This document shows, piece by piece, positions 1-64,000 of a DNA stretch of 64,000 bases. Position 1 is the first letter of the stretch. Each line of letters starts with the position of its first letter. The notes beneath the pieces are model-generated. The model did no database searches and had not been told where the DNA came from. It saw nothing but the letters and a program-made list of their open reading frames with translations. The stretch covers positions 5,929,501 through 5,993,500 of the forward strand of contig NZ_BNJI01000001.1 of NCBI RefSeq assembly GCF_016587415.1, read 5' to 3'. Source of the stretch: Ktedonobacter sp. SOSP1-85 (GTDB taxonomy: Bacteria > Chloroflexota > Ktedonobacteria > Ktedonobacterales > Ktedonobacteraceae). Both the position numbers and the translations under genes were made by a program.

Positions 1-542
1 TCACCACCGATGCCGATGCAGGTCGACTGACCCAGGCCCTCGTTGGTGAGCAGCGAGACCACTTCATAGGTCAGGGTGCCAGAGCGCGAGATGAAGCCGA
101 CAGGTCCGGGTGTAAACATGCCGTAAGGGATGATGCCGATCTTACCATGGCCTGGTGTGCAGAGTCCTGGGCAGTTAGGGCCAATCAGGGTCGCGCCCTT
201 CTCGCGTACCGCCAGGATCGCGCGGGTCATATCCACAACTGGAATGCCCTCGGTGATGCAGACGATCAGTTCGATGCCTGCGTAGGCTGCCTCTTCGATG
301 GCGTCAGCCGCGCCCGCGGGTGGCACGAAGATGCAGGTGGCATTGGCGTCGGTCCGGGCCTTGGCCTGGGCCACGGTATCAAAAACGGGAACGCCCTCGA
401 CCTCCTGGCCACCTTTACCAGGAGTGACGCCGCCAACAACGGTCGTGCCTGCCGCGATCATATTATGGGTGTGGTACTGACCCTCACGCCCGGTAATGCC
501 TTGCACGATGACGCGCGTGCTTTTATCCAGTAGAATGCTCAT
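1..542 (-). CDS. sucD: Succinyl-CoA synthetase alpha subunit (partial)
   Basis: The alpha subunit binds CoA and carries the phosphohistidine in the TCA-cycle interconversion of succinyl-CoA and succinate. The visible N-terminal half begins [18 protein letters not shown] and contains the Rossmann CoA-binding region, including [10 protein letters not shown] and the IGPNCPG motif. The gene starts with ATG at 542, only 15 bp after the sucC stop, preceded by an AGAAGGG ribosome site, so the two are co-transcribed in the order sucC-sucD. The C-terminal half with the active-site histidine lies outside the window. Confidence 0.95.
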
Positions 543-557
543 TGCTGCTACCCTTCT

Positions 558-1700
558 CTACTTGTCAAGCCCGTTAATGGCGGCGACAATCTTCTGCGCG
601 GAGTCACGCATATCCTGACCCCAGTCGAGTCCCGCGTCTTTCAGCAGGGCTCGGCCCTCTTCGGCGCCTGTGCCGGAGAGGCGAACGACAATCGGCATAC
701 CCTTGGGCAGCTCTCCCTGCGCCATAATCACGCCACGGGCTACCTCTTCGCCACGCGTAATGCCGCCGAAGATGTTGACGAGGATACCCTTGACCTGGGG
801 GTCGCGTGCGACGAAGGTCAGAGCCTTGTACATGACCTCGGCCTTGGCGCCACCACCGATATCCAGGAAGTTCGCGGGCTTGCCGCCGGAACGGGCAACC
901 ATGTCGAGCGTGGTCATAACCAGGCCTGCGCCGTTACCAATGATACCGACGTCGCCATCCAGCTTGACATAGGTCAGGCCTGCCTGCTTGGCCTCGAACT
1001 CAATGGGGTTGGCGTCTTCTGGCTCGGACCAGGAGGCAATCTCTTTCTGGCGGTAGAGCGCGTTATCGTCGATCAATATTTTCGCGTCTGCGGCCAGGAC
1101 CTTGCCATCTGCGGTCAGGGCCAGGGGGTTGATCTCAGCCAGCTGCGCGTCGGAACCGATATAGGCCTTGGCGAGGTTGGCGAGGATAGCGGCTGCGGGA
1201 CGGAGGGCCTTGGTAGGGAGTCCAGCCTCGGTGACGATATTGAGGGCCTCAAAGGGGCGCAGCCCCCAGTGCATATCTATAGGATATTTAATAATTTTTT
1301 CGGGATGAGTTGCAGCGACCTCTTCGATATCGATACCGCCCTCTTTCGAGACCATGACCACAGGAGTCTGTGACTTGCGGTCATGCACGATGCCCAGGTA
1401 GTACTCTTCTTTAATATCGATCTTGGAGGTTACAAGAACCTTATCTACGGTCAATCCCTTAATGTTCATGCCCAGTACTCGTGCCGCGGAGTCGCGAGCC
1501 TCTTCTGGAGTGTCGCCAAACTGGATGCCACCCGCCTTACCACGTCCACCAACGTAGACCTGGGCTTTGATGACAACGGGCCCGTCAAGTTCGCGGGCAA
1601 TAGTTTCGGCCTCTTCTGGCGTGTGTGCGACTTTGCCGGGCTGAACCGGAATGCCGTAACGAGCCAGGACTTCTTTGGCCTGATATTCGTGGATCTTCAA
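558..1700 (-). CDS. sucC: Succinyl-CoA synthetase beta subunit
   Basis: The beta subunit is an ATP-grasp protein that binds the nucleotide and succinate and works with SucD in the TCA cycle. The 380-residue product has the family's usual length. It starts MKIHEYQAKEVL, has the glycine-rich nucleotide segment GGRGKAGG near residues 52-59, and carries the C-terminal CoA-ligase segments NGAGLVMTTLD and NIFGGITRGE. Translation appears to start at a TTG codon (1700-1698) with AAGGAG eight bases upstream. A good sigma-70-type promoter lies about 90 bp upstream. sucD follows 15 bp downstream. Confidence 0.96.
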   Translation of the reverse strand: MKIHEYQAKEVLARYGIPVQPGKVAHTPEEAETIARELDGPVVIKAQVYVGGRGKAGGIQFGDTPEEARDSAARVLGMNIKGLTVDKVLVTSKIDIKEEYYLGIVHDRKSQTPVVMVSKEGGIDIEEVAATHPEKIIKYPIDMHWGLRPFEALNIVTEAGLPTKALRPAAAILANLAKAYIGSDAQLAEINPLALTADGKVLAADAKILIDDNALYRQKEIASWSEPEDANPIEFEAKQAGLTYVKLDGDVGIIGNGAGLVMTTLDMVARSGGKPANFLDIGGGAKAEVMYKALTFVARDPQVKGILVNIFGGITRGEEVARGVIMAQGELPKGMPIVVRLSGTGAEEGRALLKDAGLDWGQDMRDSAQKIVAAINGLDK

Positions 1701-1789
1701 AATAATTGCTCCTTAATACGCTTGCTTCCACATATTGACTGCCCCCCTGGAGAAGAGAGACAAGGAGTAGGTTGATGCAACTGAAGTTT

Positions 1790-1818
1790 ATGCTAGCACT
1801 TCACAGAAAAGGTGTCAA
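1790..1818 (-). promoter_or_regulatory. Promoter of sucCD
   Basis: On the minus strand TTGACA (1818-1813) is followed after 17 bp by TAGCAT (1795-1790). The consensus -35, the ideal spacing and the position about 90 bp upstream of the sucC start support a housekeeping promoter. Confidence 0.6.
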
Positions 1819-1890
1819 GGATGGGTTGCGCCTGCAAGCGCTTGTATGCCCTCTCGACTCTCTTCCCCGTAGTGATACCCATTATATGTC

Positions 1891-1950
1891 TACACTCAGC
1901 ATAAAAAAGGCGCCGGGTAAACACCCGGCGCCTTTTTTATGCTGAGTGTA
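1891..1950 (-). terminator. Long palindromic terminator after the phosphohexomutase gene
   Basis: Two perfect 28-nt arms surround a 4-nt loop. The arms contain GGCGCCGGGT and an AAAAAA/TTTTTT pair. The structure starts 5 bp after the stop of the gene at 1956 and separates it from the sucC promoter, so it fits an intrinsic terminator. It is much longer than needed and belongs to the long-palindrome class seen throughout this window. Confidence 0.75.
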
Positions 1951-1955
1951 GGTAA

Positions 1956-3314
1956 TTACCCCCGGATAACGGCGAGGACTTCGTCGCGTTTTTGTTCCAT
2001 GAGGGCCTGGGTCTTTGCCTCAAGGTTCAGGCGCAGCAGGGGCTCGGTGTTGGAGCCACGCACGTTGAACCACCAGTCGCCGTAGTCAGCGCTGATACCG
2101 TCGAGGGTGTCAAACGACTGGGCCTGCTTGCTAAAGTGTTCCTTGACCTGCTCGATCTTGGCCTTGACGTCGCTGACGGTGCTGTTGATCTCACCACTGC
2201 GGTAGTAGACGTCGAGGGGCTTGATGCTCTCGGAGAGCGGTTTGTTCTCGACGGAGACCAGCTCTAGCATGATCAGGAAGGCGATCAGGCCAGAGTCGGC
2301 GTACCAGTTGTCGCGGAAGTAGAAGTGTCCAGAGTGTTCGCCACCGAAGATGGCGTTCTCTTCGCGCATCTGGGCCTTGATGAAGGAGTGTCCCACGCGG
2401 GTACGGCCCGATTTGCCACCCAGCTTCTCGACCAGTTCTGGCACCGCCTTGGAGACGATGAGGTTGTAGAGGATGGTCGAGCCGGGGGATTTGTGCAGCA
2501 GGCTGTTAGTCACGGCCAGGGTGACCATGGAGCCATCAACCAGGTCGCCATGCTCATCGACGGGGAACATGCGGTCGGCATCGCCATCGAAGGCCACGCC
2601 CATGTCGGCATGCGTCTCGCGTACTTTTTGCTGCACATCTACCATGTTCTCTGGCTCGATTGGGCTGGCGGGATGATGGGGGAAGGAGCCATCCAGCTCA
2701 AAGTAGAGGGGAACCAGCTCGCAGGGGAGGTGTTTGAAGACACGTGGCAACACCAGGCCAGCCATGCCATTACCCGCATCGGCGACGATCTTGAGTGGGC
2801 GAATCTTCTTCACGTCGATGAAGGAGAGGGCGTGCTGGACATAGTCGTCGATGATGTCGCGCTGGCTGACCTCGCCCTTGTGTGCAGGCTCGGCAAACTC
2901 ACCGCTCACGGCCAGGTCGCGGATATCGCTTAGTCCAGTGTCACGGCTAATAGGATAAGCCATCGCGCGGCAGAACTTCATGCCGTTGTACTTGCCGGGA
3001 TTGTGCGAGGCGGTGATCATAACGCCTGCGGGATAATTAAATTTACCCACGGCGAAATAGAGCGCGTCCGTCGTCACCATGCCCAGGTCGATAACATTGA
3101 CACCCTGGTCGGTCAGTCCACGGATCAGGTTCTCCGCCAGTTGTGGTGAGGAGAGACGCATGTCGCGCCCGACCGCGATTTCAGGAACATTTAGATACTG
3201 GCCCGCCGCGCGTCCGATTGCATAGACGGCCTCATCGGTGAGGGCCTCGCCGTAGATGCCTCGAATGTCATAGGCCCCGAAGATGGCGGGGTTGACATTA
3301 GTCTTTGTACTCAT
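1956..3314 (-). CDS. Phosphomannomutase/phosphoglucomutase
   Basis: This alpha-D-phosphohexomutase moves phosphate between C6 and C1 of mannose or glucose phosphate, supplying sugar nucleotides. With the start at 3314 the protein has 452 residues, typical for bacterial PMM/PGM enzymes. It shows the phosphoserine loop TASHNP at residues 101-106, the metal site DGDADR at 243-248, the sugar-binding GGEHSGH and the phosphate-binding RGSNTEPLLR near the C-terminus. An upstream in-frame start at 3377 would add 21 basic residues, but family alignment favours MSTKTNVNPAIFGAYDIRG. An 8-bp hairpin lies between the nearest GGAG and this start. Substrate preference cannot be read from the sequence. Confidence 0.93.
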   Translation of the reverse strand: MSTKTNVNPAIFGAYDIRGIYGEALTDEAVYAIGRAAGQYLNVPEIAVGRDMRLSSPQLAENLIRGLTDQGVNVIDLGMVTTDALYFAVGKFNYPAGVMITASHNPGKYNGMKFCRAMAYPISRDTGLSDIRDLAVSGEFAEPAHKGEVSQRDIIDDYVQHALSFIDVKKIRPLKIVADAGNGMAGLVLPRVFKHLPCELVPLYFELDGSFPHHPASPIEPENMVDVQQKVRETHADMGVAFDGDADRMFPVDEHGDLVDGSMVTLAVTNSLLHKSPGSTILYNLIVSKAVPELVEKLGGKSGRTRVGHSFIKAQMREENAIFGGEHSGHFYFRDNWYADSGLIAFLIMLELVSVENKPLSESIKPLDVYYRSGEINSTVSDVKAKIEQVKEHFSKQAQSFDTLDGISADYGDWWFNVRGSNTEPLLRLNLEAKTQALMEQKRDEVLAVIRG

Positions 3315-3323
3315 AATTGTGCC

Positions 3324-3361
3324 GTGCAGGGAGGTAGTATGGATTTGCCCTGCACGTCTCC
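3324..3361 (-). promoter_or_regulatory. Hairpin between Shine-Dalgarno and start codon
   Basis: GTGCAGGG (3324-3331) pairs with CCCTGCAC (3348-3355). On the minus strand the only good GGAG (3361-3358) lies directly before this stem and the likely ATG (3314) after it. Folding would bring the ribosome site close to the start. The role is inferred. Confidence 0.35.
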
Positions 3362-3424
3362 TTTCTCTATCTATCACGTCGGAGCATATTGGCCTGGATG
3401 TCAGACCTCTCCATCGTGTTGGGT

Positions 3425-4012
3425 CTATTTGGGGGGTTGCTTAGTATATAGGCGCTCCCAGTCATGGCGTAGGATTTCAACAAGAACCCAGGGATCGCCA
3501 GAACTGCGCGGATCATAGATCTGTCCGACCTCGGTAAAGTGGCTACGGGTGAAGGCCTTTCGTGCTGGAAGATTGGCAAGAGCCGTCTCCGCATAGATGC
3601 GTGCCAGGAAGGGTAGGGTAAAGAGATGATTGACGAGTGTGTAAATCGCCTCGCGCCCATATCCCTTGCCCCAACTCTGTTTATTGCCAATTCCCAGGCC
3701 GACCTCTACCTGGCCACTTCGATAATCGAGATTGAAGTACGTAATGGTGCCAATAGGCGTCTTTTTATCATCTTCAATAATAAACCAGAATTGCCGCCCA
3801 TTTCCTCGCACATAATTGCGTTCAAAAACAGGGAGAAATTCAGCCATAGTGCGCGAGTAGGGTCGGTGTGGGTCAAAGCGCCATACCTCGTCGTCGCGCT
3901 CCCAATGAAAGACGTTGCGTGCATCCTGCATCATTGGTGGGCGTAGTGTAATGCGTTCTCCATGCAGAATAGGTGTGCTGCTTACTCGATTGTCGCGTTG
4001 TAGTTCTGTCAT
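3425..4012 (-). CDS. GNAT N-acetyltransferase, RimJ/RimL type
   Basis: The 195-residue product resembles the RimJ/RimL branch of GNAT acetyltransferases, which move acetyl from acetyl-CoA to an amine such as a protein N-terminus. Recognisable features are the start region LHGERITLRPPMMQDA, the strand GTITYFNLDYRSGQVEVGLG, and the acetyl-CoA loop region KQSWGKGYGREA followed by the ARIYAETALANLPARKAF segment. ATG at 4012 is preferred over the longer frame because CCGGAG lies seven bases upstream. The acceptor substrate is unknown. It lies between deoB and the phosphohexomutase, all on the minus strand. Confidence 0.85.
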   Translation of the reverse strand: MTELQRDNRVSSTPILHGERITLRPPMMQDARNVFHWERDDEVWRFDPHRPYSRTMAEFLPVFERNYVRGNGRQFWFIIEDDKKTPIGTITYFNLDYRSGQVEVGLGIGNKQSWGKGYGREAIYTLVNHLFTLPFLARIYAETALANLPARKAFTRSHFTEVGQIYDPRSSGDPWVLVEILRHDWERLYTKQPPK

Positions 4013-4062
4013 GGTTTCTCCGGAGTTCCTTGTCCTCGTCCCTAAGTGGTATGACCGCCAGT

Positions 4063-4090
4063 TTGTAGGGTCCAAGCTTGCTTGGACTCC
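4063..4090 (+). repeat. Half copy of the TTGTAGGGTCCA repeat
   Basis: The site reads TTGTAGGGTCCA followed by AGCTTGCTTGGACT. It matches the left part of the repeats at 28551, 31690 and 46948, but the closing inverted arm is missing. It lies in the spacer between deoB and the acetyltransferase gene. Confidence 0.6.
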
Positions 4091-4101
4091 CTGCTGGCAC
4101 G

Positions 4102-5283
4102 TTATGCTAGCCCGATTTCACGCGCAAAGCTGGTTCCTGCCGCCAGTGGGCCAACCCCAAAGTTCTCGGCCAATGTCTGCCCAAGGTCGGCCATGGAGGA
4201 CCGGGTTCCCAGATCTACTCCGGCGCGAATTGGCTTGCCGTAGGCGAGCAGGGGCACACATTCCCGGGTATGGTCGGTACCACGATAGGTTGGATCGACA
4301 CCGTGGTCAGCGGCGAAGAAGATCGCGTCTTCGGGACGCAGTACCCGCTGCACCTTGCCGAACCACGCGTCTACATCGCGTAGCGCTTGCGCGTATCCCT
4401 GGCTATCGCGACGGTGTCCCCATAACATATCAAATTCTACCAGATTCACGAAGAGTAGACCATAAAAGTCTCGCTCAAGCCAGCGCAGGGTCGCGGCCAT
4501 CCCTTCTTGATTCGTCTCCGTGTGATCGCGCGCGGTCAGGCCCCGGCCCGCGAAGAGGTCTTCAATCTTGCCAATGCCAATCACATCGCGCCCGCTTTCT
4601 TTAAGCAGGTCAAGCAGGGTGGTGCCGACTGGCTCCAGGGCGAAGTCGCGCCTGTGCTCGGTCCGCTTGAAATTGCCGGATGTGCCAATAAAGGGGCGCG
4701 CGATGACCCGGCCCACGGCGTTCTCGCCTGTCAGCATATTGCGTCCAACCTGGCAGATGCGATAAAGCTCCTCCAGAGGAATGACCTCCTGGTGGGCCGC
4801 GATCTGGAAGACGCTATCTGCCGAGGTGTAGAGGATGGGCCACCCGGTACGCACATGCTCTTCGCCCAGTTCTTTAATGATCTCGGTTCCCGAGGCGACC
4901 TTGTTGCCAATGACTTTGTGTCCACTGGCCTCTTCAAAGGCGGCGACAAGCTCAGCCGGAAAACCTTGGGGATAGGTGGGCAGCGGTCGCTGGAGAACGG
5001 CTCCCATAAGCTCCCAGTGTCCCGCGACGCTGTCTTTGCCCGCGGCGGTCTCGTTCAGGCGTCCAAATGCGCCCAGGGCCTGTTCCTGGGGTGGTGTGCC
5101 CTGGATAGGCGTGATGTTGCCCAGTCCAATGCGCCCCAGGTTGGGTAGCTCCAGGCCACCGATGGCCTGCGCGCAGTGCTCCAGTGAACTGGCTCCCTCG
5201 TCTCCATAGGTTGCACTATCTGAATTGGCTCCTGCTCCTACACCATCTAAGACGATGACGACAGCTCGTTTGAGTATGCTCAT
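4102..5283 (-). CDS. deoB: Phosphopentomutase
   Basis: DeoB interconverts ribose/deoxyribose 1-phosphate and 5-phosphate, linking nucleoside breakdown to the pentose phosphate pathway. The 393-residue protein has the usual length of the alkaline-phosphatase-fold enzyme. It begins MSILKRAVVIVLDGVGAGAN with the metal-binding Asp, has GKDSVAGHWE in the cap region, and has the C-terminal metal motifs FAADHGVDPT and TDHTRE. The start at 5283 overlaps the stop of the upstream phosphofructokinase as ATGA, implying translational coupling. A nucleoside hydrolase gene lies divergently just beyond that gene and fits the same salvage theme. Confidence 0.95.
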   Translation of the reverse strand: MSILKRAVVIVLDGVGAGANSDSATYGDEGASSLEHCAQAIGGLELPNLGRIGLGNITPIQGTPPQEQALGAFGRLNETAAGKDSVAGHWELMGAVLQRPLPTYPQGFPAELVAAFEEASGHKVIGNKVASGTEIIKELGEEHVRTGWPILYTSADSVFQIAAHQEVIPLEELYRICQVGRNMLTGENAVGRVIARPFIGTSGNFKRTEHRRDFALEPVGTTLLDLLKESGRDVIGIGKIEDLFAGRGLTARDHTETNQEGMAATLRWLERDFYGLLFVNLVEFDMLWGHRRDSQGYAQALRDVDAWFGKVQRVLRPEDAIFFAADHGVDPTYRGTDHTRECVPLLAYGKPIRAGVDLGTRSSMADLGQTLAENFGVGPLAAGTSFAREIGLA

Positions 5284-6482
5284 AATGAAATCACCTTTGT
5301 CGTATCCAGGCATGCATAACGCGGTAGCGACTCGCCGATGAGCGGCTGCGCGTAGGTGTGAAATGCATGCGTAACCATTGCTGTACTCGCATCAAAATAG
5401 GCGTCAGGAATGAGGCGCTGCACGTTCGCGATCTCTCCAAGCTCAACCAGACCTGTAGTACAGTGATAGGCCGGCGTATCATGCCGCACCAGCGTCACCA
5501 TTTTATCGCTCTCCCCGCGCAATGCCGCCTCTAGCGCCTTCTGTCCCACAAGGTACGCCTCCTGCCGATCCGTTGGTGAGACGTACTGCGAAGACATACG
5601 CTGGAAATCGCCCGGTTTGTCGAAGCGCGCTCGTAGTTGTAATTGTTGCTTTATTAATTCTACCAGAGTTTGTGCGGTTCCGCTAAGCAAGGGATGTTGA
5701 AAGGCGTCGACACCCGCCTGCGCGGCCGCGCCCAGCGCCTCCCCTTTCTCATTGCGCAACGCCTCCGAGGCCACGATGACGACATAGCCATAACGCCTAT
5801 ATGCCTCCTCAACCTGGGTCAGGAAGCGCTCCTCGTGAAAGGCCTGTTCGGGAATGAGCACGATATGGGGCGCATCAGCCTCATCGTGTTTGCCTAGCGT
5901 TGAGGCCGCTGCCAGCCAACCCGCATTGCGTCCCATAGTTTCGATAATCTTGATGGGATAATGCCCTGGCATGGAGAGGGTGTTCATGGTTGAGTCTTGC
6001 GTCGCCGCTGCGATGAAGCGCGCGGCACTCCCATAGCCGGGACAGTGATCGGTAAAAGGGAGATCATTATCGATGGTCTTTGGAATGCTGATGGCGTAAA
6101 ATTCATACCCGGTATGGTGGGCCGCCTGCGCCAGGCGATGGGCTGTATCGGCGGAATCATTTCCACCAATATAGAGGAGATAGCGAATATCGTAACGGCG
6201 AAAAATATCTAAAGCTCGCTCAATATCTTGTTCTTGTAGCTTGTAGCGACACGAGCCAAGCGCGGCAGATGGTGTATGTAGGAGCTGAGGCCAGAGGCCC
6301 GCATCTTGTTGACGCAGATCAATAAAGTCTTCTTGCAATAGACCCGCGATTCCATAATGCATCCCATAGATGCCAGCGATACGCGTGTCTGCTAATGCCG
6401 CCTCGACTGCGCCTACGAGGCTTGCATTAATAACGGCGGTTGCGCCGCCCGATTGACCAATAAGCAGATTGCCAGAAACCAA
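5280..6482 (-). CDS. 6-phosphofructokinase, PPi-dependent type
   Basis: The enzyme phosphorylates fructose 6-phosphate. In the nucleotide pocket, GGNDS at 106-110 carries Asp where ATP-dependent enzymes carry Gly. With PKTIDND at 134-140 and MGRNAGW at 183-189, this points to the pyrophosphate-dependent class and so to reversible glycolytic flux. The family assignment is clear; the phosphoryl donor is inferred. The protein has 400 residues. The best start is a TTG at 6482 with GGGGG five bases upstream. The stop overlaps the deoB start (ATGA), so the pair is one operon. Confidence 0.88.
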   Translation of the reverse strand: MVSGNLLIGQSGGATAVINASLVGAVEAALADTRIAGIYGMHYGIAGLLQEDFIDLRQQDAGLWPQLLHTPSAALGSCRYKLQEQDIERALDIFRRYDIRYLLYIGGNDSADTAHRLAQAAHHTGYEFYAISIPKTIDNDLPFTDHCPGYGSAARFIAAATQDSTMNTLSMPGHYPIKIIETMGRNAGWLAAASTLGKHDEADAPHIVLIPEQAFHEERFLTQVEEAYRRYGYVVIVASEALRNEKGEALGAAAQAGVDAFQHPLLSGTAQTLVELIKQQLQLRARFDKPGDFQRMSSQYVSPTDRQEAYLVGQKALEAALRGESDKMVTLVRHDTPAYHCTTGLVELGEIANVQRLIPDAYFDASTAMVTHAFHTYAQPLIGESLPRYACLDTTKVISL

Positions 6483-6668
6483 TGCTTACCCCCAATAGAT
6501 TACCTTACATTTAAACTCAGGAAATGCCCTGCTTGAGCACCTCTCGCAAGGCCATTATAACAAGTTCAGGGGGCGAGCGTCGAGGGTAGAGTTTCGCCTT
6601 GTCTTTATTCTTGCTCGCATGCTAGTATGCAAAGAGGAGACTCGCGCTGCGTTTCTTGAGAAAGATCG

Positions 6669-6779
6669 ATTACTTCTTTTCCGAACCCTGAGCGTGCTTG
6701 CCGTGCCACCGCTTGCCCCCGAATGGGGAAGCGCTAGACACGCAAGTGGCGTTAGGTTTCGGAATAAGATCTTAGGCAA
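6669..6779 (+). repeat. CCCCCGAATGGGG repeat, copy 1
   Basis: This roughly 110-bp element contains CCCTGAGCG, GCGCTAGACAC, the hairpin-forming CCCCCGAATGGGG and a terminal GGTTTCGGAA plus AAGATCTTAG. The same blocks in nearly the same order recur at 36841-36940. The TTCCGAACC start and GGTTTCGGAA end are inverted to each other, so the whole unit can fold. It lies immediately before the nucleoside hydrolase start, within a 313-bp divergent spacer where I see no other feature. Confidence 0.65.
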
Positions 6780-6795
6780 GAAGGGGGAAATACGC

Positions 6796-7728
6796 GTGAA
6801 AGAGAAAATAATTCTTGACTGTGATCCTGGCCATGATGATGCAATCGCGCTCTTACTGGCCGCCCATCATCCCCAGCTAGAACTCCTGGCTGTGACGACT
6901 GTCGCGGGCAACCAGGCGGTCGAGAAGACCTCGCGTAACGCCTTAAAAGTCTGTTCGCTGGCGGGCCTGCATCATATTCCAGTCGCGAGAGGGATGGAGA
7001 AGCCCCTGGTACGCGCCCCCGGCTTTGCCGCTGATATTCATGGTGAAACGGGCCTGGATGGTCCTGATATGCCCGAACCTGTTATGTCGCTGGTGCGTAT
7101 GCACGCGGTCGACCTGCTCATCGACCTGCTGCTCAGAGCAGAGGAGCCGATTACCCTGGTGGCAACCGGCCCTTTAACTAATATTGCCACAGCCCTGGAG
7201 CGCTCGCCGCACATTGCCCGCAACATCAAAGCCATCTCTATTATGGGGGGAGCCATCGGCCTGGGCAACGTGACCCCAGCCGCCGAGTTTAATATCTGGT
7301 TTGATCCCGAAGCGGCACAGAAGGTATTTCAGTGTGGTCGCCCTATTACCATGATTCCCCTGGAGGTCACGCACCAGGCGCTGGCAACTAAGGAGATCAT
7401 GCGCCGCCTACGCTCTTCCGGGCGCCGCGTTGCCAACTTCGCCGCCGATCTCCTGGCCTTCTTTGCGGATACCTATGAGCAGGTTTTCGGCTTCTCTGCG
7501 CCCCCCGTCCATGATCCCTGTGCTGTTGCCGCCGTCATCAATCCAGCCATCATCGAAGGCCACGATATCCGCGTTGAGATTGAGACTGGAGGGGAGTGGA
7601 GCGCTGGTCGCACCATCTGCGATGTCTACGGTAAGATCCAACTCCCACCCAACGCCCGCGTCGGCTACAGCCTTAACGTCTCCCACTTCTGGGATCTCAC
7701 CATCAACACCTTACTCACTTATGATTAA
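6796..7728 (+). CDS. Nucleoside hydrolase
   Basis: Inosine-uridine-preferring nucleoside hydrolases cleave the N-glycosidic bond of ribonucleosides to base and ribose. The calcium-binding signature is clear as DCDPGHDD at residues 8-15, followed by TVAGNQ, ATGPLTNIA and the C-terminal VHDPCAVAAV. A GTG at 6796 with GGGGGAAA upstream gives 310 residues, the usual length; the open frame extends upstream only through repeat sequence. The gene is divergent from pfk-deoB, which handle sugar phosphates, so a salvage role is likely. Base specificity is not readable. Confidence 0.92.
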   Translation: MKEKIILDCDPGHDDAIALLLAAHHPQLELLAVTTVAGNQAVEKTSRNALKVCSLAGLHHIPVARGMEKPLVRAPGFAADIHGETGLDGPDMPEPVMSLVRMHAVDLLIDLLLRAEEPITLVATGPLTNIATALERSPHIARNIKAISIMGGAIGLGNVTPAAEFNIWFDPEAAQKVFQCGRPITMIPLEVTHQALATKEIMRRLRSSGRRVANFAADLLAFFADTYEQVFGFSAPPVHDPCAVAAVINPAIIEGHDIRVEIETGGEWSAGRTICDVYGKIQLPPNARVGYSLNVSHFWDLTINTLLTYD

Positions 7729-7769
7729 AACTCCCGGAGGGCGGGGTCTAAGGGGTGTCCCCTTACAAA

Positions 7770-8501
7770 TTAAATTTGATAATCCATTTCGCCGTTCCAG
7801 CCTTGCGTGAGCTCCTCGTGCTTCTCAAGGGGAGCGCCCCCTTTCATCAGCAGCTCGGCTGGTTTGGCGGCTACTACAGAATTCGGCGAGACCGATTCGA
7901 GTACCAGCGCCATGGCGCCAATCTTGCTGCCGCGTCCAATCGTGATGGGACCCAGGACCGCCGCGCCTACGCCAATCGTGACATCATCCTCAATGGAGGG
8001 GTGGCGCTTCTGCTTACGACCCGGGCTGGGTCTCCACCAGCCAGTCGCGCCCAGCGTCACCTGGTGATAGAGCATCACATTATCGCCGATGACAGCCGTC
8101 TCGCCGATGACAACACCCGCGCCGTGATCGATAAAAAAGCGTTTGCCAATCTGTGCTCCGGGATGGATCTCAATGCCACCCGTAATTATGCGCGCAAACT
8201 GCGAGATGAGGCGTGGCAAGATGGGGATGTGTACCTTGTGGAGGGCATGGGCGATACGATGATAAAAAATAGCCCAGAGACCAGGGTAGGTCAATGCCTC
8301 GATAATGTTACGGCAGGCTGGATCTTTCTCGAAGATCACATCAATATCATCAGGCCAGGCGGTGCGCCTCCGCGGTGTCTGGGAGGGGGCGGCAATAACA
8401 ATGCCTGGGGGCAATTGTGGCAACTGGGACAAATCAGTTTCGTATGGCTGCTGCTGACCTATCTGAGTATCCTCCGATAAGCTTCTGGGTCCCTGGGACA
8501 T
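7770..8501 (-). CDS. cysE: Serine O-acetyltransferase
   Basis: CysE makes O-acetylserine, the acceptor used by cysteine synthases. The 243-residue protein has a non-conserved N-terminus of about 45 residues, then the SAT helical region ([14 protein letters not shown]) and a left-handed beta-helix with hexapeptide repeats. It contains the catalytic region [23 protein letters not shown] split over residues 112-134, and HQVTLGATG. The start at 8501 has AAAAGGATC upstream; the frame stays open further back, but without similarity. The gene converges with the nucleoside hydrolase. O-acetylserine made here could feed the cysteine synthase at 22767. Confidence 0.93.
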
Positions 8502-8733
8502 AGCATTTTGATCCTTTTCTGTCTGGATAAATCTTTTTGGGATAGATCTTTCTTGCCCTGTTCTATAATGCCTACTGGCTTGCCGATATCTGGCACTGCT
8601 ATGTGTGGTTGTGCTATCAACTCTGATAGATCTTCCTTTGAAATTGAGTGTATGGCAGGAGTCAGGTCTTGTCAAGGGGACGCAGATTTTCTCTCTCTCT
8701 CTCTCGATATCGTAAAAAAGTGCGGCAAACCTA

Positions 8734-8762
8734 TTGACAATTCGCAAGTGCTCCGGTATACT
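8734..8762 (+). promoter_or_regulatory. Promoter of tRNA-His
   Basis: TTGACA (8734-8739), a 17-bp spacer and TATACT (8757-8762) form a near-consensus sigma-70 promoter 32 bp before the tRNA. Confidence 0.8.
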
Positions 8763-8794
8763 GACGACGTGTTGAGAAACACGAACACAATATG

Positions 8795-8867
8795 GTGGCC
8801 GTAGCTCAATCGGCAGAGCTCTGGATTGTGGCTCCAGCGGTTGTGGGTTCAAGCCCCATCGGTCACC
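8795..8867 (+). tRNA. tRNA-His (GTG anticodon)
   Basis: The cloverleaf is complete. The acceptor GTGGCCG pairs with CGGTCAC, the D arm is GCTC/GAGC, the anticodon stem CTGGA/TCCAG encloses TTGTGGC with anticodon GTG, and the T arm contains GGTTCAAGCC. An extra G precedes the acceptor and can face C73, as expected for tRNA-His. No CCA is encoded. Promoter and terminator flank it, so it is transcribed alone. Confidence 0.95.
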
Positions 8868-8873
8868 CCCAAG

Positions 8874-8908
8874 AAACCCGGGATAGTCAAAGCACTATCC
8901 CGGGTTTT
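8874..8908 (+). terminator. Terminator of tRNA-His
   Basis: AAACCCGGGATAGT (8874-8887) and its exact complement (8894-8907) enclose a 6-nt loop and run into TTTT. Confidence 0.85.
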
Positions 8909-9018
8909 AAATTACCTCTTTTTGTCGTTCATTGCGACAATTTTGCGACATCTTCGCGATAGACCTGAGACATCCCCAGACTATACTTTCACCAATACAC
9001 CAGACAGACATTAATGAC

Positions 9019-9094
9019 CTGGTTGGTGGTGCGGGTTGGCAGCCGCAGGCTGCCAACCCGCACCACCAACCAGAGCGAGCGCCGCAGGCGCAAG
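9019..9094 (+). repeat. Long palindrome plus GCGCC hairpin (copy 1)
   Basis: Perfect 26-nt arms (9019-9044 and 9048-9073) enclose GCA. They are followed at 9077-9094 by the short hairpin GAGCGCCGCAGGCGCAAG. The tRNA upstream already has its own terminator, so this structure has no obvious gene to terminate. It lies 55 bp before the DUF4870 gene. Confidence 0.75.
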
Positions 9095-9149
9095 TGGCCA
9101 AGCCAAAATCTTGTACATCAGGTGAGTATAAATATCAGGAGCAAATTGT

Positions 9150-9818
9150 ATGTCTTGGGAACAAAACTCATATCGCGAAAGCGCGTCAGCCCAGCATATG
9201 TATGAAAGCGGTTATGCGAGCGAAGCGGAGCATCTCCAGCCAGAGCCAATCGATCAGAGCCATGTGCCACCCATGAATCAGACAATGCGTGACCTTCCTC
9301 CCTCGCATGAGTCACCACGTCCAGCGTTTGATGGCCCCCAGGTGATGCAACCACTGCGCCCGCCAGCGGGGCAACAGGGCTACGTTCTCTACGGCTGGCA
9401 GCCGGTCTTTATAAAGGTGGGTGAGTCCAGTGGCTCGCGTTTCGCGGCTGTGCTCAGCTATCTAGGGGGCTGGTTCTCGGGCCTGTTGCTGCTCTTCTTC
9501 GGCTTCGAGAACAAATATGTGCGCTTCCATGCCCTGCAATCCCTGCTCTTCTTCGGCTTTCTCAACATTGCCGACTTCTTTATGTTTGTGTTTGGCGGCT
9601 TTGGCTTGCGCATCTGGAGCCATGTCCCTTATGCCCATGGCTTCTTTGCCCTGGGAATCTTCCTGGCCTTTCTGCTCATCAATGTCGTGGCCTTTGTGGG
9701 CTGGCTGCTCTGTATCGCGATGGCGGCAAGCGGAAAATACTACAAGATTCCCATCTTTGGGCATTTTGCCGCCCGCCTCTCTGGGGTTGAGCCGTCTCCA
9801 GTCCCAACGGTCAAATAG
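9150..9818 (+). CDS. DUF4870 (Tic20-like) membrane protein
   Basis: The 222-residue protein has a polar, proline-rich N-terminus (residues 1-85) followed by a DUF4870-type membrane domain. The signature is RFAAVLSYLGGWFSGLL, then KYVRFHALQSLLFFGF and a final pair of hydrophobic helices ending GKYYKIPIFGHFA. Three to four membrane segments are visible. AGGAG is placed well before ATG 9150. The function of the family is not established. The gene appears monocistronic, bounded by a palindrome upstream and a bidirectional terminator downstream. Confidence 0.85.
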   Translation: MSWEQNSYRESASAQHMYESGYASEAEHLQPEPIDQSHVPPMNQTMRDLPPSHESPRPAFDGPQVMQPLRPPAGQQGYVLYGWQPVFIKVGESSGSRFAAVLSYLGGWFSGLLLLFFGFENKYVRFHALQSLLFFGFLNIADFFMFVFGGFGLRIWSHVPYAHGFFALGIFLAFLLINVVAFVGWLLCIAMAASGKYYKIPIFGHFAARLSGVEPSPVPTVK

Positions 9819-9845
9819 TTTTCTCTCAAATAGTTCTTATATCCC

Positions 9846-9916
9846 AAGCAGCGGGGTAAAAAAAGATGCCCTCGCAGCCATTGGCTGCGAGGGCATCTTT
9901 TTTTACCCCGCTGCTT
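9846..9916. terminator. Bidirectional terminator
   Basis: Perfect 34-nt arms enclose a 3-nt loop and contain A7 and T7 runs outside a GC-rich stem. It lies between the convergent genes ending at 9818 and 9918 and serves both strands. Confidence 0.85.
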
Positions 9917-9917
9917 A

Positions 9918-10712
9918 TTAACTCTGGCGGCTGTCGCGCCAGCGAATGAGGCGCTCGACTGCCTCATAGTTCCAGGGAGTCTGCATACCCATGATGAGAT
10001 GCGTGACACCCGTCTCTACGAGAGCGTCCAGGTCCTCTTCTTTGAAGTCAGCGCTGACCGCACTTGAGCGCTCAATCTCGTTGGGGTTGCGGCCCACTTC
10101 TTTACACCAGTTGTCCAGGACCTCCATTTTATGCTGCAAGGTCGCGGTATCGCCGAAGCCATGCCAGATATTGGCGTATTTGGCGGTGATGCGTAGCGTT
10201 TTCTTCTCGCCGCCACCACCGATCAGCAAAGGAATGGGCTGCTGAATAGGCTTGGGCACGTCGGCTTCCCAGCGATGCAGAATGGTGGGAACGGCCTCTT
10301 CAAGCGCCTGGAGGCGGCTGCCAGCCGTGCCAAAGTCATAGCCAAACTCTTTGTAGTCGCGCTCAAACCAGCCTGCACCCAGGCCCAGAATGACACGCCC
10401 ATTGCTGATATGGTCTACCGTTTTGGCCATATTCGCCAGCAGAGCGGGATTGCGATAGGTATTGCAGGTTACCAGGCAGCCGATCTTCGCGCGGCTGGTC
10501 AGGGTCGCCATAGCGGTGAGCAGCGTCCAGCCCTCAAAGTGGTTGCCCTGTGGGTCGCCATAGAGCGGGAAGAAATGGTCCCAGTTAAAGATACTATCAA
10601 CACCCATCTCGTCGAAACGGCGTACACCATTTGCGTAGTCCTCGTAGCTGGTATGCTGCGGGTGCATCTGCACGCCGGTACGAATCTGATGGCCATATTT
10701 TGTCTGTGCCAT
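9918..10712 (-). CDS. LLM-class F420-dependent oxidoreductase
   Basis: The 264-residue protein belongs to the luciferase-like monooxygenase fold and resembles the TIGR03560 group of F420-dependent enzymes. Visible blocks are GVDSIFNWDHFFPLYG, TSRAKIGCLVTCNTYRNP, ISNGRVILGLGAGWFERDY and QQPIPLLIGGGGEKKTLR. These form the TIM-barrel phosphate and deazaflavin site. The substrate is unknown. ATG 10712 is preceded by GAGGAG about 12 bases away. The gene stands alone between a bidirectional terminator and a divergent ABC gene. Confidence 0.88.
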   Translation of the reverse strand: MAQTKYGHQIRTGVQMHPQHTSYEDYANGVRRFDEMGVDSIFNWDHFFPLYGDPQGNHFEGWTLLTAMATLTSRAKIGCLVTCNTYRNPALLANMAKTVDHISNGRVILGLGAGWFERDYKEFGYDFGTAGSRLQALEEAVPTILHRWEADVPKPIQQPIPLLIGGGGEKKTLRITAKYANIWHGFGDTATLQHKMEVLDNWCKEVGRNPNEIERSSAVSADFKEEDLDALVETGVTHLIMGMQTPWNYEAVERLIRWRDSRQS

Positions 10713-10856
10713 GTTTACTTAAGCTCCTCTAATTGTAGTATAGATACTAATCAATCTATTGTAGACACACATCCAGCATGACCGCAAGTTTCTTTACTTT
10801 TTCTCAGGGTCTTCCAGTTCTCCCTTGCCATCTGCCTAGGCGAGCATAGCGAGCCG

Positions 10857-10938
10857 AGGGGTAAAGAGGTGTGGGTGGCAAACGGCATCGCCGTTTGCCA
10901 CCCACACCTCTTTACCCCTGAGCGCCGCAGGCGCGAAG
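10857..10938 (+). repeat. Long palindrome plus GCGCC hairpin (copy 2)
   Basis: Perfect 30-nt arms (10857-10886 and 10890-10919) enclose ATC. They are followed at 10920-10938 by a GAGCGCCGCAGGCGCGAAG hairpin. The unit lies in a 320-bp spacer between divergent genes, so it cannot terminate either neighbour. Nothing else is evident in that spacer. Confidence 0.75.
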
Positions 10939-11032
10939 ACTACAACTCTGTTTGTTGACCTGCATCTGCCCATGTGTTACTATGGCTAGAGAGACAATGT
11001 ATCAGTTAGAACTATGTGCGGGAGTATGAGAC

Positions 11033-11806
11033 GTGACGATAGCGGAGCCAGTTATTACTTTACAGCACGTTGCTTTATCCTTTGGCAAGCGTGTTATTTT
11101 ACGAGATGCCAATATGGCTATCCAGCAGGGGGAGTTTGTTGTCGTGCTAGGTCCGAACGGGGCAGGTAAGAGTACCCTGTTCAAGATGCTGCTGGGGCTT
11201 ATTCAACCCACCGCTGGCGAGATTCGCGTGCTGGGTCGTGCGCCTCGTAGCGGCAATAAAGAGATCGGTTATGCTCCTCAGCATCGTACGGTCGAGGGCG
11301 ACCTGGCCCTGCGCGCCCGCGACCTGGTAGGTTTCGGCTTGGATGGAAACCGCTGGGGCTTTGGCCTGCCCAACCGCAAGCGCGACGCTATCATTGACCA
11401 GGCGCTTGAAGAGGTCGATGCCCTGCGCTATGCCAATGCCCCCGTTGGCCAGCTCTCTGGTGGCGAGCAGCAGCGCCTCTTGATCGCCCAGGCTCTGTTA
11501 ACTAATCCTCGTATCCTGCTTCTAGACGAACCCCTGGCCAGCCTCGATATCGCGCGCCAGCAAGATATTGTTACCCTCGTGGGCAACGTCTGCCGCTCGC
11601 GTGGCGTTACGGTCCTGCTCGTCGCTCACGATGTCAATCCGCTCCTGCCAGCGCTGGACCGCATTGTCTATATCGCGAATGGGCAGAGCTTGATTGGGAC
11701 GCCTGGCGAGGTGATTACCAGCGAGAACCTGAGCAAGCTCTATAAGGCTCCCGTTGAAGTCGTCCATGCCCTCGACCGCATCTTTGTTGTGGGCGCCGAG
11801 GTATAG
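11033..11806 (+). CDS. ABC transporter ATP-binding protein, metal type
   Basis: The 257-residue protein is the nucleotide-binding subunit of an ABC importer of the zinc/manganese (ZnuC/MntB) class. Walker A is GPNGAGKS at 40-47, the signature is LSGGEQQR and Walker B is ILLLDEP. The sequence IGYAPQHRTVEGDLALRARD is typical of the metal branch. It starts with GTG at 11033. No permease or binding-protein gene is adjacent, and the next gene 28 bp away is a dehydrogenase, so partners must be elsewhere. The metal is inferred from family resemblance only. Confidence 0.87.
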   Translation: MTIAEPVITLQHVALSFGKRVILRDANMAIQQGEFVVVLGPNGAGKSTLFKMLLGLIQPTAGEIRVLGRAPRSGNKEIGYAPQHRTVEGDLALRARDLVGFGLDGNRWGFGLPNRKRDAIIDQALEEVDALRYANAPVGQLSGGEQQRLLIAQALLTNPRILLLDEPLASLDIARQQDIVTLVGNVCRSRGVTVLLVAHDVNPLLPALDRIVYIANGQSLIGTPGEVITSENLSKLYKAPVEVVHALDRIFVVGAEV

Positions 11807-11834
11807 GTTTACCTGAAAGGAATAGATCGTTACT

Positions 11835-12848
11835 ATGCAGCAAGCTCAGTCGCCTGCTAACACCCGTCCCGTTCGCTGGGGTGTGATCAGTGCCGCCAAC
11901 ATCGGCGCGAAAGCCGTTTCGCCCGCTATTCAGGCCTCGCGCAATGGCATCCTGGCCGCCGTGGGGAGCCGTGATCCTCGGCGTGCGGCGGACCTCTACG
12001 CCTTCTCGCCCACGACCCGCATCTATGGCAGCTACCAGGATATTCTCGATGATGAAGAGATCGAGGCGGTCTATATCCCTCTGCCCAATAGCCTGCACGC
12101 TGAATGGACCATCAAGGCGCTGGAGGCGGGGAAGCATGTGCTGTGTGAGAAGCCCCTGGCCGTGACGGAGGAAGAGGCGCGCGAGATGGTTGAGGCCGCT
12201 CAGGCCAATGATCGTCTGCTCATGGAGGCCTTTATGTATCGCTTCCATCCACAGATTGAGTGGACGCTGGAGCGCGTGCAGGCTGGTGAGATTGGCCAGG
12301 TGCGCCTGGTACGGGCCTCCTTTGCTTTTGATATTCGCGGGCGTGTGGAGAACATTCGTATTCAACCTGAGCTGGCTGGGGGCTCGCTTATGGATGTAGG
12401 CTGCTATACCGTCAATCTCTGTCGTGCTGTCTATGGTCAACCTCCCGCCTCTGTTGCGGCGCGCGTCCATGTCGAAAAATTTGGTGGTGTGGATATGGCG
12501 ATGAACGCTATTCTCGACTTTGGTGAGGGACGCTACGGCCTGATTGACTCCAGCTTTGAGCTGCCCATGCGCCAGTCGGTGGAGATCATTGGTGACGAGG
12601 GTTCGATCACCATTCCCGTGCCCTTTACGCCACGCAATATGGAGGGTATCGTTTTCGCCATGAAGAATGGGCAGATGAACGAGCGCAAATTCCCCATGGT
12701 GGATCAATACCAGATCGAGGTCGAGCACTTCGCCGATTGCATCCGCAACGGTCAGGAGCCAGTGCGCAGCCTGAGCGAGACTCTGGAGAATATGGCCACC
12801 ATTGAGGCTATCTATGAGTCAGCCGGTCACGATTGGCCCATCCTATAG
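11835..12848 (+). CDS. Gfo/Idh/MocA family oxidoreductase
   Basis: The 337-residue protein is an NAD(P)-dependent sugar-type dehydrogenase. The N-terminal Rossmann fold reads RWGVISAANIGAKAVSPAI. The catalytic region is EAGKHVLCEKPLAVTEEEA with the conserved EKP lysine, followed by the C-terminal alpha/beta domain (GGSLMDVGCYTVNLCRAVYG). AAAGGAATAG precedes ATG 11835. It lies 28 bp after the ABC ATPase and may share its transcript. The substrate is unknown. A small terminator follows. Confidence 0.9.
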   Translation: MQQAQSPANTRPVRWGVISAANIGAKAVSPAIQASRNGILAAVGSRDPRRAADLYAFSPTTRIYGSYQDILDDEEIEAVYIPLPNSLHAEWTIKALEAGKHVLCEKPLAVTEEEAREMVEAAQANDRLLMEAFMYRFHPQIEWTLERVQAGEIGQVRLVRASFAFDIRGRVENIRIQPELAGGSLMDVGCYTVNLCRAVYGQPPASVAARVHVEKFGGVDMAMNAILDFGEGRYGLIDSSFELPMRQSVEIIGDEGSITIPVPFTPRNMEGIVFAMKNGQMNERKFPMVDQYQIEVEHFADCIRNGQEPVRSLSETLENMATIEAIYESAGHDWPIL

Positions 12849-12880
12849 CCAATCATTTTTGCTAGCAATGCCCCTGAATT

Positions 12881-12910
12881 AAGCTTGTGAAGTAAAGCAC
12901 AAGCTTTTTC
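12881..12910 (+). terminator. Intrinsic terminator
   Basis: AAGCTTGTG (12881-12889) pairs with CACAAGCTT (12898-12906) and is followed by T residues, 32 bp after the dehydrogenase stop. Confidence 0.7.
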
Positions 12911-13092
12911 TTGTGCATCTAAAGCAAACTTATAAGTCAGAAAGACTAAAATGCATTTTAATCAAATCAAATAACTAAATTCCGCCACTTTATTCGTCTT
13001 ATAGAGTGGGGAGTTTGTTGTAGTTGGATGTTAAGAGCGGCCCTTTCTGGTGCAGGTGCTCCGCTCGCTCTATGCGAAGTATGGGAGGATTT

Positions 13093-13305
13093 ATGGAAGC
13101 GATTATTGGACGGTATCGCGCTCAGGTCCAGGAACAGGGAGTTACCCTCAGGCACATATCTGGCATCGCCTTTGATATCAGCGCGCAGGAGGCCTTGGGG
13201 TTACTGGATTTGCTTAGTGCGTATCGCGAGACGCTTCAACAGATACAGGAACAGCAGGCTCAGGGGACGACTGACTCTTCGTCTGACCCGGATGCATCAT
13301 TGTAG
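13093..13305 (+). CDS. Small hypothetical protein
   Basis: I do not recognise this 70-residue protein. It starts MEAIIGRYRAQVQEQG, has a helical amphipathic middle (ALGLLDLLSAYRETLQQIQEQQ) and an acidic, Ser/Asp-rich tail. GGGAGG lies just before ATG 13093, which decides the start over longer in-frame options. It has no membrane segment and no cysteines. A terminator follows before the convergent gene at 13369. Confidence 0.6.
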   Translation: MEAIIGRYRAQVQEQGVTLRHISGIAFDISAQEALGLLDLLSAYRETLQQIQEQQAQGTTDSSSDPDASL

Positions 13306-13331
13306 TACTCCTTCATTCTGCAAATAACGGG

Positions 13332-13363
13332 AGAAGCCAGGGCAGGTACCCCTGGCTTTTCTC
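13332..13363 (+). terminator. Terminator between convergent genes
   Basis: AGAAGCCAGGG and CCCTGGCTTTTCT form an 11-bp stem around a short loop. A T-rich tract lies on the plus side. Confidence 0.65.
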
Positions 13364-13368
13364 ATGCT

Positions 13369-14223
13369 TCATTGAAAAAAGGACATGTGGCGGATGCGCG
13401 AATAATAGAGCCGTAGCACCGCCGAGAGCGCGTCCCCAAGGCCAGGATGGGCATTGATGACATAAATGTGGCGCGCCCCCCAGAAGAGGCTGTGGTGATT
13501 GTCCTGGGGTGTCAGTGGGTCACCGCCTGCCCGTAGTCTGTTGAGTATCTCTACCTGGCGGTCGATACTGCTCTCCGTATCGATCAAGAGCACCGCGATC
13601 TCTGGATTAAAGTCGGCTGCGCGCCGTAGAAACAGGCGTAGTTCGTTCTCTGTGATCTGGTTGGGGCTACCCGATTTAGACTCCACCATTACGCGGATGC
13701 TATCCACAAAGGCCACAACGTCCAGGTCGCCTCCGTCCGCTACCCCTTTAAGTGCGACGCCATGCCGCGCCGGTACCTGGAGCCAATCGCGAAACCATTC
13801 AGCGATATACCATTCGAGTGTTGGCCCCAGATTATCAATGTGCTTGTAGGCCGGACTTTTGTGATAGAGCATCCCATCATGCGTGACCAGGTGATCCTCC
13901 TGCAAGCGTGCCAGGTTTTGTTCGAGCTTCTGTTCTCCCGCGCACATGCGTTTGAGGTCAGCATAGGAGCTACTTTTGTGGAAGAAGATATGGCGCAATA
14001 GTTTGCGAAAGGTGTTATCGCCAAACGACTCGTAGAAGCGCCTGGCTCGCTCGTCGGGTTCGAGCTCCTGATTGAGGTAGAGGCGAATGACGCGTGGATC
14101 GGTGTACACTGGCTTGTGCCTGATGAGGTGCCATCCCTGGCGGCGCAGCATGATCTCGAACTGGTCCTGGCGCGCCAGCCGTTCACGCGCCATGTCTGCG
14201 GCAGAGAAGCGTTCCGCGCCCAT
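13369..14223 (-). CDS. Winged-helix plus PD-(D/E)XK nuclease-like protein
   Basis: I know no named family for this 284-residue protein. Residues 60-125 look like a winged-helix region (SSSYADLKRMCAGEQKLEQNL). Residues 130-195 match a PD-(D/E)XK nuclease core: E137 in TLEWYI, D166/D168 in GGDLDVVAFV and E181-x-K183 in MVESKSG. That suggests a metal-dependent DNA-cleaving fold, by inference. The C-terminal part (EIAVLLIDTESSIDRQVEIL) resembles the sensor strand of such nucleases. It is followed on the same strand by a deaminase gene upstream and converges with a small gene downstream. Confidence 0.6.
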   Translation of the reverse strand: MGAERFSAADMARERLARQDQFEIMLRRQGWHLIRHKPVYTDPRVIRLYLNQELEPDERARRFYESFGDNTFRKLLRHIFFHKSSSYADLKRMCAGEQKLEQNLARLQEDHLVTHDGMLYHKSPAYKHIDNLGPTLEWYIAEWFRDWLQVPARHGVALKGVADGGDLDVVAFVDSIRVMVESKSGSPNQITENELRLFLRRAADFNPEIAVLLIDTESSIDRQVEILNRLRAGGDPLTPQDNHHSLFWGARHIYVINAHPGLGDALSAVLRLYYSRIRHMSFFQ

Positions 14224-14250
14224 ATCCTTTGCTCCGATCGTTGCTACTGG

Positions 14251-14763
14251 CTAGTCGGCTGGGACGCTGGCACGCAGTTTTCCCATCCGCGCCAGGATCC
14301 CTCTGCCTTCCTCGCGCTGGACGCCGCCAAGCAAGGTTAGCGGCCCTCGCGTGAGCGCCTGGTTGACCTGCTCGGAAGTCAAGCCACGCGCTACCGTCAC
14401 CTCGTCGGTGCCATCGGCGTTATAGGCCGAGAAGACGACGCGCTTGAGGCCCGCGAATGAGATAGCCGCCATACACATCAGGCACGGCTCTAGCGAGCTA
14501 TAGAGCGTCAATTCGCGTTTCTCCTCCTCGTTAAGCTGTGAGAGGTAGCGTGCCATGCGGCGCAGGACAACCATCTCCGCATGGTCGGTCGCATCCCCAG
14601 TCTCTCGAAACTGGTTATGCTCCAGGTCCAGGATCTCGTCTCCGCAACTGAGCAGGGCCGCGATACCTACGCTCCCTTTATCCAGTGCGGCGTTCGCATA
14701 TGCCAGCGTCCTTGCCATCATCTTCTCATCCACTGAGCTGATGCTGTTATATCCTGGTTGCAT
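14251..14763 (-). CDS. Nucleoside/tRNA-type deaminase
   Basis: The 170-residue protein has the zinc site of the cytidine/deoxycytidylate deaminase superfamily: H61-A-E63 and P93-C94-x-x-C97. It resembles guanine or tRNA-adenosine deaminases but has a longer C-terminus. A zinc-activated water deaminates a base; the actual substrate cannot be assigned. GGGAG lies six bases before ATG 14763. The gene is 27 bp upstream of the nuclease-like gene on the same strand and probably co-transcribed with it. Confidence 0.85.
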   Translation of the reverse strand: MQPGYNSISSVDEKMMARTLAYANAALDKGSVGIAALLSCGDEILDLEHNQFRETGDATDHAEMVVLRRMARYLSQLNEEEKRELTLYSSLEPCLMCMAAISFAGLKRVVFSAYNADGTDEVTVARGLTSEQVNQALTRGPLTLLGGVQREEGRGILARMGKLRASVPAD

Positions 14764-14835
14764 GTAGGTCTCCCTTCTGTGGTTCGAGGTCGTGACATAA
14801 CATGCATCCCTGCTGACTCTCTCTGGCTGAGGCCT

Positions 14836-15360
14836 TTAGCCCTGTTTCGGCTCCTCCAGTTTGCGTGAGAGAATGACTCCTGTGTTTAATCCTACTGTAT
14901 GCAGTCCGCCAAAGAAGCGTGCGTGCTCTATCTTCACACAGCGATCCTGGACAAAGGTCAATCCCGCGGCTCGCGCGATCTCGCCCGCCTCATCATTGCG
15001 CACTCCAAGTTGTAACCATAGCACTTTGGCCCCAATCTCAATCGCCTCGCGCGCGATGGGGGGCGTATCGGCAGGCTTACGGAAGACATCTACAATCTCA
15101 ATCGTTTCCCCGGCTTCCCTGGCCTCCTTCAACGAGGCATACACGCGCTTGCCGAGCAGGGTCTTCCCCGCGTAGCGTGGATTGATGGGGATAATATCAT
15201 ATCCCTCCGCCTGCATATAGATCGCCACAAAATGGCTTGGGCGGTAGGGGTCTGCGGAAACGCCCACGATGGCAATATGCTTATACTGCTGCAAAATGCG
15301 TAGACGCTCATACATATCGGGTATGGGAACGGAGTTCTCCCTGGATTGCGCCATGCTCAT
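14836..15360 (-). CDS. CoA-binding protein, YccU type
   Basis: The 174-residue protein is a single-domain CoA-binding Rossmann protein. It shows KHIAIVGVSADPYRPSHFVA, the IPINPRYAG turn and GAKVLWLQLGVRNDEA, followed by the RCVKIEHARF segment typical of YccU. GAGAGGAG lies about ten bases before ATG 15360; a second ATG at 15354 is possible. Cellular function of the family is unclear. Confidence 0.88.
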   Translation of the reverse strand: MSMAQSRENSVPIPDMYERLRILQQYKHIAIVGVSADPYRPSHFVAIYMQAEGYDIIPINPRYAGKTLLGKRVYASLKEAREAGETIEIVDVFRKPADTPPIAREAIEIGAKVLWLQLGVRNDEAGEIARAAGLTFVQDRCVKIEHARFFGGLHTVGLNTGVILSRKLEEPKQG

Positions 15361-15448
15361 GCTGCTGCCTCTCCTCTCTGCTTGCTAACTTGTGTGATCT
15401 CGCCTCCTTATTGTAGCCCGCGTAGCGAGTGATCACAAGCTACCCCTA

Positions 15449-15571
15449 TTAACTGCGCAGATATTTAAGCAAAGCCAGAATCGCCAGAATAACCAGGACG
15501 AGGAGCAATAGTCCAAAGACAACATAGATAAGCGCGACAATACCCGCGAAAAGGGATATACCCAGTGACAT
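15449..15571 (-). CDS. 40-residue membrane peptide
   Basis: The frame from ATG 15571 to TAA 15449 encodes MSLGISLFAGIVALIYVVFG and continues with a strongly hydrophobic leucine/valine/isoleucine segment, ending KYLRS. AAGGAG lies seven bases before the ATG, an ideal ribosome site. One or two membrane helices with a basic C-terminal end are expected. I know no family. It is divergent from metY. Confidence 0.55.
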   Translation of the reverse strand: MSLGISLFAGIVALIYVVFGLLLLVLVILAILALLKYLRS

Positions 15572-15706
15572 TATTTTTCTCCTTAACATGAAATCGTGTT
15601 TTTGCTGCTATAGCGTTTTAGACGAGAATAGAGCGCATGTATAAAATATGGCTATTTGTGTCAGAAAAAGATTTGCTCATGTTGCTGGCATAGTTGTAGG
15701 ATGTGA

Positions 15707-17062
<1,356 letters not shown>

Positions 17063-17105
17063 AGGCGGCGCACTCTCACGCCTTCGTTCCCATGCGGCCT
17101 CACTC

Positions 17106-17155
17106 AGTAGCCGCGTACGCCAGGAGCAGGCCCGCTACTGGCGTACGCGGCTACT
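17106..17155 (+). repeat. Inverted repeat of the GTACGC family
   Basis: Perfect 18-nt arms beginning AGTAGCCGCGTACGCCAG enclose a 14-nt loop, 44 bp after the metY stop. Related sequences lie at 20954-21005, 39414-39449 and 50676-50754. It may act as the metY terminator, although there is no T tract. Confidence 0.7.
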
Positions 17156-17331
17156 TGTATACAGCGACGCAAAGAATTGTGATAAACTTATGTAGATAGA
17201 GATAATCGGCTACCTCATATTATCCGTGCTCAAGGCACGGCTATCTTTTTTCAGTCAACCTGCCAGCACTGTGCAGGCGACATTCCTCTTGTTGTTCCTT
17301 TTCACTAGAGATCGTGGGAGATAAGCTCTGC

Positions 17332-19665
17332 ATGACACAAACTGTAGATCAGACTGCACAAGAAACGAATTTTGTTGGCAAGCGTACACGCAGGCAGGAC
17401 GCTCCGGAAAAGCTGACGGGCCGGACTCGCTTCGCCGGTGATATATCTGCTCCAGGCTTGCTGCATGCGCGCCTCGTGCTCAGCCCCTATGCCCATGCCA
17501 CCATCAACAACATTGATGTCAGCGAGGCCCTTAACGTGCCTGGTGTGGTTGCTGTCTATACCAGCGAGACGCTTGAGATGGCCAACCCCGATGCCACTTC
17601 GCGCTCACAGGCCCCCCTGGCCCGTGGTGAAGCCTGCTGGGCAGGCCACCCTGTGGCGATTGTCGTGGCCGAGACCGAGGCCGCGGCTGAAGATGGTGTG
17701 GCCCTCGTGGATGTTGATTATGATCCCCTGCCCGTCGTGCTGGACCCGGTCGAGGCCATGCGTCCCGACTCACCTCTGACACGCTTGCATGCCTCTAAAG
17801 AAGGCGGTGAGATCGCTGGTGGCGGTGCGCACGCAGCCGTTGGTTCAGGCGATACCGAAGAAGAGGAGCAGGAAGAGCTCTCCGCCAATGTGAGCGGCAA
17901 GACGCATATGAAGCTGGGCGATATCGAGGCCGGCTGGCGCGAGGCCGAGGTCGTGATCGAGCATACGGTGAGCACGCGCCCGGTCCACCAGTCTTATATG
18001 GAGTCGCAGTCCATCCTTGTCTCGCCCAGCCCCTCGGGTCATCAACTCGTTGTCTGGCCCAGCGCTCAGGGTATGCTCGGTGTGCGCTCGGACATCTCCG
18101 AGGCGCTGAATTTGCCGGAGCGCCAGATTCGTGTAGAGTCGGTGCCTATTGGGGGTGCCTTCGGTGGCAAATTTGGTTTGATCGAGCCCCTGGCGGCCGC
18201 GGTGGCCTATAAGGTACGCAAACCTGTGCGCTTATCCTTTACTCGCCAGGAAGATCTGCTGGCGGGCAATCCCGCCCCCCAGGCCGTTATTACCCTCAAG
18301 CTTGGCGCGAAGAAAGATGGTACGCTGGTGGCCCTCCAGGGTAAGGCTATCTTCGATTCTGGTGCCTATCCCGGTGCCGCGGCAGGCCTGGGCGGCTATC
18401 TGCTGGCAAGCATCTATCGTTGCCCCAATGTCGATCTCCACTGCTACGAGGTCCTGACCAATAAGGTCAGTGTGGGCGCCTATCGCGCTCCCAACGCGCC
18501 CCAGGCTACTTTCGCCATGGAGACAACGGTCAACAAGCTCTGTGAGGCGCTGGAAATGGATCTGCTGGCGTTCCGCAAGCACAACGCCTTCAAGGAGGGT
18601 GATCCCACCATTGATCGCCGCAACTGGCCGCGCATTGGTCTGTTGGAGTGTATTGATGAACTGGAGAAGCACCCTCTGTGGGTCAACCGCGCCGAGGAGA
18701 AGCAGAAGCTTCCCGCCGAGCTGAAGGGTTGGAAGGTCGGTATTGGTATCTCAGTCGGTGGCTGGCCGGGTGGTACCGAGCCATCTGCTGCTGCTTGTCG
18801 CCTGGAGTCGGACGGGACACTCTCGGTGGTGCTTGGCACCGTCGATCTGACAGGTTCCGATACCTCGATGGCCTTAATTGCCGCCGAGGGCCTGGGCGTT
18901 TCACTGGATCAGGTGAATGTGGTGCATGATAGCACCGATACCATGCCCTATAGTGGTGGCACAGGCGGGAGTAAGACGACCTATTCGATGGGGCCTGCTG
19001 TGCTCTCAGCCGTTCGCGATGCACGTCAGCAGATTCTCAACATTGCCAGCAACATGCTGGAGGCCGCCGAGGCGGACCTGGAGATTGTCGAGGGCAAGGT
19101 GGCTGTGCGTGGCGTGCCCAACAAGAGCGTCGACCTCAAAGAGGTGGCGAAGATGTCCACACGGCGCTTTGAGCCGGTCTATGGCCGTGGTCGCGCGGGC
19201 ATTACGACCTCCTCTCCCATGTTTGCCGCGCACCTGGTGAAGCTGGCTGTCGATCCCGATACCGGCGATGTCAAGGTGCTGGACTACGTAGCTGTACAGG
19301 ATGTCGGTCGCGCGATCAACCCGGCTGAGGTCGAGGGGCAGATCAGTGGTGGCGTCACTCAGGGCCTGGGCTGGGCCTTATTCGAAGGCTATGAGTACGA
19401 CGAGAACGGCCAGCTCCTGACCCCCACGCTGATGGACTATGCTCTGCCGCATAGCTTTGATGTGCCACAAATTACCCCGATTCTGGTAGAAATTCCCTCT
19501 GCCCTTGGTCCCTTCGGCGCGAAGGGCGTTGGGGAGCCGCCAGTGGTGCCGGTGGCCGCCGCTGTCGCCAATGCCCTGTATGATGCGCTTGGAGTTCGTG
19601 TGACGACGATTCCCGCGACCCCCGAACGCATCTTTAACGCCCTGCACGAGGCAAACCAGGCATAA
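17332..19665 (+). CDS. Xanthine dehydrogenase family molybdenum-binding subunit
   Basis: The 777-residue protein is the large, molybdopterin-cytosine-dinucleotide subunit of a hydroxylase of the xanthine/aldehyde/CO dehydrogenase family. It has the N-terminal aldehyde-oxidase hammerhead domain (VGKRTRRQDAPEKLTGRTRF), the cofactor loop VPIGGAFGGKFG near residue 271 and the active-site glutamate in GAKGVGEPP near 734. A glycine- and glutamate-rich insert lies around residues 160-195. GGGAG precedes ATG 17332. No FAD or 2Fe-2S subunit gene is adjacent, so partners lie elsewhere or the protein works with other carriers. Substrate unknown. Confidence 0.88.
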   Translation: MTQTVDQTAQETNFVGKRTRRQDAPEKLTGRTRFAGDISAPGLLHARLVLSPYAHATINNIDVSEALNVPGVVAVYTSETLEMANPDATSRSQAPLARGEACWAGHPVAIVVAETEAAAEDGVALVDVDYDPLPVVLDPVEAMRPDSPLTRLHASKEGGEIAGGGAHAAVGSGDTEEEEQEELSANVSGKTHMKLGDIEAGWREAEVVIEHTVSTRPVHQSYMESQSILVSPSPSGHQLVVWPSAQGMLGVRSDISEALNLPERQIRVESVPIGGAFGGKFGLIEPLAAAVAYKVRKPVRLSFTRQEDLLAGNPAPQAVITLKLGAKKDGTLVALQGKAIFDSGAYPGAAAGLGGYLLASIYRCPNVDLHCYEVLTNKVSVGAYRAPNAPQATFAMETTVNKLCEALEMDLLAFRKHNAFKEGDPTIDRRNWPRIGLLECIDELEKHPLWVNRAEEKQKLPAELKGWKVGIGISVGGWPGGTEPSAAACRLESDGTLSVVLGTVDLTGSDTSMALIAAEGLGVSLDQVNVVHDSTDTMPYSGGTGGSKTTYSMGPAVLSAVRDARQQILNIASNMLEAAEADLEIVEGKVAVRGVPNKSVDLKEVAKMSTRRFEPVYGRGRAGITTSSPMFAAHLVKLAVDPDTGDVKVLDYVAVQDVGRAINPAEVEGQISGGVTQGLGWALFEGYEYDENGQLLTPTLMDYALPHSFDVPQITPILVEIPSALGPFGAKGVGEPPVVPVAAAVANALYDALGVRVTTIPATPERIFNALHEANQA

Positions 19666-19698
19666 CCGGCGCATCCAATCCAGTAATCCCTGCGTTTC

Positions 19699-19733
19699 GC
19701 AGGCTCTTCCACATGGAAGGGCCTGCTTTTTTT
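19699..19733 (+). terminator. Terminator after the molybdenum subunit gene
   Basis: GCAGGCTCTTCC and GGAAGGGCCTGC form a 12-bp stem with one wobble, a 4-nt loop and a run of seven T. Confidence 0.85.
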
Positions 19734-19780
19734 GGGTGGTGTACCTTGAAAGTAGGTAATGCTATATGCAACTTCTTTCA

Positions 19781-19870
19781 GGTAGGTGGTGGTGTGGAGT
19801 GTGCTGGCAACCGCAGGTTGCCAGCACACTCCACACCACCACCTACCCAGGTGAGCGCCACAGGCGCAAG
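19781..19870 (+). repeat. Long palindrome plus GCGCC hairpin (copy 3)
   Basis: Perfect 32-nt arms (19781-19812 and 19816-19847) enclose GCA. The short hairpin GAGCGCCACAGGCGCAAG follows at 19853-19870. The preceding gene already has a terminator at 19699. The tail of the short hairpin forms part of the AAGGAG used by the next gene, so the element reaches into the translation start region. Confidence 0.75.
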
Positions 19871-19884
19871 GAGATAAGAAGACG

Positions 19885-20943
19885 ATGCCTCAATTTGATG
19901 ATCCCTTTACGACAAAGAAGCCTAATGTAACTCAGACGACGACCACTACGACGCACGCCGAAGCAATCCCTCCTCTGGGTGATATTCCTCCAGCGCAATT
20001 GGCGATTAATGCCGCAGAAGGAAGGCGTGGGGCTGCCTGGCGCTTGATGCTCTGGATTATTGACGACGATCCCCGCGCGATGGAGGCGGTGGCCTCCCTT
20101 GAAGATGATCGCCTGGCCCATCACTTACTTGAGTTTATTGCCCTGGGAACCTGGGCCGGGAAGCCATTTGTGGTTCCGCCCAAGCTGCGCTCGTCCTATG
20201 CACGCATTCGTTTGAGCAACCTGTTTCGGGCCGAAGGCGCAATGACGCGAGAACGCGCCGAACGCGTCCTCTTCGCGGGCTTTCGTGATCGCCGCCAGGA
20301 AGTTCGCGGCATCGCGATTACCATCCTGGGCGAGATGGGTGATCGCGTGGCGGAGCCGCTCTTGCTCCAGGCGCTTCACGATCCTTCGCACCAGGTGCGT
20401 ATGCAGGCCGCTCGCGCGTTGGGCAAGTTGCGTGATCCCTCCGTGGTGCCAACTTTACTGGAAACGCTTAAAGGTGCCGATGAACAGATGGTCAACCAGG
20501 TATTTGCCTCCCTGGTTCAGATCGGCCCTCCCGCCATCCCTGCCGTGGCGCATGAGATGCACAGCGCCTCTCCCTGGATCCGCTGGCATTGTATGCGCGC
20601 CTTTGGCGAAATGCAGGACTTCCGCGCCATCCCTTACCTGATCGCGGGCCTGCGTGATCTCGATACCGGCGTCTGCTGGATGGCCGCGAAGAGCCTGGTA
20701 CTCTATGGCAAAGCCAGCCTCGAGCCAGTCTTGCGCCAGTTGGAGAGCAGTGTCCCCAACCAACTGCAAGCCGAGACCTCCTGCTATATTCTCCATCAGC
20801 TCTACCTGCGCGATAGCAAGCTCACTCCCTACCTCAAACCCGTGGTTGAGGCATTCAGCGGCGTTGCGAATACGCTTGCCGTTTCTTCCCTGGCTAGCAA
20901 GGCACTTGTGCAACTACGCGCCGACCACCTGCTCTCCGCGTAA
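19885..20943 (+). CDS. HEAT-repeat protein
   Basis: The 352-residue protein carries tandem HEAT/PBS-lyase-type repeats from about residue 115, for example GDRVAEPLLLQALHDPSHQV, RMQAARALGKLRDPSVVPTL and FRAIPYLIAGLRDLDTGV. Such repeats form a curved scaffold for protein contacts. The N-terminal 110 residues are polar, then helical, without known motifs. AAGGAG, supplied by the upstream repeat, lies about 11 bases before ATG 19885. No catalytic residues are recognisable; partner unknown. Confidence 0.8.
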   Translation: MPQFDDPFTTKKPNVTQTTTTTTHAEAIPPLGDIPPAQLAINAAEGRRGAAWRLMLWIIDDDPRAMEAVASLEDDRLAHHLLEFIALGTWAGKPFVVPPKLRSSYARIRLSNLFRAEGAMTRERAERVLFAGFRDRRQEVRGIAITILGEMGDRVAEPLLLQALHDPSHQVRMQAARALGKLRDPSVVPTLLETLKGADEQMVNQVFASLVQIGPPAIPAVAHEMHSASPWIRWHCMRAFGEMQDFRAIPYLIAGLRDLDTGVCWMAAKSLVLYGKASLEPVLRQLESSVPNQLQAETSCYILHQLYLRDSKLTPYLKPVVEAFSGVANTLAVSSLASKALVQLRADHLLSA

Positions 20944-20953
20944 AACAGAGTGT

Positions 20954-21005
20954 GCTACTGGGGTACGCGCCTACACCCAAACGAGTAGGCGCGTACCCCA
21001 GTAGC
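20954..21005 (+). repeat. Inverted repeat of the GTACGC family
   Basis: Perfect 21-nt arms (20954-20974 and 20985-21005; GCTACTGGGGTACGCGCCTAC type) enclose a 10-nt loop, just after the HEAT-repeat gene. It may terminate that gene but lacks a T tract. Confidence 0.7.
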
Positions 21006-21110
21006 GCTTACACCCGGAATAAATCCCCCTCTTTTGCTGTTCTGATGATTAAAGCGAATGTACCTCAAGAAATCGCCATTGCAACCTACGTTTCGAACCT
21101 GTAATTATCC

Positions 21111-21139
21111 TTGACAAGTCGTGCGAGCAATTGTAAGCT
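21111..21139 (+). promoter_or_regulatory. Promoter of the sulfur-carrier operon
   Basis: TTGACA (21111-21116) and TAAGCT (21134-21139) are 17 bp apart. The -10 is weak, which fits a regulated promoter. Confidence 0.5.
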
Positions 21140-21163
21140 GTTGTAAGAAATCATAAAACTAAC

Positions 21164-21180
21164 TTGATTAACTTAATCAA
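21164..21180. promoter_or_regulatory. Palindromic operator candidate
   Basis: TTGATTAACTTAATCAA is a perfect 17-bp dyad. It sits just downstream of the promoter and 6 bp before the AAGGAG of the rhodanese-E1 gene, where a repressor would block transcription. The regulator is unknown. Confidence 0.5.
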
Positions 21181-21197
21181 CAATAAGGAGTGTGAAC

Positions 21198-22379
21198 ATG
21201 GGCGAGGCATCTCGTGAAATCATGCGCCAGGCAAGGCAGGAAGTGCCGGAGTGGTCGGCCTCTCAGGTACGCCAGAGCCTTGCGGAGCAGCGTGAGAACG
21301 GGGAGCAAGCCCCGGACGTGGCCCTGGTAGATGTGCGCGAGAAACATGAATGGAACGAAGGCCATATCCCAGGGGCCATCCACGTACCACGTGGCTTTCT
21401 AGAGCTTCAAATTGAAGAAGCAATTCCCGATAAAGACCAGACCGTCGTGCTCTACTGCGCTGGTGGTGTACGCTCATTAATGGCTGGCAAGACGCTTCAG
21501 CAGATGGGGTATCGTAATGTCATCTCGATGGCCGGTGGCTTCGGCCAATGGAAGGGCAGCGGCTTCGAATTTGAGATGCCTCGTTTGATGAGCGATGCCC
21601 AGGCTCGCCGCTATAGCCGCCACCTACTGGTGCCCGAGGTGGGTGAGCAGGGTCAGTTCAAACTCCTTGATTCCAAGGTACTGCTCATCGGCGCGGGTGG
21701 CCTCGGCTCCCCCTCGGCGTACTATCTCGCCGCGGCCGGTGTCGGCACGCTGGGCATTATTGATGCCGATGTCGTTGATGAGAGCAACCTGCAACGCCAG
21801 ATTCTGCATAACACGGATCGTGTTGGTCAGTACAAGGCTGAGTCGGCGAAAGAGACGCTCCAGAAGCTCAATCCCGATGTCAACGTGGTGACCTATATCG
21901 AGCGCCTCGATGAAGAAAACGTGCGGCGCATTATCGCTGACTATGATGTAATCATCGATGGCACCGATAACTTCCCCACGCGTTATCTCCTCAACGACGC
22001 GGCTCTGCTGGCGAATAAGCCGGTCATCCATGGCAGCGTCTTCCGTTTTGAGGGGCAGTTGACTGTCTTTAAGCCCTATGATGGCCCATGCTATCGCTGT
22101 CTCTATCCCGAGCCTCCACCTCCTGCCCTGGCGCCTAGCTGCGCTGAGGCTGGTGTGCTGGGTGTGCTCCCCGGTATCGTTGGTCTCTTGCAGGCGACCG
22201 AGGCTATCAAGCTCCTGCTGGGCATTGGCGATCCCCTGGTTGGGCGCCTCATGACCTACGATGCCCTGGCTGGCGAGTTTAACGAGCTGAAGCTCTTCCG
22301 CGATCCACACTGCGCGGCCTGTGGCGAAAACGGGAATCCCGAGAACCTGCCCACTTATGCCGACGTCTGCGCCCTTTAA
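21198..22379 (+). CDS. Rhodanese-E1 (MoeB/ThiF-like) fusion
   Basis: The 393-residue protein joins an N-terminal rhodanese (residues 20-125, active Cys87 in YCAGGVRS) to a C-terminal E1-like adenylyltransferase. The E1 part has the nucleotide loop GAGGLGS at 165-171, the thioester region APSCAEAGVLG and zinc pairs CYRC and CAAC. It should adenylate and sulfurate the C-terminal glycine of a ubiquitin-like carrier, here the product of the next gene. Domain order is reversed relative to eukaryotic MOCS3. ATG 21198 lies seven bases after AAGGAG and is preferred to GTG 21192. It leads an operon with the carrier, cysteine synthase and JAMM protease. Confidence 0.92.
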   Translation: MGEASREIMRQARQEVPEWSASQVRQSLAEQRENGEQAPDVALVDVREKHEWNEGHIPGAIHVPRGFLELQIEEAIPDKDQTVVLYCAGGVRSLMAGKTLQQMGYRNVISMAGGFGQWKGSGFEFEMPRLMSDAQARRYSRHLLVPEVGEQGQFKLLDSKVLLIGAGGLGSPSAYYLAAAGVGTLGIIDADVVDESNLQRQILHNTDRVGQYKAESAKETLQKLNPDVNVVTYIERLDEENVRRIIADYDVIIDGTDNFPTRYLLNDAALLANKPVIHGSVFRFEGQLTVFKPYDGPCYRCLYPEPPPPALAPSCAEAGVLGVLPGIVGLLQATEAIKLLLGIGDPLVGRLMTYDALAGEFNELKLFRDPHCAACGENGNPENLPTYADVCAL

Positions 22380-22385
22380 ATAAAA

Positions 22386-22436
22386 ATGGTTATGTGATGG
22401 GGCAAGGTCGCAGACCTTGCCCCATCACATAACCAT
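22386..22436 (+). repeat. Long palindrome inside the sulfur operon
   Basis: Perfect 24-nt arms enclose GCA, between the E1 gene and the carrier gene. There is no T tract and no short GCGCC hairpin. It could protect or attenuate the operon mRNA. Confidence 0.7.
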
Positions 22437-22470
22437 ACCAACTATATAACTCACAAGGAGTAATCAAAAT

Positions 22471-22758
22471 ATGGCAACCGTTCGACTTGCACCAGTTCTT
22501 CGCCCTAGCGCTGGCGGTTCCAAACAGGTAAGTGCACAGGGGAGCACCCTGACCGAGGTACTCAATGACCTCTATCAGCACTATCCCGCGCTTAAAGATC
22601 AGATCCAGCCCAGTGGTGAGCTGAGCCGTTTTATCAATATCTATGTCAACGACCAGGACGTCCGTTATCTCCAGGGTCTTGAGACCGTCGTCGGCGCGAG
22701 CGATACCGTGATCCTCTTGCCCGCCATGGCTGGGGGCCGGGGTCTGGTAACTAAATAA
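22471..22758 (+). CDS. Ubiquitin-like sulfur carrier (CysO/MoaD family)
   Basis: The 95-residue protein has the beta-grasp fold of MoaD/ThiS/CysO, with the family features INIYVNDQDVRYLQGLET and VILLPAMAGG. The reactive diglycine (88-89) is not terminal: six residues, RGLVTK, follow. A protease must therefore trim the protein before the E1 partner can form the thiocarboxylate, and a JAMM protease is encoded three genes on. The arrangement matches the Mycobacterium CysO-CysM-Mec pathway, in which the carrier thiocarboxylate supplies sulfur for cysteine. AAGGAG lies before ATG 22471. Confidence 0.9.
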   Translation: MATVRLAPVLRPSAGGSKQVSAQGSTLTEVLNDLYQHYPALKDQIQPSGELSRFINIYVNDQDVRYLQGLETVVGASDTVILLPAMAGGRGLVTK

Positions 22759-22766
22759 GGAGCCAG

Positions 22767-23711
22767 GTGAACGATATGCGCTATAGCAGTCTACTAGAGA
22801 CAATTGGCAATACTCCCCTGGTGGAACTGAAAAGCTTTAGCCCGCGTCCGGGTGTGGAGATCTATGCCAAGCTTGAGGGAGCCAATCCTTCGGGGAGTGT
22901 CAAAGATCGCGTCGCCAAACGGATGATCGAGGAGGCTGAGGCCGCTGGCCGCCTCCAGCCAGGGGCTATCCTGCTGGAGCCGACAAGTGGCAATACTGGT
23001 ATTGCCCTGGCGATGATTGCGCGCCTCAAAGGCTACCAGTTTGTCGCCGTGCTGCCCGATAACGTTACCAGGGAGCGTGCTCAATTGCTCGAACTCTATG
23101 GCGCAAAGATTATCTTCTCCGATGGAAAACTTGGTAGTAACGGAGCGGTCAAACTCGCCAAAGAACTTGCCAGCCAGGATGAGCGCTACGTCATGCTCTA
23201 TCAATATGGTAACGAGGGCAATCCCCGCGCCCACTACTATGGCACAGCGGTCGAGATCATTCAGGATCTGCCCGATATCGCAGCCTTTGTGGCGGGCCTG
23301 GGAACAGGTGGTACCCTCACTGGGACTGCGCGTCGCTTGAAGGAGTATAATCCTGCCATCAAAGTTATTGCCGCCGAACCCATGCAGGGCGAAGGTGTGC
23401 AGGGCCTGCGCAGCCTGGCGGATGGCTTTGTGCCTCCCGTGCTTGATCAGAGCGTACTCGATGGCAAGATCCTCGTCTCCAGCATCGATTCGATCCGGCG
23501 GACGCGTCAGTTGAAAGATCAGGAGGGGATTTTTGCCGGTCCCTCGTGTGGCGCTTCCCTCCACGCGGCCATACGCGTCGCCGAACAGATGGAGCAGGGC
23601 AAGGTCGTGACGCTGCTCGCGGATGGCGGCTGGAAATACCTCAGCGAAGACCTGTGGACGCGCAGCCTGGATTCCATCGAAGAGGAATTGGAGTCGAAGG
23701 TTCTATGGTAG
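22767..23711 (+). CDS. cysM: Cysteine synthase, CysM type
   Basis: This PLP enzyme builds cysteine from an activated serine. The 314-residue protein shows the PLP lysine in NPSGSVKDRVAKRM, the phosphate/substrate loop EPTSGNTGIALA, the glycine-rich GLGTGGTLTGT and the C-terminal FAGPSCGASL. Next to a CysO-like carrier it probably uses the carrier thiocarboxylate as sulfur donor, like mycobacterial CysM. GTG 22767 lies 4 bases after AAGGAG; ATG 22776 is an alternative that matches the mycobacterial N-terminus. The stop overlaps the start of the JAMM gene. Confidence 0.92.
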   Translation: MNDMRYSSLLETIGNTPLVELKSFSPRPGVEIYAKLEGANPSGSVKDRVAKRMIEEAEAAGRLQPGAILLEPTSGNTGIALAMIARLKGYQFVAVLPDNVTRERAQLLELYGAKIIFSDGKLGSNGAVKLAKELASQDERYVMLYQYGNEGNPRAHYYGTAVEIIQDLPDIAAFVAGLGTGGTLTGTARRLKEYNPAIKVIAAEPMQGEGVQGLRSLADGFVPPVLDQSVLDGKILVSSIDSIRRTRQLKDQEGIFAGPSCGASLHAAIRVAEQMEQGKVVTLLADGGWKYLSEDLWTRSLDSIEEELESKVLW

Positions 23712-24154
23712 CAGAGACACATTCTTCCTCAAACAGCTTTGTCATACGTGTGCCGGAGACCATTTACCAGGAGATGGCGGCCCATGTCCTCGCTGGCTAC
23801 CCCAACGAGGCCTGTGGCGCCCTTGGCAGCGTCGACGGGACGGTTGTCAAGAACTACCCAACCCAAAATGTCGCTGAGCATCCCGACGACTTCTCGATCA
23901 TCAGCGAGCGCGATATTGTCCGCATTTTTAACGATATTGACGCTTATGATGGTGAGATGATCTACTATCACTCGCATCCTATCAGCGAGGCCTATCCCTC
24001 TGCTCGCGACCGCGAGTGGGCCAAACGTAGCGGCTATCTCTACATTATTTTTTCGCTGCAATACCAGCCCGAGCCTCCCTATGCACGCGTGTTTCGCATC
24101 GATCCACGCGGTGAGGTGACCGAGGGCCACATCGAGCGCCTCCCCAGCGCCTGA
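23705..24154 (+). CDS. JAMM-domain metalloprotease (Mec-like)
   Basis: The 149-residue protein is a JAB1/MPN/Mov34 zinc protease. E35 lies in NEACGALG and the zinc motif is H89-S-H91-P followed by S99 and D102 (HSHPISEAYPSARD). Mycobacterial Mec cleaves the cysteine adduct from CysO. Here the enzyme could also remove the six residues after the carrier's diglycine. ATG 23705 overlaps the cysM stop by seven bases, indicating coupling. A palindrome ends the operon. Confidence 0.9.
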   Translation: MVAETHSSSNSFVIRVPETIYQEMAAHVLAGYPNEACGALGSVDGTVVKNYPTQNVAEHPDDFSIISERDIVRIFNDIDAYDGEMIYYHSHPISEAYPSARDREWAKRSGYLYIIFSLQYQPEPPYARVFRIDPRGEVTEGHIERLPSA

Positions 24155-24163
24155 TAAATTGTA

Positions 24164-24243
24164 GTATGGGGAATGTGGTGTGAAATGCCTCTGACATTTT
24201 ACACCACATTCCCCATACCCCATGCGAAGTGTCGCAGACGCTG
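24164..24243 (+). repeat. Long palindrome plus short hairpin (copy 4)
   Basis: Two 24-nt arms (24164-24187 and 24195-24218, one mismatch) enclose a 7-nt loop. A diverged short hairpin with AGTGTC-GCA-GACGCT follows, the same layout as copies 1-3 but with changed paired bases. It lies between the JAMM gene and the glycosyltransferase gene. Confidence 0.65.
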
Positions 24244-24391
24244 AGAACACCTCTTAAAGAAATTTCTTACTTACGCTGAAATGGCTATTCTGTAGCTATT
24301 CCTTCCAGTTATTCGCTAGTATTACTAGATCGGATGAGTTGATCGACGCTGCACTACTGCTGCTTGCCTGATTGGTGGGAAAGTATGTATT

Positions 24392-26290
24392 ATGCATGCA
24401 GCACCAAATTTTCTTATGATAGGTTACAAAGTACGTATGCAGCATTGGAGCAAGCGTTTATTCGCTACGTCTATGAAATATGCGTGGCAGAGGAAACACG
24501 CCCTGCTAGCCCTGCTGATCATTGGCTGGGCCGTCTATTTGCGTGTCTACCTGGTAGCACAGGGCTGGCCGCTGATGGACAGCGATGAAGGCACGATGGG
24601 CATCATGGCGCTCCACATCTGGCGTGGACAGGATTTTCCGGCCTTTTTCTATGGCCAGAGCTATATGGGGTCTCTAGAAGCCTACCTGGGCGCGGCCTTC
24701 TTCTCCCTCTTTGGCCCCACACTTTTTGCGCTCCGCCTGGGCCTGATCTTTTTATTTGCCCTCTTTCTGCTGGGCATGTACCTGCTCGTCAGCACAATTT
24801 ATACCAGAAATTGGGCTATTTTTGTGCTCCTTCTCTTGAGCCTGGGTTCTGCCTCGGTGCTGACGCGGCAACTGGTGGCTGTGGGCGGGATACCCGAGAT
24901 GCTGGTCTGCGCGACTGGTCTGCTCTTCCTCTCGCTCTGGCTGGCACGGACGTATGACCGCTCACGTATGCTGCATGGCTGGCGTCTCCTGATCTATGCT
25001 CTCTGGGGCGTCCTGGCGGGCGTCGGCTTTTGGAGCCATGCCCTCATCCTGCCTCTGTTGGGGACCGCGGGGCTGCTGCTGCTTATTTTCTGCCTGCGCG
25101 AGCTCATCTGGGGAGGTGCGGTGGCGCTGGTAGTGGGCCTTGGCTTTGGTCTGCTTCCTTATATTTTCTATAACTACCACGCCAATCCCGGTCAGGATAC
25201 GCTCTCCTATCTGTTTTATGTTCAGAGCGCCAATGGCGTTGATCTCCCGCCTAAAGGTGTGCTCTTCCCTCTGCAAATCAAGGGCACATTCTTGACGAGC
25301 TTGCCAGGGGCCACGGGTTCTTTCCCGCTCTGCTCCCTTGCTGACACTCATCTCTTGCGTACAGAGAATCTGCATGGTCTCCGCTGCACCCTGACGCAAA
25401 GTGGATGGTCGGCCTCGCTCTGTCTCCTGTGGCTGGTTAGCCTGGGGATGGGCATCTGGGCTATCTATCGCCTTGTGCGTGGACGCCTGGCAGGTGGTAC
25501 GTGGCGGCGTGAGGAGTTGATTCGCCATGCGGGCCATTTCGCGCTCTTGCTTAATGCCCTTTTGACGGTGCTCCCTTTCTTATTGAGTCCTAATTCCGCG
25601 CTCTTTGCCGTCGCGGATATGCGCTATCTCTCCGCTCTCTGGATGACAACTCCGGCGTTGCTCTGGCCGCTCTGGTGTGGTCTGGAGCGAGCGGGCTGGC
25701 TCTTCTCCCTCCCACCCCCAGCACTTCCCTCGCCCTCGGTACCCACCGCTCGCGTGCAAACGAGGCTGTCCTTTCTCCGTTTCTCTCTGAGTGTGAGCGC
25801 ATTAGCCCGTTTGAGCCTGCTTCTCTTGCTCGTGGCCGTGCTTTGCTTGGGGACCAGGAGCGTTGTGCAGGGATACCCGCCTGCGCCATCTGTCGAGCAG
25901 CGCGCTGACGCCTACGCGATCCAGGATGTCTACCAGTATAAAGGCGTGCCCCAGGTGCAGACCTTCAATCGCCAGGAGGCCGAGTTGATGAAGGACCTTG
26001 AGCGTATCCATGTCACGCACATCTATTCGGATTACTGGACCTGCAATCGCTTGATATTTAAGTCTCTGGAGCATATTATCTGTGGCGTGATGCGTGATCG
26101 TCTCCTAGTGGGCCAGAATCGCTATCCCCTCTACTATGTCATTGTCTCCTCCGATACCAGGGCCGCCTATGTTTTCCCGGAGAACTCTTCCCAGGCCGAG
26201 ACCTTTCACCAGCAACTCCGCTTCCGGAAGAAGCCTTTTAAGCTCTATCACTTCGCGAGTTATGTCGTCTATACTCCTCTCTCTGGATAA
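24392..26290 (+). CDS. GT-C family membrane glycosyltransferase (GT39-like)
   Basis: The 632-residue integral membrane protein starts with a basic stretch and a first membrane helix at 37-55. The DSDE motif (63-66) follows in the first outside loop, typical of ArnT/PMT-type enzymes that use a polyprenyl-phosphate sugar as donor. About ten to twelve hydrophobic segments follow, then a soluble C-terminal domain from about residue 510 (DAYAIQDVYQYKGVPQVQTF). The protein or lipid acceptor is unknown. The ribosome site is weak (GTGGGAAAG). It stands alone between a repeat and a regulator gene. Confidence 0.78.
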   Translation: MHAAPNFLMIGYKVRMQHWSKRLFATSMKYAWQRKHALLALLIIGWAVYLRVYLVAQGWPLMDSDEGTMGIMALHIWRGQDFPAFFYGQSYMGSLEAYLGAAFFSLFGPTLFALRLGLIFLFALFLLGMYLLVSTIYTRNWAIFVLLLLSLGSASVLTRQLVAVGGIPEMLVCATGLLFLSLWLARTYDRSRMLHGWRLLIYALWGVLAGVGFWSHALILPLLGTAGLLLLIFCLRELIWGGAVALVVGLGFGLLPYIFYNYHANPGQDTLSYLFYVQSANGVDLPPKGVLFPLQIKGTFLTSLPGATGSFPLCSLADTHLLRTENLHGLRCTLTQSGWSASLCLLWLVSLGMGIWAIYRLVRGRLAGGTWRREELIRHAGHFALLLNALLTVLPFLLSPNSALFAVADMRYLSALWMTTPALLWPLWCGLERAGWLFSLPPPALPSPSVPTARVQTRLSFLRFSLSVSALARLSLLLLLVAVLCLGTRSVVQGYPPAPSVEQRADAYAIQDVYQYKGVPQVQTFNRQEAELMKDLERIHVTHIYSDYWTCNRLIFKSLEHIICGVMRDRLLVGQNRYPLYYVIVSSDTRAAYVFPENSSQAETFHQQLRFRKKPFKLYHFASYVVYTPLSG

Positions 26291-26370
26291 ATCAGCACTA
26301 GCTCAACCAACCTCTCTCCCAGGGTAAACCAGCATCAACTCACCCCTCTCTCAGGGTAAGGGAAGCATGG
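26276..26370 (+). repeat. Imperfect tandem repeat, about 34-bp period
   Basis: Three diverged units contain CCTCTCTC, then GGATAA or GGGTAA, then AGCA. The first overlaps the end of the glycosyltransferase gene. A loosely similar stretch occurs at 45085-45175. Confidence 0.4.
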
Positions 26371-26422
26371 TGCATAATTTGTGATACGGTACTATTGAGA
26401 TTACTGAAAAAATGGATAGATT

Positions 26423-26911
26423 ATGACGAATGATTCTCAACACGATGACGCGGCGCTCGCCATAGAGCTATTAGAGTTTATGCCGCGTATGCAACGACGC
26501 ATCTATGCCGATGTCCTGGCGGCGCGCGACTCGCAGCAGGACGCGCGCTGGCAGGACTTCTCAGAGGTTCAGGCCACTCCTGGTCAGCTCTCACTCCTAC
26601 GTATCCTCGTGGGGCGCAAGCGCTGTACCATGCAGGAGTTAGCCGAGCAGGCGGTGGTCGCTCCCTCAACTGCGACGGCGATGGTCAAGCGCCTGCTGGC
26701 ACAAGGCTATGTTGAACGCTTTCGCGGCTCAGAAGATTGGCGTACCGTCTGGGTCCAACCCACGACCCGTGGGGAGCAGGTCGTGGCCGTCTACGATCAG
26801 ATTTACCTGGCGTCGCTACAAACACGTCTCCAGCAACTAAGCGCTACTGAGCGTGCCCAAATTATGGCCGCTCTTCCCGCCCTCCAGCACTTGATAGACC
26901 TGGAAATGTAG
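26423..26911 (+). CDS. MarR-family transcriptional regulator
   Basis: The 162-residue protein has the MarR winged-helix region: LSLLRILVGRKRCTMQELAE, the recognition helix VVAPSTATAMVKRLLAQGYV and the wing FRGSEDWRTVWVQPT. It probably binds as a dimer to a palindrome in its own promoter region and controls the adjacent MFS exporter gene, releasing DNA when a small ligand binds. The effector is unknown. Confidence 0.9.
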   Translation: MTNDSQHDDAALAIELLEFMPRMQRRIYADVLAARDSQQDARWQDFSEVQATPGQLSLLRILVGRKRCTMQELAEQAVVAPSTATAMVKRLLAQGYVERFRGSEDWRTVWVQPTTRGEQVVAVYDQIYLASLQTRLQQLSATERAQIMAALPALQHLIDLEM

Positions 26912-26934
26912 GACGAGAAGCTTCAATCTTTTCA

Positions 26935-26960
26935 AAGAATGGCACATGCCATTCTTTTTT
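26935..26960 (+). terminator. Terminator after the MarR gene
   Basis: AAAGAATGGCA and TGCCATTCTTTTTT form an 11-bp stem with a 2-nt loop and a T tract, so the exporter gene probably needs its own promoter or read-through. Confidence 0.75.
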
Positions 26961-27058
26961 GTTTGTGTCTCGACTTGCCACAATTAGTTTGTATGTCATA
27001 TATTTAGATTGTCGAAGCTTTTTGCTGCGAACAGCGCTACTTTTCAGAAAGGATTCGA

Positions 27059-28546
27059 ATGCAAACTTCCCAATCTTCATCACCTGAGAATGTTCAGCCA
27101 GAGGGTGCTGTAGATGAGTCGGCCAGCCAGCATGATGGCTATCAATGGACGGCTCTTTCTGTGACCACGGTTGGTGCATTGCTCGCTTCTATTCAAGGTT
27201 CTGCACTTCTTATTGTTCTCCCCAATATCCTTGAAGATCTAAAAGTTTCTTTCTTTATTATCATGTGGGTACTGCTCTCGTACCTGTTAATTATGACCGT
27301 GCTTACGCCTATCGTGGGACGCCTGGCGGACATCTGGGGCCGCAAGCGTCTCTATAATAGCGGCTTCTTTATGTTCACCCTTGGCTCACTGATCGCGGGC
27401 CTGGCCCAGCCCCAGTTCCACGGTGCCGACCTGATCGCGGGTCGTGTGGTCCAGGGCGTGGGTGGCGCATTGATGATTACGAATTCGACCGCCATTGTGA
27501 CTGATGCCTTCAAAAAGGGCCAGGTGGGCCTGGGGCTTGGCGTGAACCAGATCGCGGGTGCCGCGGGCTTCTTGCTGGGTCCGATTATCGGTGGCCTGCT
27601 TGCACAGTTCTCCTGGCGCTGGGTCTTCCTCTTCAACGTGCCTATCGGTATCTTCGGAATGTTGTGGGGCATCTGGCGCCTGCGCGAGCCTGTCAGGCTG
27701 AAGGCCCACCAGCATATCGACTGGGCGGGAGCTATCCTGCTCGCTCTTGGCCTGACTGGCGTTTTTCTCGCATTGACCATGTTAGCCTTCCCGATGCTTC
27801 CTATGCCTGTGATTACCGCCATTTTTGTGGGAGGTGTGATCTGCCTGGCCGTCTTTGGCGTTATTGAGCCACGGGTGAAAGAGCCAATTGTCCAGCTACG
27901 CCTCTTCGGTCATCGCCTCTTTACGATGGCCAGCCTGAGCGGCCTGCTCAACGGTATTGCGCGTGGCGCGGTACTCTTCCTCTTGATCTTCTTCTTGCAG
28001 GGTCCCTATGGTCAGGATCCGTTGGCTGCTGGCCTTATGCTGACACCCTTTGGCCTGGCGTTTATGATTATTGGCCCCTTGAGTGGTCGTTTATCGGACC
28101 GCATTGGCTCGCGTCTCCTGGCTCCTATTGGCCTGGGCGTATCGGCGCTGGGCTTGCTGGGCCTGGTTTTTGTCGAGCCGACGACGCCGTTCTGGCTCTT
28201 GTGTGTCTTTATGGCGCTGATGGGTGGTGGTTCCGGCTTCTTTACCTCGCCCAATACCAACGCTATTATGAGCTCGGTAATCCCTCAGATGCGTGGCGCG
28301 GCGGCTGGCATCCTCAATATGCTCAATAACACGGGGCAGATGTTGAGTATCGCGATTGTCTTCCCCATCGCTCTGAGCAAGGTACCCCAGGACGCGATGA
28401 TGGCTGTCTTCATCTATGGTGGTGGCATGAGCAAGTATCCGCAGGCTCTGGCCATCTTTATGAGCGGCCTGCACTCTGCCTTCCTCGTCTGCTGTATTAT
28501 CAGTGTGGTGGCTATGGTGGTCGCGGCCCTGCGTCCCGCCCACTAA
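27059..28546 (+). CDS. MFS drug exporter, EmrB/QacA (DHA2) type
   Basis: The 495-residue protein has about 14 membrane helices, the number expected for DHA2 proton antiporters. MFS motif A appears as GRLADIWGRKRLYN and again as GRLSDRIGSRLL, and motif C-like glycine-rich stretches appear in GAAGFLLGPIIGGLLAQ. It should export drugs or metabolites. The start at ATG 27059 has AGAAAGGAT upstream. The MarR gene immediately before suggests ligand-induced expression. Confidence 0.92.
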   Translation: MQTSQSSSPENVQPEGAVDESASQHDGYQWTALSVTTVGALLASIQGSALLIVLPNILEDLKVSFFIIMWVLLSYLLIMTVLTPIVGRLADIWGRKRLYNSGFFMFTLGSLIAGLAQPQFHGADLIAGRVVQGVGGALMITNSTAIVTDAFKKGQVGLGLGVNQIAGAAGFLLGPIIGGLLAQFSWRWVFLFNVPIGIFGMLWGIWRLREPVRLKAHQHIDWAGAILLALGLTGVFLALTMLAFPMLPMPVITAIFVGGVICLAVFGVIEPRVKEPIVQLRLFGHRLFTMASLSGLLNGIARGAVLFLLIFFLQGPYGQDPLAAGLMLTPFGLAFMIIGPLSGRLSDRIGSRLLAPIGLGVSALGLLGLVFVEPTTPFWLLCVFMALMGGGSGFFTSPNTNAIMSSVIPQMRGAAAGILNMLNNTGQMLSIAIVFPIALSKVPQDAMMAVFIYGGGMSKYPQALAIFMSGLHSAFLVCCIISVVAMVVAALRPAH

Positions 28547-28550
28547 AAAC

Positions 28551-28640
28551 GTTGTAGGGTCCATGCTGGCATGGACTAATTCGTGCAGATCAAGTACATC
28601 CTCTGGCGAAAAGAGTTCAAGCCACTTTGGACCCTACAAC
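28551..28640 (+). repeat. TTGTAGGGTCCA element, 90 bp
   Basis: Arms of 13 bp (28551-28563 and 28628-28640) bound an element with an internal small hairpin (CATGCTGGCATG). It fills the gap between the exporter gene and the convergent Nudix gene. Confidence 0.7.
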
Positions 28641-28643
28641 ATC

Positions 28644-29105
28644 TTAGAACTCGTGATAGATGGCTCCCTGCTGGGTGAGAGCCTTCAGGGCCAGGGGCAG
28701 CGCGGCCGCCAGGCGTGTGCTGAGCAACTCGCGTGCCTCGTCGTAGGTGGCGAAACAATATTCAATTAACTCGGCTTCCTGAAGGCGAATGCTGGCGATC
28801 TCCTCCTCGCTGAGCACGCCTCCATAGAAAATAAACTGTAAACTCTCCGTCTTGAGGCCGTCTTGCCCCTTATAATCCACGTACAATAAACGCGTAATGG
28901 GGATACTCAAGCCCAATTCCTCCAGCACCTCACGTTTGCACGCGCTCAGGGGTGACTCATCGGGATCCACAACTCCTCCTGGAAAGAGCCAGTCTGGCCG
29001 GTAGTTCGGCTTCACTATCAAAATTCTCTCGCCCTCATCAAAAAAGAGGGCCGCCGTCCCCATGCGCTTCTTTGGCAAGGTCTCATAAAACGTTTTCTCA
29101 TCCAT
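28644..29105 (-). CDS. Nudix hydrolase
   Basis: The 153-residue protein has a complete Nudix box from residue 44: G, five residues, E, seven residues, then REVLEELG. It should hydrolyse a nucleoside diphosphate linked to another moiety. FPGGVVDPDES precedes the box. Substrate cannot be assigned from the sequence. The gene is divergent from the DtxR-type regulator, with a 64-bp palindrome between them. Confidence 0.9.
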   Translation of the reverse strand: MDEKTFYETLPKKRMGTAALFFDEGERILIVKPNYRPDWLFPGGVVDPDESPLSACKREVLEELGLSIPITRLLYVDYKGQDGLKTESLQFIFYGGVLSEEEIASIRLQEAELIEYCFATYDEARELLSTRLAAALPLALKALTQQGAIYHEF

Positions 29106-29178
29106 ACTGAAAGCATACCATGCTCTTGAACCTGATTCCAGGTAACCTGACTGTCCTCTTATTGAAAGAACCTAAACC

Positions 29179-29242
29179 AGGGAAAATAGTGTGAGGCGTA
29201 TAAGCAGCAATTGCTGCTTATACGCCTCACACTATTTTCCCT
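29179..29242. repeat. Uninterrupted 64-bp perfect palindrome
   Basis: Two 32-nt arms (29179-29210 and 29211-29242) join without any loop. The element lies between divergent genes (starts at 29105 minus and 29316 plus), so a terminator role is unlikely. Confidence 0.8.
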
Positions 29243-29315
29243 TGCATTCATCTCGCCTTTTTGATATCATGCAACCATAGAGGATGCAAAATTACGTTCG
29301 GACAAAGCGGAGGGT

Positions 29316-30017
29316 ATGGTGCACAAATCTATCCAGGAACTGGCACCGCGTATCAGTGATTGCCTCAAATTAATTTACTCGTTGCAAGAACGCGGCCAGA
29401 AAGTCTCAACTTCTATCGTGAGCGAGAAATTAGGGGTCAGTGATGCCACCGTCACGATGATGTTCAAGGACTTCGCGACCGCGGGCTGGGTAGAGCATGT
29501 TCCCTATCATGGTGTGCGTCTGACCGAACTGGGCGAACGTAAAGCCATTGAGATTATTCGCCACCATCGCCTGCTCGAACTCTACCTGGCGCGTGAGCTT
29601 GGCTATACCTGGGATAAGGTCCACGAAGAGGCTGACCGCTTAGAGCATGTCATCTCCGAGGAGTTTGAAGAGAAGCTTGATGCTTTGCTGGGTTATCCTA
29701 CCGTTGATCCTCACGGCGACCCTATTCCCAGCAAGGATGGCGTTATTATGCGCCGCCAGGGCCAGCAGCTCTCACAATTTCCCGTTGCTACCCCGGCGCG
29801 GATCATTCGCGTCAGCGACCAGGATTCTGAGAAGCTCTGCTACCTTGGTAAACTGGGCCTTTACCCAGAAGCTTCGATCCAGATCATAGAGCGAGCCCCC
29901 TTTAATGGCCCCCTGCGCGTGCTTGTAGGGAAGCCGGGCGCACAAGAGGAGCATCTTATCAGTGTTGACCTCGCCGAACATATCGTGGTTACCTTGCTTC
30001 CTGTCGGGGACGCATAA
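29316..30017 (+). CDS. DtxR/MntR-family metal-dependent regulator
   Basis: The 233-residue protein has the DtxR layout. It has an N-terminal winged helix (ALGVSDATV-type recognition helix, here KLGVSDATVTMMFKDF), a dimerisation and metal-binding region with HHRLLELYLARELGY and EADRLEHVISEE, and a C-terminal SH3/FeoA-like domain from about 155. Such proteins repress metal uptake genes when Fe(II) or Mn(II) is bound. Its targets are not adjacent. The annotated ATG is very close to GGAGGG; GTG 29319 has better spacing and would remove one residue. Confidence 0.9.
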   Translation: MVHKSIQELAPRISDCLKLIYSLQERGQKVSTSIVSEKLGVSDATVTMMFKDFATAGWVEHVPYHGVRLTELGERKAIEIIRHHRLLELYLARELGYTWDKVHEEADRLEHVISEEFEEKLDALLGYPTVDPHGDPIPSKDGVIMRRQGQQLSQFPVATPARIIRVSDQDSEKLCYLGKLGLYPEASIQIIERAPFNGPLRVLVGKPGAQEEHLISVDLAEHIVVTLLPVGDA

Positions 30018-30187
30018 GGCAGCTTTTCCCCGCCCGCCGCTCGCGGCTCTTCAGCCTCTCGGGCCTATACGTGTTTGCTTTCTCCTCTCTTATTGGTCGC
30101 TTGCTAACCTGTATCTTACCTTACCTTACATTCCTATTTCTGTCCCATACTGTTGCGTTTCCTCAGTTGTATGCGACATTATATAAA

Positions 30188-30338
30188 GAAAACTATCCAC
30201 ATGTGCATCTTATTCATTGTGCTGTAGCCAGCCCTGAACAGTGCCGTTCCCGGAGTGCTTGTGTCCACTGCCGCCCAGTAGAAAAATGCATGGGAAAAAT
30301 GCATGATCAACGATGAATGTAAAGAAGGGATAGTTTTC
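30188..30338. repeat. Inverted-repeat element with internal direct repeats
   Basis: GAAAACTATCC (30188-30198) and its exact complement (30328-30338) bound 150 bp. Inside, the 13-bp unit GAAAAATGCATGG/A occurs twice in tandem (30281-30306). It occupies the 400-bp gap before the FAD oxidoreductase gene. The small frames in this gap lack ribosome sites, and I see no gene. Confidence 0.5.
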
Positions 30339-30419
30339 TCACAAGGACTATGTTAAGATGCACACAAAACAGAAGCTACAAGCTTCAGGGTGGACATTTC
30401 GCTAAAAGGAGTGACTTAC

Positions 30420-31655
30420 TTGGCAACGCACGAAAAAAGATATGTCATTATCGGGAACGGGATTGCTGGCACAACCGCTGCGGAGACGCTTCGCAAGAAT
30501 GATCCCAATTGCAGCATTCATTTGCTGACCAATGAGGCGTATCCTCTTTATAATCGCGTCTCGCTTCCGCGTTTTTTACAAGGTGTTATTGTCGAACAGA
30601 AAGTCATGATTCGTGACGTCGCCTGGCATGAGCAGCGAAACATTACGCTGATGCGTGAAACCCTGGCCGTGTCGATCAATACCGAAGAGCGCGTTGTGGT
30701 GACCGACAAGGGACAGCAGCTTCCATATGACGCCCTGTTGATCGCGACCGGCGGCTGGGCCAACTCGCTCAACGTTCCTGGGGCCTCAGATGCGAAACAT
30801 ATCTATAACTTCGTAACGCTTGATGACACCAAGACGATTATCGAGCGTATGCTTGAGTCAAAGACGGCCCTGGCGTATGGTGGTAGCTTTATTTCTTACG
30901 AATTGTGTGATGGCTTTGCGGTCCGCAAGCTGGATACGACCTGGCTGATGCGTGGCCCCTACTGGCTGCGCAGCGCGCTTGACGCCGAGGGCGGCGAGGT
31001 CGTGGATAATATCGCGCGTAAGTTTGGTGTCGAGGTCATCCACGGCGACGAAATCGAGAGCGTCGTGCCCAAGAATGGTGTGCCGAGCTATGTCAAGACC
31101 AAAAAGGGGCGCGAGATCCAGGCCGACATGATCGGTATCGGACTGGGCATTACCCTCAATACGCAACTTGTGGAACACACACACATTAAAGTTCGTGGTG
31201 GTATCGTCGTCGACGAGTTTCTGGAGACTAATGTTGAGGGCGTCTATGCCGCTGGCGACGTCGCCGAGTTCTATGATCCCACGATTGGCTACCATCACAC
31301 CATGGGCACCTGGGACAACGCCATGGCCCATGGGCGTATCGCTGGCACCAATATGGGTGGCGGACACCAGGCCTATCTCGATGTGCCAACCTATACCAGC
31401 CCCCTCTTCGACGTCAATATTGCCGTCGTTGGTATCGCTGAATCCAATAACCCAGAACTGGAAACGATCACACGTCGCGAACCCGGCGAGAAGGGGAACG
31501 AGAACTATCGCAAGCTCTTCTTGCGCGACAACAAGCTCGTAGGTGTGCTGATGGTCGGTAGCCCCAAGGGCCGCAAGAAATTGGTTGAACTGGTAAAGAA
31601 CCAGCAAGTACTTGCCACGCCCGAGGAGCGCGAAGCCGTACTCACTCTCAAGTAA
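30420..31655 (+). CDS. FAD-dependent NAD(P)H oxidoreductase
   Basis: The 411-residue protein belongs to the pyridine-nucleotide-disulfide fold, in the branch with nitrite reductase NirB N-terminus and rubredoxin/ferredoxin reductases. The FAD dinucleotide motif is VIIGNGIAGTTAAE at the N-terminus and the second FAD motif is GVYAAGDVAEF. There is no redox disulfide and no fused iron-sulfur domain. It probably passes electrons from NAD(P)H to a small carrier; the partner is unknown. TTG 30420 is chosen because AAAAGGAG lies eight bases upstream. Confidence 0.88.
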   Translation: MATHEKRYVIIGNGIAGTTAAETLRKNDPNCSIHLLTNEAYPLYNRVSLPRFLQGVIVEQKVMIRDVAWHEQRNITLMRETLAVSINTEERVVVTDKGQQLPYDALLIATGGWANSLNVPGASDAKHIYNFVTLDDTKTIIERMLESKTALAYGGSFISYELCDGFAVRKLDTTWLMRGPYWLRSALDAEGGEVVDNIARKFGVEVIHGDEIESVVPKNGVPSYVKTKKGREIQADMIGIGLGITLNTQLVEHTHIKVRGGIVVDEFLETNVEGVYAAGDVAEFYDPTIGYHHTMGTWDNAMAHGRIAGTNMGGGHQAYLDVPTYTSPLFDVNIAVVGIAESNNPELETITRREPGEKGNENYRKLFLRDNKLVGVLMVGSPKGRKKLVELVKNQQVLATPEEREAVLTLK

Positions 31656-31689
31656 AATACTTATTGCCCTTAGCACTACATACGTGGTA

Positions 31690-31721
31690 TTGTAGGGTCC
31701 AGGCTCGCTTGGACCCTACAA
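31690..31721 (+). repeat. TTGTAGGGTCCA element, short form
   Basis: Perfect 12-nt arms (TTGTAGGGTCCA and complement) enclose GGCTCGCT. This is the compact version of the elements at 28551 and 46948, and lies after the oxidoreductase gene. Confidence 0.75.
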
Positions 31722-31767
31722 GTACTAAATGCGCCATTACGTGTCCATACTACGTTACAAGTGTAGA

Positions 31768-31822
31768 GGATGTGATGTGGGGAAAGGCCGCAGGCCCTTC
31801 ACATCCCATCCCATATCCCACG
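31768..31822 (+). repeat. Decayed long palindrome
   Basis: GATGTG...GGAAAGGCC and GGCCCTTCACATC surround GCA, the same tip as the intact palindromes, but the arms hold several mismatches. With the short TTGTAGGGTCCA element it fills most of the 325-bp gap before the zinc-ribbon gene. Confidence 0.4.
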
Positions 31823-31980
31823 GAGTGGCGAGAAGTTATGCTTAGATATCTATTTTATACATTGTTGTGTTTCTATCTTGCGTCCAGCTCATTAGCTCTA
31901 TGCTTGACTGTTAAAACACAAGACATTATTTTATATACTATCAAACGTTTCATCCGAAGCTAGAGGTAGGAGACATTTCT

Positions 31981-33690
31981 GTGGAATTGAAATGTGCTAA
32001 TTGTGGCCAGGCGTTACCAGGAGAGGACGCCCGGTTCTGTAATAATTGTGGCACTCTTGTCCCTTCGCATCCTTTTAGTCCTCATTCAAAAGGGAAGACC
32101 GGCGCTCCTGCTAGTGCGGAAAAAAACGCTCCCGCTGGCGAGCGTGAGGAGAAGCCCTTGCCTGAGCAGGGGGATGTGCCTCCTGCCTGGATGGAACGCT
32201 TAGAGAAAGGTCCAGGCGCGCGCTCTCAAGACAAACCCTCTCCTGAGCCTGTCAAGCTGGCTGCGCGTGTGGAGCAAACTTCACCTCCCACTCCCGCCCG
32301 TCCTCGCCCACAGCCCGTCGGCGAGTTTTCTTGGCCAGATCCCGTGACGCATACCATAGTTAAAGAGTCTTCCGCGAAAGAAGGCTCTCAGCAGCCGCGT
32401 CAGCCCTCACCGGCAGTGTTTTCGGATGATGATCTGTCGCGTTTTGCCGCTACTCCTCGATCTAACATCGAGTCATTCGCATCTCCCAATGAAAACAAGC
32501 AGCCTGAAACAGGCAGGGATTGGTCGCAGGAGGCCACAATTGCTTCACACGCCTGGCAGGATGAACAGCCGCACCAGAACGAGGACATAGACGCTATCCC
32601 CACACAAGCGCTTCAGGTCAGTGATGTGCGTAAAGAGCAAGAGGAGCAAGAGCGCCAGCGTCGCGAGGATTTTGAGCAATTGCATACCACGCCGCTTCAG
32701 GCCCAGGCTCCCTCCGCTGCGCAAGGGTCTGGCCCAGCCGCTGAGCGTACACAATCTATCTCGGGCAGCGGCGATGCGTTCCCGCTAGCGGAGCGTGGGA
32801 ATAGCCTTCGTCCTCCTCAGGCTGAGGCCCTCCCCAGGCCTGAGCGTGCGAACACCGCTCCGGCGCCTCAGCCACCTGTTGGCGCGACCCCTTTCCTGGG
32901 CCTCGATGAGCATCCGCCCTTCGAGGTGTTGCCCTCCACTCCACGCCCTCAACAGCGGCCAGATGCTGGTGCGACACCCTTCCTCGGGTTAGACCCCAAC
33001 GGGCGTTTTCCTGGTGAAATCACGCCAGAGACGCCCCGCCCAGCCCAGAACTGGCAGGGAGTACCTGCCTCTTCGATGCCAGCAACACCAAATTCCGTGT
33101 CACAGCCTGTACACCCCGTGGCGCCTGCGGCGAGAAAAAGCTCGCGTGGGAAGCTCATCATTGCTGGGATTGCTGTGGTGCTTGTTCTGGGCATTGCACT
33201 CTCGGCTGTCTGGCTCACGCTTGGGCATCCCTTTAGCCAGCCACTGCATACCTGGCAAACCTTTAGCGATACCAGTGTCAATGCCTCGATGGAGGTTCCC
33301 GACGATTGGTCCTGGAAGGCTGATTCTGCACAGCATAGCGTCACGATTGCCAATGCCGATAGTGCGCACGTTGACGCTCAGACGGGCTTTATCACTATCG
33401 CGGTCTCTGACCAGGATCCCGGTGATCTCGCCAAATATCTGAATCAGCAAGCGACAAAGCTGAGTATGGATAACATGACGCCCAGTGAGACGCTGACCTT
33501 CGGCGGGGAGCAGTGGAAGCAACTGCATGGCTCGCTTGTGATACGCAACGCAAACTATACCGGCATTTTACTCGCCACCATGCACAATAACCATCTCTAC
33601 CTGCTCACCCTGGAGGCGCCGCAGAAGGACTATGCACAGTATGAGCAAGCGTTCTTCTCTCATGCCCGCTCTACCTTCAAATTCTTATAG
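31981..33690 (+). CDS. Zinc-ribbon, single-pass membrane protein
   Basis: The 569-residue protein begins with a zinc ribbon (CANCGQ...CNNCG, residues 4-24). A long, proline- and glutamine-rich disordered region of about 350 residues follows. It holds two copies of GATPFLGLD, each followed by a TPRPQ/A-like stretch. A membrane helix lies near 392-414 (KLIIAGIAVVLVLGIAL). The outside domain of about 150 residues (TFSDTSVNASMEVPDDWSW) looks like a PsbP/DcrB-type lipoprotein fold. GTG 31981 has AGGAG upstream. Ribbon inside and sensor-like domain outside suggest signalling, but no function is known. Confidence 0.75.
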   Translation: MELKCANCGQALPGEDARFCNNCGTLVPSHPFSPHSKGKTGAPASAEKNAPAGEREEKPLPEQGDVPPAWMERLEKGPGARSQDKPSPEPVKLAARVEQTSPPTPARPRPQPVGEFSWPDPVTHTIVKESSAKEGSQQPRQPSPAVFSDDDLSRFAATPRSNIESFASPNENKQPETGRDWSQEATIASHAWQDEQPHQNEDIDAIPTQALQVSDVRKEQEEQERQRREDFEQLHTTPLQAQAPSAAQGSGPAAERTQSISGSGDAFPLAERGNSLRPPQAEALPRPERANTAPAPQPPVGATPFLGLDEHPPFEVLPSTPRPQQRPDAGATPFLGLDPNGRFPGEITPETPRPAQNWQGVPASSMPATPNSVSQPVHPVAPAARKSSRGKLIIAGIAVVLVLGIALSAVWLTLGHPFSQPLHTWQTFSDTSVNASMEVPDDWSWKADSAQHSVTIANADSAHVDAQTGFITIAVSDQDPGDLAKYLNQQATKLSMDNMTPSETLTFGGEQWKQLHGSLVIRNANYTGILLATMHNNHLYLLTLEAPQKDYAQYEQAFFSHARSTFKFL

Positions 33691-33724
33691 TCAAAGTGCT
33701 GACCCAATTGCAGTCGTTAGCCTA

Positions 33725-33776
33725 AAATATGAAGAGCAAGGGTGTGCCGAACAGCACACCCTTGCTCTTCATATTT
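33725..33776 (+). terminator. Long palindromic terminator
   Basis: Perfect 23-nt arms with AAATAT/ATATTT ends enclose a 6-nt loop, 35 bp after the zinc-ribbon gene. A possible -10 (TATAAT, 33825-33830) for the next gene follows. Confidence 0.65.
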
Positions 33777-33987
33777 GCTAAATTCTCCCCCTGTCTGACC
33801 TCTTCCGCGATGAGATTGGTATGGTATAATTGCTTTCGATATACCGCGAGAGCGATTTTGGTGCGCATGTAGCTAAGCGTCCAGTATTTACCACGTATGC
33901 CCGATGGGCTGGGGAATAGCTCCAAGCAGCATTGCGCAAGCACGACGAAAGGAGAGCAGCGAGGCAACTGGCTGCGTGGGAGGAATG

Positions 33988-34335
33988 TTAGAAGACATTC
34001 GTTTTGAGCGACATTTTCGCACGCCTTATTCCGAGGGCTACTACATTATGCAGGGCAATAGCCTGCAAAATAATAATCGCCTGGGAACCGTTGACATCCA
34101 CTTTACAACAACGGCTGTTCATGGCACGCTCATCCTGGAGCGAGAGCTAGAGGAGACCGAACTCACCAAACTCATTGAACAAATTGACGAGGATCTTGTG
34201 CTCTCGGCTGATATGCCGCGTGATGACTTCCTGGTAAGCGTCTACGTCGGTCGTGACGTTGGCTTCTTTAGCGATGAGTATTTCGCCGAAGAGAATAACG
34301 AAGCCACTGATTTCGACGAAAACGAATTACGTTAG
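33988..34335 (+). CDS. Conserved hypothetical protein
   Basis: I do not recognise a named family. From ATG 33988 the product has 115 residues, starting MLEDIRFERHFRTPYSEGYY, with a regular beta/alpha pattern (GTVDIHFTTTAVHGTLILE) and a strongly acidic C-terminus. No membrane segment or cysteine is present. A ribosome site GGGAGG lies almost against this ATG; the frame is open back to 33904 and a GTG at 33979 is possible. It stands alone between a terminator and a 157-bp repeat. Confidence 0.6.
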   Translation, partial: LEDIRFERHFRTPYSEGYYIMQGNSLQNNNRLGTVDIHFTTTAVHGTLILERELEETELTKLIEQIDEDLVLSADMPRDDFLVSVYVGRDVGFFSDEYFAEENNEATDFDENELR

Positions 34336-34387
34336 CTCATGGCATATTGATTTGACCTCACAGGAAATGGAGAAACGCTCGCATCTC

Positions 34388-34544
34388 GGTAGGGACTAGC
34401 TTCAGCGCGTCCGAAGGCGATTCATCGCCTGTAGGCGGAGCCCAAAACGCTCCTGTCGATTGTTGTATTGTGCCGCCTGGCAAAACCAGGCTTGCGCCGC
34501 ACTGCCATAAATGGCATTCGGACGCGCTGAAGCTAGTCCCTACC
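34388..34544. repeat. 157-bp MITE-like inverted-repeat element
   Basis: Perfect 28-bp terminal arms starting GGTAGGGACTAGCTTCAGCG bound an interior with several small hairpins (GGCGATTCATCGCC, CCTGGCAAAACCAGG). It fills the gap between convergent genes. No frame is present. Confidence 0.7.
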
Positions 34545-34567
34545 ACAGTTATTCGTGTCTAAGATGC

Positions 34568-35218
34568 TTAGTCCTCCAGCAGCCCTCTGCGCATAGCATA
34601 TTTGACCAGCTCCGCGCGGCTATGCAGATTCAGTTTATCCATGATATGGGTGCGGTGCGTATCTACTGTTTTGGGACTGATGACCAGGCGCTCGGCGATC
34701 TGGTTATTGGTAAAGCCCTCTGCTACTAGCTTGAGGATCTCGCGCTCGCGCTCCGTCAGGCTGCTATAACTATCCTTCTCTTCACCAGTTTTTGACCGCT
34801 GGAGATAATCTCCTACCATGACCGATTGCGCGGCGGGTGAGAGGTAGAACTGCCCACTCAAGATGACATGCAAGGCCGTGATTAACTCAGTATCCGCCGC
34901 TTCTTTGAGCATATAGCCCGAGGCTCCGGCTCGTAGCGCTTGAAAAACATACTCATCGTGTTCATGCATGGTCAGCACAAGTATTTTGACGTCGGGTGCG
35001 ATCTTTTTAATCTGTTTGGTGGCCTCGATGCCGTTGAGATCGGGCATGGTAATATCCATCAGGACAATATCAGGTTGTAGGCGCTGTGTCTCCTGGATTG
35101 CCTGTTTCCCATCCTGTGCCTCGCCCACGACCTCCATGTCTGGCTGGGCGTTGAGCATCATTTTCAAGCCTGCGCGCAAGATTGTATGGTCATCTGCCAG
35201 TAAGATACGTATTTTCAT
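34568..35218 (-). CDS. NarL/FixJ-type response regulator
   Basis: The 216-residue protein has a receiver domain with acidic pocket D9/D10 and phospho-acceptor D55 (IVLMDITMPDLNG). A LuxR-type DNA-binding domain follows near 150-205 (LTEREREILKLVAEGFTNNQ, then ISPKTVDTHRTHI). It lies 53 bp downstream of the histidine kinase gene on the same strand and is its evident partner. Confidence 0.95.
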   Translation of the reverse strand: MKIRILLADDHTILRAGLKMMLNAQPDMEVVGEAQDGKQAIQETQRLQPDIVLMDITMPDLNGIEATKQIKKIAPDVKILVLTMHEHDEYVFQALRAGASGYMLKEAADTELITALHVILSGQFYLSPAAQSVMVGDYLQRSKTGEEKDSYSSLTEREREILKLVAEGFTNNQIAERLVISPKTVDTHRTHIMDKLNLHSRAELVKYAMRRGLLED

Positions 35219-35271
35219 ATAAGCCCTATCTGGTGCGAAAATTGCTGAATAACCCGATACACAAATGAGTT

Positions 35272-36360
35272 TTACACTTTTTCATAATTATACTTTTTTA
35301 GCTTCTCTTTGGGGAGGGGAATATAAACCTGGACCGTCGTGCCCTTCCCTGGCTGCGATTCAATGTTGAGCGTGCCATCAAAAAGGTCCGCGCGTTCGCG
35401 CATGCCGACCAGCCCCCAACCTCGCTCCTGCCCGGCCCCAGGACTTCCTCTTAACTGGTCCGCATTAAAGCCACGCCCGTCGTCGGTAATGGTAGCATAA
35501 ATGCCATCCTGGTCCTCTTTGAGCATGACCGTCGCGTTTTGGGCCTGGGCATGTTTGGCGATATTGGTCAGGGCCTCCTGCACAATGCGATAGAGGACGG
35601 TCTCCAGGTCGTTATTGAGTCGCTCTTTAAAGCCCACCGCCTGAAAGCTGATTGAGATGGGAAACTTCTGTTGGTATTCTTTCACATACCAGCGTAGCGC
35701 GGGTACCAGCCCCAGGTCGTCGAGTGCGCTTGGGCGCAGGTCGATGCTCAGATTGCGGATGGCGCGCAGCGTCTGGTGGGCCAGCATGCGCGTATCCGCG
35801 ATGCGGTCTCGCGCGTCCTGCGTCTTAACCGACTCCTCAAGGACGGCCAGGCTGATCAAGAGCGAGGTGAGCACTTGTGAGGTCTCATCGTGCAGCTCGC
35901 GGGCGATACGTTTGCGCTCTTCCTCCATGGCATTGGTGATCTGTGAGGCGCGCTGGCGATTGGCGTCATCAATTGCTTCCAGCATCATGTTAAATGTGCC
36001 TGCCAGCTGGTCTGCCAGGGGATCAAAGCCGGTCACATCGGCGCGCTGGGTGCGGTCACCCTCGCGGACCCGGCCCATGATCCGGCCCAGTTCAATCAAG
36101 GGTCTGAAGGCGATCTGGAGCAGCACAAAGTTCAAAATAACGCTCATAGACCAGCCAATGACGACAAAAATCAGGAGGCCACTGGGTCCATACGTATTGA
36201 TATGGGTCGCCAACCATGTGCCTGCCGTTGCTCCTACGAAGATAATAAAGCTATTGGCGATGAGCACTTTATATAAGGCGGGAATGCGAAAGAGTTGCCT
36301 CAGTAAGGTATTCCTCTTCAGGATTCCCCGGTAGATCGGCCTGGTATCAGCGTGCGCCAT
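35272..36360 (-). CDS. Sensor histidine kinase, HisKA_3 type
   Basis: The 362-residue kinase has two membrane helices (about 31-53 and 60-85) with almost no outside loop. A HAMP-like linker follows, then the phosphorylation helix with H157 in RIARELHDETSQVL and an ATPase domain with NIAKHA and DDGRGF and the glycine loop GWGLVGMRERA. The signal is probably sensed in or at the membrane. The start at 36360 has AGAGGA ten bases upstream; a longer frame to 36477 lacks a site. It is followed by its response regulator. Confidence 0.93.
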   Translation of the reverse strand: MAHADTRPIYRGILKRNTLLRQLFRIPALYKVLIANSFIIFVGATAGTWLATHINTYGPSGLLIFVVIGWSMSVILNFVLLQIAFRPLIELGRIMGRVREGDRTQRADVTGFDPLADQLAGTFNMMLEAIDDANRQRASQITNAMEEERKRIARELHDETSQVLTSLLISLAVLEESVKTQDARDRIADTRMLAHQTLRAIRNLSIDLRPSALDDLGLVPALRWYVKEYQQKFPISISFQAVGFKERLNNDLETVLYRIVQEALTNIAKHAQAQNATVMLKEDQDGIYATITDDGRGFNADQLRGSPGAGQERGWGLVGMRERADLFDGTLNIESQPGKGTTVQVYIPLPKEKLKKYNYEKV

Positions 36361-36506
36361 GGGGCAACAATCCTCTCCGACTGTCTGTAATCTTCTTCTT
36401 CGGTACCGCGTGTGTTTGTACCCTTCCTCTCTGTAATTGTATCGGTTCTTTGTCGGAACTGTCAAACGGCCTCTCAAGCCAGAAATGCTCCCTCTTCATT
36501 CCTGAG

Positions 36507-36546
36507 AATCAGGTGAATCCCTGGAAAAAATCAGGTAAGTACCTGA
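36507..36546. promoter_or_regulatory. Two tandem CAGG-N6-CCTG dyads
   Basis: AATCAGGTGAATCCCTGG (36507-36524) and AATCAGGTAAGTACCTGA (36529-36546) are spaced 22 bp start to start. Both have the CAGG-N6-CCTG half-site layout of a dimeric regulator. They lie about 150-190 bp upstream of the kinase start. Confidence 0.4.
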
Positions 36547-36840
36547 TGTATCTCCCGGTATGCGGGGGTAAGCTAGGTCAGAATGGAGTACATCCACTAA
36601 CCGGCAATCCCAGGCAACTCAACAGCAACCCCAGGTGCCCGTATGCCCTTTCAGGCAGCTTGAATCGAGGGCTTCACAGGCTCCTTTCACCCAAATGGGC
36701 CATCTCAGGTGAACAGGTACGCTGACTCGCGATACCTTTTTTTACCCAGGGGCTTCCTGGTGAATGGGGGAGGGAAAGGCTAGCTATGAGTTTCTACTCT
36801 CCCTTTTGGCGGAAATTTTTATTATAATCTGATTTGCAGA

Positions 36841-36940
36841 TACTTCTTATCCGCACACCCTGAGCGCAAAGCGCTAGACACATGAGCGGCGCGCGCCCCC
36901 GAATGGGGGTTGGGTTTCGGAACAAGATCTTAGTAAAAGC
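36841..36940 (+). repeat. CCCCCGAATGGGG repeat, copy 2
   Basis: It shares TACTTCTT, CCCTGAGCG, GCGCTAGACAC, CCCCCGAATGGGG and GGTTTCGGAACAAGATCTTAG-like blocks, in order, with 6669-6779. It also lies upstream of a plus-strand gene. Confidence 0.65.
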
Positions 36941-37111
36941 CTTGTTGAGTGGCTTATCCCACTTCTCCTATGGGTGGTGGGACAAGAGGGGGGGCCGAGG
37001 GAGCAAATAGTACTCCTTCAGGGTTGGTTGTGTTATAATCAGCCTCACGGTCGTTCAGAATTATTTGCAAACATAACTTTATTGAAAGTCTTGATCCTTT
37101 GAGGAGGCACA

Positions 37112-37924
37112 GTGAGCTCTACTTCAAATAAGAAAAGCTTGCTTGACATGGCGACGCAGACAATCGTTCAGAGTCAGGTGTGGCGTTCTATCTTCCGCCA
37201 CGGCTATCCTGATACGCCCTTGAACCAGTCACTGGTCATGATGGGGAACGTATTTCTGCACCTCCATCCTGTAAAGGTCAGCCGTCAGGCGATGAAAATC
37301 ACATATACCTGGTGTATGGGTGGTATCTCGTTTTTCCTCTTCCTGCTGCTGACGATTACCGGTGTCTTTCTGATGTTTTATTATGTCCCAGACACCACGC
37401 AAGCTTATCAGAATATTAACCAGCTAAGTAGCGCCGTTTCCTTCGGCCACCTTGTGCGTAACATGCATCGCTGGTCCGCACACTTGATGGTCGTGTCCGT
37501 GACGCTACACATGATTCGCGTCTTCTATCATGGCGCCTATAAGCCACCCAGAGAGTTCAACTGGGTTGTGGGCGTACTACTCTTCTTTGTTACTCTGTTC
37601 TTGAGTTTTACCGGTTACCTGCTACCCTGGGACCAGATCGCGATCTGGGCTATCACGGTAGGTACCAACCTGGCGCCTTACACCCCTCTGCTGGGTGATC
37701 CTGTCTACAAGGTCCTCGTTGGTGGCGGTGCCGTCGCTCAGGCAACGTTGATCCGTTTCTATGTCGGTCACGTCATTCTGCTCCCGCTGGCGGGCGCCCT
37801 GCTTATGGCCGTTCACTTCTGGCGCATCCGTAAGGATGGTGGTGAGGCTGGTCCTCCTCCTCCTTCGCGTCGTGAACTCGAAACCCGAGCTGCGGAGCGT
37901 GAAGCGCTTAGTGCCACTCGCTAG
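37112..37924 (+). CDS. Cytochrome b, N-terminal (b6-like) subunit
   Basis: The 270-residue subunit holds the four heme-b helices of a menaquinol:acceptor oxidoreductase. Heme histidines appear in NMHRWSAH, VTLHMIR, YVGHVI and MAVHFW. C68 in YTWCMGG matches the Cys that binds the extra heme c in cytochrome b6 and Bacillus QcrB. GYLLPWDQ is conserved. A Pro-rich, charged tail follows the fourth helix. GTG 37112 has GGAGG upstream. The subunit IV, Rieske and carrier genes follow. Confidence 0.93.
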   Translation: MSSTSNKKSLLDMATQTIVQSQVWRSIFRHGYPDTPLNQSLVMMGNVFLHLHPVKVSRQAMKITYTWCMGGISFFLFLLLTITGVFLMFYYVPDTTQAYQNINQLSSAVSFGHLVRNMHRWSAHLMVVSVTLHMIRVFYHGAYKPPREFNWVVGVLLFFVTLFLSFTGYLLPWDQIAIWAITVGTNLAPYTPLLGDPVYKVLVGGGAVAQATLIRFYVGHVILLPLAGALLMAVHFWRIRKDGGEAGPPPPSRRELETRAAEREALSATR

Positions 37925-37974
37925 TCAAGTGCATTTGTTCCGTACTTCTACGGTGCTTTGGAGAGGAAACCTCT

Positions 37975-38517
37975 ATGGCAATTGAACCTAAAGATAAGGT
38001 ACAGACACAAGCATCGGCGACACAGCGACGTTACCGTACTCTGGCTGTAGTGAAGCAGGAAGCGATCACCCGTGTGGAGAAGCCGCTCGAAGACTCGGTC
38101 TTCGTGTGGCCTCACCTGCTGGTTCGCGAGTTCTTCGCCGCGACCATGCTCACCGTCATGATTACGTTGCTGTCACTGGTGATCGATGCTCCCCTTAAGG
38201 AGCCGGCCGATCCCAATACGACGCCGAACCCTGCCAAGGCCCCATGGTACTTCCTGGGCTTGCAGGAACTCTTGCACTACTTCCCGCCTTCCACGGCCGG
38301 TGTGCTGGTTCCTGGCCTGACACTGACGGCTCTCGCGGTCCTGCCCTATGTTGACCGCAATCCCAGCCGTGCTTACGCTGACCGCAAGGTCGCGATTGTG
38401 ACCTTTACCATGTTCCTGATGTTCTGGGCGGTCATCACCCTGGCTGGTAGCTTCTTCCGTGGTCCGGGTTGGGTGTGGGCCTGGCCCTGGATGAGCGGCT
38501 TTTACTTTGACCTGTAG
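37975..38517 (+). CDS. Cytochrome b, C-terminal (subunit IV) subunit
   Basis: The 180-residue protein carries the C-terminal helices of a split cytochrome b. The quinol-oxidation motif, PEWY in most complexes, reads APWY at 89-92 (KAPWYFLGLQELL), so the usual glutamate is replaced by proline; comparable variants are known in some bacterial bc complexes. Three membrane helices are visible. GAGAGGAAAC precedes ATG 37975. It completes the quinol site together with the preceding subunit. Confidence 0.92.
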   Translation: MAIEPKDKVQTQASATQRRYRTLAVVKQEAITRVEKPLEDSVFVWPHLLVREFFAATMLTVMITLLSLVIDAPLKEPADPNTTPNPAKAPWYFLGLQELLHYFPPSTAGVLVPGLTLTALAVLPYVDRNPSRAYADRKVAIVTFTMFLMFWAVITLAGSFFRGPGWVWAWPWMSGFYFDL

Positions 38518-38644
38518 GATCTTATTCCGAAATCCAACGTCACTAGCGCTCCGCGCTCAGGCTTTCGGATCAGAAGAGATTTCTTACCTGGCCAAGCTCA
38601 ATACCAAGCAGGAAAAGTAAACAAAGAATCCAAGAGGGTAATCA

Positions 38645-39352
38645 ATGAGTAGTAACGGTAGTCATGATGATATGCAGCCGATTACACCGCAACAATATGA
38701 GATTCTGCATGGTGGTGGCGCCGAGGCCGCGGAGATCGCTCGCCAGCGTCTCTCCCGCCGCCGCTTCCTGCGCAGGTCCATGTTAGCGGTGTGGGGCATA
38801 TCTACCACTGCTGCGGTTGCCGGGGCTCTATACTTTATGTATCCTACGTCGGGCGGCGACTTCGGTTCCGCGCAGAACGTGGGCAAAAAGACCGATTTCC
38901 CGGCTGCCAAGCCTGAGGAGATGGTCCTCAACGAGAAGGGCGTGTTCTATATTCCGGCCGCTCGCTCGTACCTGGTCCATCTCGCCAATGATGCGCAATA
39001 TCTGCTGTCAGGCCAGAACCTGCAAGACCAGTTCCAGTTGGAGAATGTGGTCCATGATGGCGATGGGTCTACCTGGGTTGCGCTCTATCAGCGCTGTGTA
39101 CACCTGGGTTGTACCGTTCCTTTCCGCAATGACTGTGTGAGCTTTAAATGCCCCTGTCATGGTTCGCACTATAATGTCAACGGTGAGTTTCTGGATGGTC
39201 CCGCCCCTCGTAGCCTTGACCGCTTCGATATGAACTTCAAGGATGGCGAGGTTGTCATTAACACGGGTACCATCAATAGCAATGTGCAGCATCCCGATGC
39301 GACGACACAGTTGCTTCCCAAGCCAACGAAAGAGTGTAGCGCGGGCGGCTAA
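38645..39352 (+). CDS. qcrA: Rieske iron-sulfur protein
   Basis: The 235-residue protein takes an electron from quinol. A twin-arginine type signal/anchor (RRRFLRRSMLAVWG, 38-51) precedes the membrane helix. The Rieske site is C151-V-H153...C156 and C169-P-C171-H172 (CVHLGCTVPF, CPCHGSHYN), with C156/C171 able to form the stabilising disulfide. GAGGGTAATCA precedes ATG 38645. It sits between the cytochrome b genes and the carrier fusion. Confidence 0.95.
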   Translation: MSSNGSHDDMQPITPQQYEILHGGGAEAAEIARQRLSRRRFLRRSMLAVWGISTTAAVAGALYFMYPTSGGDFGSAQNVGKKTDFPAAKPEEMVLNEKGVFYIPAARSYLVHLANDAQYLLSGQNLQDQFQLENVVHDGDGSTWVALYQRCVHLGCTVPFRNDCVSFKCPCHGSHYNVNGEFLDGPAPRSLDRFDMNFKDGEVVINTGTINSNVQHPDATTQLLPKPTKECSAGG

Positions 39353-39413
39353 TCTCCTGTCCCTCTGCCTCTTGCTGCAGGGAATCTTATAGATATAAAG
39401 ACGTCGCATAAGT

Positions 39414-39449
39414 AGTAGGCGCGTACGCAAGTAGCGCGTGCCGCCTACT
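39414..39449 (+). repeat. Decayed GTACGC-family inverted repeat
   Basis: AGTAGGCG and CGCCTACT bound CGTACGC and GTAGCGC blocks similar to the intact repeats at 20954 and 50676, but pairing is imperfect. Confidence 0.4.
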
Positions 39450-39556
39450 GGTGTTGTTGCCTCTTCATTCTATAAGAAGTAGGGTTGATCTCGCTTCCAT
39501 TTCCGGTCTGGAGTGGGGCATCCAAGAGATCGAAGTTTTATAGTAGGAAATCTGTG

Positions 39557-40561
39557 ATGAATATAGGTCAAATTGCTATAGGCATCGTTGTCCTGCTGAT
39601 CGTCGTCGTCGGCTTGCTGGTTATTCTCTTTTCACGAACGAACGCGGTCCAAAAGACCGGCTATGGATCACTCGTCATGCTCTCGCTGGTTTCGATGATG
39701 ATCCCCGTGTTCTGGATTATAGAGAATCAGAACCAGGCCACGTCACAGCAGCAGTTGCAATCTTATGCTATCAATCAGGGACTCCAAGTCTACGTCAAAG
39801 TCTGTACCGATCAGTGTTACGCTATCGGTCAGGAAGATAAGTTGCTCTTTGAAAAATACCTGGGCTACAATGTCTCAGATCTGAATAAATTGACCGACAA
39901 TCAGCTCAAGGCAATGATCACTTCGGGCAACTATAATCCCAATGCGCCACTGCCGAGCAACCTGAACACGATTCCCCGCCGGGACGAGTTCGGTGGCCAG
40001 TTGAAGGCGATTGACGTTGACTATCTCTTTGCGCTCATTCGCTCCGCCGATCCAACCTATGCCAAAAAGCAGGGCTACACCGGCGATGCCGCGAAGAATG
40101 GCTTCAACGGTCTGGTCGAATATCTCCAGGCCAATGCCAAGAACCTCTACGACCAGGCGGTAACGCTTGGTAAGAACGGCCAGTTTGGCGAGGCCGTTGA
40201 TATGAGCAAAGAAGATACGGTGAAAGTACGCATCCTTCCTGCCGGTCAGGTGAAAGTCTGCACCAGCAAGACCGCGTGCTTCGAGTATGCCAACCTGAAA
40301 GTGAAAGTCGGCACCAAGATCACCTGGACCAATGATGACCAGGTCGCGCACACGGTCACGGCTATTGACAGTAGCAATCTGTCCAGCCCCAAAGCGCTGC
40401 CCAACATCTTTGATTCAAAGACCCTGGAAACCGGCAAGTCTTTCGAGTGGACGGTGACTGAAGACGCCTTCAATCTCAATAAAGACTCGCACCAACTCGT
40501 TTACTACTGCTCCGTGCATCCTGATATGCAGGCGCAGTTGACGATTGTTCCCGCGGCATAA
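39557..40561 (+). CDS. Membrane-anchored cytochrome-c-like/cupredoxin fusion
   Basis: The 334-residue protein has two membrane helices (5-26, 36-56). Residues 64-165 follow the cytochrome c plan (LGYNVSDLNKLTDNQLKAMI, GGQLKAIDVDYLFALIRS). At the heme site, however, C83-TDQ-C87 is followed by Tyr and no CxxCH is present, so covalent heme is unlikely. A cupredoxin domain follows with copper ligands H265, C318, H321 and M324 (YYCSVHPDMQ). It probably takes electrons from the Rieske protein through copper instead of heme. The start at ATG 39557 has AGGAAA upstream. Cluster position supports the role; the specific function is inferred. Confidence 0.8.
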   Translation: MNIGQIAIGIVVLLIVVVGLLVILFSRTNAVQKTGYGSLVMLSLVSMMIPVFWIIENQNQATSQQQLQSYAINQGLQVYVKVCTDQCYAIGQEDKLLFEKYLGYNVSDLNKLTDNQLKAMITSGNYNPNAPLPSNLNTIPRRDEFGGQLKAIDVDYLFALIRSADPTYAKKQGYTGDAAKNGFNGLVEYLQANAKNLYDQAVTLGKNGQFGEAVDMSKEDTVKVRILPAGQVKVCTSKTACFEYANLKVKVGTKITWTNDDQVAHTVTAIDSSNLSSPKALPNIFDSKTLETGKSFEWTVTEDAFNLNKDSHQLVYYCSVHPDMQAQLTIVPAA

Positions 40562-40691
40562 GTCCTCAACATCAGCTTATGCCGACCTGTCTTGCGCAAT
40601 GACATACTCTGTGTGGACGCGCAGCCATGCCAGGTCACTGGATATGTTGTTGTCATAGATATGTACGGCATGTTGAAAGGGATTGCTATCC

Positions 40692-42179
40692 ATGCAACAA
40701 GTACAAAAAAAGGAGTTGCCGGAGAGGATTTCGTGGGCACGCTCGATCATCTTCGCAGCAGGCTTCTTCTTTCTCGCGGCTATCCTTGTCGGGCAGCTTC
40801 CAGGGTATATCTACCTGAAGATGACTGCGGCCTCTCTTGAGGGCTTGCAGCAGGGTCTCTTCTCCCTGGCTGTAACCTGCCTGGCAGGCTTTATTATCGT
40901 CTTTACTGTAGTTTCGCTCTTCGATCCCAAACCGAGTATTCCGCCCGCGATCTTCACGGGCCTCGGCGCGATCCTGAGCATTGCCGGTTTCGCTTTGACG
41001 TTCTGGGCATACTTCTTTAATGGCCAGTACTTCCCAACCAAGGATACGTCCATTAACCCCATTTTGGGTGGCAAGTTCCTCTGGTTCCAGCCGAACGCGA
41101 TTGACCTGGTCATGGTTGGCCTGGCGGTCTTCACGGTTGGCCTGGCGATGATTTTCTATGCCGCTCTCGCCGTTCGTGAGAGCCGCACCGAGGATCGCCG
41201 CGACCTGGGAACCACGCCCGCCATTCGCGCCCTGATCATTGCAGCCTCTACGCTGGTCGTGCTTTTCTTGATTGCTTACACTCTGGTGAGTGATCAGGGC
41301 CTCGCCCTCCAGCTCGTCGACGGCAATCTGAAGAACATCGGCGAGGGCCTCAAGTGGGTCAACTTTGGCGCTGGCATCATCCTGGGGACGGCTATCTACC
41401 TGACCATGGCTGCCTTCGCCCTGCGCTTGCACTACCTGATGCGCCCCGTGCGCCAGCGTACAATGCCTTCGCTCTACGCGGTTGGCGCGCTTGGCCTGGG
41501 TCAGACGGGTGCTATCTGCCTGGTCCTGGCGGTCGCGCTCTACCCCCTGATTGGTGGGCTGCATTTTGTGCCGATCCTGGGCCCCTACTTTACGCTCTGC
41601 GCGCGTCAGTCCGCTATCCCTGCTACCTGCACCTTTGCGCAGCAGGGTGGATACCTGGTCGACGCCATTGTGACGATGAATGCTTTCGCTATCCTGATGG
41701 GCGCTGTCTGGGCCTGGAAGAGCAACCGCAACCTGGTGGTTGTTGGTGGCGTGGTTACAGTGGCGACAATTGCCGCGATGACCCTGCTTGTCCACACCGC
41801 CCCAGATCAGATTCTCGTCAGTATGGTCTTCTGCGCCGGTATGCTGATCATGGCCGTTATCTGGACCTCGGTCGGTCGCCGCGAGTTCGCGGTGGTTGGC
41901 GAGAACAACCTGGGCTGTCTGGGTCAGTGGCTCGTGATGGGTACCTGCTTGTTCGTCTACCTGGGTGCGTTTGCCTTCTTCTCAATCGCGCCTGCAAGCT
42001 GGGAGCCCGAGACCGCGCCAAACATTCCCTTTGTTCCTGGGACTGTGATCGCGCCTCCCACGACCAATCCCACTGCGCCAGTTATGCCGCAGACGGACGC
42101 GGTGGTAATGATTATCCTCATGGGTGTTCTCGCCGCAGTCCAGCTCTACTTCCTGACGCGCAACCGCTACAAGGTCTGA
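40692..42179 (+). CDS. Polytopic membrane protein of the bc cluster
   Basis: I know no named family for this 495-residue protein. About eleven to twelve hydrophobic helices are visible, beginning SIIFAAGFFFLAAILVGQLP, with a Pro/Thr-rich loop before the last helix (GTVIAPPTTNPTAPVMPQT). Histidines are few (LRLHYLM, GLHFVP, VHTAPD), so a heme-b bundle is not obvious. ATG 40692 is preceded by AAAGGG at some distance. It is the last gene of the respiratory cluster before a strong terminator and may be an accessory subunit; that is inference from position. Confidence 0.7.
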   Translation: MQQVQKKELPERISWARSIIFAAGFFFLAAILVGQLPGYIYLKMTAASLEGLQQGLFSLAVTCLAGFIIVFTVVSLFDPKPSIPPAIFTGLGAILSIAGFALTFWAYFFNGQYFPTKDTSINPILGGKFLWFQPNAIDLVMVGLAVFTVGLAMIFYAALAVRESRTEDRRDLGTTPAIRALIIAASTLVVLFLIAYTLVSDQGLALQLVDGNLKNIGEGLKWVNFGAGIILGTAIYLTMAAFALRLHYLMRPVRQRTMPSLYAVGALGLGQTGAICLVLAVALYPLIGGLHFVPILGPYFTLCARQSAIPATCTFAQQGGYLVDAIVTMNAFAILMGAVWAWKSNRNLVVVGGVVTVATIAAMTLLVHTAPDQILVSMVFCAGMLIMAVIWTSVGRREFAVVGENNLGCLGQWLVMGTCLFVYLGAFAFFSIAPASWEPETAPNIPFVPGTVIAPPTTNPTAPVMPQTDAVVMIILMGVLAAVQLYFLTRNRYKV

Positions 42180-42184
42180 TTTAT

Positions 42185-42283
42185 ATCAGAAAAAGAGCAA
42201 AAGCAAAGGGTCCGAGCTCATAGCTCGGACCCTTTGCTTTTGCTCTTTTTCTGATGCATGCGCGCCGCAGGCTAAGGCATCCC
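42185..42283 (+). terminator. Long palindromic terminator with short hairpin (copy 5)
   Basis: Perfect 34-nt arms (42185-42218 and 42222-42255) enclose CAT and carry A/T-rich outer ends, 6 bp after the membrane protein stop. A GCGCGCCGCAGGCTAAGG short hairpin follows, as in the other palindrome-plus-hairpin units, before the next plus-strand gene. Confidence 0.75.
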
Positions 42284-42335
42284 AGGCATACATATAGATG
42301 TGGTATTCTGTAGAGCAAAAGGCTGGTTACTTCCT

Positions 42336-43184
42336 ATGGAAACATTCCACATCGACACCGCGCTCTCCTCCTTAAAGCTGGTCGCTACTGACCTGGATGG
42401 GACGTTGCTTCGTTCCGATAAGACAATCTCGGCTCAAACAGGTATGGTACTGCGCCGTTTGCAGGCTACCGGCGTGGCTCTCGTTCTGATTAGTGCGCGC
42501 CCCTCGCGTACACTGCGCCAGATCGCCAGGACCTATGAGATTGGTGGCCTCGCGCTTTGTTGCAATGGTGCGATTCTATATGACCTGGATCAAGATCGCT
42601 CTCTGGGGGAGCTCGCTCTCTCGCCTCAACAGGTGCAAGACCTGGTTTCATGCCTGCGCACGGCTTTGCCTGATCTCTCTTTCGCTGCCGAGAGTGGACT
42701 GTCCGTTACCTGTGAGGAGGCTTTCTATCCCTTCTGCGCTCACGACAGCGCTCCATTCCCACGGATCGTCGAGAGTGCGACCATTCTTCAGGCGCCGCAA
42801 ATCAAGATAATGACACACCATGCAAGCCTGACGACTGAGGAATTGTACAAAGCGGTTCTCCCCTTGCTCGATGCGCGTGAGTATAGCGTGACGTATTCTG
42901 GCGCGCCTTTTCTTGAGATTGCGCGTACGGATGTACATAAGGGCGAGGCGCTTGCCACACTCTGCGCACAGCTTGAGATACCGGCGCATGCGGTTGTGGC
43001 CTTTGGCGATATGCCCAATGATTTGCCATTATTGCAATGGGCTGGCCTCGGCGTGGCGGTTGCTAACGCTCATCCCCTCGTACTCCAGGCTGCCGATGCC
43101 ATTACGCTCTCGAATGACGAAGATGGCGTTGCCCATCTCCTGACCTCTCTCCTCTCCCACCACTACCCATCTGTGGAGGTCTGA
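42336..43184 (+). CDS. Cof-type HAD hydrolase
   Basis: The protein is a HAD-superfamily phosphatase with a Cof-type cap. The nucleophile motif is VATDLDGTLLRSDK, motif II lies in VLISARPSRT, and motif IV is FGDMPNDLPLL followed by GVAVANAHP. Substrates of this group are sugar phosphates or cofactor phosphates; none can be assigned. ATG 42336 gives 282 residues; a GTG at 42300 would add 12, and neither has a strong ribosome site. Confidence 0.9.
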   Translation: METFHIDTALSSLKLVATDLDGTLLRSDKTISAQTGMVLRRLQATGVALVLISARPSRTLRQIARTYEIGGLALCCNGAILYDLDQDRSLGELALSPQQVQDLVSCLRTALPDLSFAAESGLSVTCEEAFYPFCAHDSAPFPRIVESATILQAPQIKIMTHHASLTTEELYKAVLPLLDAREYSVTYSGAPFLEIARTDVHKGEALATLCAQLEIPAHAVVAFGDMPNDLPLLQWAGLGVAVANAHPLVLQAADAITLSNDEDGVAHLLTSLLSHHYPSVEV

Positions 43185-43543
43185 ATCTCTCCTGCTTGCT
43201 CAGAGATGATAAAACATCAGCGTGCCTAGCATCCATCTCAACACGCGATCTCACAATCGAGTAAAGTATGTTTGGTTGGGGGCTGGCCCCGCCAGCCCCC
43301 AACCAAACATACCTCACCATTGATGGGTCCAGGGATGGCTAGAGGACTTGTGGTACAATAACATACGTTCAGCATTACAAATAAGGTTGACAGTGCATCA
43401 TAAGCGTATCGAGGTAGGTATGGTAGGGGTAGGCTGGTATATGGATGCACTGCACTGATATATAGTGGGAATGTAGATACCCGTTCGTGAAAGGAGAGGC
43501 GGCATTTCCTCCTCGCTCGCTGGAGACAAGAATTTTCCCGCCG
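43185..43543. other. 359-bp intergenic region
   Basis: It holds a perfect 21-nt-arm palindrome (43266-43312) and then a TTGACA (43390-43395) without a clear -10. AAAGGAG at 43489-43495 may serve glgA through an unusual start. No gene is supported here. Confidence 0.4.
43266..43312 (+). repeat. Palindrome with 21-nt arms
   Basis: Perfect arms GTATGTTTGGTTGGGGGCTG(G) and complement enclose CCCCG, 81 bp after the HAD gene. There is no T tract. Confidence 0.7.
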
Positions 43544-45022
43544 ATGAAACTGATGCACAATGATGATCCTCTTAAGGTATTAATTCTAGCGGCCGAAATT
43601 GTACCCTTCGTCAAGGTTGGAGGCCTGGCAGATGTCGTAGGCGCCCTACCCAAAGCCCTACAGGAGCTAGGACACGATGTACGCCTGGTCATGCCACGCT
43701 ATCGCCAGGTTGATCCCGAGCACTTTCACTTGCAGACTCTCATCTCCTCTATGCCCGTCCCCATGGGTTCCTATCAGGTTGAGGTGAATATCCTTCAAGG
43801 GACCATCGGCAACAATGTTCCCGTCTACATGGTCGATGCTCCCCGCTACTTCGAGCGCGAAAACCTTTATGGCTATACCGATGACGGCGAACGCTTTATT
43901 CTCTTCTGCCGCGCTGCCCTGGAAGCGGCCCGCGCTCTCAACTGGTCGCCCAATATCGTTCACTGCAACGATTGGCATACCGGGATTGTGCCTAACTGGA
44001 TGCATACACTCTACTATGGCGATCCCTTCTTTGAGCATACCGCGACCGTCTACACTATCCATAACCTGGCCTATCAGGGCATCTTTGGCTATCGCCTGCT
44101 CGAAGTCGCGGGTGTGGCCTCCAAGGGCTTCCTCTATCCCCAGATCTCCGAACTCGCCAATGTTGTGGATGTCATGGGGCGCGGTATCCTCTTTGCCGAC
44201 TCGATTACGACGGTGAGCGAGCGCTATGCCCAGGAAATTCTGACCCCGACCTTTGGCGAGCGCCTCGACCACCTGCTCCGCTCCCGTAAGGAGCGTGTCT
44301 TCGGTATTCTCAATGGCATCGATTACCAGGAGAATGATCCTAGCCACGATGCCCATATCCACACACCATTTGATATCAACTTACTCGATAAGCGTATCGA
44401 GAATAAGATTGCCCTGCAAGAACAGGCCCATCTCCCGGTGAACGCGGATATCCCGCTGCTGGCCATGATCTCGCGCCTCGCCGACCAGAAAGGTCTCGAT
44501 TTGATCTCCCAGATTGTGTATCCACTGCTGGACCAGGGTATTCAGCTTGTGGTCATGGGGATAGGTGATCAGCACTATCATGAGCTCTTCCAGACCCTTG
44601 CCGCGCGCTATCCTAACCAGGTTGCGATCTTCCTGACCTTCAATACTGAGACGGCGCAGCGCATCTATGCCGGTAGCGATATGTTCCTGATGCCCTCACG
44701 CTTCGAACCCTGCGGTCTGAACCAGATGATCGCCATGCGCTATGGTAGCGTCCCTATCGTCCGTAACGTTGGTGGCCTCGCCGATACCGTCCAGAACTAC
44801 GATCCCGCTAGCGATACCGGCAACGGCTTCCTCTTTAACGACTACGATCCCTGGCAGCTCTTCGCCGCCATCATGCGCGCCCTGACCGTCTATCGCTTCA
44901 AAGATGTCTGGCGTACGCTGCAAATTCGCGGTATGCAGGCGGACCACTCCTGGGGCGCCTCCGCCCGTCGCTACGTCGACATCTACCGCAACGCCCTCGC
45001 CTTCCACGACAGCGGCGAATAA
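43544..45022 (+). CDS. glgA: Glycogen synthase (GT5)
   Basis: GlgA extends alpha-1,4-glucan from ADP-glucose. The protein starts with the GT5 hallmark VLILAAEIVPFVKVGGLADV. It also has HCNDWHTGIVPNW, the catalytic C-terminal segment SRFEPCGLNQMIAMRYGSVP and RNVGGLADTV. With ATG 43544 it has 492 residues, the normal length. The upstream GTG 43487 lies inside the AAAGGAG region and is less likely, but no ideal ribosome site exists for 43544. No other glycogen gene is in the window. Confidence 0.93.
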   Translation: MKLMHNDDPLKVLILAAEIVPFVKVGGLADVVGALPKALQELGHDVRLVMPRYRQVDPEHFHLQTLISSMPVPMGSYQVEVNILQGTIGNNVPVYMVDAPRYFERENLYGYTDDGERFILFCRAALEAARALNWSPNIVHCNDWHTGIVPNWMHTLYYGDPFFEHTATVYTIHNLAYQGIFGYRLLEVAGVASKGFLYPQISELANVVDVMGRGILFADSITTVSERYAQEILTPTFGERLDHLLRSRKERVFGILNGIDYQENDPSHDAHIHTPFDINLLDKRIENKIALQEQAHLPVNADIPLLAMISRLADQKGLDLISQIVYPLLDQGIQLVVMGIGDQHYHELFQTLAARYPNQVAIFLTFNTETAQRIYAGSDMFLMPSRFEPCGLNQMIAMRYGSVPIVRNVGGLADTVQNYDPASDTGNGFLFNDYDPWQLFAAIMRALTVYRFKDVWRTLQIRGMQADHSWGASARRYVDIYRNALAFHDSGE

Positions 45023-45240
45023 GCTTCTCCAGGATACAACCAGGCTCATTGTCAGACACCTGCTCAGCACTTTCGCCCCGAGTAGGTGTCTCTCTCTTCC
45101 TCTGATAAGGACATTTACACAATATCTACTTCTCTCTCTGGATAAGCACAGCCTTCTCACCTTGATAAATACGCTCTCACAACCACTGTCTGCTATGCTC
45201 TGATGGAGATCCAAGCAATCGCTATTCCCTGGCGGGAGAA

Positions 45241-45273
45241 TCACCTGGAGGTGACCTTGTGTGTTCCAGGTGA
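45241..45273 (+). promoter_or_regulatory. Hairpin in the leader of the secreted-protein gene
   Basis: TCACCTGGA (45241-45249) pairs with TCCAGGTGA (45265-45273), 36 bp before the ATG. It could influence mRNA stability or be an operator. Confidence 0.35.
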
Positions 45274-45309
45274 GATCGTTCACATTACCAGATTAGGAGA
45301 AAGTAGAAT

Positions 45310-46938
45310 ATGCGGCATGTTTTGCCAAGGATGACAAAGCGTGGGTTACGGCTCCTCGTACTTTCAGCGTTCCTGATGGTTACGTTTGCCTTCCTTCCAC
45401 GCCCGGCGCACGCGGCGCAAACTTATTTCAGCGATGGTTTTGAGAGTGGGAATACGAGCAAATGGACGTTCAATAACAGCGATCAAAATGGTCAGTCCAC
45501 GGTACAGTCCCAGGTGACCCATACTGGATCATATGCCCTGGCCTTGACCAATACCTTTAACCCCGGACAGATCAGCTATGTCTATACCGCCCTCTCCAGC
45601 GCTCGCACGAGTGCCTATACCCGCTTCTATGTCCGCTACTCCACGTTTGACGGACTCTCCAGCGGCACCGAACTGGCGATTGGACGCAATAACAATGACC
45701 GGAGCGTCTGGGGCGTCGACTTCGACCGCGATATTCATGGCCTGGATGTCTACTTCTGGGATGGTCAAGGCAACCTGCATAGCTTTATAAGTCCTTCCAA
45801 CATCTTTAAGGTCAATACCTGGTATTGTGTCGAGGTTTATGTCAACTCAGTGACCAGCGGACACGGAGAGGTCTGGGTCAATGGCTCCTCTATTGGTTCG
45901 GTTGATGCTGATCTCTCGAATGCCAATCCCTATGCGCGCCTGATGTTCTTCGACAAAATAGCGACCACCACCTATATTGACGATGTTGTGGTTGCCGATA
46001 CCTATAATGGCCCGACCAACGCGGGGCCCGATGTCAACTTTGCCCCTAGCAGCGTTGACTTCAACGAACAGGGCGTCAATAGCACCGCCTCACGTACCGT
46101 AACCTTCTCAAATACTGGCGCCTCCGCGCTCGGCATTAATAGTATCGGCGTCACTGGTACGAATGCTAGTGACTTTTCCCAAACGAACACCTGTGGCAGT
46201 TCGCTTGCCAGCGGCGCTTCCTGTGATATCACGGTCAGCTTTACGCCACCTGTAGCCGGTGATCGTAGCGCCTCTCTTGCCATTGCCACCAGTGCCAGTG
46301 TGACCCCCTATTCCATTCCTCTCAACGGTACGGGCGTGACGCAGGTATCCTACTTCCAGGATGATTTTGAGACCGGCAATTTCACCAAGTGGACATTTAC
46401 TAATGCCGATAGCACAGGACAGGCAAGTGTACAGACGACGGTGGCGCATGGAGGTACGCACGCGGCGGCCTTTATCAATAGCGCCAATCAGTATAGCTAC
46501 ATTTATACAACCATGCCCTCAGGCCCGGTGACCCAAAGCTATACCCGTCTCTACTTCCGCATCAGTGATCTCTCTATCGGAACCGATATCGCGCTTGGAC
46601 GCAATAACAATGGCAACAATGCCTGGGAGATTGTCTATAACGCCAATGCCAAGGCGCTTGATACCTTCATCTGGGGTAATGGAGGACAGGTCTATACCCT
46701 CTCCTCGCCCGCCAATGGTATTCAAGCCGATACCTGGTATAGCGTTGAGATTGGTCTGAACCAGGCTACGAGCGGCCACGCGGAACTCTGGTTGAATGGC
46801 ACCTCTGCCGGGTCAATCAATAACGACCTCTCGACGACAAATCCTTTCTCACGCTTGATGATTCTGAATTCTTCGACCAACCACCTCTATGTCGACGATA
46901 TCAATGTCAGCGCCAGCTACAACGGTCCCATCAACTAA
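45310..46938 (+). CDS. Secreted protein with two LamG-like units and a choice-of-anchor D domain
   Basis: The 542-residue product has a Sec signal peptide (basic start, LRLLVLSAFLMVTFAFL, cleavage after AHA near residue 36). Two related jelly-roll units follow, at about 38-235 (FSDGFESGNTSKWTF) and 347-540 (FQDDFETGNFTKWTF). Between them lies an immunoglobulin-like choice-of-anchor D domain (NFAPSSVDFNEQGVNSTAS). Such folds bind glycans or mediate surface contacts. No catalytic residues are evident. AGGAG precedes the ATG. Confidence 0.8.
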   Translation: MRHVLPRMTKRGLRLLVLSAFLMVTFAFLPRPAHAAQTYFSDGFESGNTSKWTFNNSDQNGQSTVQSQVTHTGSYALALTNTFNPGQISYVYTALSSARTSAYTRFYVRYSTFDGLSSGTELAIGRNNNDRSVWGVDFDRDIHGLDVYFWDGQGNLHSFISPSNIFKVNTWYCVEVYVNSVTSGHGEVWVNGSSIGSVDADLSNANPYARLMFFDKIATTTYIDDVVVADTYNGPTNAGPDVNFAPSSVDFNEQGVNSTASRTVTFSNTGASALGINSIGVTGTNASDFSQTNTCGSSLASGASCDITVSFTPPVAGDRSASLAIATSASVTPYSIPLNGTGVTQVSYFQDDFETGNFTKWTFTNADSTGQASVQTTVAHGGTHAAAFINSANQYSYIYTTMPSGPVTQSYTRLYFRISDLSIGTDIALGRNNNGNNAWEIVYNANAKALDTFIWGNGGQVYTLSSPANGIQADTWYSVEIGLNQATSGHAELWLNGTSAGSINNDLSTTNPFSRLMILNSSTNHLYVDDINVSASYNGPIN

Positions 46939-46947
46939 CTATCTCGC

Positions 46948-47049
46948 TTGTAGGGTCCATCCTAGCATGGACTCCGAGGCCCGCAGGCTGATACCCTGAC
47001 GCTGGGGAGGCCGCTTCACTCGAAGTCCAAGCCAGCTTGGACCCTACAA
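46948..47049 (+). repeat. TTGTAGGGTCCA element, 102 bp
   Basis: Twelve-bp arms (46948-46959 and 47038-47049) bound an element with inner GGAC/GTCC pairing and a GCCCGCAGGC tip. It follows the secreted-protein gene. Confidence 0.7.
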
Positions 47050-47223
47050 TACCCGATTCGTATAATATCTCCATGTTTCTACGCACTACTCCAGGTCCTC
47101 CCATGATTGACATGTGATACGCGTATGTCTATACTTGAGAGCAGAAGAAATGAGTATAGCATAGGTACGGGATGAGCTATTCCCCACCTCTATGCGCTGT
47201 GGTGTCGGTTGGAGGAATGGTCC

Positions 47224-48060
47224 GTGGAATGGACGAGTGTGGCACTTGAGGAGCGGGAGCAGGAGGCGCGGTGGGCACACAGGCGTACTCAACTCAAACA
47301 GCACTATGAGACCCTGCCCCTTGATGAGCAGGCAGGCAATCAGCAGGAATATCTCTTCTGGCAACGAGTGGAGGCGGTGGAAACCCCCCTTGAAGCTCTG
47401 GTGCGCTGTGTGCGTGCCTGTGCCTCACCCTCGCAAACGAGCAAACAGCGCCGCCTGATCGAGGTCATTATCAGGCGCACACAGTATGAGAACGAGGCCT
47501 GGGCGCGTGGCGTCCTCTCCCATCTCGCGCTCCACGAGGACGAGCGGCGCATGCTGAACGCCGATCTCTGCGCCGATCTGTACGAAGCCATTGTGCGCGC
47601 GCTGCTCGACCCCGAGCGCCGCTTCTGGGAGGAGCACTTTCACCACTGCCTGCGCTATGAACGCCAGCACATCTTTCGTGCCTTTATGATGCGCGAGGGA
47701 CGCTGGCGCGACCGTGACGTCGAGCGTGGCTCGCGTATTCCACGCGCGGTCCTGCAAAGCCTGGAGCGCCCGGTCCTCCTCGACAACGGCGAGGAGGCGC
47801 AGATCGAAGTCGAAGATGCTCGCGCCGAACATATGTTGCGCTCGGTCGAGACCAGTGCTCTGCTCAGTCTGGTACAGATGTTGCCTCGCCACCTGCGCAT
47901 GATCCTGCTGCTCCTCTTCTGGCAGGAGCAGACCGAGCGAGAGGTCGCATGCACCCTTGGCATTACTGACCGTACCGTGCGCAATCGTAAGCGCCAGGCC
48001 CTGGAACAACTACGTCTTTTGTTACAACAGGAGGAGGAGGTTCTTAGAGATGGAGCATGA
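47224..48060 (+). CDS. Sigma-70-like transcription factor
   Basis: The 278-residue protein ends in a helix-turn-helix like sigma region 4: LPRHLRMILLLLFWQEQTER followed by EVACTLGITDRTVRNRKRQA. The middle part (FHHCLRYERQHIFRAFMMRE) is compatible with a diverged region 2. It may act as an alternative sigma factor. GTG 47224 is chosen for the GGAGG eight bases upstream. Its stop overlaps the next gene by 11 bp, indicating coupling with a possible regulator partner. Confidence 0.65.
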   Translation: MEWTSVALEEREQEARWAHRRTQLKQHYETLPLDEQAGNQQEYLFWQRVEAVETPLEALVRCVRACASPSQTSKQRRLIEVIIRRTQYENEAWARGVLSHLALHEDERRMLNADLCADLYEAIVRALLDPERRFWEEHFHHCLRYERQHIFRAFMMREGRWRDRDVERGSRIPRAVLQSLERPVLLDNGEEAQIEVEDARAEHMLRSVETSALLSLVQMLPRHLRMILLLLFWQEQTEREVACTLGITDRTVRNRKRQALEQLRLLLQQEEEVLRDGA

Positions 48061-48676
48061 ACGCGAAGAAATTATGCGCATTACCGCGCGCTATGCCGAG
48101 GAAGCCCAGAAGGGCAGGTCGCCCTCACTCTCTGCCTATCTCGCGCGCTACCCTCAGTATCGTGAGGAACTGCTCGATTTTATCAGCTACTACCAGGCCT
48201 TTGAGGCCCCTTTGCCCATGAATACCTCATTGGCCTCGCTCTCAGAGATCTCGCGCGAAGCCCTTGAGCGCGCCTACACTTCCCAGGCTCAGTTATCTAC
48301 CCAGGATGTCGCCGTGCGCAGCCTCTTCGAGAGCCATCAGCAGCAGCCTGTCACACCGCGCCAACTCGCCGACGTACTTGAATTGAGCGAAGATATTGTT
48401 CAGTTACTGGAGCGGCGTGCCTTGCTTCCGGAGAGCATTCCTGCTACTCTATCTCAGTGCCTGGCAGGCGTGCTTGGATATTTACCTGCGGCCATTGAAG
48501 CCTTCTTTGCCAGCCGTGAGCCGTCCAACACCTTTTCTCGCCCAGGCCTGAAGGTCGCCGAGCCGCGTGGCCCCTATGGTGAGAATCAGGAATCGCTCAC
48601 ATTTGCCCAGGCCGTTGCCGCTAGCGCGCATCTCTCACCAGAACGCAAAGCTGCCTGGCTTGAACGCTTAGCTTAG
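48050..48676 (+). CDS. Hypothetical partner of the sigma-like factor
   Basis: The 208-residue protein begins MEHEREEIMRITARYAEEAQ and has the helical motif SLSAYLARYPQYREELLDFI, similar to pieces next to Ser/Thr kinases and sigma factors in other phyla. The middle part (TPRQLADVLELSEDIVQLLE) looks like a DNA-binding or protein-contact helix pair. No membrane segment is visible. GGAGG lies before ATG 48050. The 11-bp overlap with the sigma-like gene suggests it modulates that factor, an inference from arrangement. Confidence 0.65.
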   Translation: MEHEREEIMRITARYAEEAQKGRSPSLSAYLARYPQYREELLDFISYYQAFEAPLPMNTSLASLSEISREALERAYTSQAQLSTQDVAVRSLFESHQQQPVTPRQLADVLELSEDIVQLLERRALLPESIPATLSQCLAGVLGYLPAAIEAFFASREPSNTFSRPGLKVAEPRGPYGENQESLTFAQAVAASAHLSPERKAAWLERLA

Positions 48677-48733
48677 AGTAGCAGCGTCGGCCAACTGCTT
48701 ACCGCTGTAACCTGTCACTTTGAGGTCTCTTGT

Positions 48734-49990
48734 ATGCTGCAAAACCAGGTCGTGTATCTTGATTGCTATGATGGCATTACTGCCCCTCTGCTCCTGGGGG
48801 CGCTCTTTGAAATGGGGCTTGATCTGAACGTGCTCAAAAAAGCCATGGACGCGCTCCCGTTGCCGGATCATACTATTACCTCGCAGAAGCAGTACACCCC
48901 GGTAAGAGGCAGCAGTGCCACGCTTACCCTCACCACGCCAGAGACGCTCTCTCCCTGGAAACTGGCGGAAACTCCTGTACTGCTCCCACCTGGAATGCTC
49001 AAAGAGCCTGTGCGCCAACATGTGCTCTCTATGGTGCAGCGTATCGCGGAGGCTACAGGCAGGGTACGCAACATTTCCGTCAAGGACGTTCAACTCCCTG
49101 ACATGACGCCCTTGCTCTGGTTTATCGCTGTGACGCTCGGTCTCGATATGCTGAACCTGCACACACTCTATGCTTCTCCACTTCCCATGCCTTCTGGTAC
49201 TCAGCAGGGGCCACAGGGACATAAACCTTTGCTGCTCCCTGAAACTCTGGAGCTTCTAGCTGGGACCGGAGCGACCTGGCGTCCTACCACCATTGGCCGT
49301 GAACTCATTACCCTCGAAGGTGCCGCCCTCCTGGCCGAACTGGCTAGCTTTGAGCCAGTTAATTTCAGTATGACCCAGGTCGCCTATGGTTGCGTTCCAG
49401 GAAATAACGCCAGCGACGGTGGTCAATCCCTGCGCCTCTGCCTTGGCAATCTGTCTCCCTCATCTAGGAGAGCTCCTCAGCCTGCGCCTTCTCTTGTTCA
49501 AACCACCCAGGGGCAGGCCGAGGCAGAGACCGATTGGGTAACAGTGCTCGAAACTAATATCGATAATATGAGCGGTGAATTGCTGGGCGGCCTGCTCGAT
49601 CACCTGCTAGAGCTGGGCGCACTCGATGTGAGCTACACTCCCATGCAGATGAAGAAGAATCGACCCGCTACGCTCATTCGCGTCATCGCCCCGCCCGAAC
49701 TCGGCGAACAGCTTGCCATGAGTCTCCTGCGCGAGACCACCACCCTCGGCGTGCGCTTCCAGCATATGCAGCGCCTCAAGGCCCGGCGCGAGCCGCGCAC
49801 CATCCAGACCAGCTTTGGCCCCATGCTTGTAAAGGTCAAATACCTTGGCGAGCAGCTCATCAGTGCCTCTCCCGAATATGAGGAATGCGCCCGCGTCGCT
49901 CGCGAGCGCAACATCCCGCTCGCCGATGTCTATGAGGTTGCACGCAGTGCGGTGCAAACGCTTATAATAGGTAGTAGAAAAAAAGTATGA
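48734..49990 (+). CDS. LarC-like (DUF111) protein
   Basis: The 418-residue protein resembles LarC, the nickel-inserting cyclometallase of the nickel-pincer cofactor pathway. The C-terminal part is clear (LETNIDNMSGELLGGLLDHL, MQMKKNRPATLIRVI). At the N-terminus the usual GISGDM reads GITAPLL (VYLDCYDGITAPLLLGAL) and the usual NIDDM is NIDNM, so metal-site acidic residues seem lost. No larA, larB or larE is nearby. Function may be altered. ATG 48734 has GAGG upstream. Confidence 0.75.
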   Translation: MLQNQVVYLDCYDGITAPLLLGALFEMGLDLNVLKKAMDALPLPDHTITSQKQYTPVRGSSATLTLTTPETLSPWKLAETPVLLPPGMLKEPVRQHVLSMVQRIAEATGRVRNISVKDVQLPDMTPLLWFIAVTLGLDMLNLHTLYASPLPMPSGTQQGPQGHKPLLLPETLELLAGTGATWRPTTIGRELITLEGAALLAELASFEPVNFSMTQVAYGCVPGNNASDGGQSLRLCLGNLSPSSRRAPQPAPSLVQTTQGQAEAETDWVTVLETNIDNMSGELLGGLLDHLLELGALDVSYTPMQMKKNRPATLIRVIAPPELGEQLAMSLLRETTTLGVRFQHMQRLKARREPRTIQTSFGPMLVKVKYLGEQLISASPEYEECARVARERNIPLADVYEVARSAVQTLIIGSRKKV

Positions 49991-50053
49991 ACGTAAAAGA
50001 CTCCATTCTGTAATGGAACCTCAACAAGAACTAAAGTAAGAAGGGGTACTTCT

Positions 50054-50611
50054 ATGGATTTTGTTGATTGGCGCAAAGTGCCTGATAGAGAGAAGAAGCA
50101 GGCCGAGCAGCTTCGAGGCAACAGCGGTCGTCTCGGGGGCCGCATGTATCGCGACTACATCGAAGAGATGATCCACGAAGCGCAGCAGCGCGGCGAATTT
50201 GATAACCTTCCAGGTGTGGGGAAGCCTCTCAATCTCGATGACAACCCCTATGCTGGAGACAAAAATCTGGCCTATCGCCTGCTCAAGAATAACAACGAGC
50301 TGCCGCCCGAAGTAGCCCTCGTCCAGGAGATTGAGAAGCAGCGTGAGCAACTGGCGAAAAAGCTTGAACCTATCACCAACCGCTATCGCGAACTACAGGC
50401 ACGCCGTCTCCCGCCCAGCCGCCAGGAAAAACGTATCTTCAACGAAAGCCGGGCAAAGGTAGCCGCTGACTACGAGGAGGCCCTGCGCAAACTCAACAAG
50501 CGCATCCTCACTCTCAATATCAGCGTTCCCACCGCTATGCACCAGCCCCTTATCCAGGTCGAGAAACTCCTCAACGAGTTCAACACCACCTGCCCACCCT
50601 TCGACCTCTAA
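50054..50611 (+). CDS. DUF1992 (DnaJC28-like) protein
   Basis: The 185-residue protein carries the DUF1992 domain (YRDYIEEMIHEAQQRGEFDN, then LPGVGKPLNLDDNPYAGD) found in bacterial DnaJ-homologue-associated proteins. There is no J domain. The C-terminal half is a charged coiled coil. Function is unknown. AGAAGGGGTA precedes ATG 50054. Confidence 0.88.
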   Translation: MDFVDWRKVPDREKKQAEQLRGNSGRLGGRMYRDYIEEMIHEAQQRGEFDNLPGVGKPLNLDDNPYAGDKNLAYRLLKNNNELPPEVALVQEIEKQREQLAKKLEPITNRYRELQARRLPPSRQEKRIFNESRAKVAADYEEALRKLNKRILTLNISVPTAMHQPLIQVEKLLNEFNTTCPPFDL

Positions 50612-50675
50612 TTAATGAGCTAGCTGGATAACGAGGCGGACGCGGAATCGCTCACATATCTTGTTCGATAAAAAC

Positions 50676-50754
50676 TGCGCTACTGACCGTACGCGCCTAC
50701 GCGTCTGGGGCAATATATAGGCACCCAGCGTAGGCGCGTACGGTCAGTAGCGCA
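50676..50754. repeat. Inverted repeat of the GTACGC family
   Basis: Perfect 27-nt arms (50676-50702 and 50728-50754) with the core TACGCGCCTACGC enclose a 25-nt loop. It lies between the convergent genes ending at 50611 and 50762. Confidence 0.75.
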
Positions 50755-50761
50755 TCTCCCC

Positions 50762-51052
50762 TTACTCCTGCGACATGCCGCGGTAGGCCCTACCAATCCA
50801 GAGACATAGAAGCACAATGAGGCCCAGCCCGCAGAACCATTGGAGCAAGCCGCTCCAGGGAAGCCACACGAACAGCACCAGGCTTCCTTGAAAAAGCAGG
50901 AGTGCCAGCGCGAGGAGAGCAATAGCGCGTGCTCCGTTAACCGTCTTCACCAGTTGCCAGGAGCGCGATAAGCCTTTGCCGCGCGTGACAATGGCAAGCA
51001 CAAGTACATAGACCATAAAAAGCGCGATTATTATCCCCAGTAGTGGATTCAT
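50762..51052 (-). CDS. Small membrane protein
   Basis: The 96-residue protein has three hydrophobic helices (LLGIIIALFMVYVLVLAIV, ALLALALLLFQGSLVLFVWL, LIVLLCLWIG) joined by short basic loops. I do not recognise the family. ATG 51052 has GGAG upstream. It is downstream of another small membrane protein gene on the same strand, 74 bp apart. Confidence 0.65.
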   Translation of the reverse strand: MNPLLGIIIALFMVYVLVLAIVTRGKGLSRSWQLVKTVNGARAIALLALALLLFQGSLVLFVWLPWSGLLQWFCGLGLIVLLCLWIGRAYRGMSQE

Positions 51053-51126
51053 TCTTGCATTTTCTCCAGCCTGCGAGCAGGGTGTGATTGGTCGATAGCG
51101 ACGACTATTTGCTTGAATAGAGCTTA

Positions 51127-51405
51127 TTAGTGAGAAAGCTTTGCCGCAGTATACTGCGCCAGCTCCGCCGTGGTGTTGGCGCTATTCAGATCATGTTGAT
51201 GCACGAACTGGTTTTGCAGGTTGCGTTCCTCTAGCGACATTTTTCTACGTCTCAATTTGATCAAGAAGAGAACTAGCAAGCCAAGAGTGGGTACAAGCAA
51301 GGCACCGATAAGCGCTGCATTCCCATTGCCAATTGGGATCATGCTGCCAATAATAGCGCCAATGAGGAGTCCCAGCAAAATAACCGCAGCTTCAATGTAC
51401 TTCAT
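51127..51405 (-). CDS. Small membrane protein
   Basis: The 92-residue protein has two N-terminal membrane helices (AAVILLGLLIGAIIGSMIP; AALIGALLVPTLGLLVLFLI), then a basic RRRK and a polar C-terminal helix facing inside. GGAGGGT before ATG 51405 gives a strong ribosome site. No family is recognised. Confidence 0.65.
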   Translation of the reverse strand: MKYIEAAVILLGLLIGAIIGSMIPIGNGNAALIGALLVPTLGLLVLFLIKLRRRKMSLEERNLQNQFVHQHDLNSANTTAELAQYTAAKLSH

Positions 51406-51507
51406 ATACCCTCCAGAGACTATTCGTAATCGCTCACATTTATTTTTCCTGTATATTTATGACAACGCATGAGGATAGCCAATAACAAATAGAACTGCTA
51501 ATAGTGC

Positions 51508-52122
51508 TTATGCATCCTCATCGTCCTGGGTGAAGGGATCTAATTCTTGTCCCAGATAATAGAAGAAAGGAGGGAGGTGTTTCATTGGGACGAGCTCTTT
51601 TTCATAGATTTTATACTCACCAACGGTACCAATTGCATAGAAGCTCTTCCCATCTTTGTTTGCTTCGACAGTATAGAAGCTCGTTCCTCCCTCATCATTA
51701 TCAAGGGTGAATTGATCTTTTAACAAAAGGTCCTGGTAGCCATCTCTTCTGAGCCGCTCAAAAAACTCCTGCTTTGCTTCTGGGGTCGATTCACTCACAT
51801 AGTTTTCCTGGTGTGAGAGGGTGAATTGTATATACCATCCTGCATAGCAATAGATTAACTCCTCATGGGTGAAACTGGTCCAATTTTCCCAATCAATCGC
51901 GATAAAGCTCCATGTGATTGGTCCTGTGAAGCCGATTCCCTTTACACCATTACTCATTTCATATTGAACGAGGAAGATTTTTGTGAAACCTACACTCGGC
52001 CATTGAACCTCATTTTCATAGATGACGTGTGCTTCCGTTGGTCTTTCTCCAAATTCCATCGGGTGAGCTAACCAGTCAGCCATCTCATCTACTGCCCATT
52101 GCTGGTCTTTGTGTTCAGACAT
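51508..52122 (-). CDS. Hypothetical protein
   Basis: I do not recognise this 204-residue, acidic soluble protein. It starts MSEHKDQQWAVDEMADWLAH and is rich in aromatic residues (FIAIDWENWTSFTHEELIYC, FFYYLGQELDPF). CAGGAG lies seven bases before ATG 52122, which decides the start. Base composition is more AT-rich than in the core genes, as in the following accessory region. Confidence 0.6.
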   Translation of the reverse strand: MSEHKDQQWAVDEMADWLAHPMEFGERPTEAHVIYENEVQWPSVGFTKIFLVQYEMSNGVKGIGFTGPITWSFIAIDWENWTSFTHEELIYCYAGWYIQFTLSHQENYVSESTPEAKQEFFERLRRDGYQDLLLKDQFTLDNDEGGTSFYTVEANKDGKSFYAIGTVGEYKIYEKELVPMKHLPPFFYYLGQELDPFTQDDEDA

Positions 52123-52301
52123 ATTATATCTCCTGAAAAGCAAAATACTATTAAAAGCCTCAAACATTCAGTACTTTGTACATGGGTTATTTTCGACGCT
52201 TTGGATCAAGATAGAGGCAGAAAAATACTGCGCTGATAATGAAATCGAGGATGCTGCCACATATAGGATTAGAACTTATGTATATGTTTGTGGCGAAGAT
52301 G

Positions 52302-52682
52302 TTAATCACATTGATAAGTCCAAAGATGAGGAAGTAGGAAGGTCGAAAAGAGATACCATTTGGAAGATTTTGCCATAGAAATCACCTCATATGATGGGTT
52401 TGATGCAACTTTGAAGGCCAGCTTATCTCTTTGAATCTGGGGATTGTTCTTCTTTTTCCTTTCAAGAATACCTTTGATGTATAGTTCTAATGCTCCGCCT
52501 CCCAATATGAGTGCAACACCTATCATAGCGATAAGTACTCTCAGGCCAGCGGAAGAAGGTGGTAAGCGTGTCAAGTCTATCCCACTTGCCGGGTCAATGG
52601 GAGCAGTGAAAAGGAACAAGCCAATAGTAGCTATGAATAGGCAAGAACGTGGATGGCAGATGGTCTTTTGTACCATATCCAA
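52302..52682 (-). CDS. Possible membrane protein
   Basis: The 126-residue frame has two hydrophobic stretches (CLFIATIGLFLFTAP; VLIAMIGVALILGGGALEL), then a basic ERKKKNNPQ and a hydrophobic end. The start (TTG 52682 or ATG 52676) overlaps the frame at 52631 by 52 bp, so the two could be one frameshifted gene. No family is recognised. Confidence 0.35.
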   Translation of the reverse strand: MDMVQKTICHPRSCLFIATIGLFLFTAPIDPASGIDLTRLPPSSAGLRVLIAMIGVALILGGGALELYIKGILERKKKNNPQIQRDKLAFKVASNPSYEVISMAKSSKWYLFSTFLLPHLWTYQCD

Positions 52683-52834
52683 CGTTTTTCCTGGAGTCGA
52701 TGAGATCGGATTTCTTGATAAGTCGAGATGCTTGCATGGACGAGGTTAAGAACGCAGGGAAATAGGACTAATGCAATAATTAGGCTCATAAATAGTAAGC
52801 TGCTTTCCACAAATGTGACTGGTTGACTGAGCAT
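52631..52834 (-). CDS. Possible small membrane protein
   Basis: The 67-residue frame starts with a good GAGGG site and one membrane helix (LLFMSLIIALVLFPCVLNL). It runs into the frame at 52302 and may be its true N-terminal part if a frameshift separates them. Confidence 0.3.
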   Translation of the reverse strand: MLSQPVTFVESSLLFMSLIIALVLFPCVLNLVHASISTYQEIRSHRLQEKRWIWYKRPSAIHVLAYS

Positions 52835-52942
52835 TGTGCCCTCGCAAATACCATATTTACCTACTCAAACGTTTGGTTAGCTCAAGTATACAATGCCTTT
52901 TCTTAGGTTTGTGGTTGTGAGAGATGGAAATTTTTAATGAAG

Positions 52943-54450
52943 GTAACTATTCAGGTTCACGAGAAGGAGGGAAAGAGAGGAGCACCAGCGAGCACCGTTT
53001 CAAGAGCAGTGAGCAGGCGGTGGCCTTGTTTGCGCATGGTGGAAACGTAACTGCGCAGACGGCAAAAGGCATCAGCCCCTTGGACGGAGCGGAAACAGCC
53101 AGAGATTTTTTGTTGCACCTTGAGCATCCGTAGGTCCCGTTCGGCCAGATTGTTATCAAAAGGCACACGAAAATCACGCACGAAGGCCAGCACAGCATCA
53201 GCATGGATGCGAAGCCGATCTAAAAGGTTGCGTGCCGGGTGTTGCTTGGATTTGCCTCGTTTGCCTGATCGAGCGAGAGGCGGGGCCGGAACTGATTGAT
53301 AGCCTTGCTCAAGAATCTGCTGATAGTGCTCCATGAGAACCACTTGCATGGGCTCAGCAAAGGCGTTCCATCCTCGAGCTTTGGCCTGAGCAACAAGTTC
53401 ACGCATCAACAGCAGCAGCACCTTCATCTCACTCGCCCAGAGCTGATGCTCTTCTTCGGCGAAGAAGGTCAGTTCTCGCAAGTGATGCACATTGCAGAGG
53501 GCATGGCCCTTGCCGTACGCCCAGTAGCTGCTCCAGCCATCATGCACGCTCAGCCCTTACAAGCGCGAAGCGATGCCAATGGCTTGCAGGGCCTCTCGCC
53601 CACGCTTAGGATGATGCGCATAATGGGTGAGCTGAGGGGTTGAGACGACATGAACCCAGTGGCGTTTGCCTTGGACGTAGAGGCCGGTTTCATCTTGATT
53701 GACAACGTCCTGGGTGATGAGCGCTTCTTTGAGGGCCTCTTCAACGGGTTCAAGGCTCTGGTGAGCACGGATGACAAAGCCCTCAATGCTTGCAACGGAA
53801 AGCCGATGCCCAAAGAGATCTTCAAGAACCTGGCTCACCCGAGCATAGGGCAACAATTGGACCTGGCTCAGATACACAGCCAAGGCTTGCAGAGAAGGTC
53901 CATATTGCACGGGTGCTCTGACTCCGACTGGAAAGTCGGCTCTGCAAAGCGCTCCACACTCAGGGCAGGCTACCTGCTGCACCTGATGCTCGGTCACCTG
54001 AAGGGGGTGAGATGGCAGATCGAGCACTTGTCGGCGTGCGGTGGGCCGGGCTGGCGTCAGACGCAGGTCACAGGAACAATGCTCACACTGCATTGGGCGA
54101 TGAACCACGATCTGGTCTGGGTCGTGCCGTTGCAGCAACGAACGGCCTTGATGACCAGACTGCCCACCAGGACGCTTGCCGCTGCGCTCACGTCCAGAGC
54201 GAGGACGACGCGCAAAGCGGTCAGAAGAAGGAGGCAGGCCACTGTTATGGCTGTCTTTCTTCTGCTGGCACTCCAACTCGTGAATGCGTTCTTTCAAGCG
54301 CGTATTTTCTTGGAGGGCTTCATCCAATGCACGACGCACCGTGGTGAGTTCTTGGATCAGCCAGTCGATTTGAGCATCTCGGTCCATATGCAGAGCGTAC
54401 CTGATTTCTTGTGCACAATGCAAGTCTTTTTAGAGAACCTGAATAGTTAC
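52943..54450 (-). mobile_element. IS66-family insertion sequence (1508 bp)
   Basis: Perfect 16-bp terminal inverted repeats (GTAACTATTCAGGTTC at 52943-52958; complement at 54435-54450) bound the element. The flanks TAATGAAG and GAATGAAG match in 7 of 8 bases, as expected for the 8-bp target duplication of IS66 elements. Only the transposase gene is present, with no TnpA/TnpB helpers, as in the ISBst12 subgroup. Confidence 0.9.
52957..54423 (-). pseudogene. IS66 transposase with internal stop
   Basis: The DDE transposase reads with a leucine-zipper-like start (ALDEALQENTRLKERIHELE), a zinc-finger region (CEHCSCDLR, CPECGALC), NQDETGLYVQG, HDGWSSYW and NNLAERDLRMLKVQQK with the catalytic Glu. 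A TAA at 53559-53557 interrupts it in frame between IASRL and GLSVHDGWSS. There is no frameshift: one base change would restore a protein of about 488 residues. The N- and C-terminal parts could be made separately but are unlikely to be active. Confidence 0.88.
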
Positions 54451-54524
54451 GAATGAAGCTTGCTTATTGGAGAAACAAGAGGATATCTACCCTCTTTTGT
54501 GAATAATTTGTAACCGGTTTTCTA

Positions 54525-54553
54525 TTGTTTTAGAACATTTTTTGTAATATAAT
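54525..54553 (+). promoter_or_regulatory. Promoter of the HNH gene
   Basis: TTGTTT (54525-54530) and TATAAT (54548-54553) are 17 bp apart in an AT-rich stretch, 90 bp before ATG 54643. Confidence 0.5.
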
Positions 54554-54642
54554 TGCCTGAAGCATCTGGATATTATAATATTCTCTCCTTAAACATGCTT
54601 AGTGAATAAATACATGAATTTTGTAGTAGTGGGTGGTGAAAT

Positions 54643-55059
54643 ATGGCTTTTGGAAGCGATGAGGAACGCAAGGCTTACTATCGTGCATATAACAAAATCT
54701 GGTATCAGAAACACAAGAAGCGAATAATTGAAGATCGTAATCATCGTAGAAATGACCTAAAGGAAAGGTTTAATCAGTATAAATTAACGCTTAGTTGTAT
54801 TCGGTGTGGCGAAAGTCATCCAGCTTGTCTCCATTTTCACCATCGCAACCCAGCAGATAAAGATTTTGCTATGCGAGATATTATTGGCAGATCTTATATA
54901 TCAGCAGCGCGTCTGGAAAAAAAGATTGCGAAATGCGATGTGCTGTGCGGTAACTGTCATGCCATTCATCATTGGAATGAAAGCCACGATTTTGATGATT
55001 GGCGAGATGTTTTGTCAAAGGGTGACGAGGGGAGAAAGGGGACGAATGATGCCAAATAA
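54643..55059 (+). CDS. HNH-type endonuclease-like protein
   Basis: The 138-residue protein has a basic N-terminus (KIWYQKHKKRIIEDRNHRRN) and a zinc-bound HNH-like core: CIRCGESHPACLHFHHRNP, then KCDVLCGNCHAIHHW. Such proteins occur in phages and mobile DNA. It is followed, in overlapping frames, by a second copy of the same family that is split by the IscB element. The region is AT-rich compared with its surroundings, consistent with transfer. Confidence 0.8.
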   Translation: MAFGSDEERKAYYRAYNKIWYQKHKKRIIEDRNHRRNDLKERFNQYKLTLSCIRCGESHPACLHFHHRNPADKDFAMRDIIGRSYISAARLEKKIAKCDVLCGNCHAIHHWNESHDFDDWRDVLSKGDEGRKGTNDAK

Positions 55060-55084
55060 AGACCCGGGGAAGCGTGCGCAATAC

Positions 55085-55343
55085 TCAAGAGAATATGGCA
55101 AACAGTCAGGAACCCCATGTCTAAAGACAGGGGCTTGTGAAAGCAAGCCTGGACCTGACCAGTCTCAGTCTTGAAATACAGACTACGTTAGGAGCGAAAC
55201 TAGGTACGTTGGGATGCGTTGCCAGTCCCAACCTCTACGGTGCAACATTAAACATCCCTAGAGGGTTAAGGACGTGTGTTGCACGATAAACCGTTCCATA
55301 ACATTGACGAGGCAAACATCACCTACGAGAGTAGAGGCTCAAC
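55085..55343 (+). ncRNA. IscB omega RNA (HEARO-type)
   Basis: The sequence directly before iscB folds densely. GTCAGG (55105-55110) pairs with CCTGAC (55154-55159) around two hairpins (55113-55133 and 55133-55148). GTTGGGA/TCCCAAC lies at 55208-55232, GTGCAAC/GTTGCAC at 55240-55284, and a long-range CCTCTAC (55232-55238)/GTAGAGG (55331-55337) closes them. This is the expected position and size of the IscB guide RNA scaffold. The guide would be the roughly 16-20 bases before 55105, which come from the host HNH gene. Confidence 0.75.
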
Positions 55344-56633
55344 TTGAGCAACGTATTCGTGATTGATAGTGGCTACAAACCATTGAATCCAGTCCATCCT
55401 GCACGAGCGCGGCTTTTGCTCACACAGGGGAAAGCGTCAGTGTATCGGAGATACCCTTTTACGATCATTCTGAAACGGGTGGTAGAACAGCCAGAGGTCC
55501 ACACCTTGCGCCTCAAGCTCGATCCAGGCAGTAAAACGACGGGAATTGCCCTGGTGAACGACACCAACGGCCACATTGTGTTCGCGGCTGAACTCTCACA
55601 TCGAGGGCATGCCATTAAAGATCGTCTTGAGAGTCGTCGTGCAAGTCGCCGGGGGCGTAGGCAGCGTCAAACACGCTACCGCAAGCCGCGATGTAACAAT
55701 CGACGGAGGAAGAAGGGATGGTTGCCACCATCGTTAGAAAGTCGCCTTGCCAACATTCTGACGTGGGTAGCTCGCCTGTGTCGCTATGCTCCCATTGCCG
55801 CTCTCAGTCAGGAGCTTGTGAAGTTTGATCTGCAATTGATGGAGAATCCCGACATTGCAGGCGTGCAATACCAGCAAGGAACCTTGCAAGGCTATGAGGT
55901 CAGGGAATATTTGCTGGAAAAATGGGAACGCACGTGTGCTTATTGTGGCAAACAAGAGGTCCCGCTTCAGGTAGAGCATATCCATCCACGTGCCCGTCGT
56001 GGGACGAACAGGATAAGCAATCTTACCTTGGCTTGCCAAGCATGCAATACTGCCAAAGGCACTCAGGAGATCGACGTCTTCTTGCAAAAGAAACCTGACG
56101 TGCTCAAGCGTCTTCTCGCTCAGGTCAAAAAGCCACTCAAGGATGCCAGCGCTGTCAATAGCACACGATGTGCTTTGCGAGAACGGCTTCAAGCTCTCGG
56201 CTTGCCTATCGAGTGTGGGAGCGGTGGCTTGACGAAGTGGAATCGTAGCACGCGAGGACTGCCCAAAACCCACTGGCTCGATGCAGCTTGCGTAGGCAAG
56301 AGCACGCCTGATGTGCTTGTGCAGAAGGGAGTCATTCCACTGCGAATCAAAGCGACAGGGCATGGGAGGAGGCAAATGTGTGTGCCTGACAAGTATGGCT
56401 TCCCCAAGCAGCACAAAGAGCGCAAAAAGACATTTCTTGGGTATCAAACGGGTGATCTGGTCAAAGCCATAACGCCCAAAGGACCATTTGAAGGACGGAT
56501 AGCCATTCGTCATCGGCCTTCATTCCGACTGCAGAAGGTCGATATTCACCCCAAATATATGCGGTGTGTGCAACGATCCGATGGCTATGAGTATACACAG
56601 AAAGGAGTGCGCCATGCGGGGACCCCTGGCTAA
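55344..56633 (+). CDS. iscB: RNA-guided nuclease IscB
   Basis: IscB, the ancestor-type relative of Cas9, nicks or cuts DNA with a guide RNA encoded beside it. The 429-residue protein has the PLMP domain (FVIDSGYKPLNPVHPARA), RuvC-I with D60 (LKLDPGSKTTGIAL), an arginine-rich bridge helix (98-125), RuvC-II with E157 (ALSQELVKF), an HNH domain with C198/C201, E211-H212 and C231/C234, and RuvC-III with H310 and D313 (THWLDAACVG). All catalytic residues appear intact. TTG 55344 has GAGG six bases upstream. Related IscB from Ktedonobacter racemifer is experimentally active (established knowledge). Confidence 0.95.
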   Translation: MSNVFVIDSGYKPLNPVHPARARLLLTQGKASVYRRYPFTIILKRVVEQPEVHTLRLKLDPGSKTTGIALVNDTNGHIVFAAELSHRGHAIKDRLESRRASRRGRRQRQTRYRKPRCNNRRRKKGWLPPSLESRLANILTWVARLCRYAPIAALSQELVKFDLQLMENPDIAGVQYQQGTLQGYEVREYLLEKWERTCAYCGKQEVPLQVEHIHPRARRGTNRISNLTLACQACNTAKGTQEIDVFLQKKPDVLKRLLAQVKKPLKDASAVNSTRCALRERLQALGLPIECGSGGLTKWNRSTRGLPKTHWLDAACVGKSTPDVLVQKGVIPLRIKATGHGRRQMCVPDKYGFPKQHKERKKTFLGYQTGDLVKAITPKGPFEGRIAIRHRPSFRLQKVDIHPKYMRCVQRSDGYEYTQKGVRHAGTPG

Positions 56634-56895
56634 AGCCTGACACTTATACACAAATCTGAAAGTTTGCAGAAGATCCTCAGCATGATGCGAGGGAAAGGTG
56701 TTGAAAAAAACGCCCCTTGATGCACAATGATGTGCTTTCAGCTTGGCGAGACAAGCGACGTTTTCACCGAAAGTGTGTCACCTCTCGTGTGGGGAAAAAC
56801 GAGGCACCTGCAGCGCATCGCTTCCGTGTTCTTTCTCAAGATCGCATATTTGTGTATAAGTGTCAGGGCTAAAGCCAGGGGTCCCCGCATGGCGC
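56609..56895. repeat. Inverted duplication of the IscB right end
   Basis: The 47 bp at 56609-56655, including the last codons of iscB, recur inverted at 56848-56895 with differences only in the GGCTAAAGCC hairpin. The 192 bp between show short hairpins but no recognised gene. Confidence 0.8.
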
Positions 56896-57167
56896 AATTT
56901 TTAGATGGTACAAAGAGTATAAAAGTTCCCTTCAATGTATGCATTGTGGCATCAGCCATCCTGCCGTACTTCAATTCCACCATCGAGACCAATCAAGCAA
57001 GAGTTTTAACATTGCAACGATGGCTATAAAACCAACTAGCCAGAAACGACTTGTTGAGGAAATTGCGAAATGTGATGTACTCTGTGTTAACTGCCACACA
57101 AAGCTGCATTGGGAGGAAAAGCATAAAAAATCGTAGAGAAGAATAAAGTTTGGAGAAATAAAAAAAG

Positions 57168-57240
57168 AGCCGATGGCCGGACTCGAACCGGCGACCAATC
57201 GCTTACGAAGCGATTGCTCTACCAACTGAGCTACATCGGC
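57168..57240 (-). tRNA. tRNA-Thr (CGT anticodon)
   Basis: On the minus strand GCCGATG/CATCGGC form the acceptor stem, GCTCAGTTGGTAGAGC the D arm, CAATCGC/GCGATTG the anticodon region with CGT, and GGTTCGAGTCC the T loop. No CCA is encoded. tRNA genes are common integration borders; it lies between the two OMEGA elements. Confidence 0.95.
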
Positions 57241-57592
57241 TTGGATGAAGTTTCTTGCGTTGCCTCATCTCTTTGACGGTTATGATTATAACTGCCTCAC
57301 GCCTCCCTTGTCAAGCACTTTTTTGCTGGAATTTGAGAGGGGACAAAAATTCCTGCGCCTCGGCTTTCCTTGCCGCTCTAATTGACTTCTTCGATGCAGG
57401 GCCTCTCCCCTTGACAAGCATGGCTTGTGTTGGTTAAGCTTTATGTGCATGTTGTGAATTATATGTGCTTTGATTTCTTCTATGTGCGGAAAAATGTGGT
57501 GGTGATGCTCCTCGCTTTGACGTTTCAGGCATTTCGCTGATGCGTGATTATTCTCCTGTTGTCTTGCTTAAGATTCATGAAGGAGATGCTCT
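57241..57592. other. 352-bp intergenic region
   Basis: It contains the tRNA-Thr promoter (minus) and a TTGACA (57411-57416) with TAAGCT 18 bp on, which may serve the split ATPase gene. No gene is supported. Confidence 0.45.
57285..57314 (-). promoter_or_regulatory. Promoter of tRNA-Thr
   Basis: On the minus strand TTGACA (57314-57309), 18 bp, TATAAT (57290-57285) form a near-consensus promoter 45 bp before the tRNA. Confidence 0.75.
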
Positions 57593-58030
57593 ATGTCTGC
57601 TACTTCTCCGTCGAATCAGCTCTTTGCTCGCCCCCTGATGCCCTTTACTTCCTTCTCTGACCTGGTTGCTCCCTCTTTTCTGCCGCAGCCGTGGGTGATT
57701 CAGAACTTGCTGCCTGTGGGCTTGACGCTGCTCAGTGGTGATCCTCGCTGTGGGAAGACCTCGCTGGCGCAGCAGTTGATGCTTGATATCGCGACCGGTA
57801 CGACGCCATTTGGGACGCATGACACCACGCTCGATGATGCCTCGCAGCATCTGCGGCCCAGGCGGGGGAGCATTTTCTACCTCTCTCTGACCAGTTCGAC
57901 GCCCCATTTGCATGAGATCCGCTCTCGCATCTATGCCTCGCGCCCAGATATACCCGCGCTGAGCAACTTGTTTGTGACCAATGCCTTTAAGCCGCTGACA
58001 CCAGGTGAGGGACTGCAAGAGCTTTGTGAC

Positions 58031-59821
58031 TGGAGAGGGCTTTAGCCCGCCGCAAGCCACGGTTCTTTAGACCGTGGTGAGGCGTGTTATTGGGCTTGAG
58101 CCCTTGTCAAGCATAGTACGAATAGAACATATGTTTGGCAATTTCATATCAGCATAGTATTCTCTAAGAGAGATACCATCTATTGTGTGAGAGGAGGTAC
58201 TGAAAATGGCAAAAGCCACGAAAACCATCAGGCAGGCGTTGCACTATCCGCCGCAGTATGCTGCCTACTTCGCGGCAAACCAGGTCCTCTTCAATCGCGT
58301 CGTGGCCTTTTATTTCGACTGTATCCAGGCACACGAAGGTCTTCTTGCCCTCAAAAATAAGGAGGCCCTCACGGCCCTGGAGAAACTCACCCATGGAACG
58401 GGTGCGAACCCCCATCCAATCATGCCACTCACCGATCTCGCGCCAGATATCCCGGCGATGTTCAGACGTGCCGCCATCAATGCGGCCCTTGGTTCGGCCC
58501 GCGCATTTTCCTCCTCCCTCAAAACATGGCGAGCACGGAAGCAGAAACACGAAGCCAAACAGACGAGATCGGGAGGGAAGAAGAAGCCATTCAAGGAGCG
58601 ACCACCAGTCCCGCCCCGATCATGGAACAAGTCGGCTCCCTTCTATGCGGGAATCTTTCGTGAGCGCCATCATCACGCTCTCATGCTCAAGGTCTGGACC
58701 GGTTCCTGCTGGTCCTGGCTCAAGGTTCACACGTTTTCACGTGATCTGCCCGAAGGGTTCGAGATGGGGAGCCCTTCCCTGGTGCGCATCAGGGATCGCT
58801 GGTGGCTACATACTCCCATCGAAAAGACCTTCGAGACTCCCGCCAAAGTCGTAGAGCAACTCACCACCGCCCAGACACGTATCTGCTCGGTGGACCTCAA
58901 TCTTGATCATCACGTAGCTGTGTGCAGCGTCCAGACCGTTGACGGCACCATCCTGGCTACTTCCTTCATCGGAAATGGCGCAGCGGTATCGGGCTGTAGG
59001 AAGCAACTGCTTGGACGCATTGCACGCAACCGATCTCAGACTGGTATCATTGCCGAGAACGAACAGGACAATGCCGACCTCTGGGCCAAAATCAGGCACG
59101 TGGACGAACAGATCGCGCATCTGGTGAGCGCTCGCATTGTCCAATTCGCGAGCGAGCACAAGGCGAGCATCCTGGTGTTTGAACATCTGGGCAACCTGCA
59201 ACCGGAGAAGGGCACGTATTCGCGCCGCAGCAATACCAAACGCGCCTACTGGATGAAAGGGCGCCTGTTCCGCTACGCAAAGTACAAAGCCTGGCATGCA
59301 GGCGGCATCATCACCTGCCGTGTGAATCCGCGCAATACGAGCAGAGAATGCCATCGCTGTCACGCTGCGGTCATTCGCTATAACCAGGGACACCCTGTGG
59401 AAGGCTACACCCCCGGTGCCGCGCTCTGTCTCTGCCCACAATGCCAGATGCGCGATCATGCCGACAGAAATGCCAGTATCCGTGTCGGACAACGCTTGAT
59501 CGAGCGGACGCAAGACCCGTTGAAGGAAAAGCCTCATGCTCGTTCGCAACGTGCGAAGAGGGAGTCGAAAGACTCAGGTGTTGGGATCTCCCAGGATGCC
59601 AAACGCCAGATGGGACCATCTTTCCCTGCGGCCAGGCGTGGAGATCATGCCAACGGGGATGGCACCCCCCAGGGGAGAAGGCGCCGGATGGGCGCGCCTC
59701 TCCCAGATATTGCGTCCCAACTACGGGTTCACTTTGAGTAGTGGCCACGCCACCTGTCTCACGAACCCGACTACGGCACAGTGTCAGAAGCTGCTCGGCT
59801 TTAGCCGATGCGGAGTGTCAC
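58031..59821 (+). mobile_element. IS200/IS605-type TnpB element (1791 bp)
   Basis: Restoring the host ATPase frame fixes the element length. TGG occurs at both joints, so the element is 58031-59821 or 58034-59824. The left end has hairpins GGGCTTTAGCCC and CCACGGTTCTTTAGACCGTGG (split by a loop), the right end GCTCGGCTTTAGCCGATGC. Insertion lies after GTGAC without target duplication, as expected for this family. No tnpA is present. Confidence 0.88.
58206..59741 (+). CDS. tnpB: RNA-guided nuclease TnpB
   Basis: TnpB cuts DNA with a guide RNA from its own 3' end. The 511-residue protein has the N-terminal OrfB helix/WED region, RuvC-I with D230 (CSVDLNLDHHVAV), RuvC-II with E326 (ILVFEHLGN), a zinc ribbon with C382/C385 and C410/C413, and RuvC-III with D420 (HADRNASI). 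All three acidic residues are present, so it should be active. A basic tail of about 80 residues after the RuvC part overlaps the likely guide RNA region. GGAGGT precedes ATG 58206. Confidence 0.93.
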   Translation: MAKATKTIRQALHYPPQYAAYFAANQVLFNRVVAFYFDCIQAHEGLLALKNKEALTALEKLTHGTGANPHPIMPLTDLAPDIPAMFRRAAINAALGSARAFSSSLKTWRARKQKHEAKQTRSGGKKKPFKERPPVPPRSWNKSAPFYAGIFRERHHHALMLKVWTGSCWSWLKVHTFSRDLPEGFEMGSPSLVRIRDRWWLHTPIEKTFETPAKVVEQLTTAQTRICSVDLNLDHHVAVCSVQTVDGTILATSFIGNGAAVSGCRKQLLGRIARNRSQTGIIAENEQDNADLWAKIRHVDEQIAHLVSARIVQFASEHKASILVFEHLGNLQPEKGTYSRRSNTKRAYWMKGRLFRYAKYKAWHAGGIITCRVNPRNTSRECHRCHAAVIRYNQGHPVEGYTPGAALCLCPQCQMRDHADRNASIRVGQRLIERTQDPLKEKPHARSQRAKRESKDSGVGISQDAKRQMGPSFPAARRGDHANGDGTPQGRRRRMGAPLPDIASQLRVHFE

Positions 59822-59840
59822 TGGATTCACTGCTATGCCG
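59660..59840 (+). ncRNA. TnpB omega RNA (3' end plus guide)
   Basis: For TnpB the guide RNA spans the gene's 3' end and the right end of the element, and the guide continues into host DNA. The conserved GCTCGGCTTTAGCCGATGC hairpin and GGAGTGTCAC end at 59821. The guide would begin TGGATTCACTGC, i.e. the downstream half of the ATPase gene. The 5' limit is not known. Confidence 0.55.
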
Positions 59841-60824
59841 ATTCGTGTCTACTGGTGATCGATGATCTCGCCTCGTTGCGCTCGCTCTTCCCTGGCAATG
59901 ATCGGGAGCTGCTGGCCCTGTTGCGGCGCCTGGCGGAGGAGCACCAGATTAGTATTCTCTTGCTGCACTCCTGCAAGCGCTCTTCGCCTCTGGCTGCGCA
60001 GGTCGATCATCACTTGCATCTTAAGCGCCTTCCTGTCTCGACGTTCTACACGCTTGAGGTCCATGGTAATCGGCTCTTGCCTATCTCGTACCTTTTGTAT
60101 TGCCCGGCTGATCGGCTCTCCTTTCGCCTGGCGAGCCTGGAGGAAGAGCGGGCGCTGGATACGTTGAGCGCTCATAAGACGCTGACACGCGAGCGCCTGG
60201 GCCTCCTGCGCCTCTTCGATGAGTATGGCTCGATCCTGACGCCACGGCAGGTTGCCGCTCTTCTCCAGCTCGACTATGACTGTGCACGCCAGCTCTTGAG
60301 CAAGATGGTGAAGGCTAATCTCTTGACGGCACCGGCGCGTGGCCGCTATGCCATTCACCCCTTTATTAAGCCGCTTGTGCCCTCTCTTCTTGCACACCAT
60401 CCCTTCCTCCCCAAATTCGATATCGCTCACATTCCCGCCGATGAAGAGGCGGAAGTAGAAGCGGTACCCGCTACCATAGAGCCAGCCGCGCAAGAGGAGA
60501 AGCTGGATGCGGAGCCAACCGCTGAAATCGCGACCGCTCACGATGCATTTGATACAACTGCTTCGACTTCCGGCGAGTCTGTCAGTCACCCTGGCCATCA
60601 GGGGCCTGAAACGCCAATCGCTCACAATCAGCCTTCTCCTCAGTGGCAGGCTTCAGGCCTGAACGGAAATATCCCTGGCAGTCCCGGCTACCTCCCTGGG
60701 TATCAGGCGAACGCTTCACAAATGCCGCCACCCGCCATCTAACCTGACCTCGCTGACGTTCATAGGCCTCTACGGCTGACTGCACCTTTACAACCTAATT
60801 GCCTTGATGCACGATGTTTTATGC

Positions 60825-60853
60825 TCGACAAGCATTGGCTCTTATGATAAGAT
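60825..60853 (+). promoter_or_regulatory. Promoter of rdgB
   Basis: TCGACA (60825-60830), 17 bp, TAAGAT (60848-60853) lies 42 bp before the rdgB ATG. Confidence 0.6.
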
Positions 60854-60894
60854 GGGACGCGATATTCATTTTTGATCTAGCTGGGAGTTCTGCT

Positions 60895-61494
60895 ATGCGT
60901 GCCCTACTGGTGGCTACCACCAATCGTCATAAGCTAGACGAATACCGTGCGATCTTCTCAGATCTACCCTTTCAACTCCTGTCCCTCAAGGATATCCAAC
61001 TGGATCTGGATGTAGAGGAGACGGGAACGACGTTCGCCGAGAACGCGACGCTCAAAGCCCTGGCCTACGCTCAAGCCTCCAATATGCTGGTCCTTGCCGA
61101 TGACTCTGGCCTGGAGATTGATGCGCTCAATGGCGAACCCGGCGTATATTCGGCGCGCTTCGCGGGCGAGCAGACCTCGTATGCGGAACGCTTCCGCATT
61201 ATCCTGGAGCGCCTGCGCGATGTGCCGGCTGCGCAGCGTACGGCGCGCTTCCGCTGTGTTATCGCCCTGGCTGAGCCATCTGGCCTCTTGCGCCTGGCCG
61301 AGGGGACAATGGAGGGTTTGATCGCGGATGCCCCTCGTGGCGAGCATGGCTTTGGCTACGATCCCATTTTCCTGGTTCCAGATCTGCACAAAACAAATGC
61401 CGAGCTTTCGGCTGAGCAGAAAAACGCGCTTAGCCATCGTGGAGCGGCCGCCCGCCAGGCACGCCACCTTCTTGCAACCTGGCCCCAGGCGTGA
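60895..61494 (+). CDS. rdgB: RdgB/HAM1 non-canonical purine NTP pyrophosphatase
   Basis: The enzyme removes ITP, dITP and XTP from the nucleotide pool. The 199-residue protein shows ATTNRHKLDEY at the start, the pocket TTFAENATLKA, ADDSGLEIDALNGEPGVYSA and GFGYDPIFLVPD. Length and motifs match the family exactly. GGGAG lies seven bases before ATG 60895. The exonuclease/helicase-like gene follows about 125 bp downstream. Confidence 0.96.
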   Translation: MRALLVATTNRHKLDEYRAIFSDLPFQLLSLKDIQLDLDVEETGTTFAENATLKALAYAQASNMLVLADDSGLEIDALNGEPGVYSARFAGEQTSYAERFRIILERLRDVPAAQRTARFRCVIALAEPSGLLRLAEGTMEGLIADAPRGEHGFGYDPIFLVPDLHKTNAELSAEQKNALSHRGAAARQARHLLATWPQA

Positions 61495-61619
61495 TGGGAT
61501 GTGATAGACGTGATTTAAATAAAGACCCTCGCATGCGTACTGCAATTCGCCACCAGCGTGGCCCGGCGGAGGTAATTGGTTCGAATAGACGAGAGAGATA
61601 TATGAGGAACTGCTAAATT

Positions 61620-64000
61620 ATGGCGAAGAAGTCTGCCATCCGTATCGCGTTAGACCTGGAGACAACGGGCCTGCATGCTGAGCAAGATGCCATTCTTGAG
61701 GTGGCCGCGATCAAGTTCCAGGGGAGTGAAGTCCTGGATACTTTTGAGACCTTTATTTCACCAGGGCGTTCGATCCCCTATCGCGTGCAGCGCCTGACTG
61801 GCATCAAGCCAGAGCTGCTTGTGGGCGCCCCTCCGTTTGACGCCATCTCTCGCCAATTGCATACCTTCCTTGGCGACTATCCAATTGTCGGCCATAGCAT
61901 TCCCTTTGATGTGGGCTTCCTGCGGCGCTGGGGCCTGGCGCGCTCCAATCCCATGGTCGATACCTTTGAACTGGCGACCGTGCTGCTGCCCTCCCTCTCT
62001 AGCTATAATCTGGGCCAGGTCGCGCACTCGCTGGGTATCCAGGTTCCCAGTGACCGCCATCGCGCCATGGTTGATACCGTCCTGGCGATGCAGGTCTTCC
62101 TCTCGCTCTATGAGCGCCTGCAAACCGTGGACCTGGCGCTCTTGCAGGACCTGGCTCACCTGGATGGTCCGCGTTCCTGGCCGCTGCTCCACTTCTTCCG
62201 CCATGAACTGCGCCTGCGCCAGGAGCATGATGGTGCGTCTAATTTGAGCCGGGGCATCCTGGGTGATCGCTTTGCCGCGCAACTTGGTATGGATCCTCGT
62301 GTCCTCTCCTTCGCCATCGCACGCAAAGACGATGCGCCTCCTCCCGCGCCAACCGCTCTTCCCGTTGCCACGACCGCTCACATTCAAGAGGCAGAGATAT
62401 CGGCTGAGGCTCCCTTTGGAACGTCGGTGGCTCACGAGGCGGTGTATGAGGCCTTTGAGCAGCGGAAGCCGCTTGTGGTTGAAGTGACGATTGGTGATAA
62501 CGATTATACGCCCGTCCTGCTCTCTGCTCTGCGCTGGCTCAATGAGCCCGAAGGGGAGACGGGCACGCCGCGCCGGCTGGTAATTGCCTGCGCGAACCAG
62601 CAGGGGGCGCGGCGCCTGGTGTCCAAGACTCTGCCCACGCTGCAAAATCGCTTAGAGAGCCAGCTCTCCGTGGCCTACCTGGCTGAGCGGGGGGGCTATC
62701 TGTGTGCCCATCGCTGGTTTGGCGCGGCCCTCCGGCGCACCAGCGGCGAGCTGACCGCTGAGCAGGCGCGTGGCCTGGCAAAGCTCGGCCTCTGGGCGCA
62801 ACAGACGCTCACGGGCGAGCGCGGCGAACTGACGCTGCTGCCCCAGGAGTCTGCCGCCTGGGAGCGTATTTCGTCCGGTGTGGAGCGGCTCCCCTCGGCG
62901 GACCCGCGCGCTGGCTCGATTTACCAGCGCTGTACCTATCGCCGTAAGGGCCTCTGCTTTGTGAGCCTTGCTGAGGAGCGCGTCAAAAATGCCCGCATCG
63001 TGGTGACCACGCATGCCGGTCTTTTTGACGATCTTTCCTCTTCGCACTCGCTCCTCTCCGGGATTGAGCAACGTGTCGTCCTGGATAGCGATCTTCTGGA
63101 TGAGGAGAATGCGCGCTGGAGCGGTGCCGAATTTCGCCAGGAGCACCTGCTGAACCTGCTCAATACGATTGGCGCCGAGCTTCCCACTGGTCGCTATCAG
63201 GGGTTGCTGGCCCTGGCCGCGCCCTCGTTGCGCGAAAATGGCCCGGGTGGCATCTCTTCCACGCCCACGGTCGCCAAAGCCGAGCTTGATCAGCGGATGC
63301 TGAGCTGGTTCCAGACGCTGCGCCAGGCACGTGCCGCCGTCGAGCAGCTCTTTAAGAGCTTCCAGGCTTTGATTGAGGATGCCGCGCACCAGGGCAATGG
63401 GAAAGGGAAGGGCGAGGGCGCGGGACGCTCAGCAGGTTCTCGGAGTCATGAACGCCTGGATCAGCCTCTGCGATTGACCTCTCAGTCGTGCCAGGTTGGA
63501 GCCTGGAACGAGGTTGAGCAGGCCTGGAAACAGGCCGCGCATCGCCTGCAGTCCGTGATTGACCTCGCGCGCCAGGCCGAGAAAATCATTCTCGCGCCCC
63601 AGAAGAACGCGCATAAGGAAAAAGGGAGCGGCGAGGATAGCTCGCTGGCTTCTGAGTTGGCCGCAGCCGCGCACCAGTTGCTGGAGCAGAAACGCCTGGC
63701 TGAGCAGGCTCTCTCCCTGGGCGAGAGCGAGTCTGTCTACTGGCTGCGTATGCCGCCGACGCCAGTCTCGCATGCCGGACATCAGCGTCCGGGGCAGGGT
63801 CCCCAGACCTTAAGCGAGCCTGCGCCCCCGATCTTGCATACCCAGTTGGTGCAGACCTCGGCGCTGCTGCGGCGCCTGCTGTTGCGCGAGCAGCGTGGCA
63901 CGATCTTCGCGGGAACCGCGCTTTCGGTCGATGGTTCCTTCGCTTTTACACAGGGGCGCCTGGGCCTGGAGAGTGAGCAGGGCCTGACCCTCTCGATTGA
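61620..64000 (+). CDS. DinG-like protein with DEDDh exonuclease (partial)
   Basis: The visible 793 residues begin with a DEDDh exonuclease domain like DNA polymerase epsilon: D12/E14 in ALDLETTGL, H92-D97 in GHSIPFDVGF, and H147/D152 in HRAMVDT. It continues with a region laid out like DinG-type XPD helicases. However, the Walker A position reads EVTIGDNDYTP instead of the expected GTGKT, and the DEAH-like box reads VVLDSDLLDEEN. Three Cys (about 362, 438, 446) hint at an Fe-S-type insert. The gene runs off the window. Exonuclease function is likely; helicase activity is doubtful. Confidence 0.8.
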   Translation, partial: MAKKSAIRIALDLETTGLHAEQDAILEVAAIKFQGSEVLDTFETFISPGRSIPYRVQRLTGIKPELLVGAPPFDAISRQLHTFLGDYPIVGHSIPFDVGFLRRWGLARSNPMVDTFELATVLLPSLSSYNLGQVAHSLGIQVPSDRHRAMVDTVLAMQVFLSLYERLQTVDLALLQDLAHLDGPRSWPLLHFFRHELRLRQEHDGASNLSRGILGDRFAAQLGMDPRVLSFAIARKDDAPPPAPTALPVATTAHIQEAEISAEAPFGTSVAHEAVYEAFEQRKPLVVEVTIGDNDYTPVLLSALRWLNEPEGETGTPRRLVIACANQQGARRLVSKTLPTLQNRLESQLSVAYLAERGGYLCAHRWFGAALRRTSGELTAEQARGLAKLGLWAQQTLTGERGELTLLPQESAAWERISSGVERLPSADPRAGSIYQRCTYRRKGLCFVSLAEERVKNARIVVTTHAGLFDDLSSSHSLLSGIEQRVVLDSDLLDEENARWSGAEFRQEHLLNLLNTIGAELPTGRYQGLLALAAPSLRENGPGGISSTPTVAKAELDQRMLSWFQTLRQARAAVEQLFKSFQALIEDAAHQGNGKGKGEGAGRSAGSRSHERLDQPLRLTSQSCQVGAWNEVEQAWKQAAHRLQSVIDLARQAEKIILAPQKNAHKEKGSGEDSSLASELAAAAHQLLEQKRLAEQALSLGESESVYWLRMPPTPVSHAGHQRPGQGPQTLSEPAPPILHTQLVQTSALLRRLLLREQRGTIFAGTALSVDGSFAFTQGRLGLESEQGLTLSI

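What the first reader, a model, noticed from the sequence alone, without database searches (positions are those of the whole stretch)
57593..60742. TnpB element inside an ATPase gene with base-exact reconstruction
Removal of 1791 bp restores GAC-TGG-ATT and a continuous 452-residue ATPase with Walker A and B on either side. The guide end points at the host sequence and GTGAC precedes the joint, giving a testable target-adjacent motif. The ATPase may be an accessory replication or defence gene.
Basis: partly seen in the sequence, partly recalled or inferred. Interest (0 to 1): 0.7.

Follow-up and report, generated by a model that had tools for sequence, protein, structure and literature searches.

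The report
TnpB jumping element splitting ATPase gene

Summary
Removing window 58031-59821 (1791 bp) restores a 452-codon ATPase frame. Nature confirms it: Ktedonobacter robiniae (96% nt) and K. racemifer (88%) carry the gene uninterrupted with exactly that junction, and paralogs are also unsplit. The insert is a TnpB-only, IS200/IS605-type (IS1341-like) element. About 17 relatives sit in the same genome and about 40 in K. racemifer, at unrelated sites. The right end is fixed (GGAGTGTCAC); the next host bases, the presumed guide, vary. TnpB keeps its RuvC D-E-D and zinc-finger cysteines. A Y1 TnpA + TnpB element with related ends and the same TGAC rule is in the genome and is the likely mobiliser. 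The element is 97% identical to a K. racemifer copy although the host locus is only 88% identical, implying lateral spread. The ATPase is an AAA_25 (RepA/RecA-like) protein of unknown role; defence is unsupported. Known kind, new member.

The parts
57593..58030 (+). 5' part of the interrupted ATPase gene (codons 1-146, Walker A GDPRCGKTS)
   Evidence: joined ORF; AAA_25 PF13481 5.4e-15; 96%/86% aa whole homologs
58027..58030 (+). TGAC target-adjacent motif immediately left of the element
   Evidence: TGAC in 56 and CGAC in 2 of 58 distinct insertion sites in Ktedonobacter genomes
58031..59821 (+). TnpB-only IS200/IS605-type (IS1341-like) element, 1791 bp
   Evidence: multi-copy family with fixed ends and variable flanks; empty site in two sister species
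58051..58077 (+). left-end subterminal hairpin region (around CCACGGTTCTTTAGACCGTGG), presumed TnpA recognition
   Evidence: fold; conserved in copies; role inferred from IS608/ISDra2
58206..59741 (+). tnpB, 511 aa: RuvC D230, E326, D420 and four zinc-finger cysteines (C382, C385, C410, C413)
   Evidence: Cas12f1-like_TNB 7.4e-11, guided_TnpB NF040570 7.4e-27 but 94.6 vs cut-off 100, invariant residues
59592..59821 (+). right end / presumed reRNA (omega RNA) scaffold overlapping the tnpB 3' part, ending in hairpin GCTCGGCTTTAGCCGATGC + GGAGTGTCAC
   Evidence: consensus fold of 35 copies; terminal stem varies with pairing kept: CGGC..GCCG, GGGC..GCCC, CGGT..ACCG; transcription not tested
59822..59837 (+). 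presumed 16-nt guide (TGGATTCACTGCTATG), host ATPase sequence
   Evidence: position by analogy with ISDra2 (PMC8612924); in four Ktedonobacter genomes the only other matches with TGAC+guide at up to 3 mismatches are the two sister alleles
59822..60742 (+). 3' part of the ATPase gene (Walker B LLVIDD, C-terminal part) to the stop codon

Best explanation
A non-autonomous, TnpB-only IS200/IS605-type element was inserted, in the single-strand 'peel and paste' manner and probably by a Y1 TnpA supplied in trans (candidate: the TnpA+TnpB element at G000:C3:1020684), directly 3' of a TGAC in the ATPase gene, splitting it after codon 146. This happened after the split from K. robiniae. The element's right-end RNA would read into the ATPase gene, so its 3' end (TGGATTCACTGCTATG) is a guide for exactly the re-joined or never-occupied allele. 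TnpB would cut that allele next to TGAC, and repair from the occupied copy would put the element back, so the insertion is retained although it breaks the gene. Shown: insertion, exact joint, TGAC rule, family, intact TnpB residues, trans TnpA candidate. Inferred: trans mobilisation, RNA production, cleavage, repair-based retention.
For: Empty site in K. robiniae and K. racemifer. 17 long relatives in the genome and about 40 in K. racemifer. TGAC/CGAC at 58/58 sites, fixed right end. No target duplication. TnpB with invariant D-E-D and Cys4 in 12 aligned copies, and ORFs of at least 512 codons in most of 35 copies. TnpA+TnpB element with related ends, after TTGAC, with its own empty site in K. 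robiniae. Element 97% identical to a K. racemifer copy versus 88% for the host locus. Mechanism for this kind of element: PMC8612924.
Against: No tnpA in the element itself. No expression or cleavage data. The NCBIfam guided_TnpB cut-off is narrowly missed (94.6 vs 100 bits). No nearly identical second copy in this genome (best 93%), so current activity here is not shown.
Confidence: 0.93

Rival explanations
1. The ATPase is naturally split or the two ORFs are separate genes, and the element merely lies between them.
For: Both halves are open and have possible start codons.
Against: Two sister species and all readable paralogs are continuous at this point; neither half has both Walker motifs.
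Confidence: 0.01
2. IStron-like insertion: the element is spliced out of RNA so the gene still works.
For: IS605-type elements fused to group I introns are known (PMC4227781); the G000 lineage shows 7 synonymous and 1 non-synonymous codon changes, i.e. no decay.
Against: No group I or II intron in 57900-59950 even at permissive threshold; element ends are ordinary IS605-type; the lack of decay is equally explained by a recent insertion.
Confidence: 0.03
3. The TnpB is domesticated and retained for host regulation (TldR-like) rather than for transposon retention.
For: Copies persist across species; one insertion is shared by G000 and K. robiniae at the same site (L016/L130).
Against: Nuclease residues are intact and the family is mobile and multi-copy at unrelated sites, the opposite of domesticated TnpB.
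Confidence: 0.03

Closest known systems
ISDra2 TnpB / IS200-IS605 family (Karvelis et al. 2021, PMC8612924)
   Same: Insertion 3' of a short fixed motif without target duplication, RuvC TnpB, right-end RNA running into host DNA as guide, subterminal hairpins.
   Different: Motif is TGAC rather than TTGAT; no tnpA within the element; TnpB is larger (511 aa) and divergent.
IS1341-type (TnpB-only) elements
   Same: IS605-like ends and a lone tnpB, presumably mobilised in trans.
   Different: No difference found apart from sequence; naming rests on my own knowledge of the IS classification.
IscB/HEARO element at window 55105-56633
   Same: Neighbouring element with an RNA-guided nuclease gene.
   Different: HNH/RuvC IscB with an upstream HEARO RNA (Rfam 154.9 bits).

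Membership tests
IS200/IS605 TnpB-containing elements | TnpB with RuvC D-E-D and C-terminal zinc finger | tested here: met
   D230, E326, D420, C382/C385/C410/C413 invariant in 12 copies; PF07282; profile match to solved TnpB/Cas12f, best 1.9e-5
IS200/IS605 TnpB-containing elements | Insertion 3' of a short fixed motif, no target duplication | tested here: met
   TGAC/CGAC at 58/58 sites; empty sites
IS200/IS605 TnpB-containing elements | Subterminal hairpins at both ends | tested here: met
   folds of left and right ends
IS200/IS605 TnpB-containing elements | Own Y1 TnpA (autonomous members only) | tested here: not met
   absent from the element; candidate in trans at G000:C3:1020837. Fits the TnpB-only (IS1341-like) subgroup, not autonomous IS605
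IS200/IS605 TnpB-containing elements | RNA-guided cleavage of the re-joined site | not testable with these tools
   needs bench work
NCBIfam guided_TnpB NF040570 | score at or above curated cut-off | tested here: not met
   94.6 against 100 bits, E 7.4e-27; divergent TnpB
IStron | group I intron in the element | tested here: not met
AAA_25 (RepA/RecA-like) ATPase (host gene) | Pfam AAA_25 over gathering score | tested here: met
   56 bits against 27
anti-phage defence ATPase (host gene) | match to a defence family profile over most of its length | tested here: not met
   only local, weak matches to AbiEi, mad8 and others

The most novel reading that the evidence does not exclude
The element works as a reversible switch and one-way genetic drive on this ATPase: TnpA excision restores the gene exactly, while TnpB, matching the K. 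robiniae allele with one mismatch and the same TGAC, destroys incoming intact alleles and converts them to the interrupted form.
Probability: 0.08. Interest if true: 0.5.

Novelty: new member of a known kind. Interest (0 to 1): 0.22.

Why it matters
It is a clean natural test case: an occupied allele, two natural empty alleles (one with the motif intact and one guide mismatch, one with the motif lost), a TGAC rule from 58 sites, and a candidate trans TnpA in the same genome. It does not change what is known about TnpB, but offers a divergent TnpB with a short, well-supported motif.

Tried and rejected
GTGAC as motif: rejected, the base before TGAC is roughly even (A20 T14 C13 G11). Naturally split gene: rejected. 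IStron: no intron found. Defence gene: no support. Apparent excess of matches between the element's first bases and the host's next bases (5 of 47 with at least 3 bases against 2.2 expected on shuffling, p about 0.04): may partly reflect the A/T bias at +1, not pursued. A phmmer search of the ATPase against solved structures found nothing. A duplicate of the tRNA-Thr 3' end that would mark an integrative element: not found in the window. A first regular expression for element ends was faulty and was redone; a first codon comparison with K. racemifer used the wrong strand and was redone.

Full report
Observation. Deleting 58031-59821 (1791 bp) gives a continuous 452-residue protein; the break can slide from -2 to +4 without changing the product. 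The joined sequence aligns through the joint, without a gap there, to K. robiniae at 96% over 2649 bp and to K. racemifer at 88% over 2681 bp. At the joint the three read TGTGACTGGATTCAC, TGTGACTGGATTCAT and TGCGATTGGATTCGC.

The element family. DNA search of the own genome found 17 further long relatives (77-93% identity, one of them partial) and short end-only relatives; K. racemifer has about 40 and K. robiniae several. Left and right ends are constant and flanks differ. In 58 distinct insertion sites the element always follows GAC, 56 times TGAC and twice CGAC; the base before is not constrained. The right end is GGAGTGTCAC in nearly all copies, and the first host base after it is A or T in 39 of 47. 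This is the insertion rule of IS200/IS605 elements, with TGAC in the role that TTGAT has in ISDra2 (PMC8612924). One insertion is shared by G000 and K. robiniae at the same site (L016/L130), whereas the ATPase insertion is absent from both sisters and so is most simply younger than the G000/K. robiniae split.

TnpB and its RNA. The 511-aa protein matches the Cas12f1-like TNB domain and solved TnpB/Cas12f chains; it is divergent enough to fall just under the NCBIfam guided_TnpB cut-off. D230, E326, D420 and the four zinc-finger cysteines are invariant in 12 aligned copies, and most of 35 full-length copies have a long open tnpB. The right-end 230 bases fold with a terminal hairpin whose stem changes on both sides between subfamilies. 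By analogy with ISDra2 the RNA's 3' end would be TGGATTCACTGCTATG. A search with TGAC plus this guide at up to 3 mismatches finds only this locus and the two sister alleles in four genomes: K. robiniae has the motif with one guide mismatch, K. racemifer has lost the motif (CGAT). That the guide matches the joint is a necessary consequence of the insertion, not separate evidence.

Mobilisation. The element has no transposase. The genome has many Y1 transposase genes, but of the 30 Y1 loci examined only one (L085) lies in an element with the same type of left end; it carries tnpA (Y1_Tnp 4.4e-37) and a different tnpB, follows TTGAC, ends in GGAGAAGTCAC, and has its own natural empty site in K. 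robiniae. It is the best candidate to mobilise the TnpB-only family in trans; this is inference.

History. The element is 97.4% identical to a K. racemifer copy but at most 93% to any other copy in its own genome, while the host locus is 88% identical between the species. That points to lateral spread between Ktedonobacter lineages. Polarised codon changes in the ATPase since the split from K. robiniae are 7 synonymous and 1 non-synonymous in the interrupted lineage and 12 and 12 in the intact one, so there is no sign of decay; a recent insertion is the simplest reading.

The host gene. It is an AAA_25 (RepA/RecA-like) ATPase, one of a family with several paralogs per Ktedonobacter genome; hits in other genera of the family are weak. 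It lies between tRNA-Thr(CGT) and a Ham1 family gene. No defence family fits it; an accessory replication role is only suggested by the domain.

Verdict. Observation confirmed; interpretation right in outline, with TGAC replacing GTGAC and the defence suggestion unsupported. It is a new member of a known kind.

Noticed in passing
L027:2940-3515, L031, L026, L030; K. racemifer L095, L099, L103: TnpB-less elements of 576-579 bp with the same ends and TGAC rule; they keep the left end and a region about 70% like the tnpB 3' end/right-end RNA, with no long ORF and no Rfam match. They may be miniature elements that supply guide RNA to TnpB in trans.
   Followed up: partly
K. racemifer loci L106, L109, L112, L114, L117: Five elements of about 390 bp with the same ends and TGAC rule, all of the same length and 93% like the 5' part of the 576-bp elements: a recently amplified miniature family.
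   Followed up: partly
window 55105-56633: Complete-looking IscB element: HEARO RNA (154.9 bits) followed by a 429-aa IscB, about 1 kb upstream of the interrupted gene.
   Followed up: partly
window 57161-57240: Synteny with both sister species ends at the 3' end of tRNA-Thr(CGT), while K. robiniae and K. racemifer are collinear across it, so G000 has a rearrangement or integrated DNA to the left. The anticodon stem of this tRNA also differs, with pairing kept, between G000 and K. robiniae.
   Followed up: partly
L016 / L130: A TnpB element copy at the same site in G000 and K. robiniae, with a further insertion of about 1.4 kb just after it in G000 only.
   Followed up: no
L026:2030-2292 (-): HEARO RNA match overlapping a group II intron domain match, possibly an IscB element next to or inside a group II intron.
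   Followed up: no
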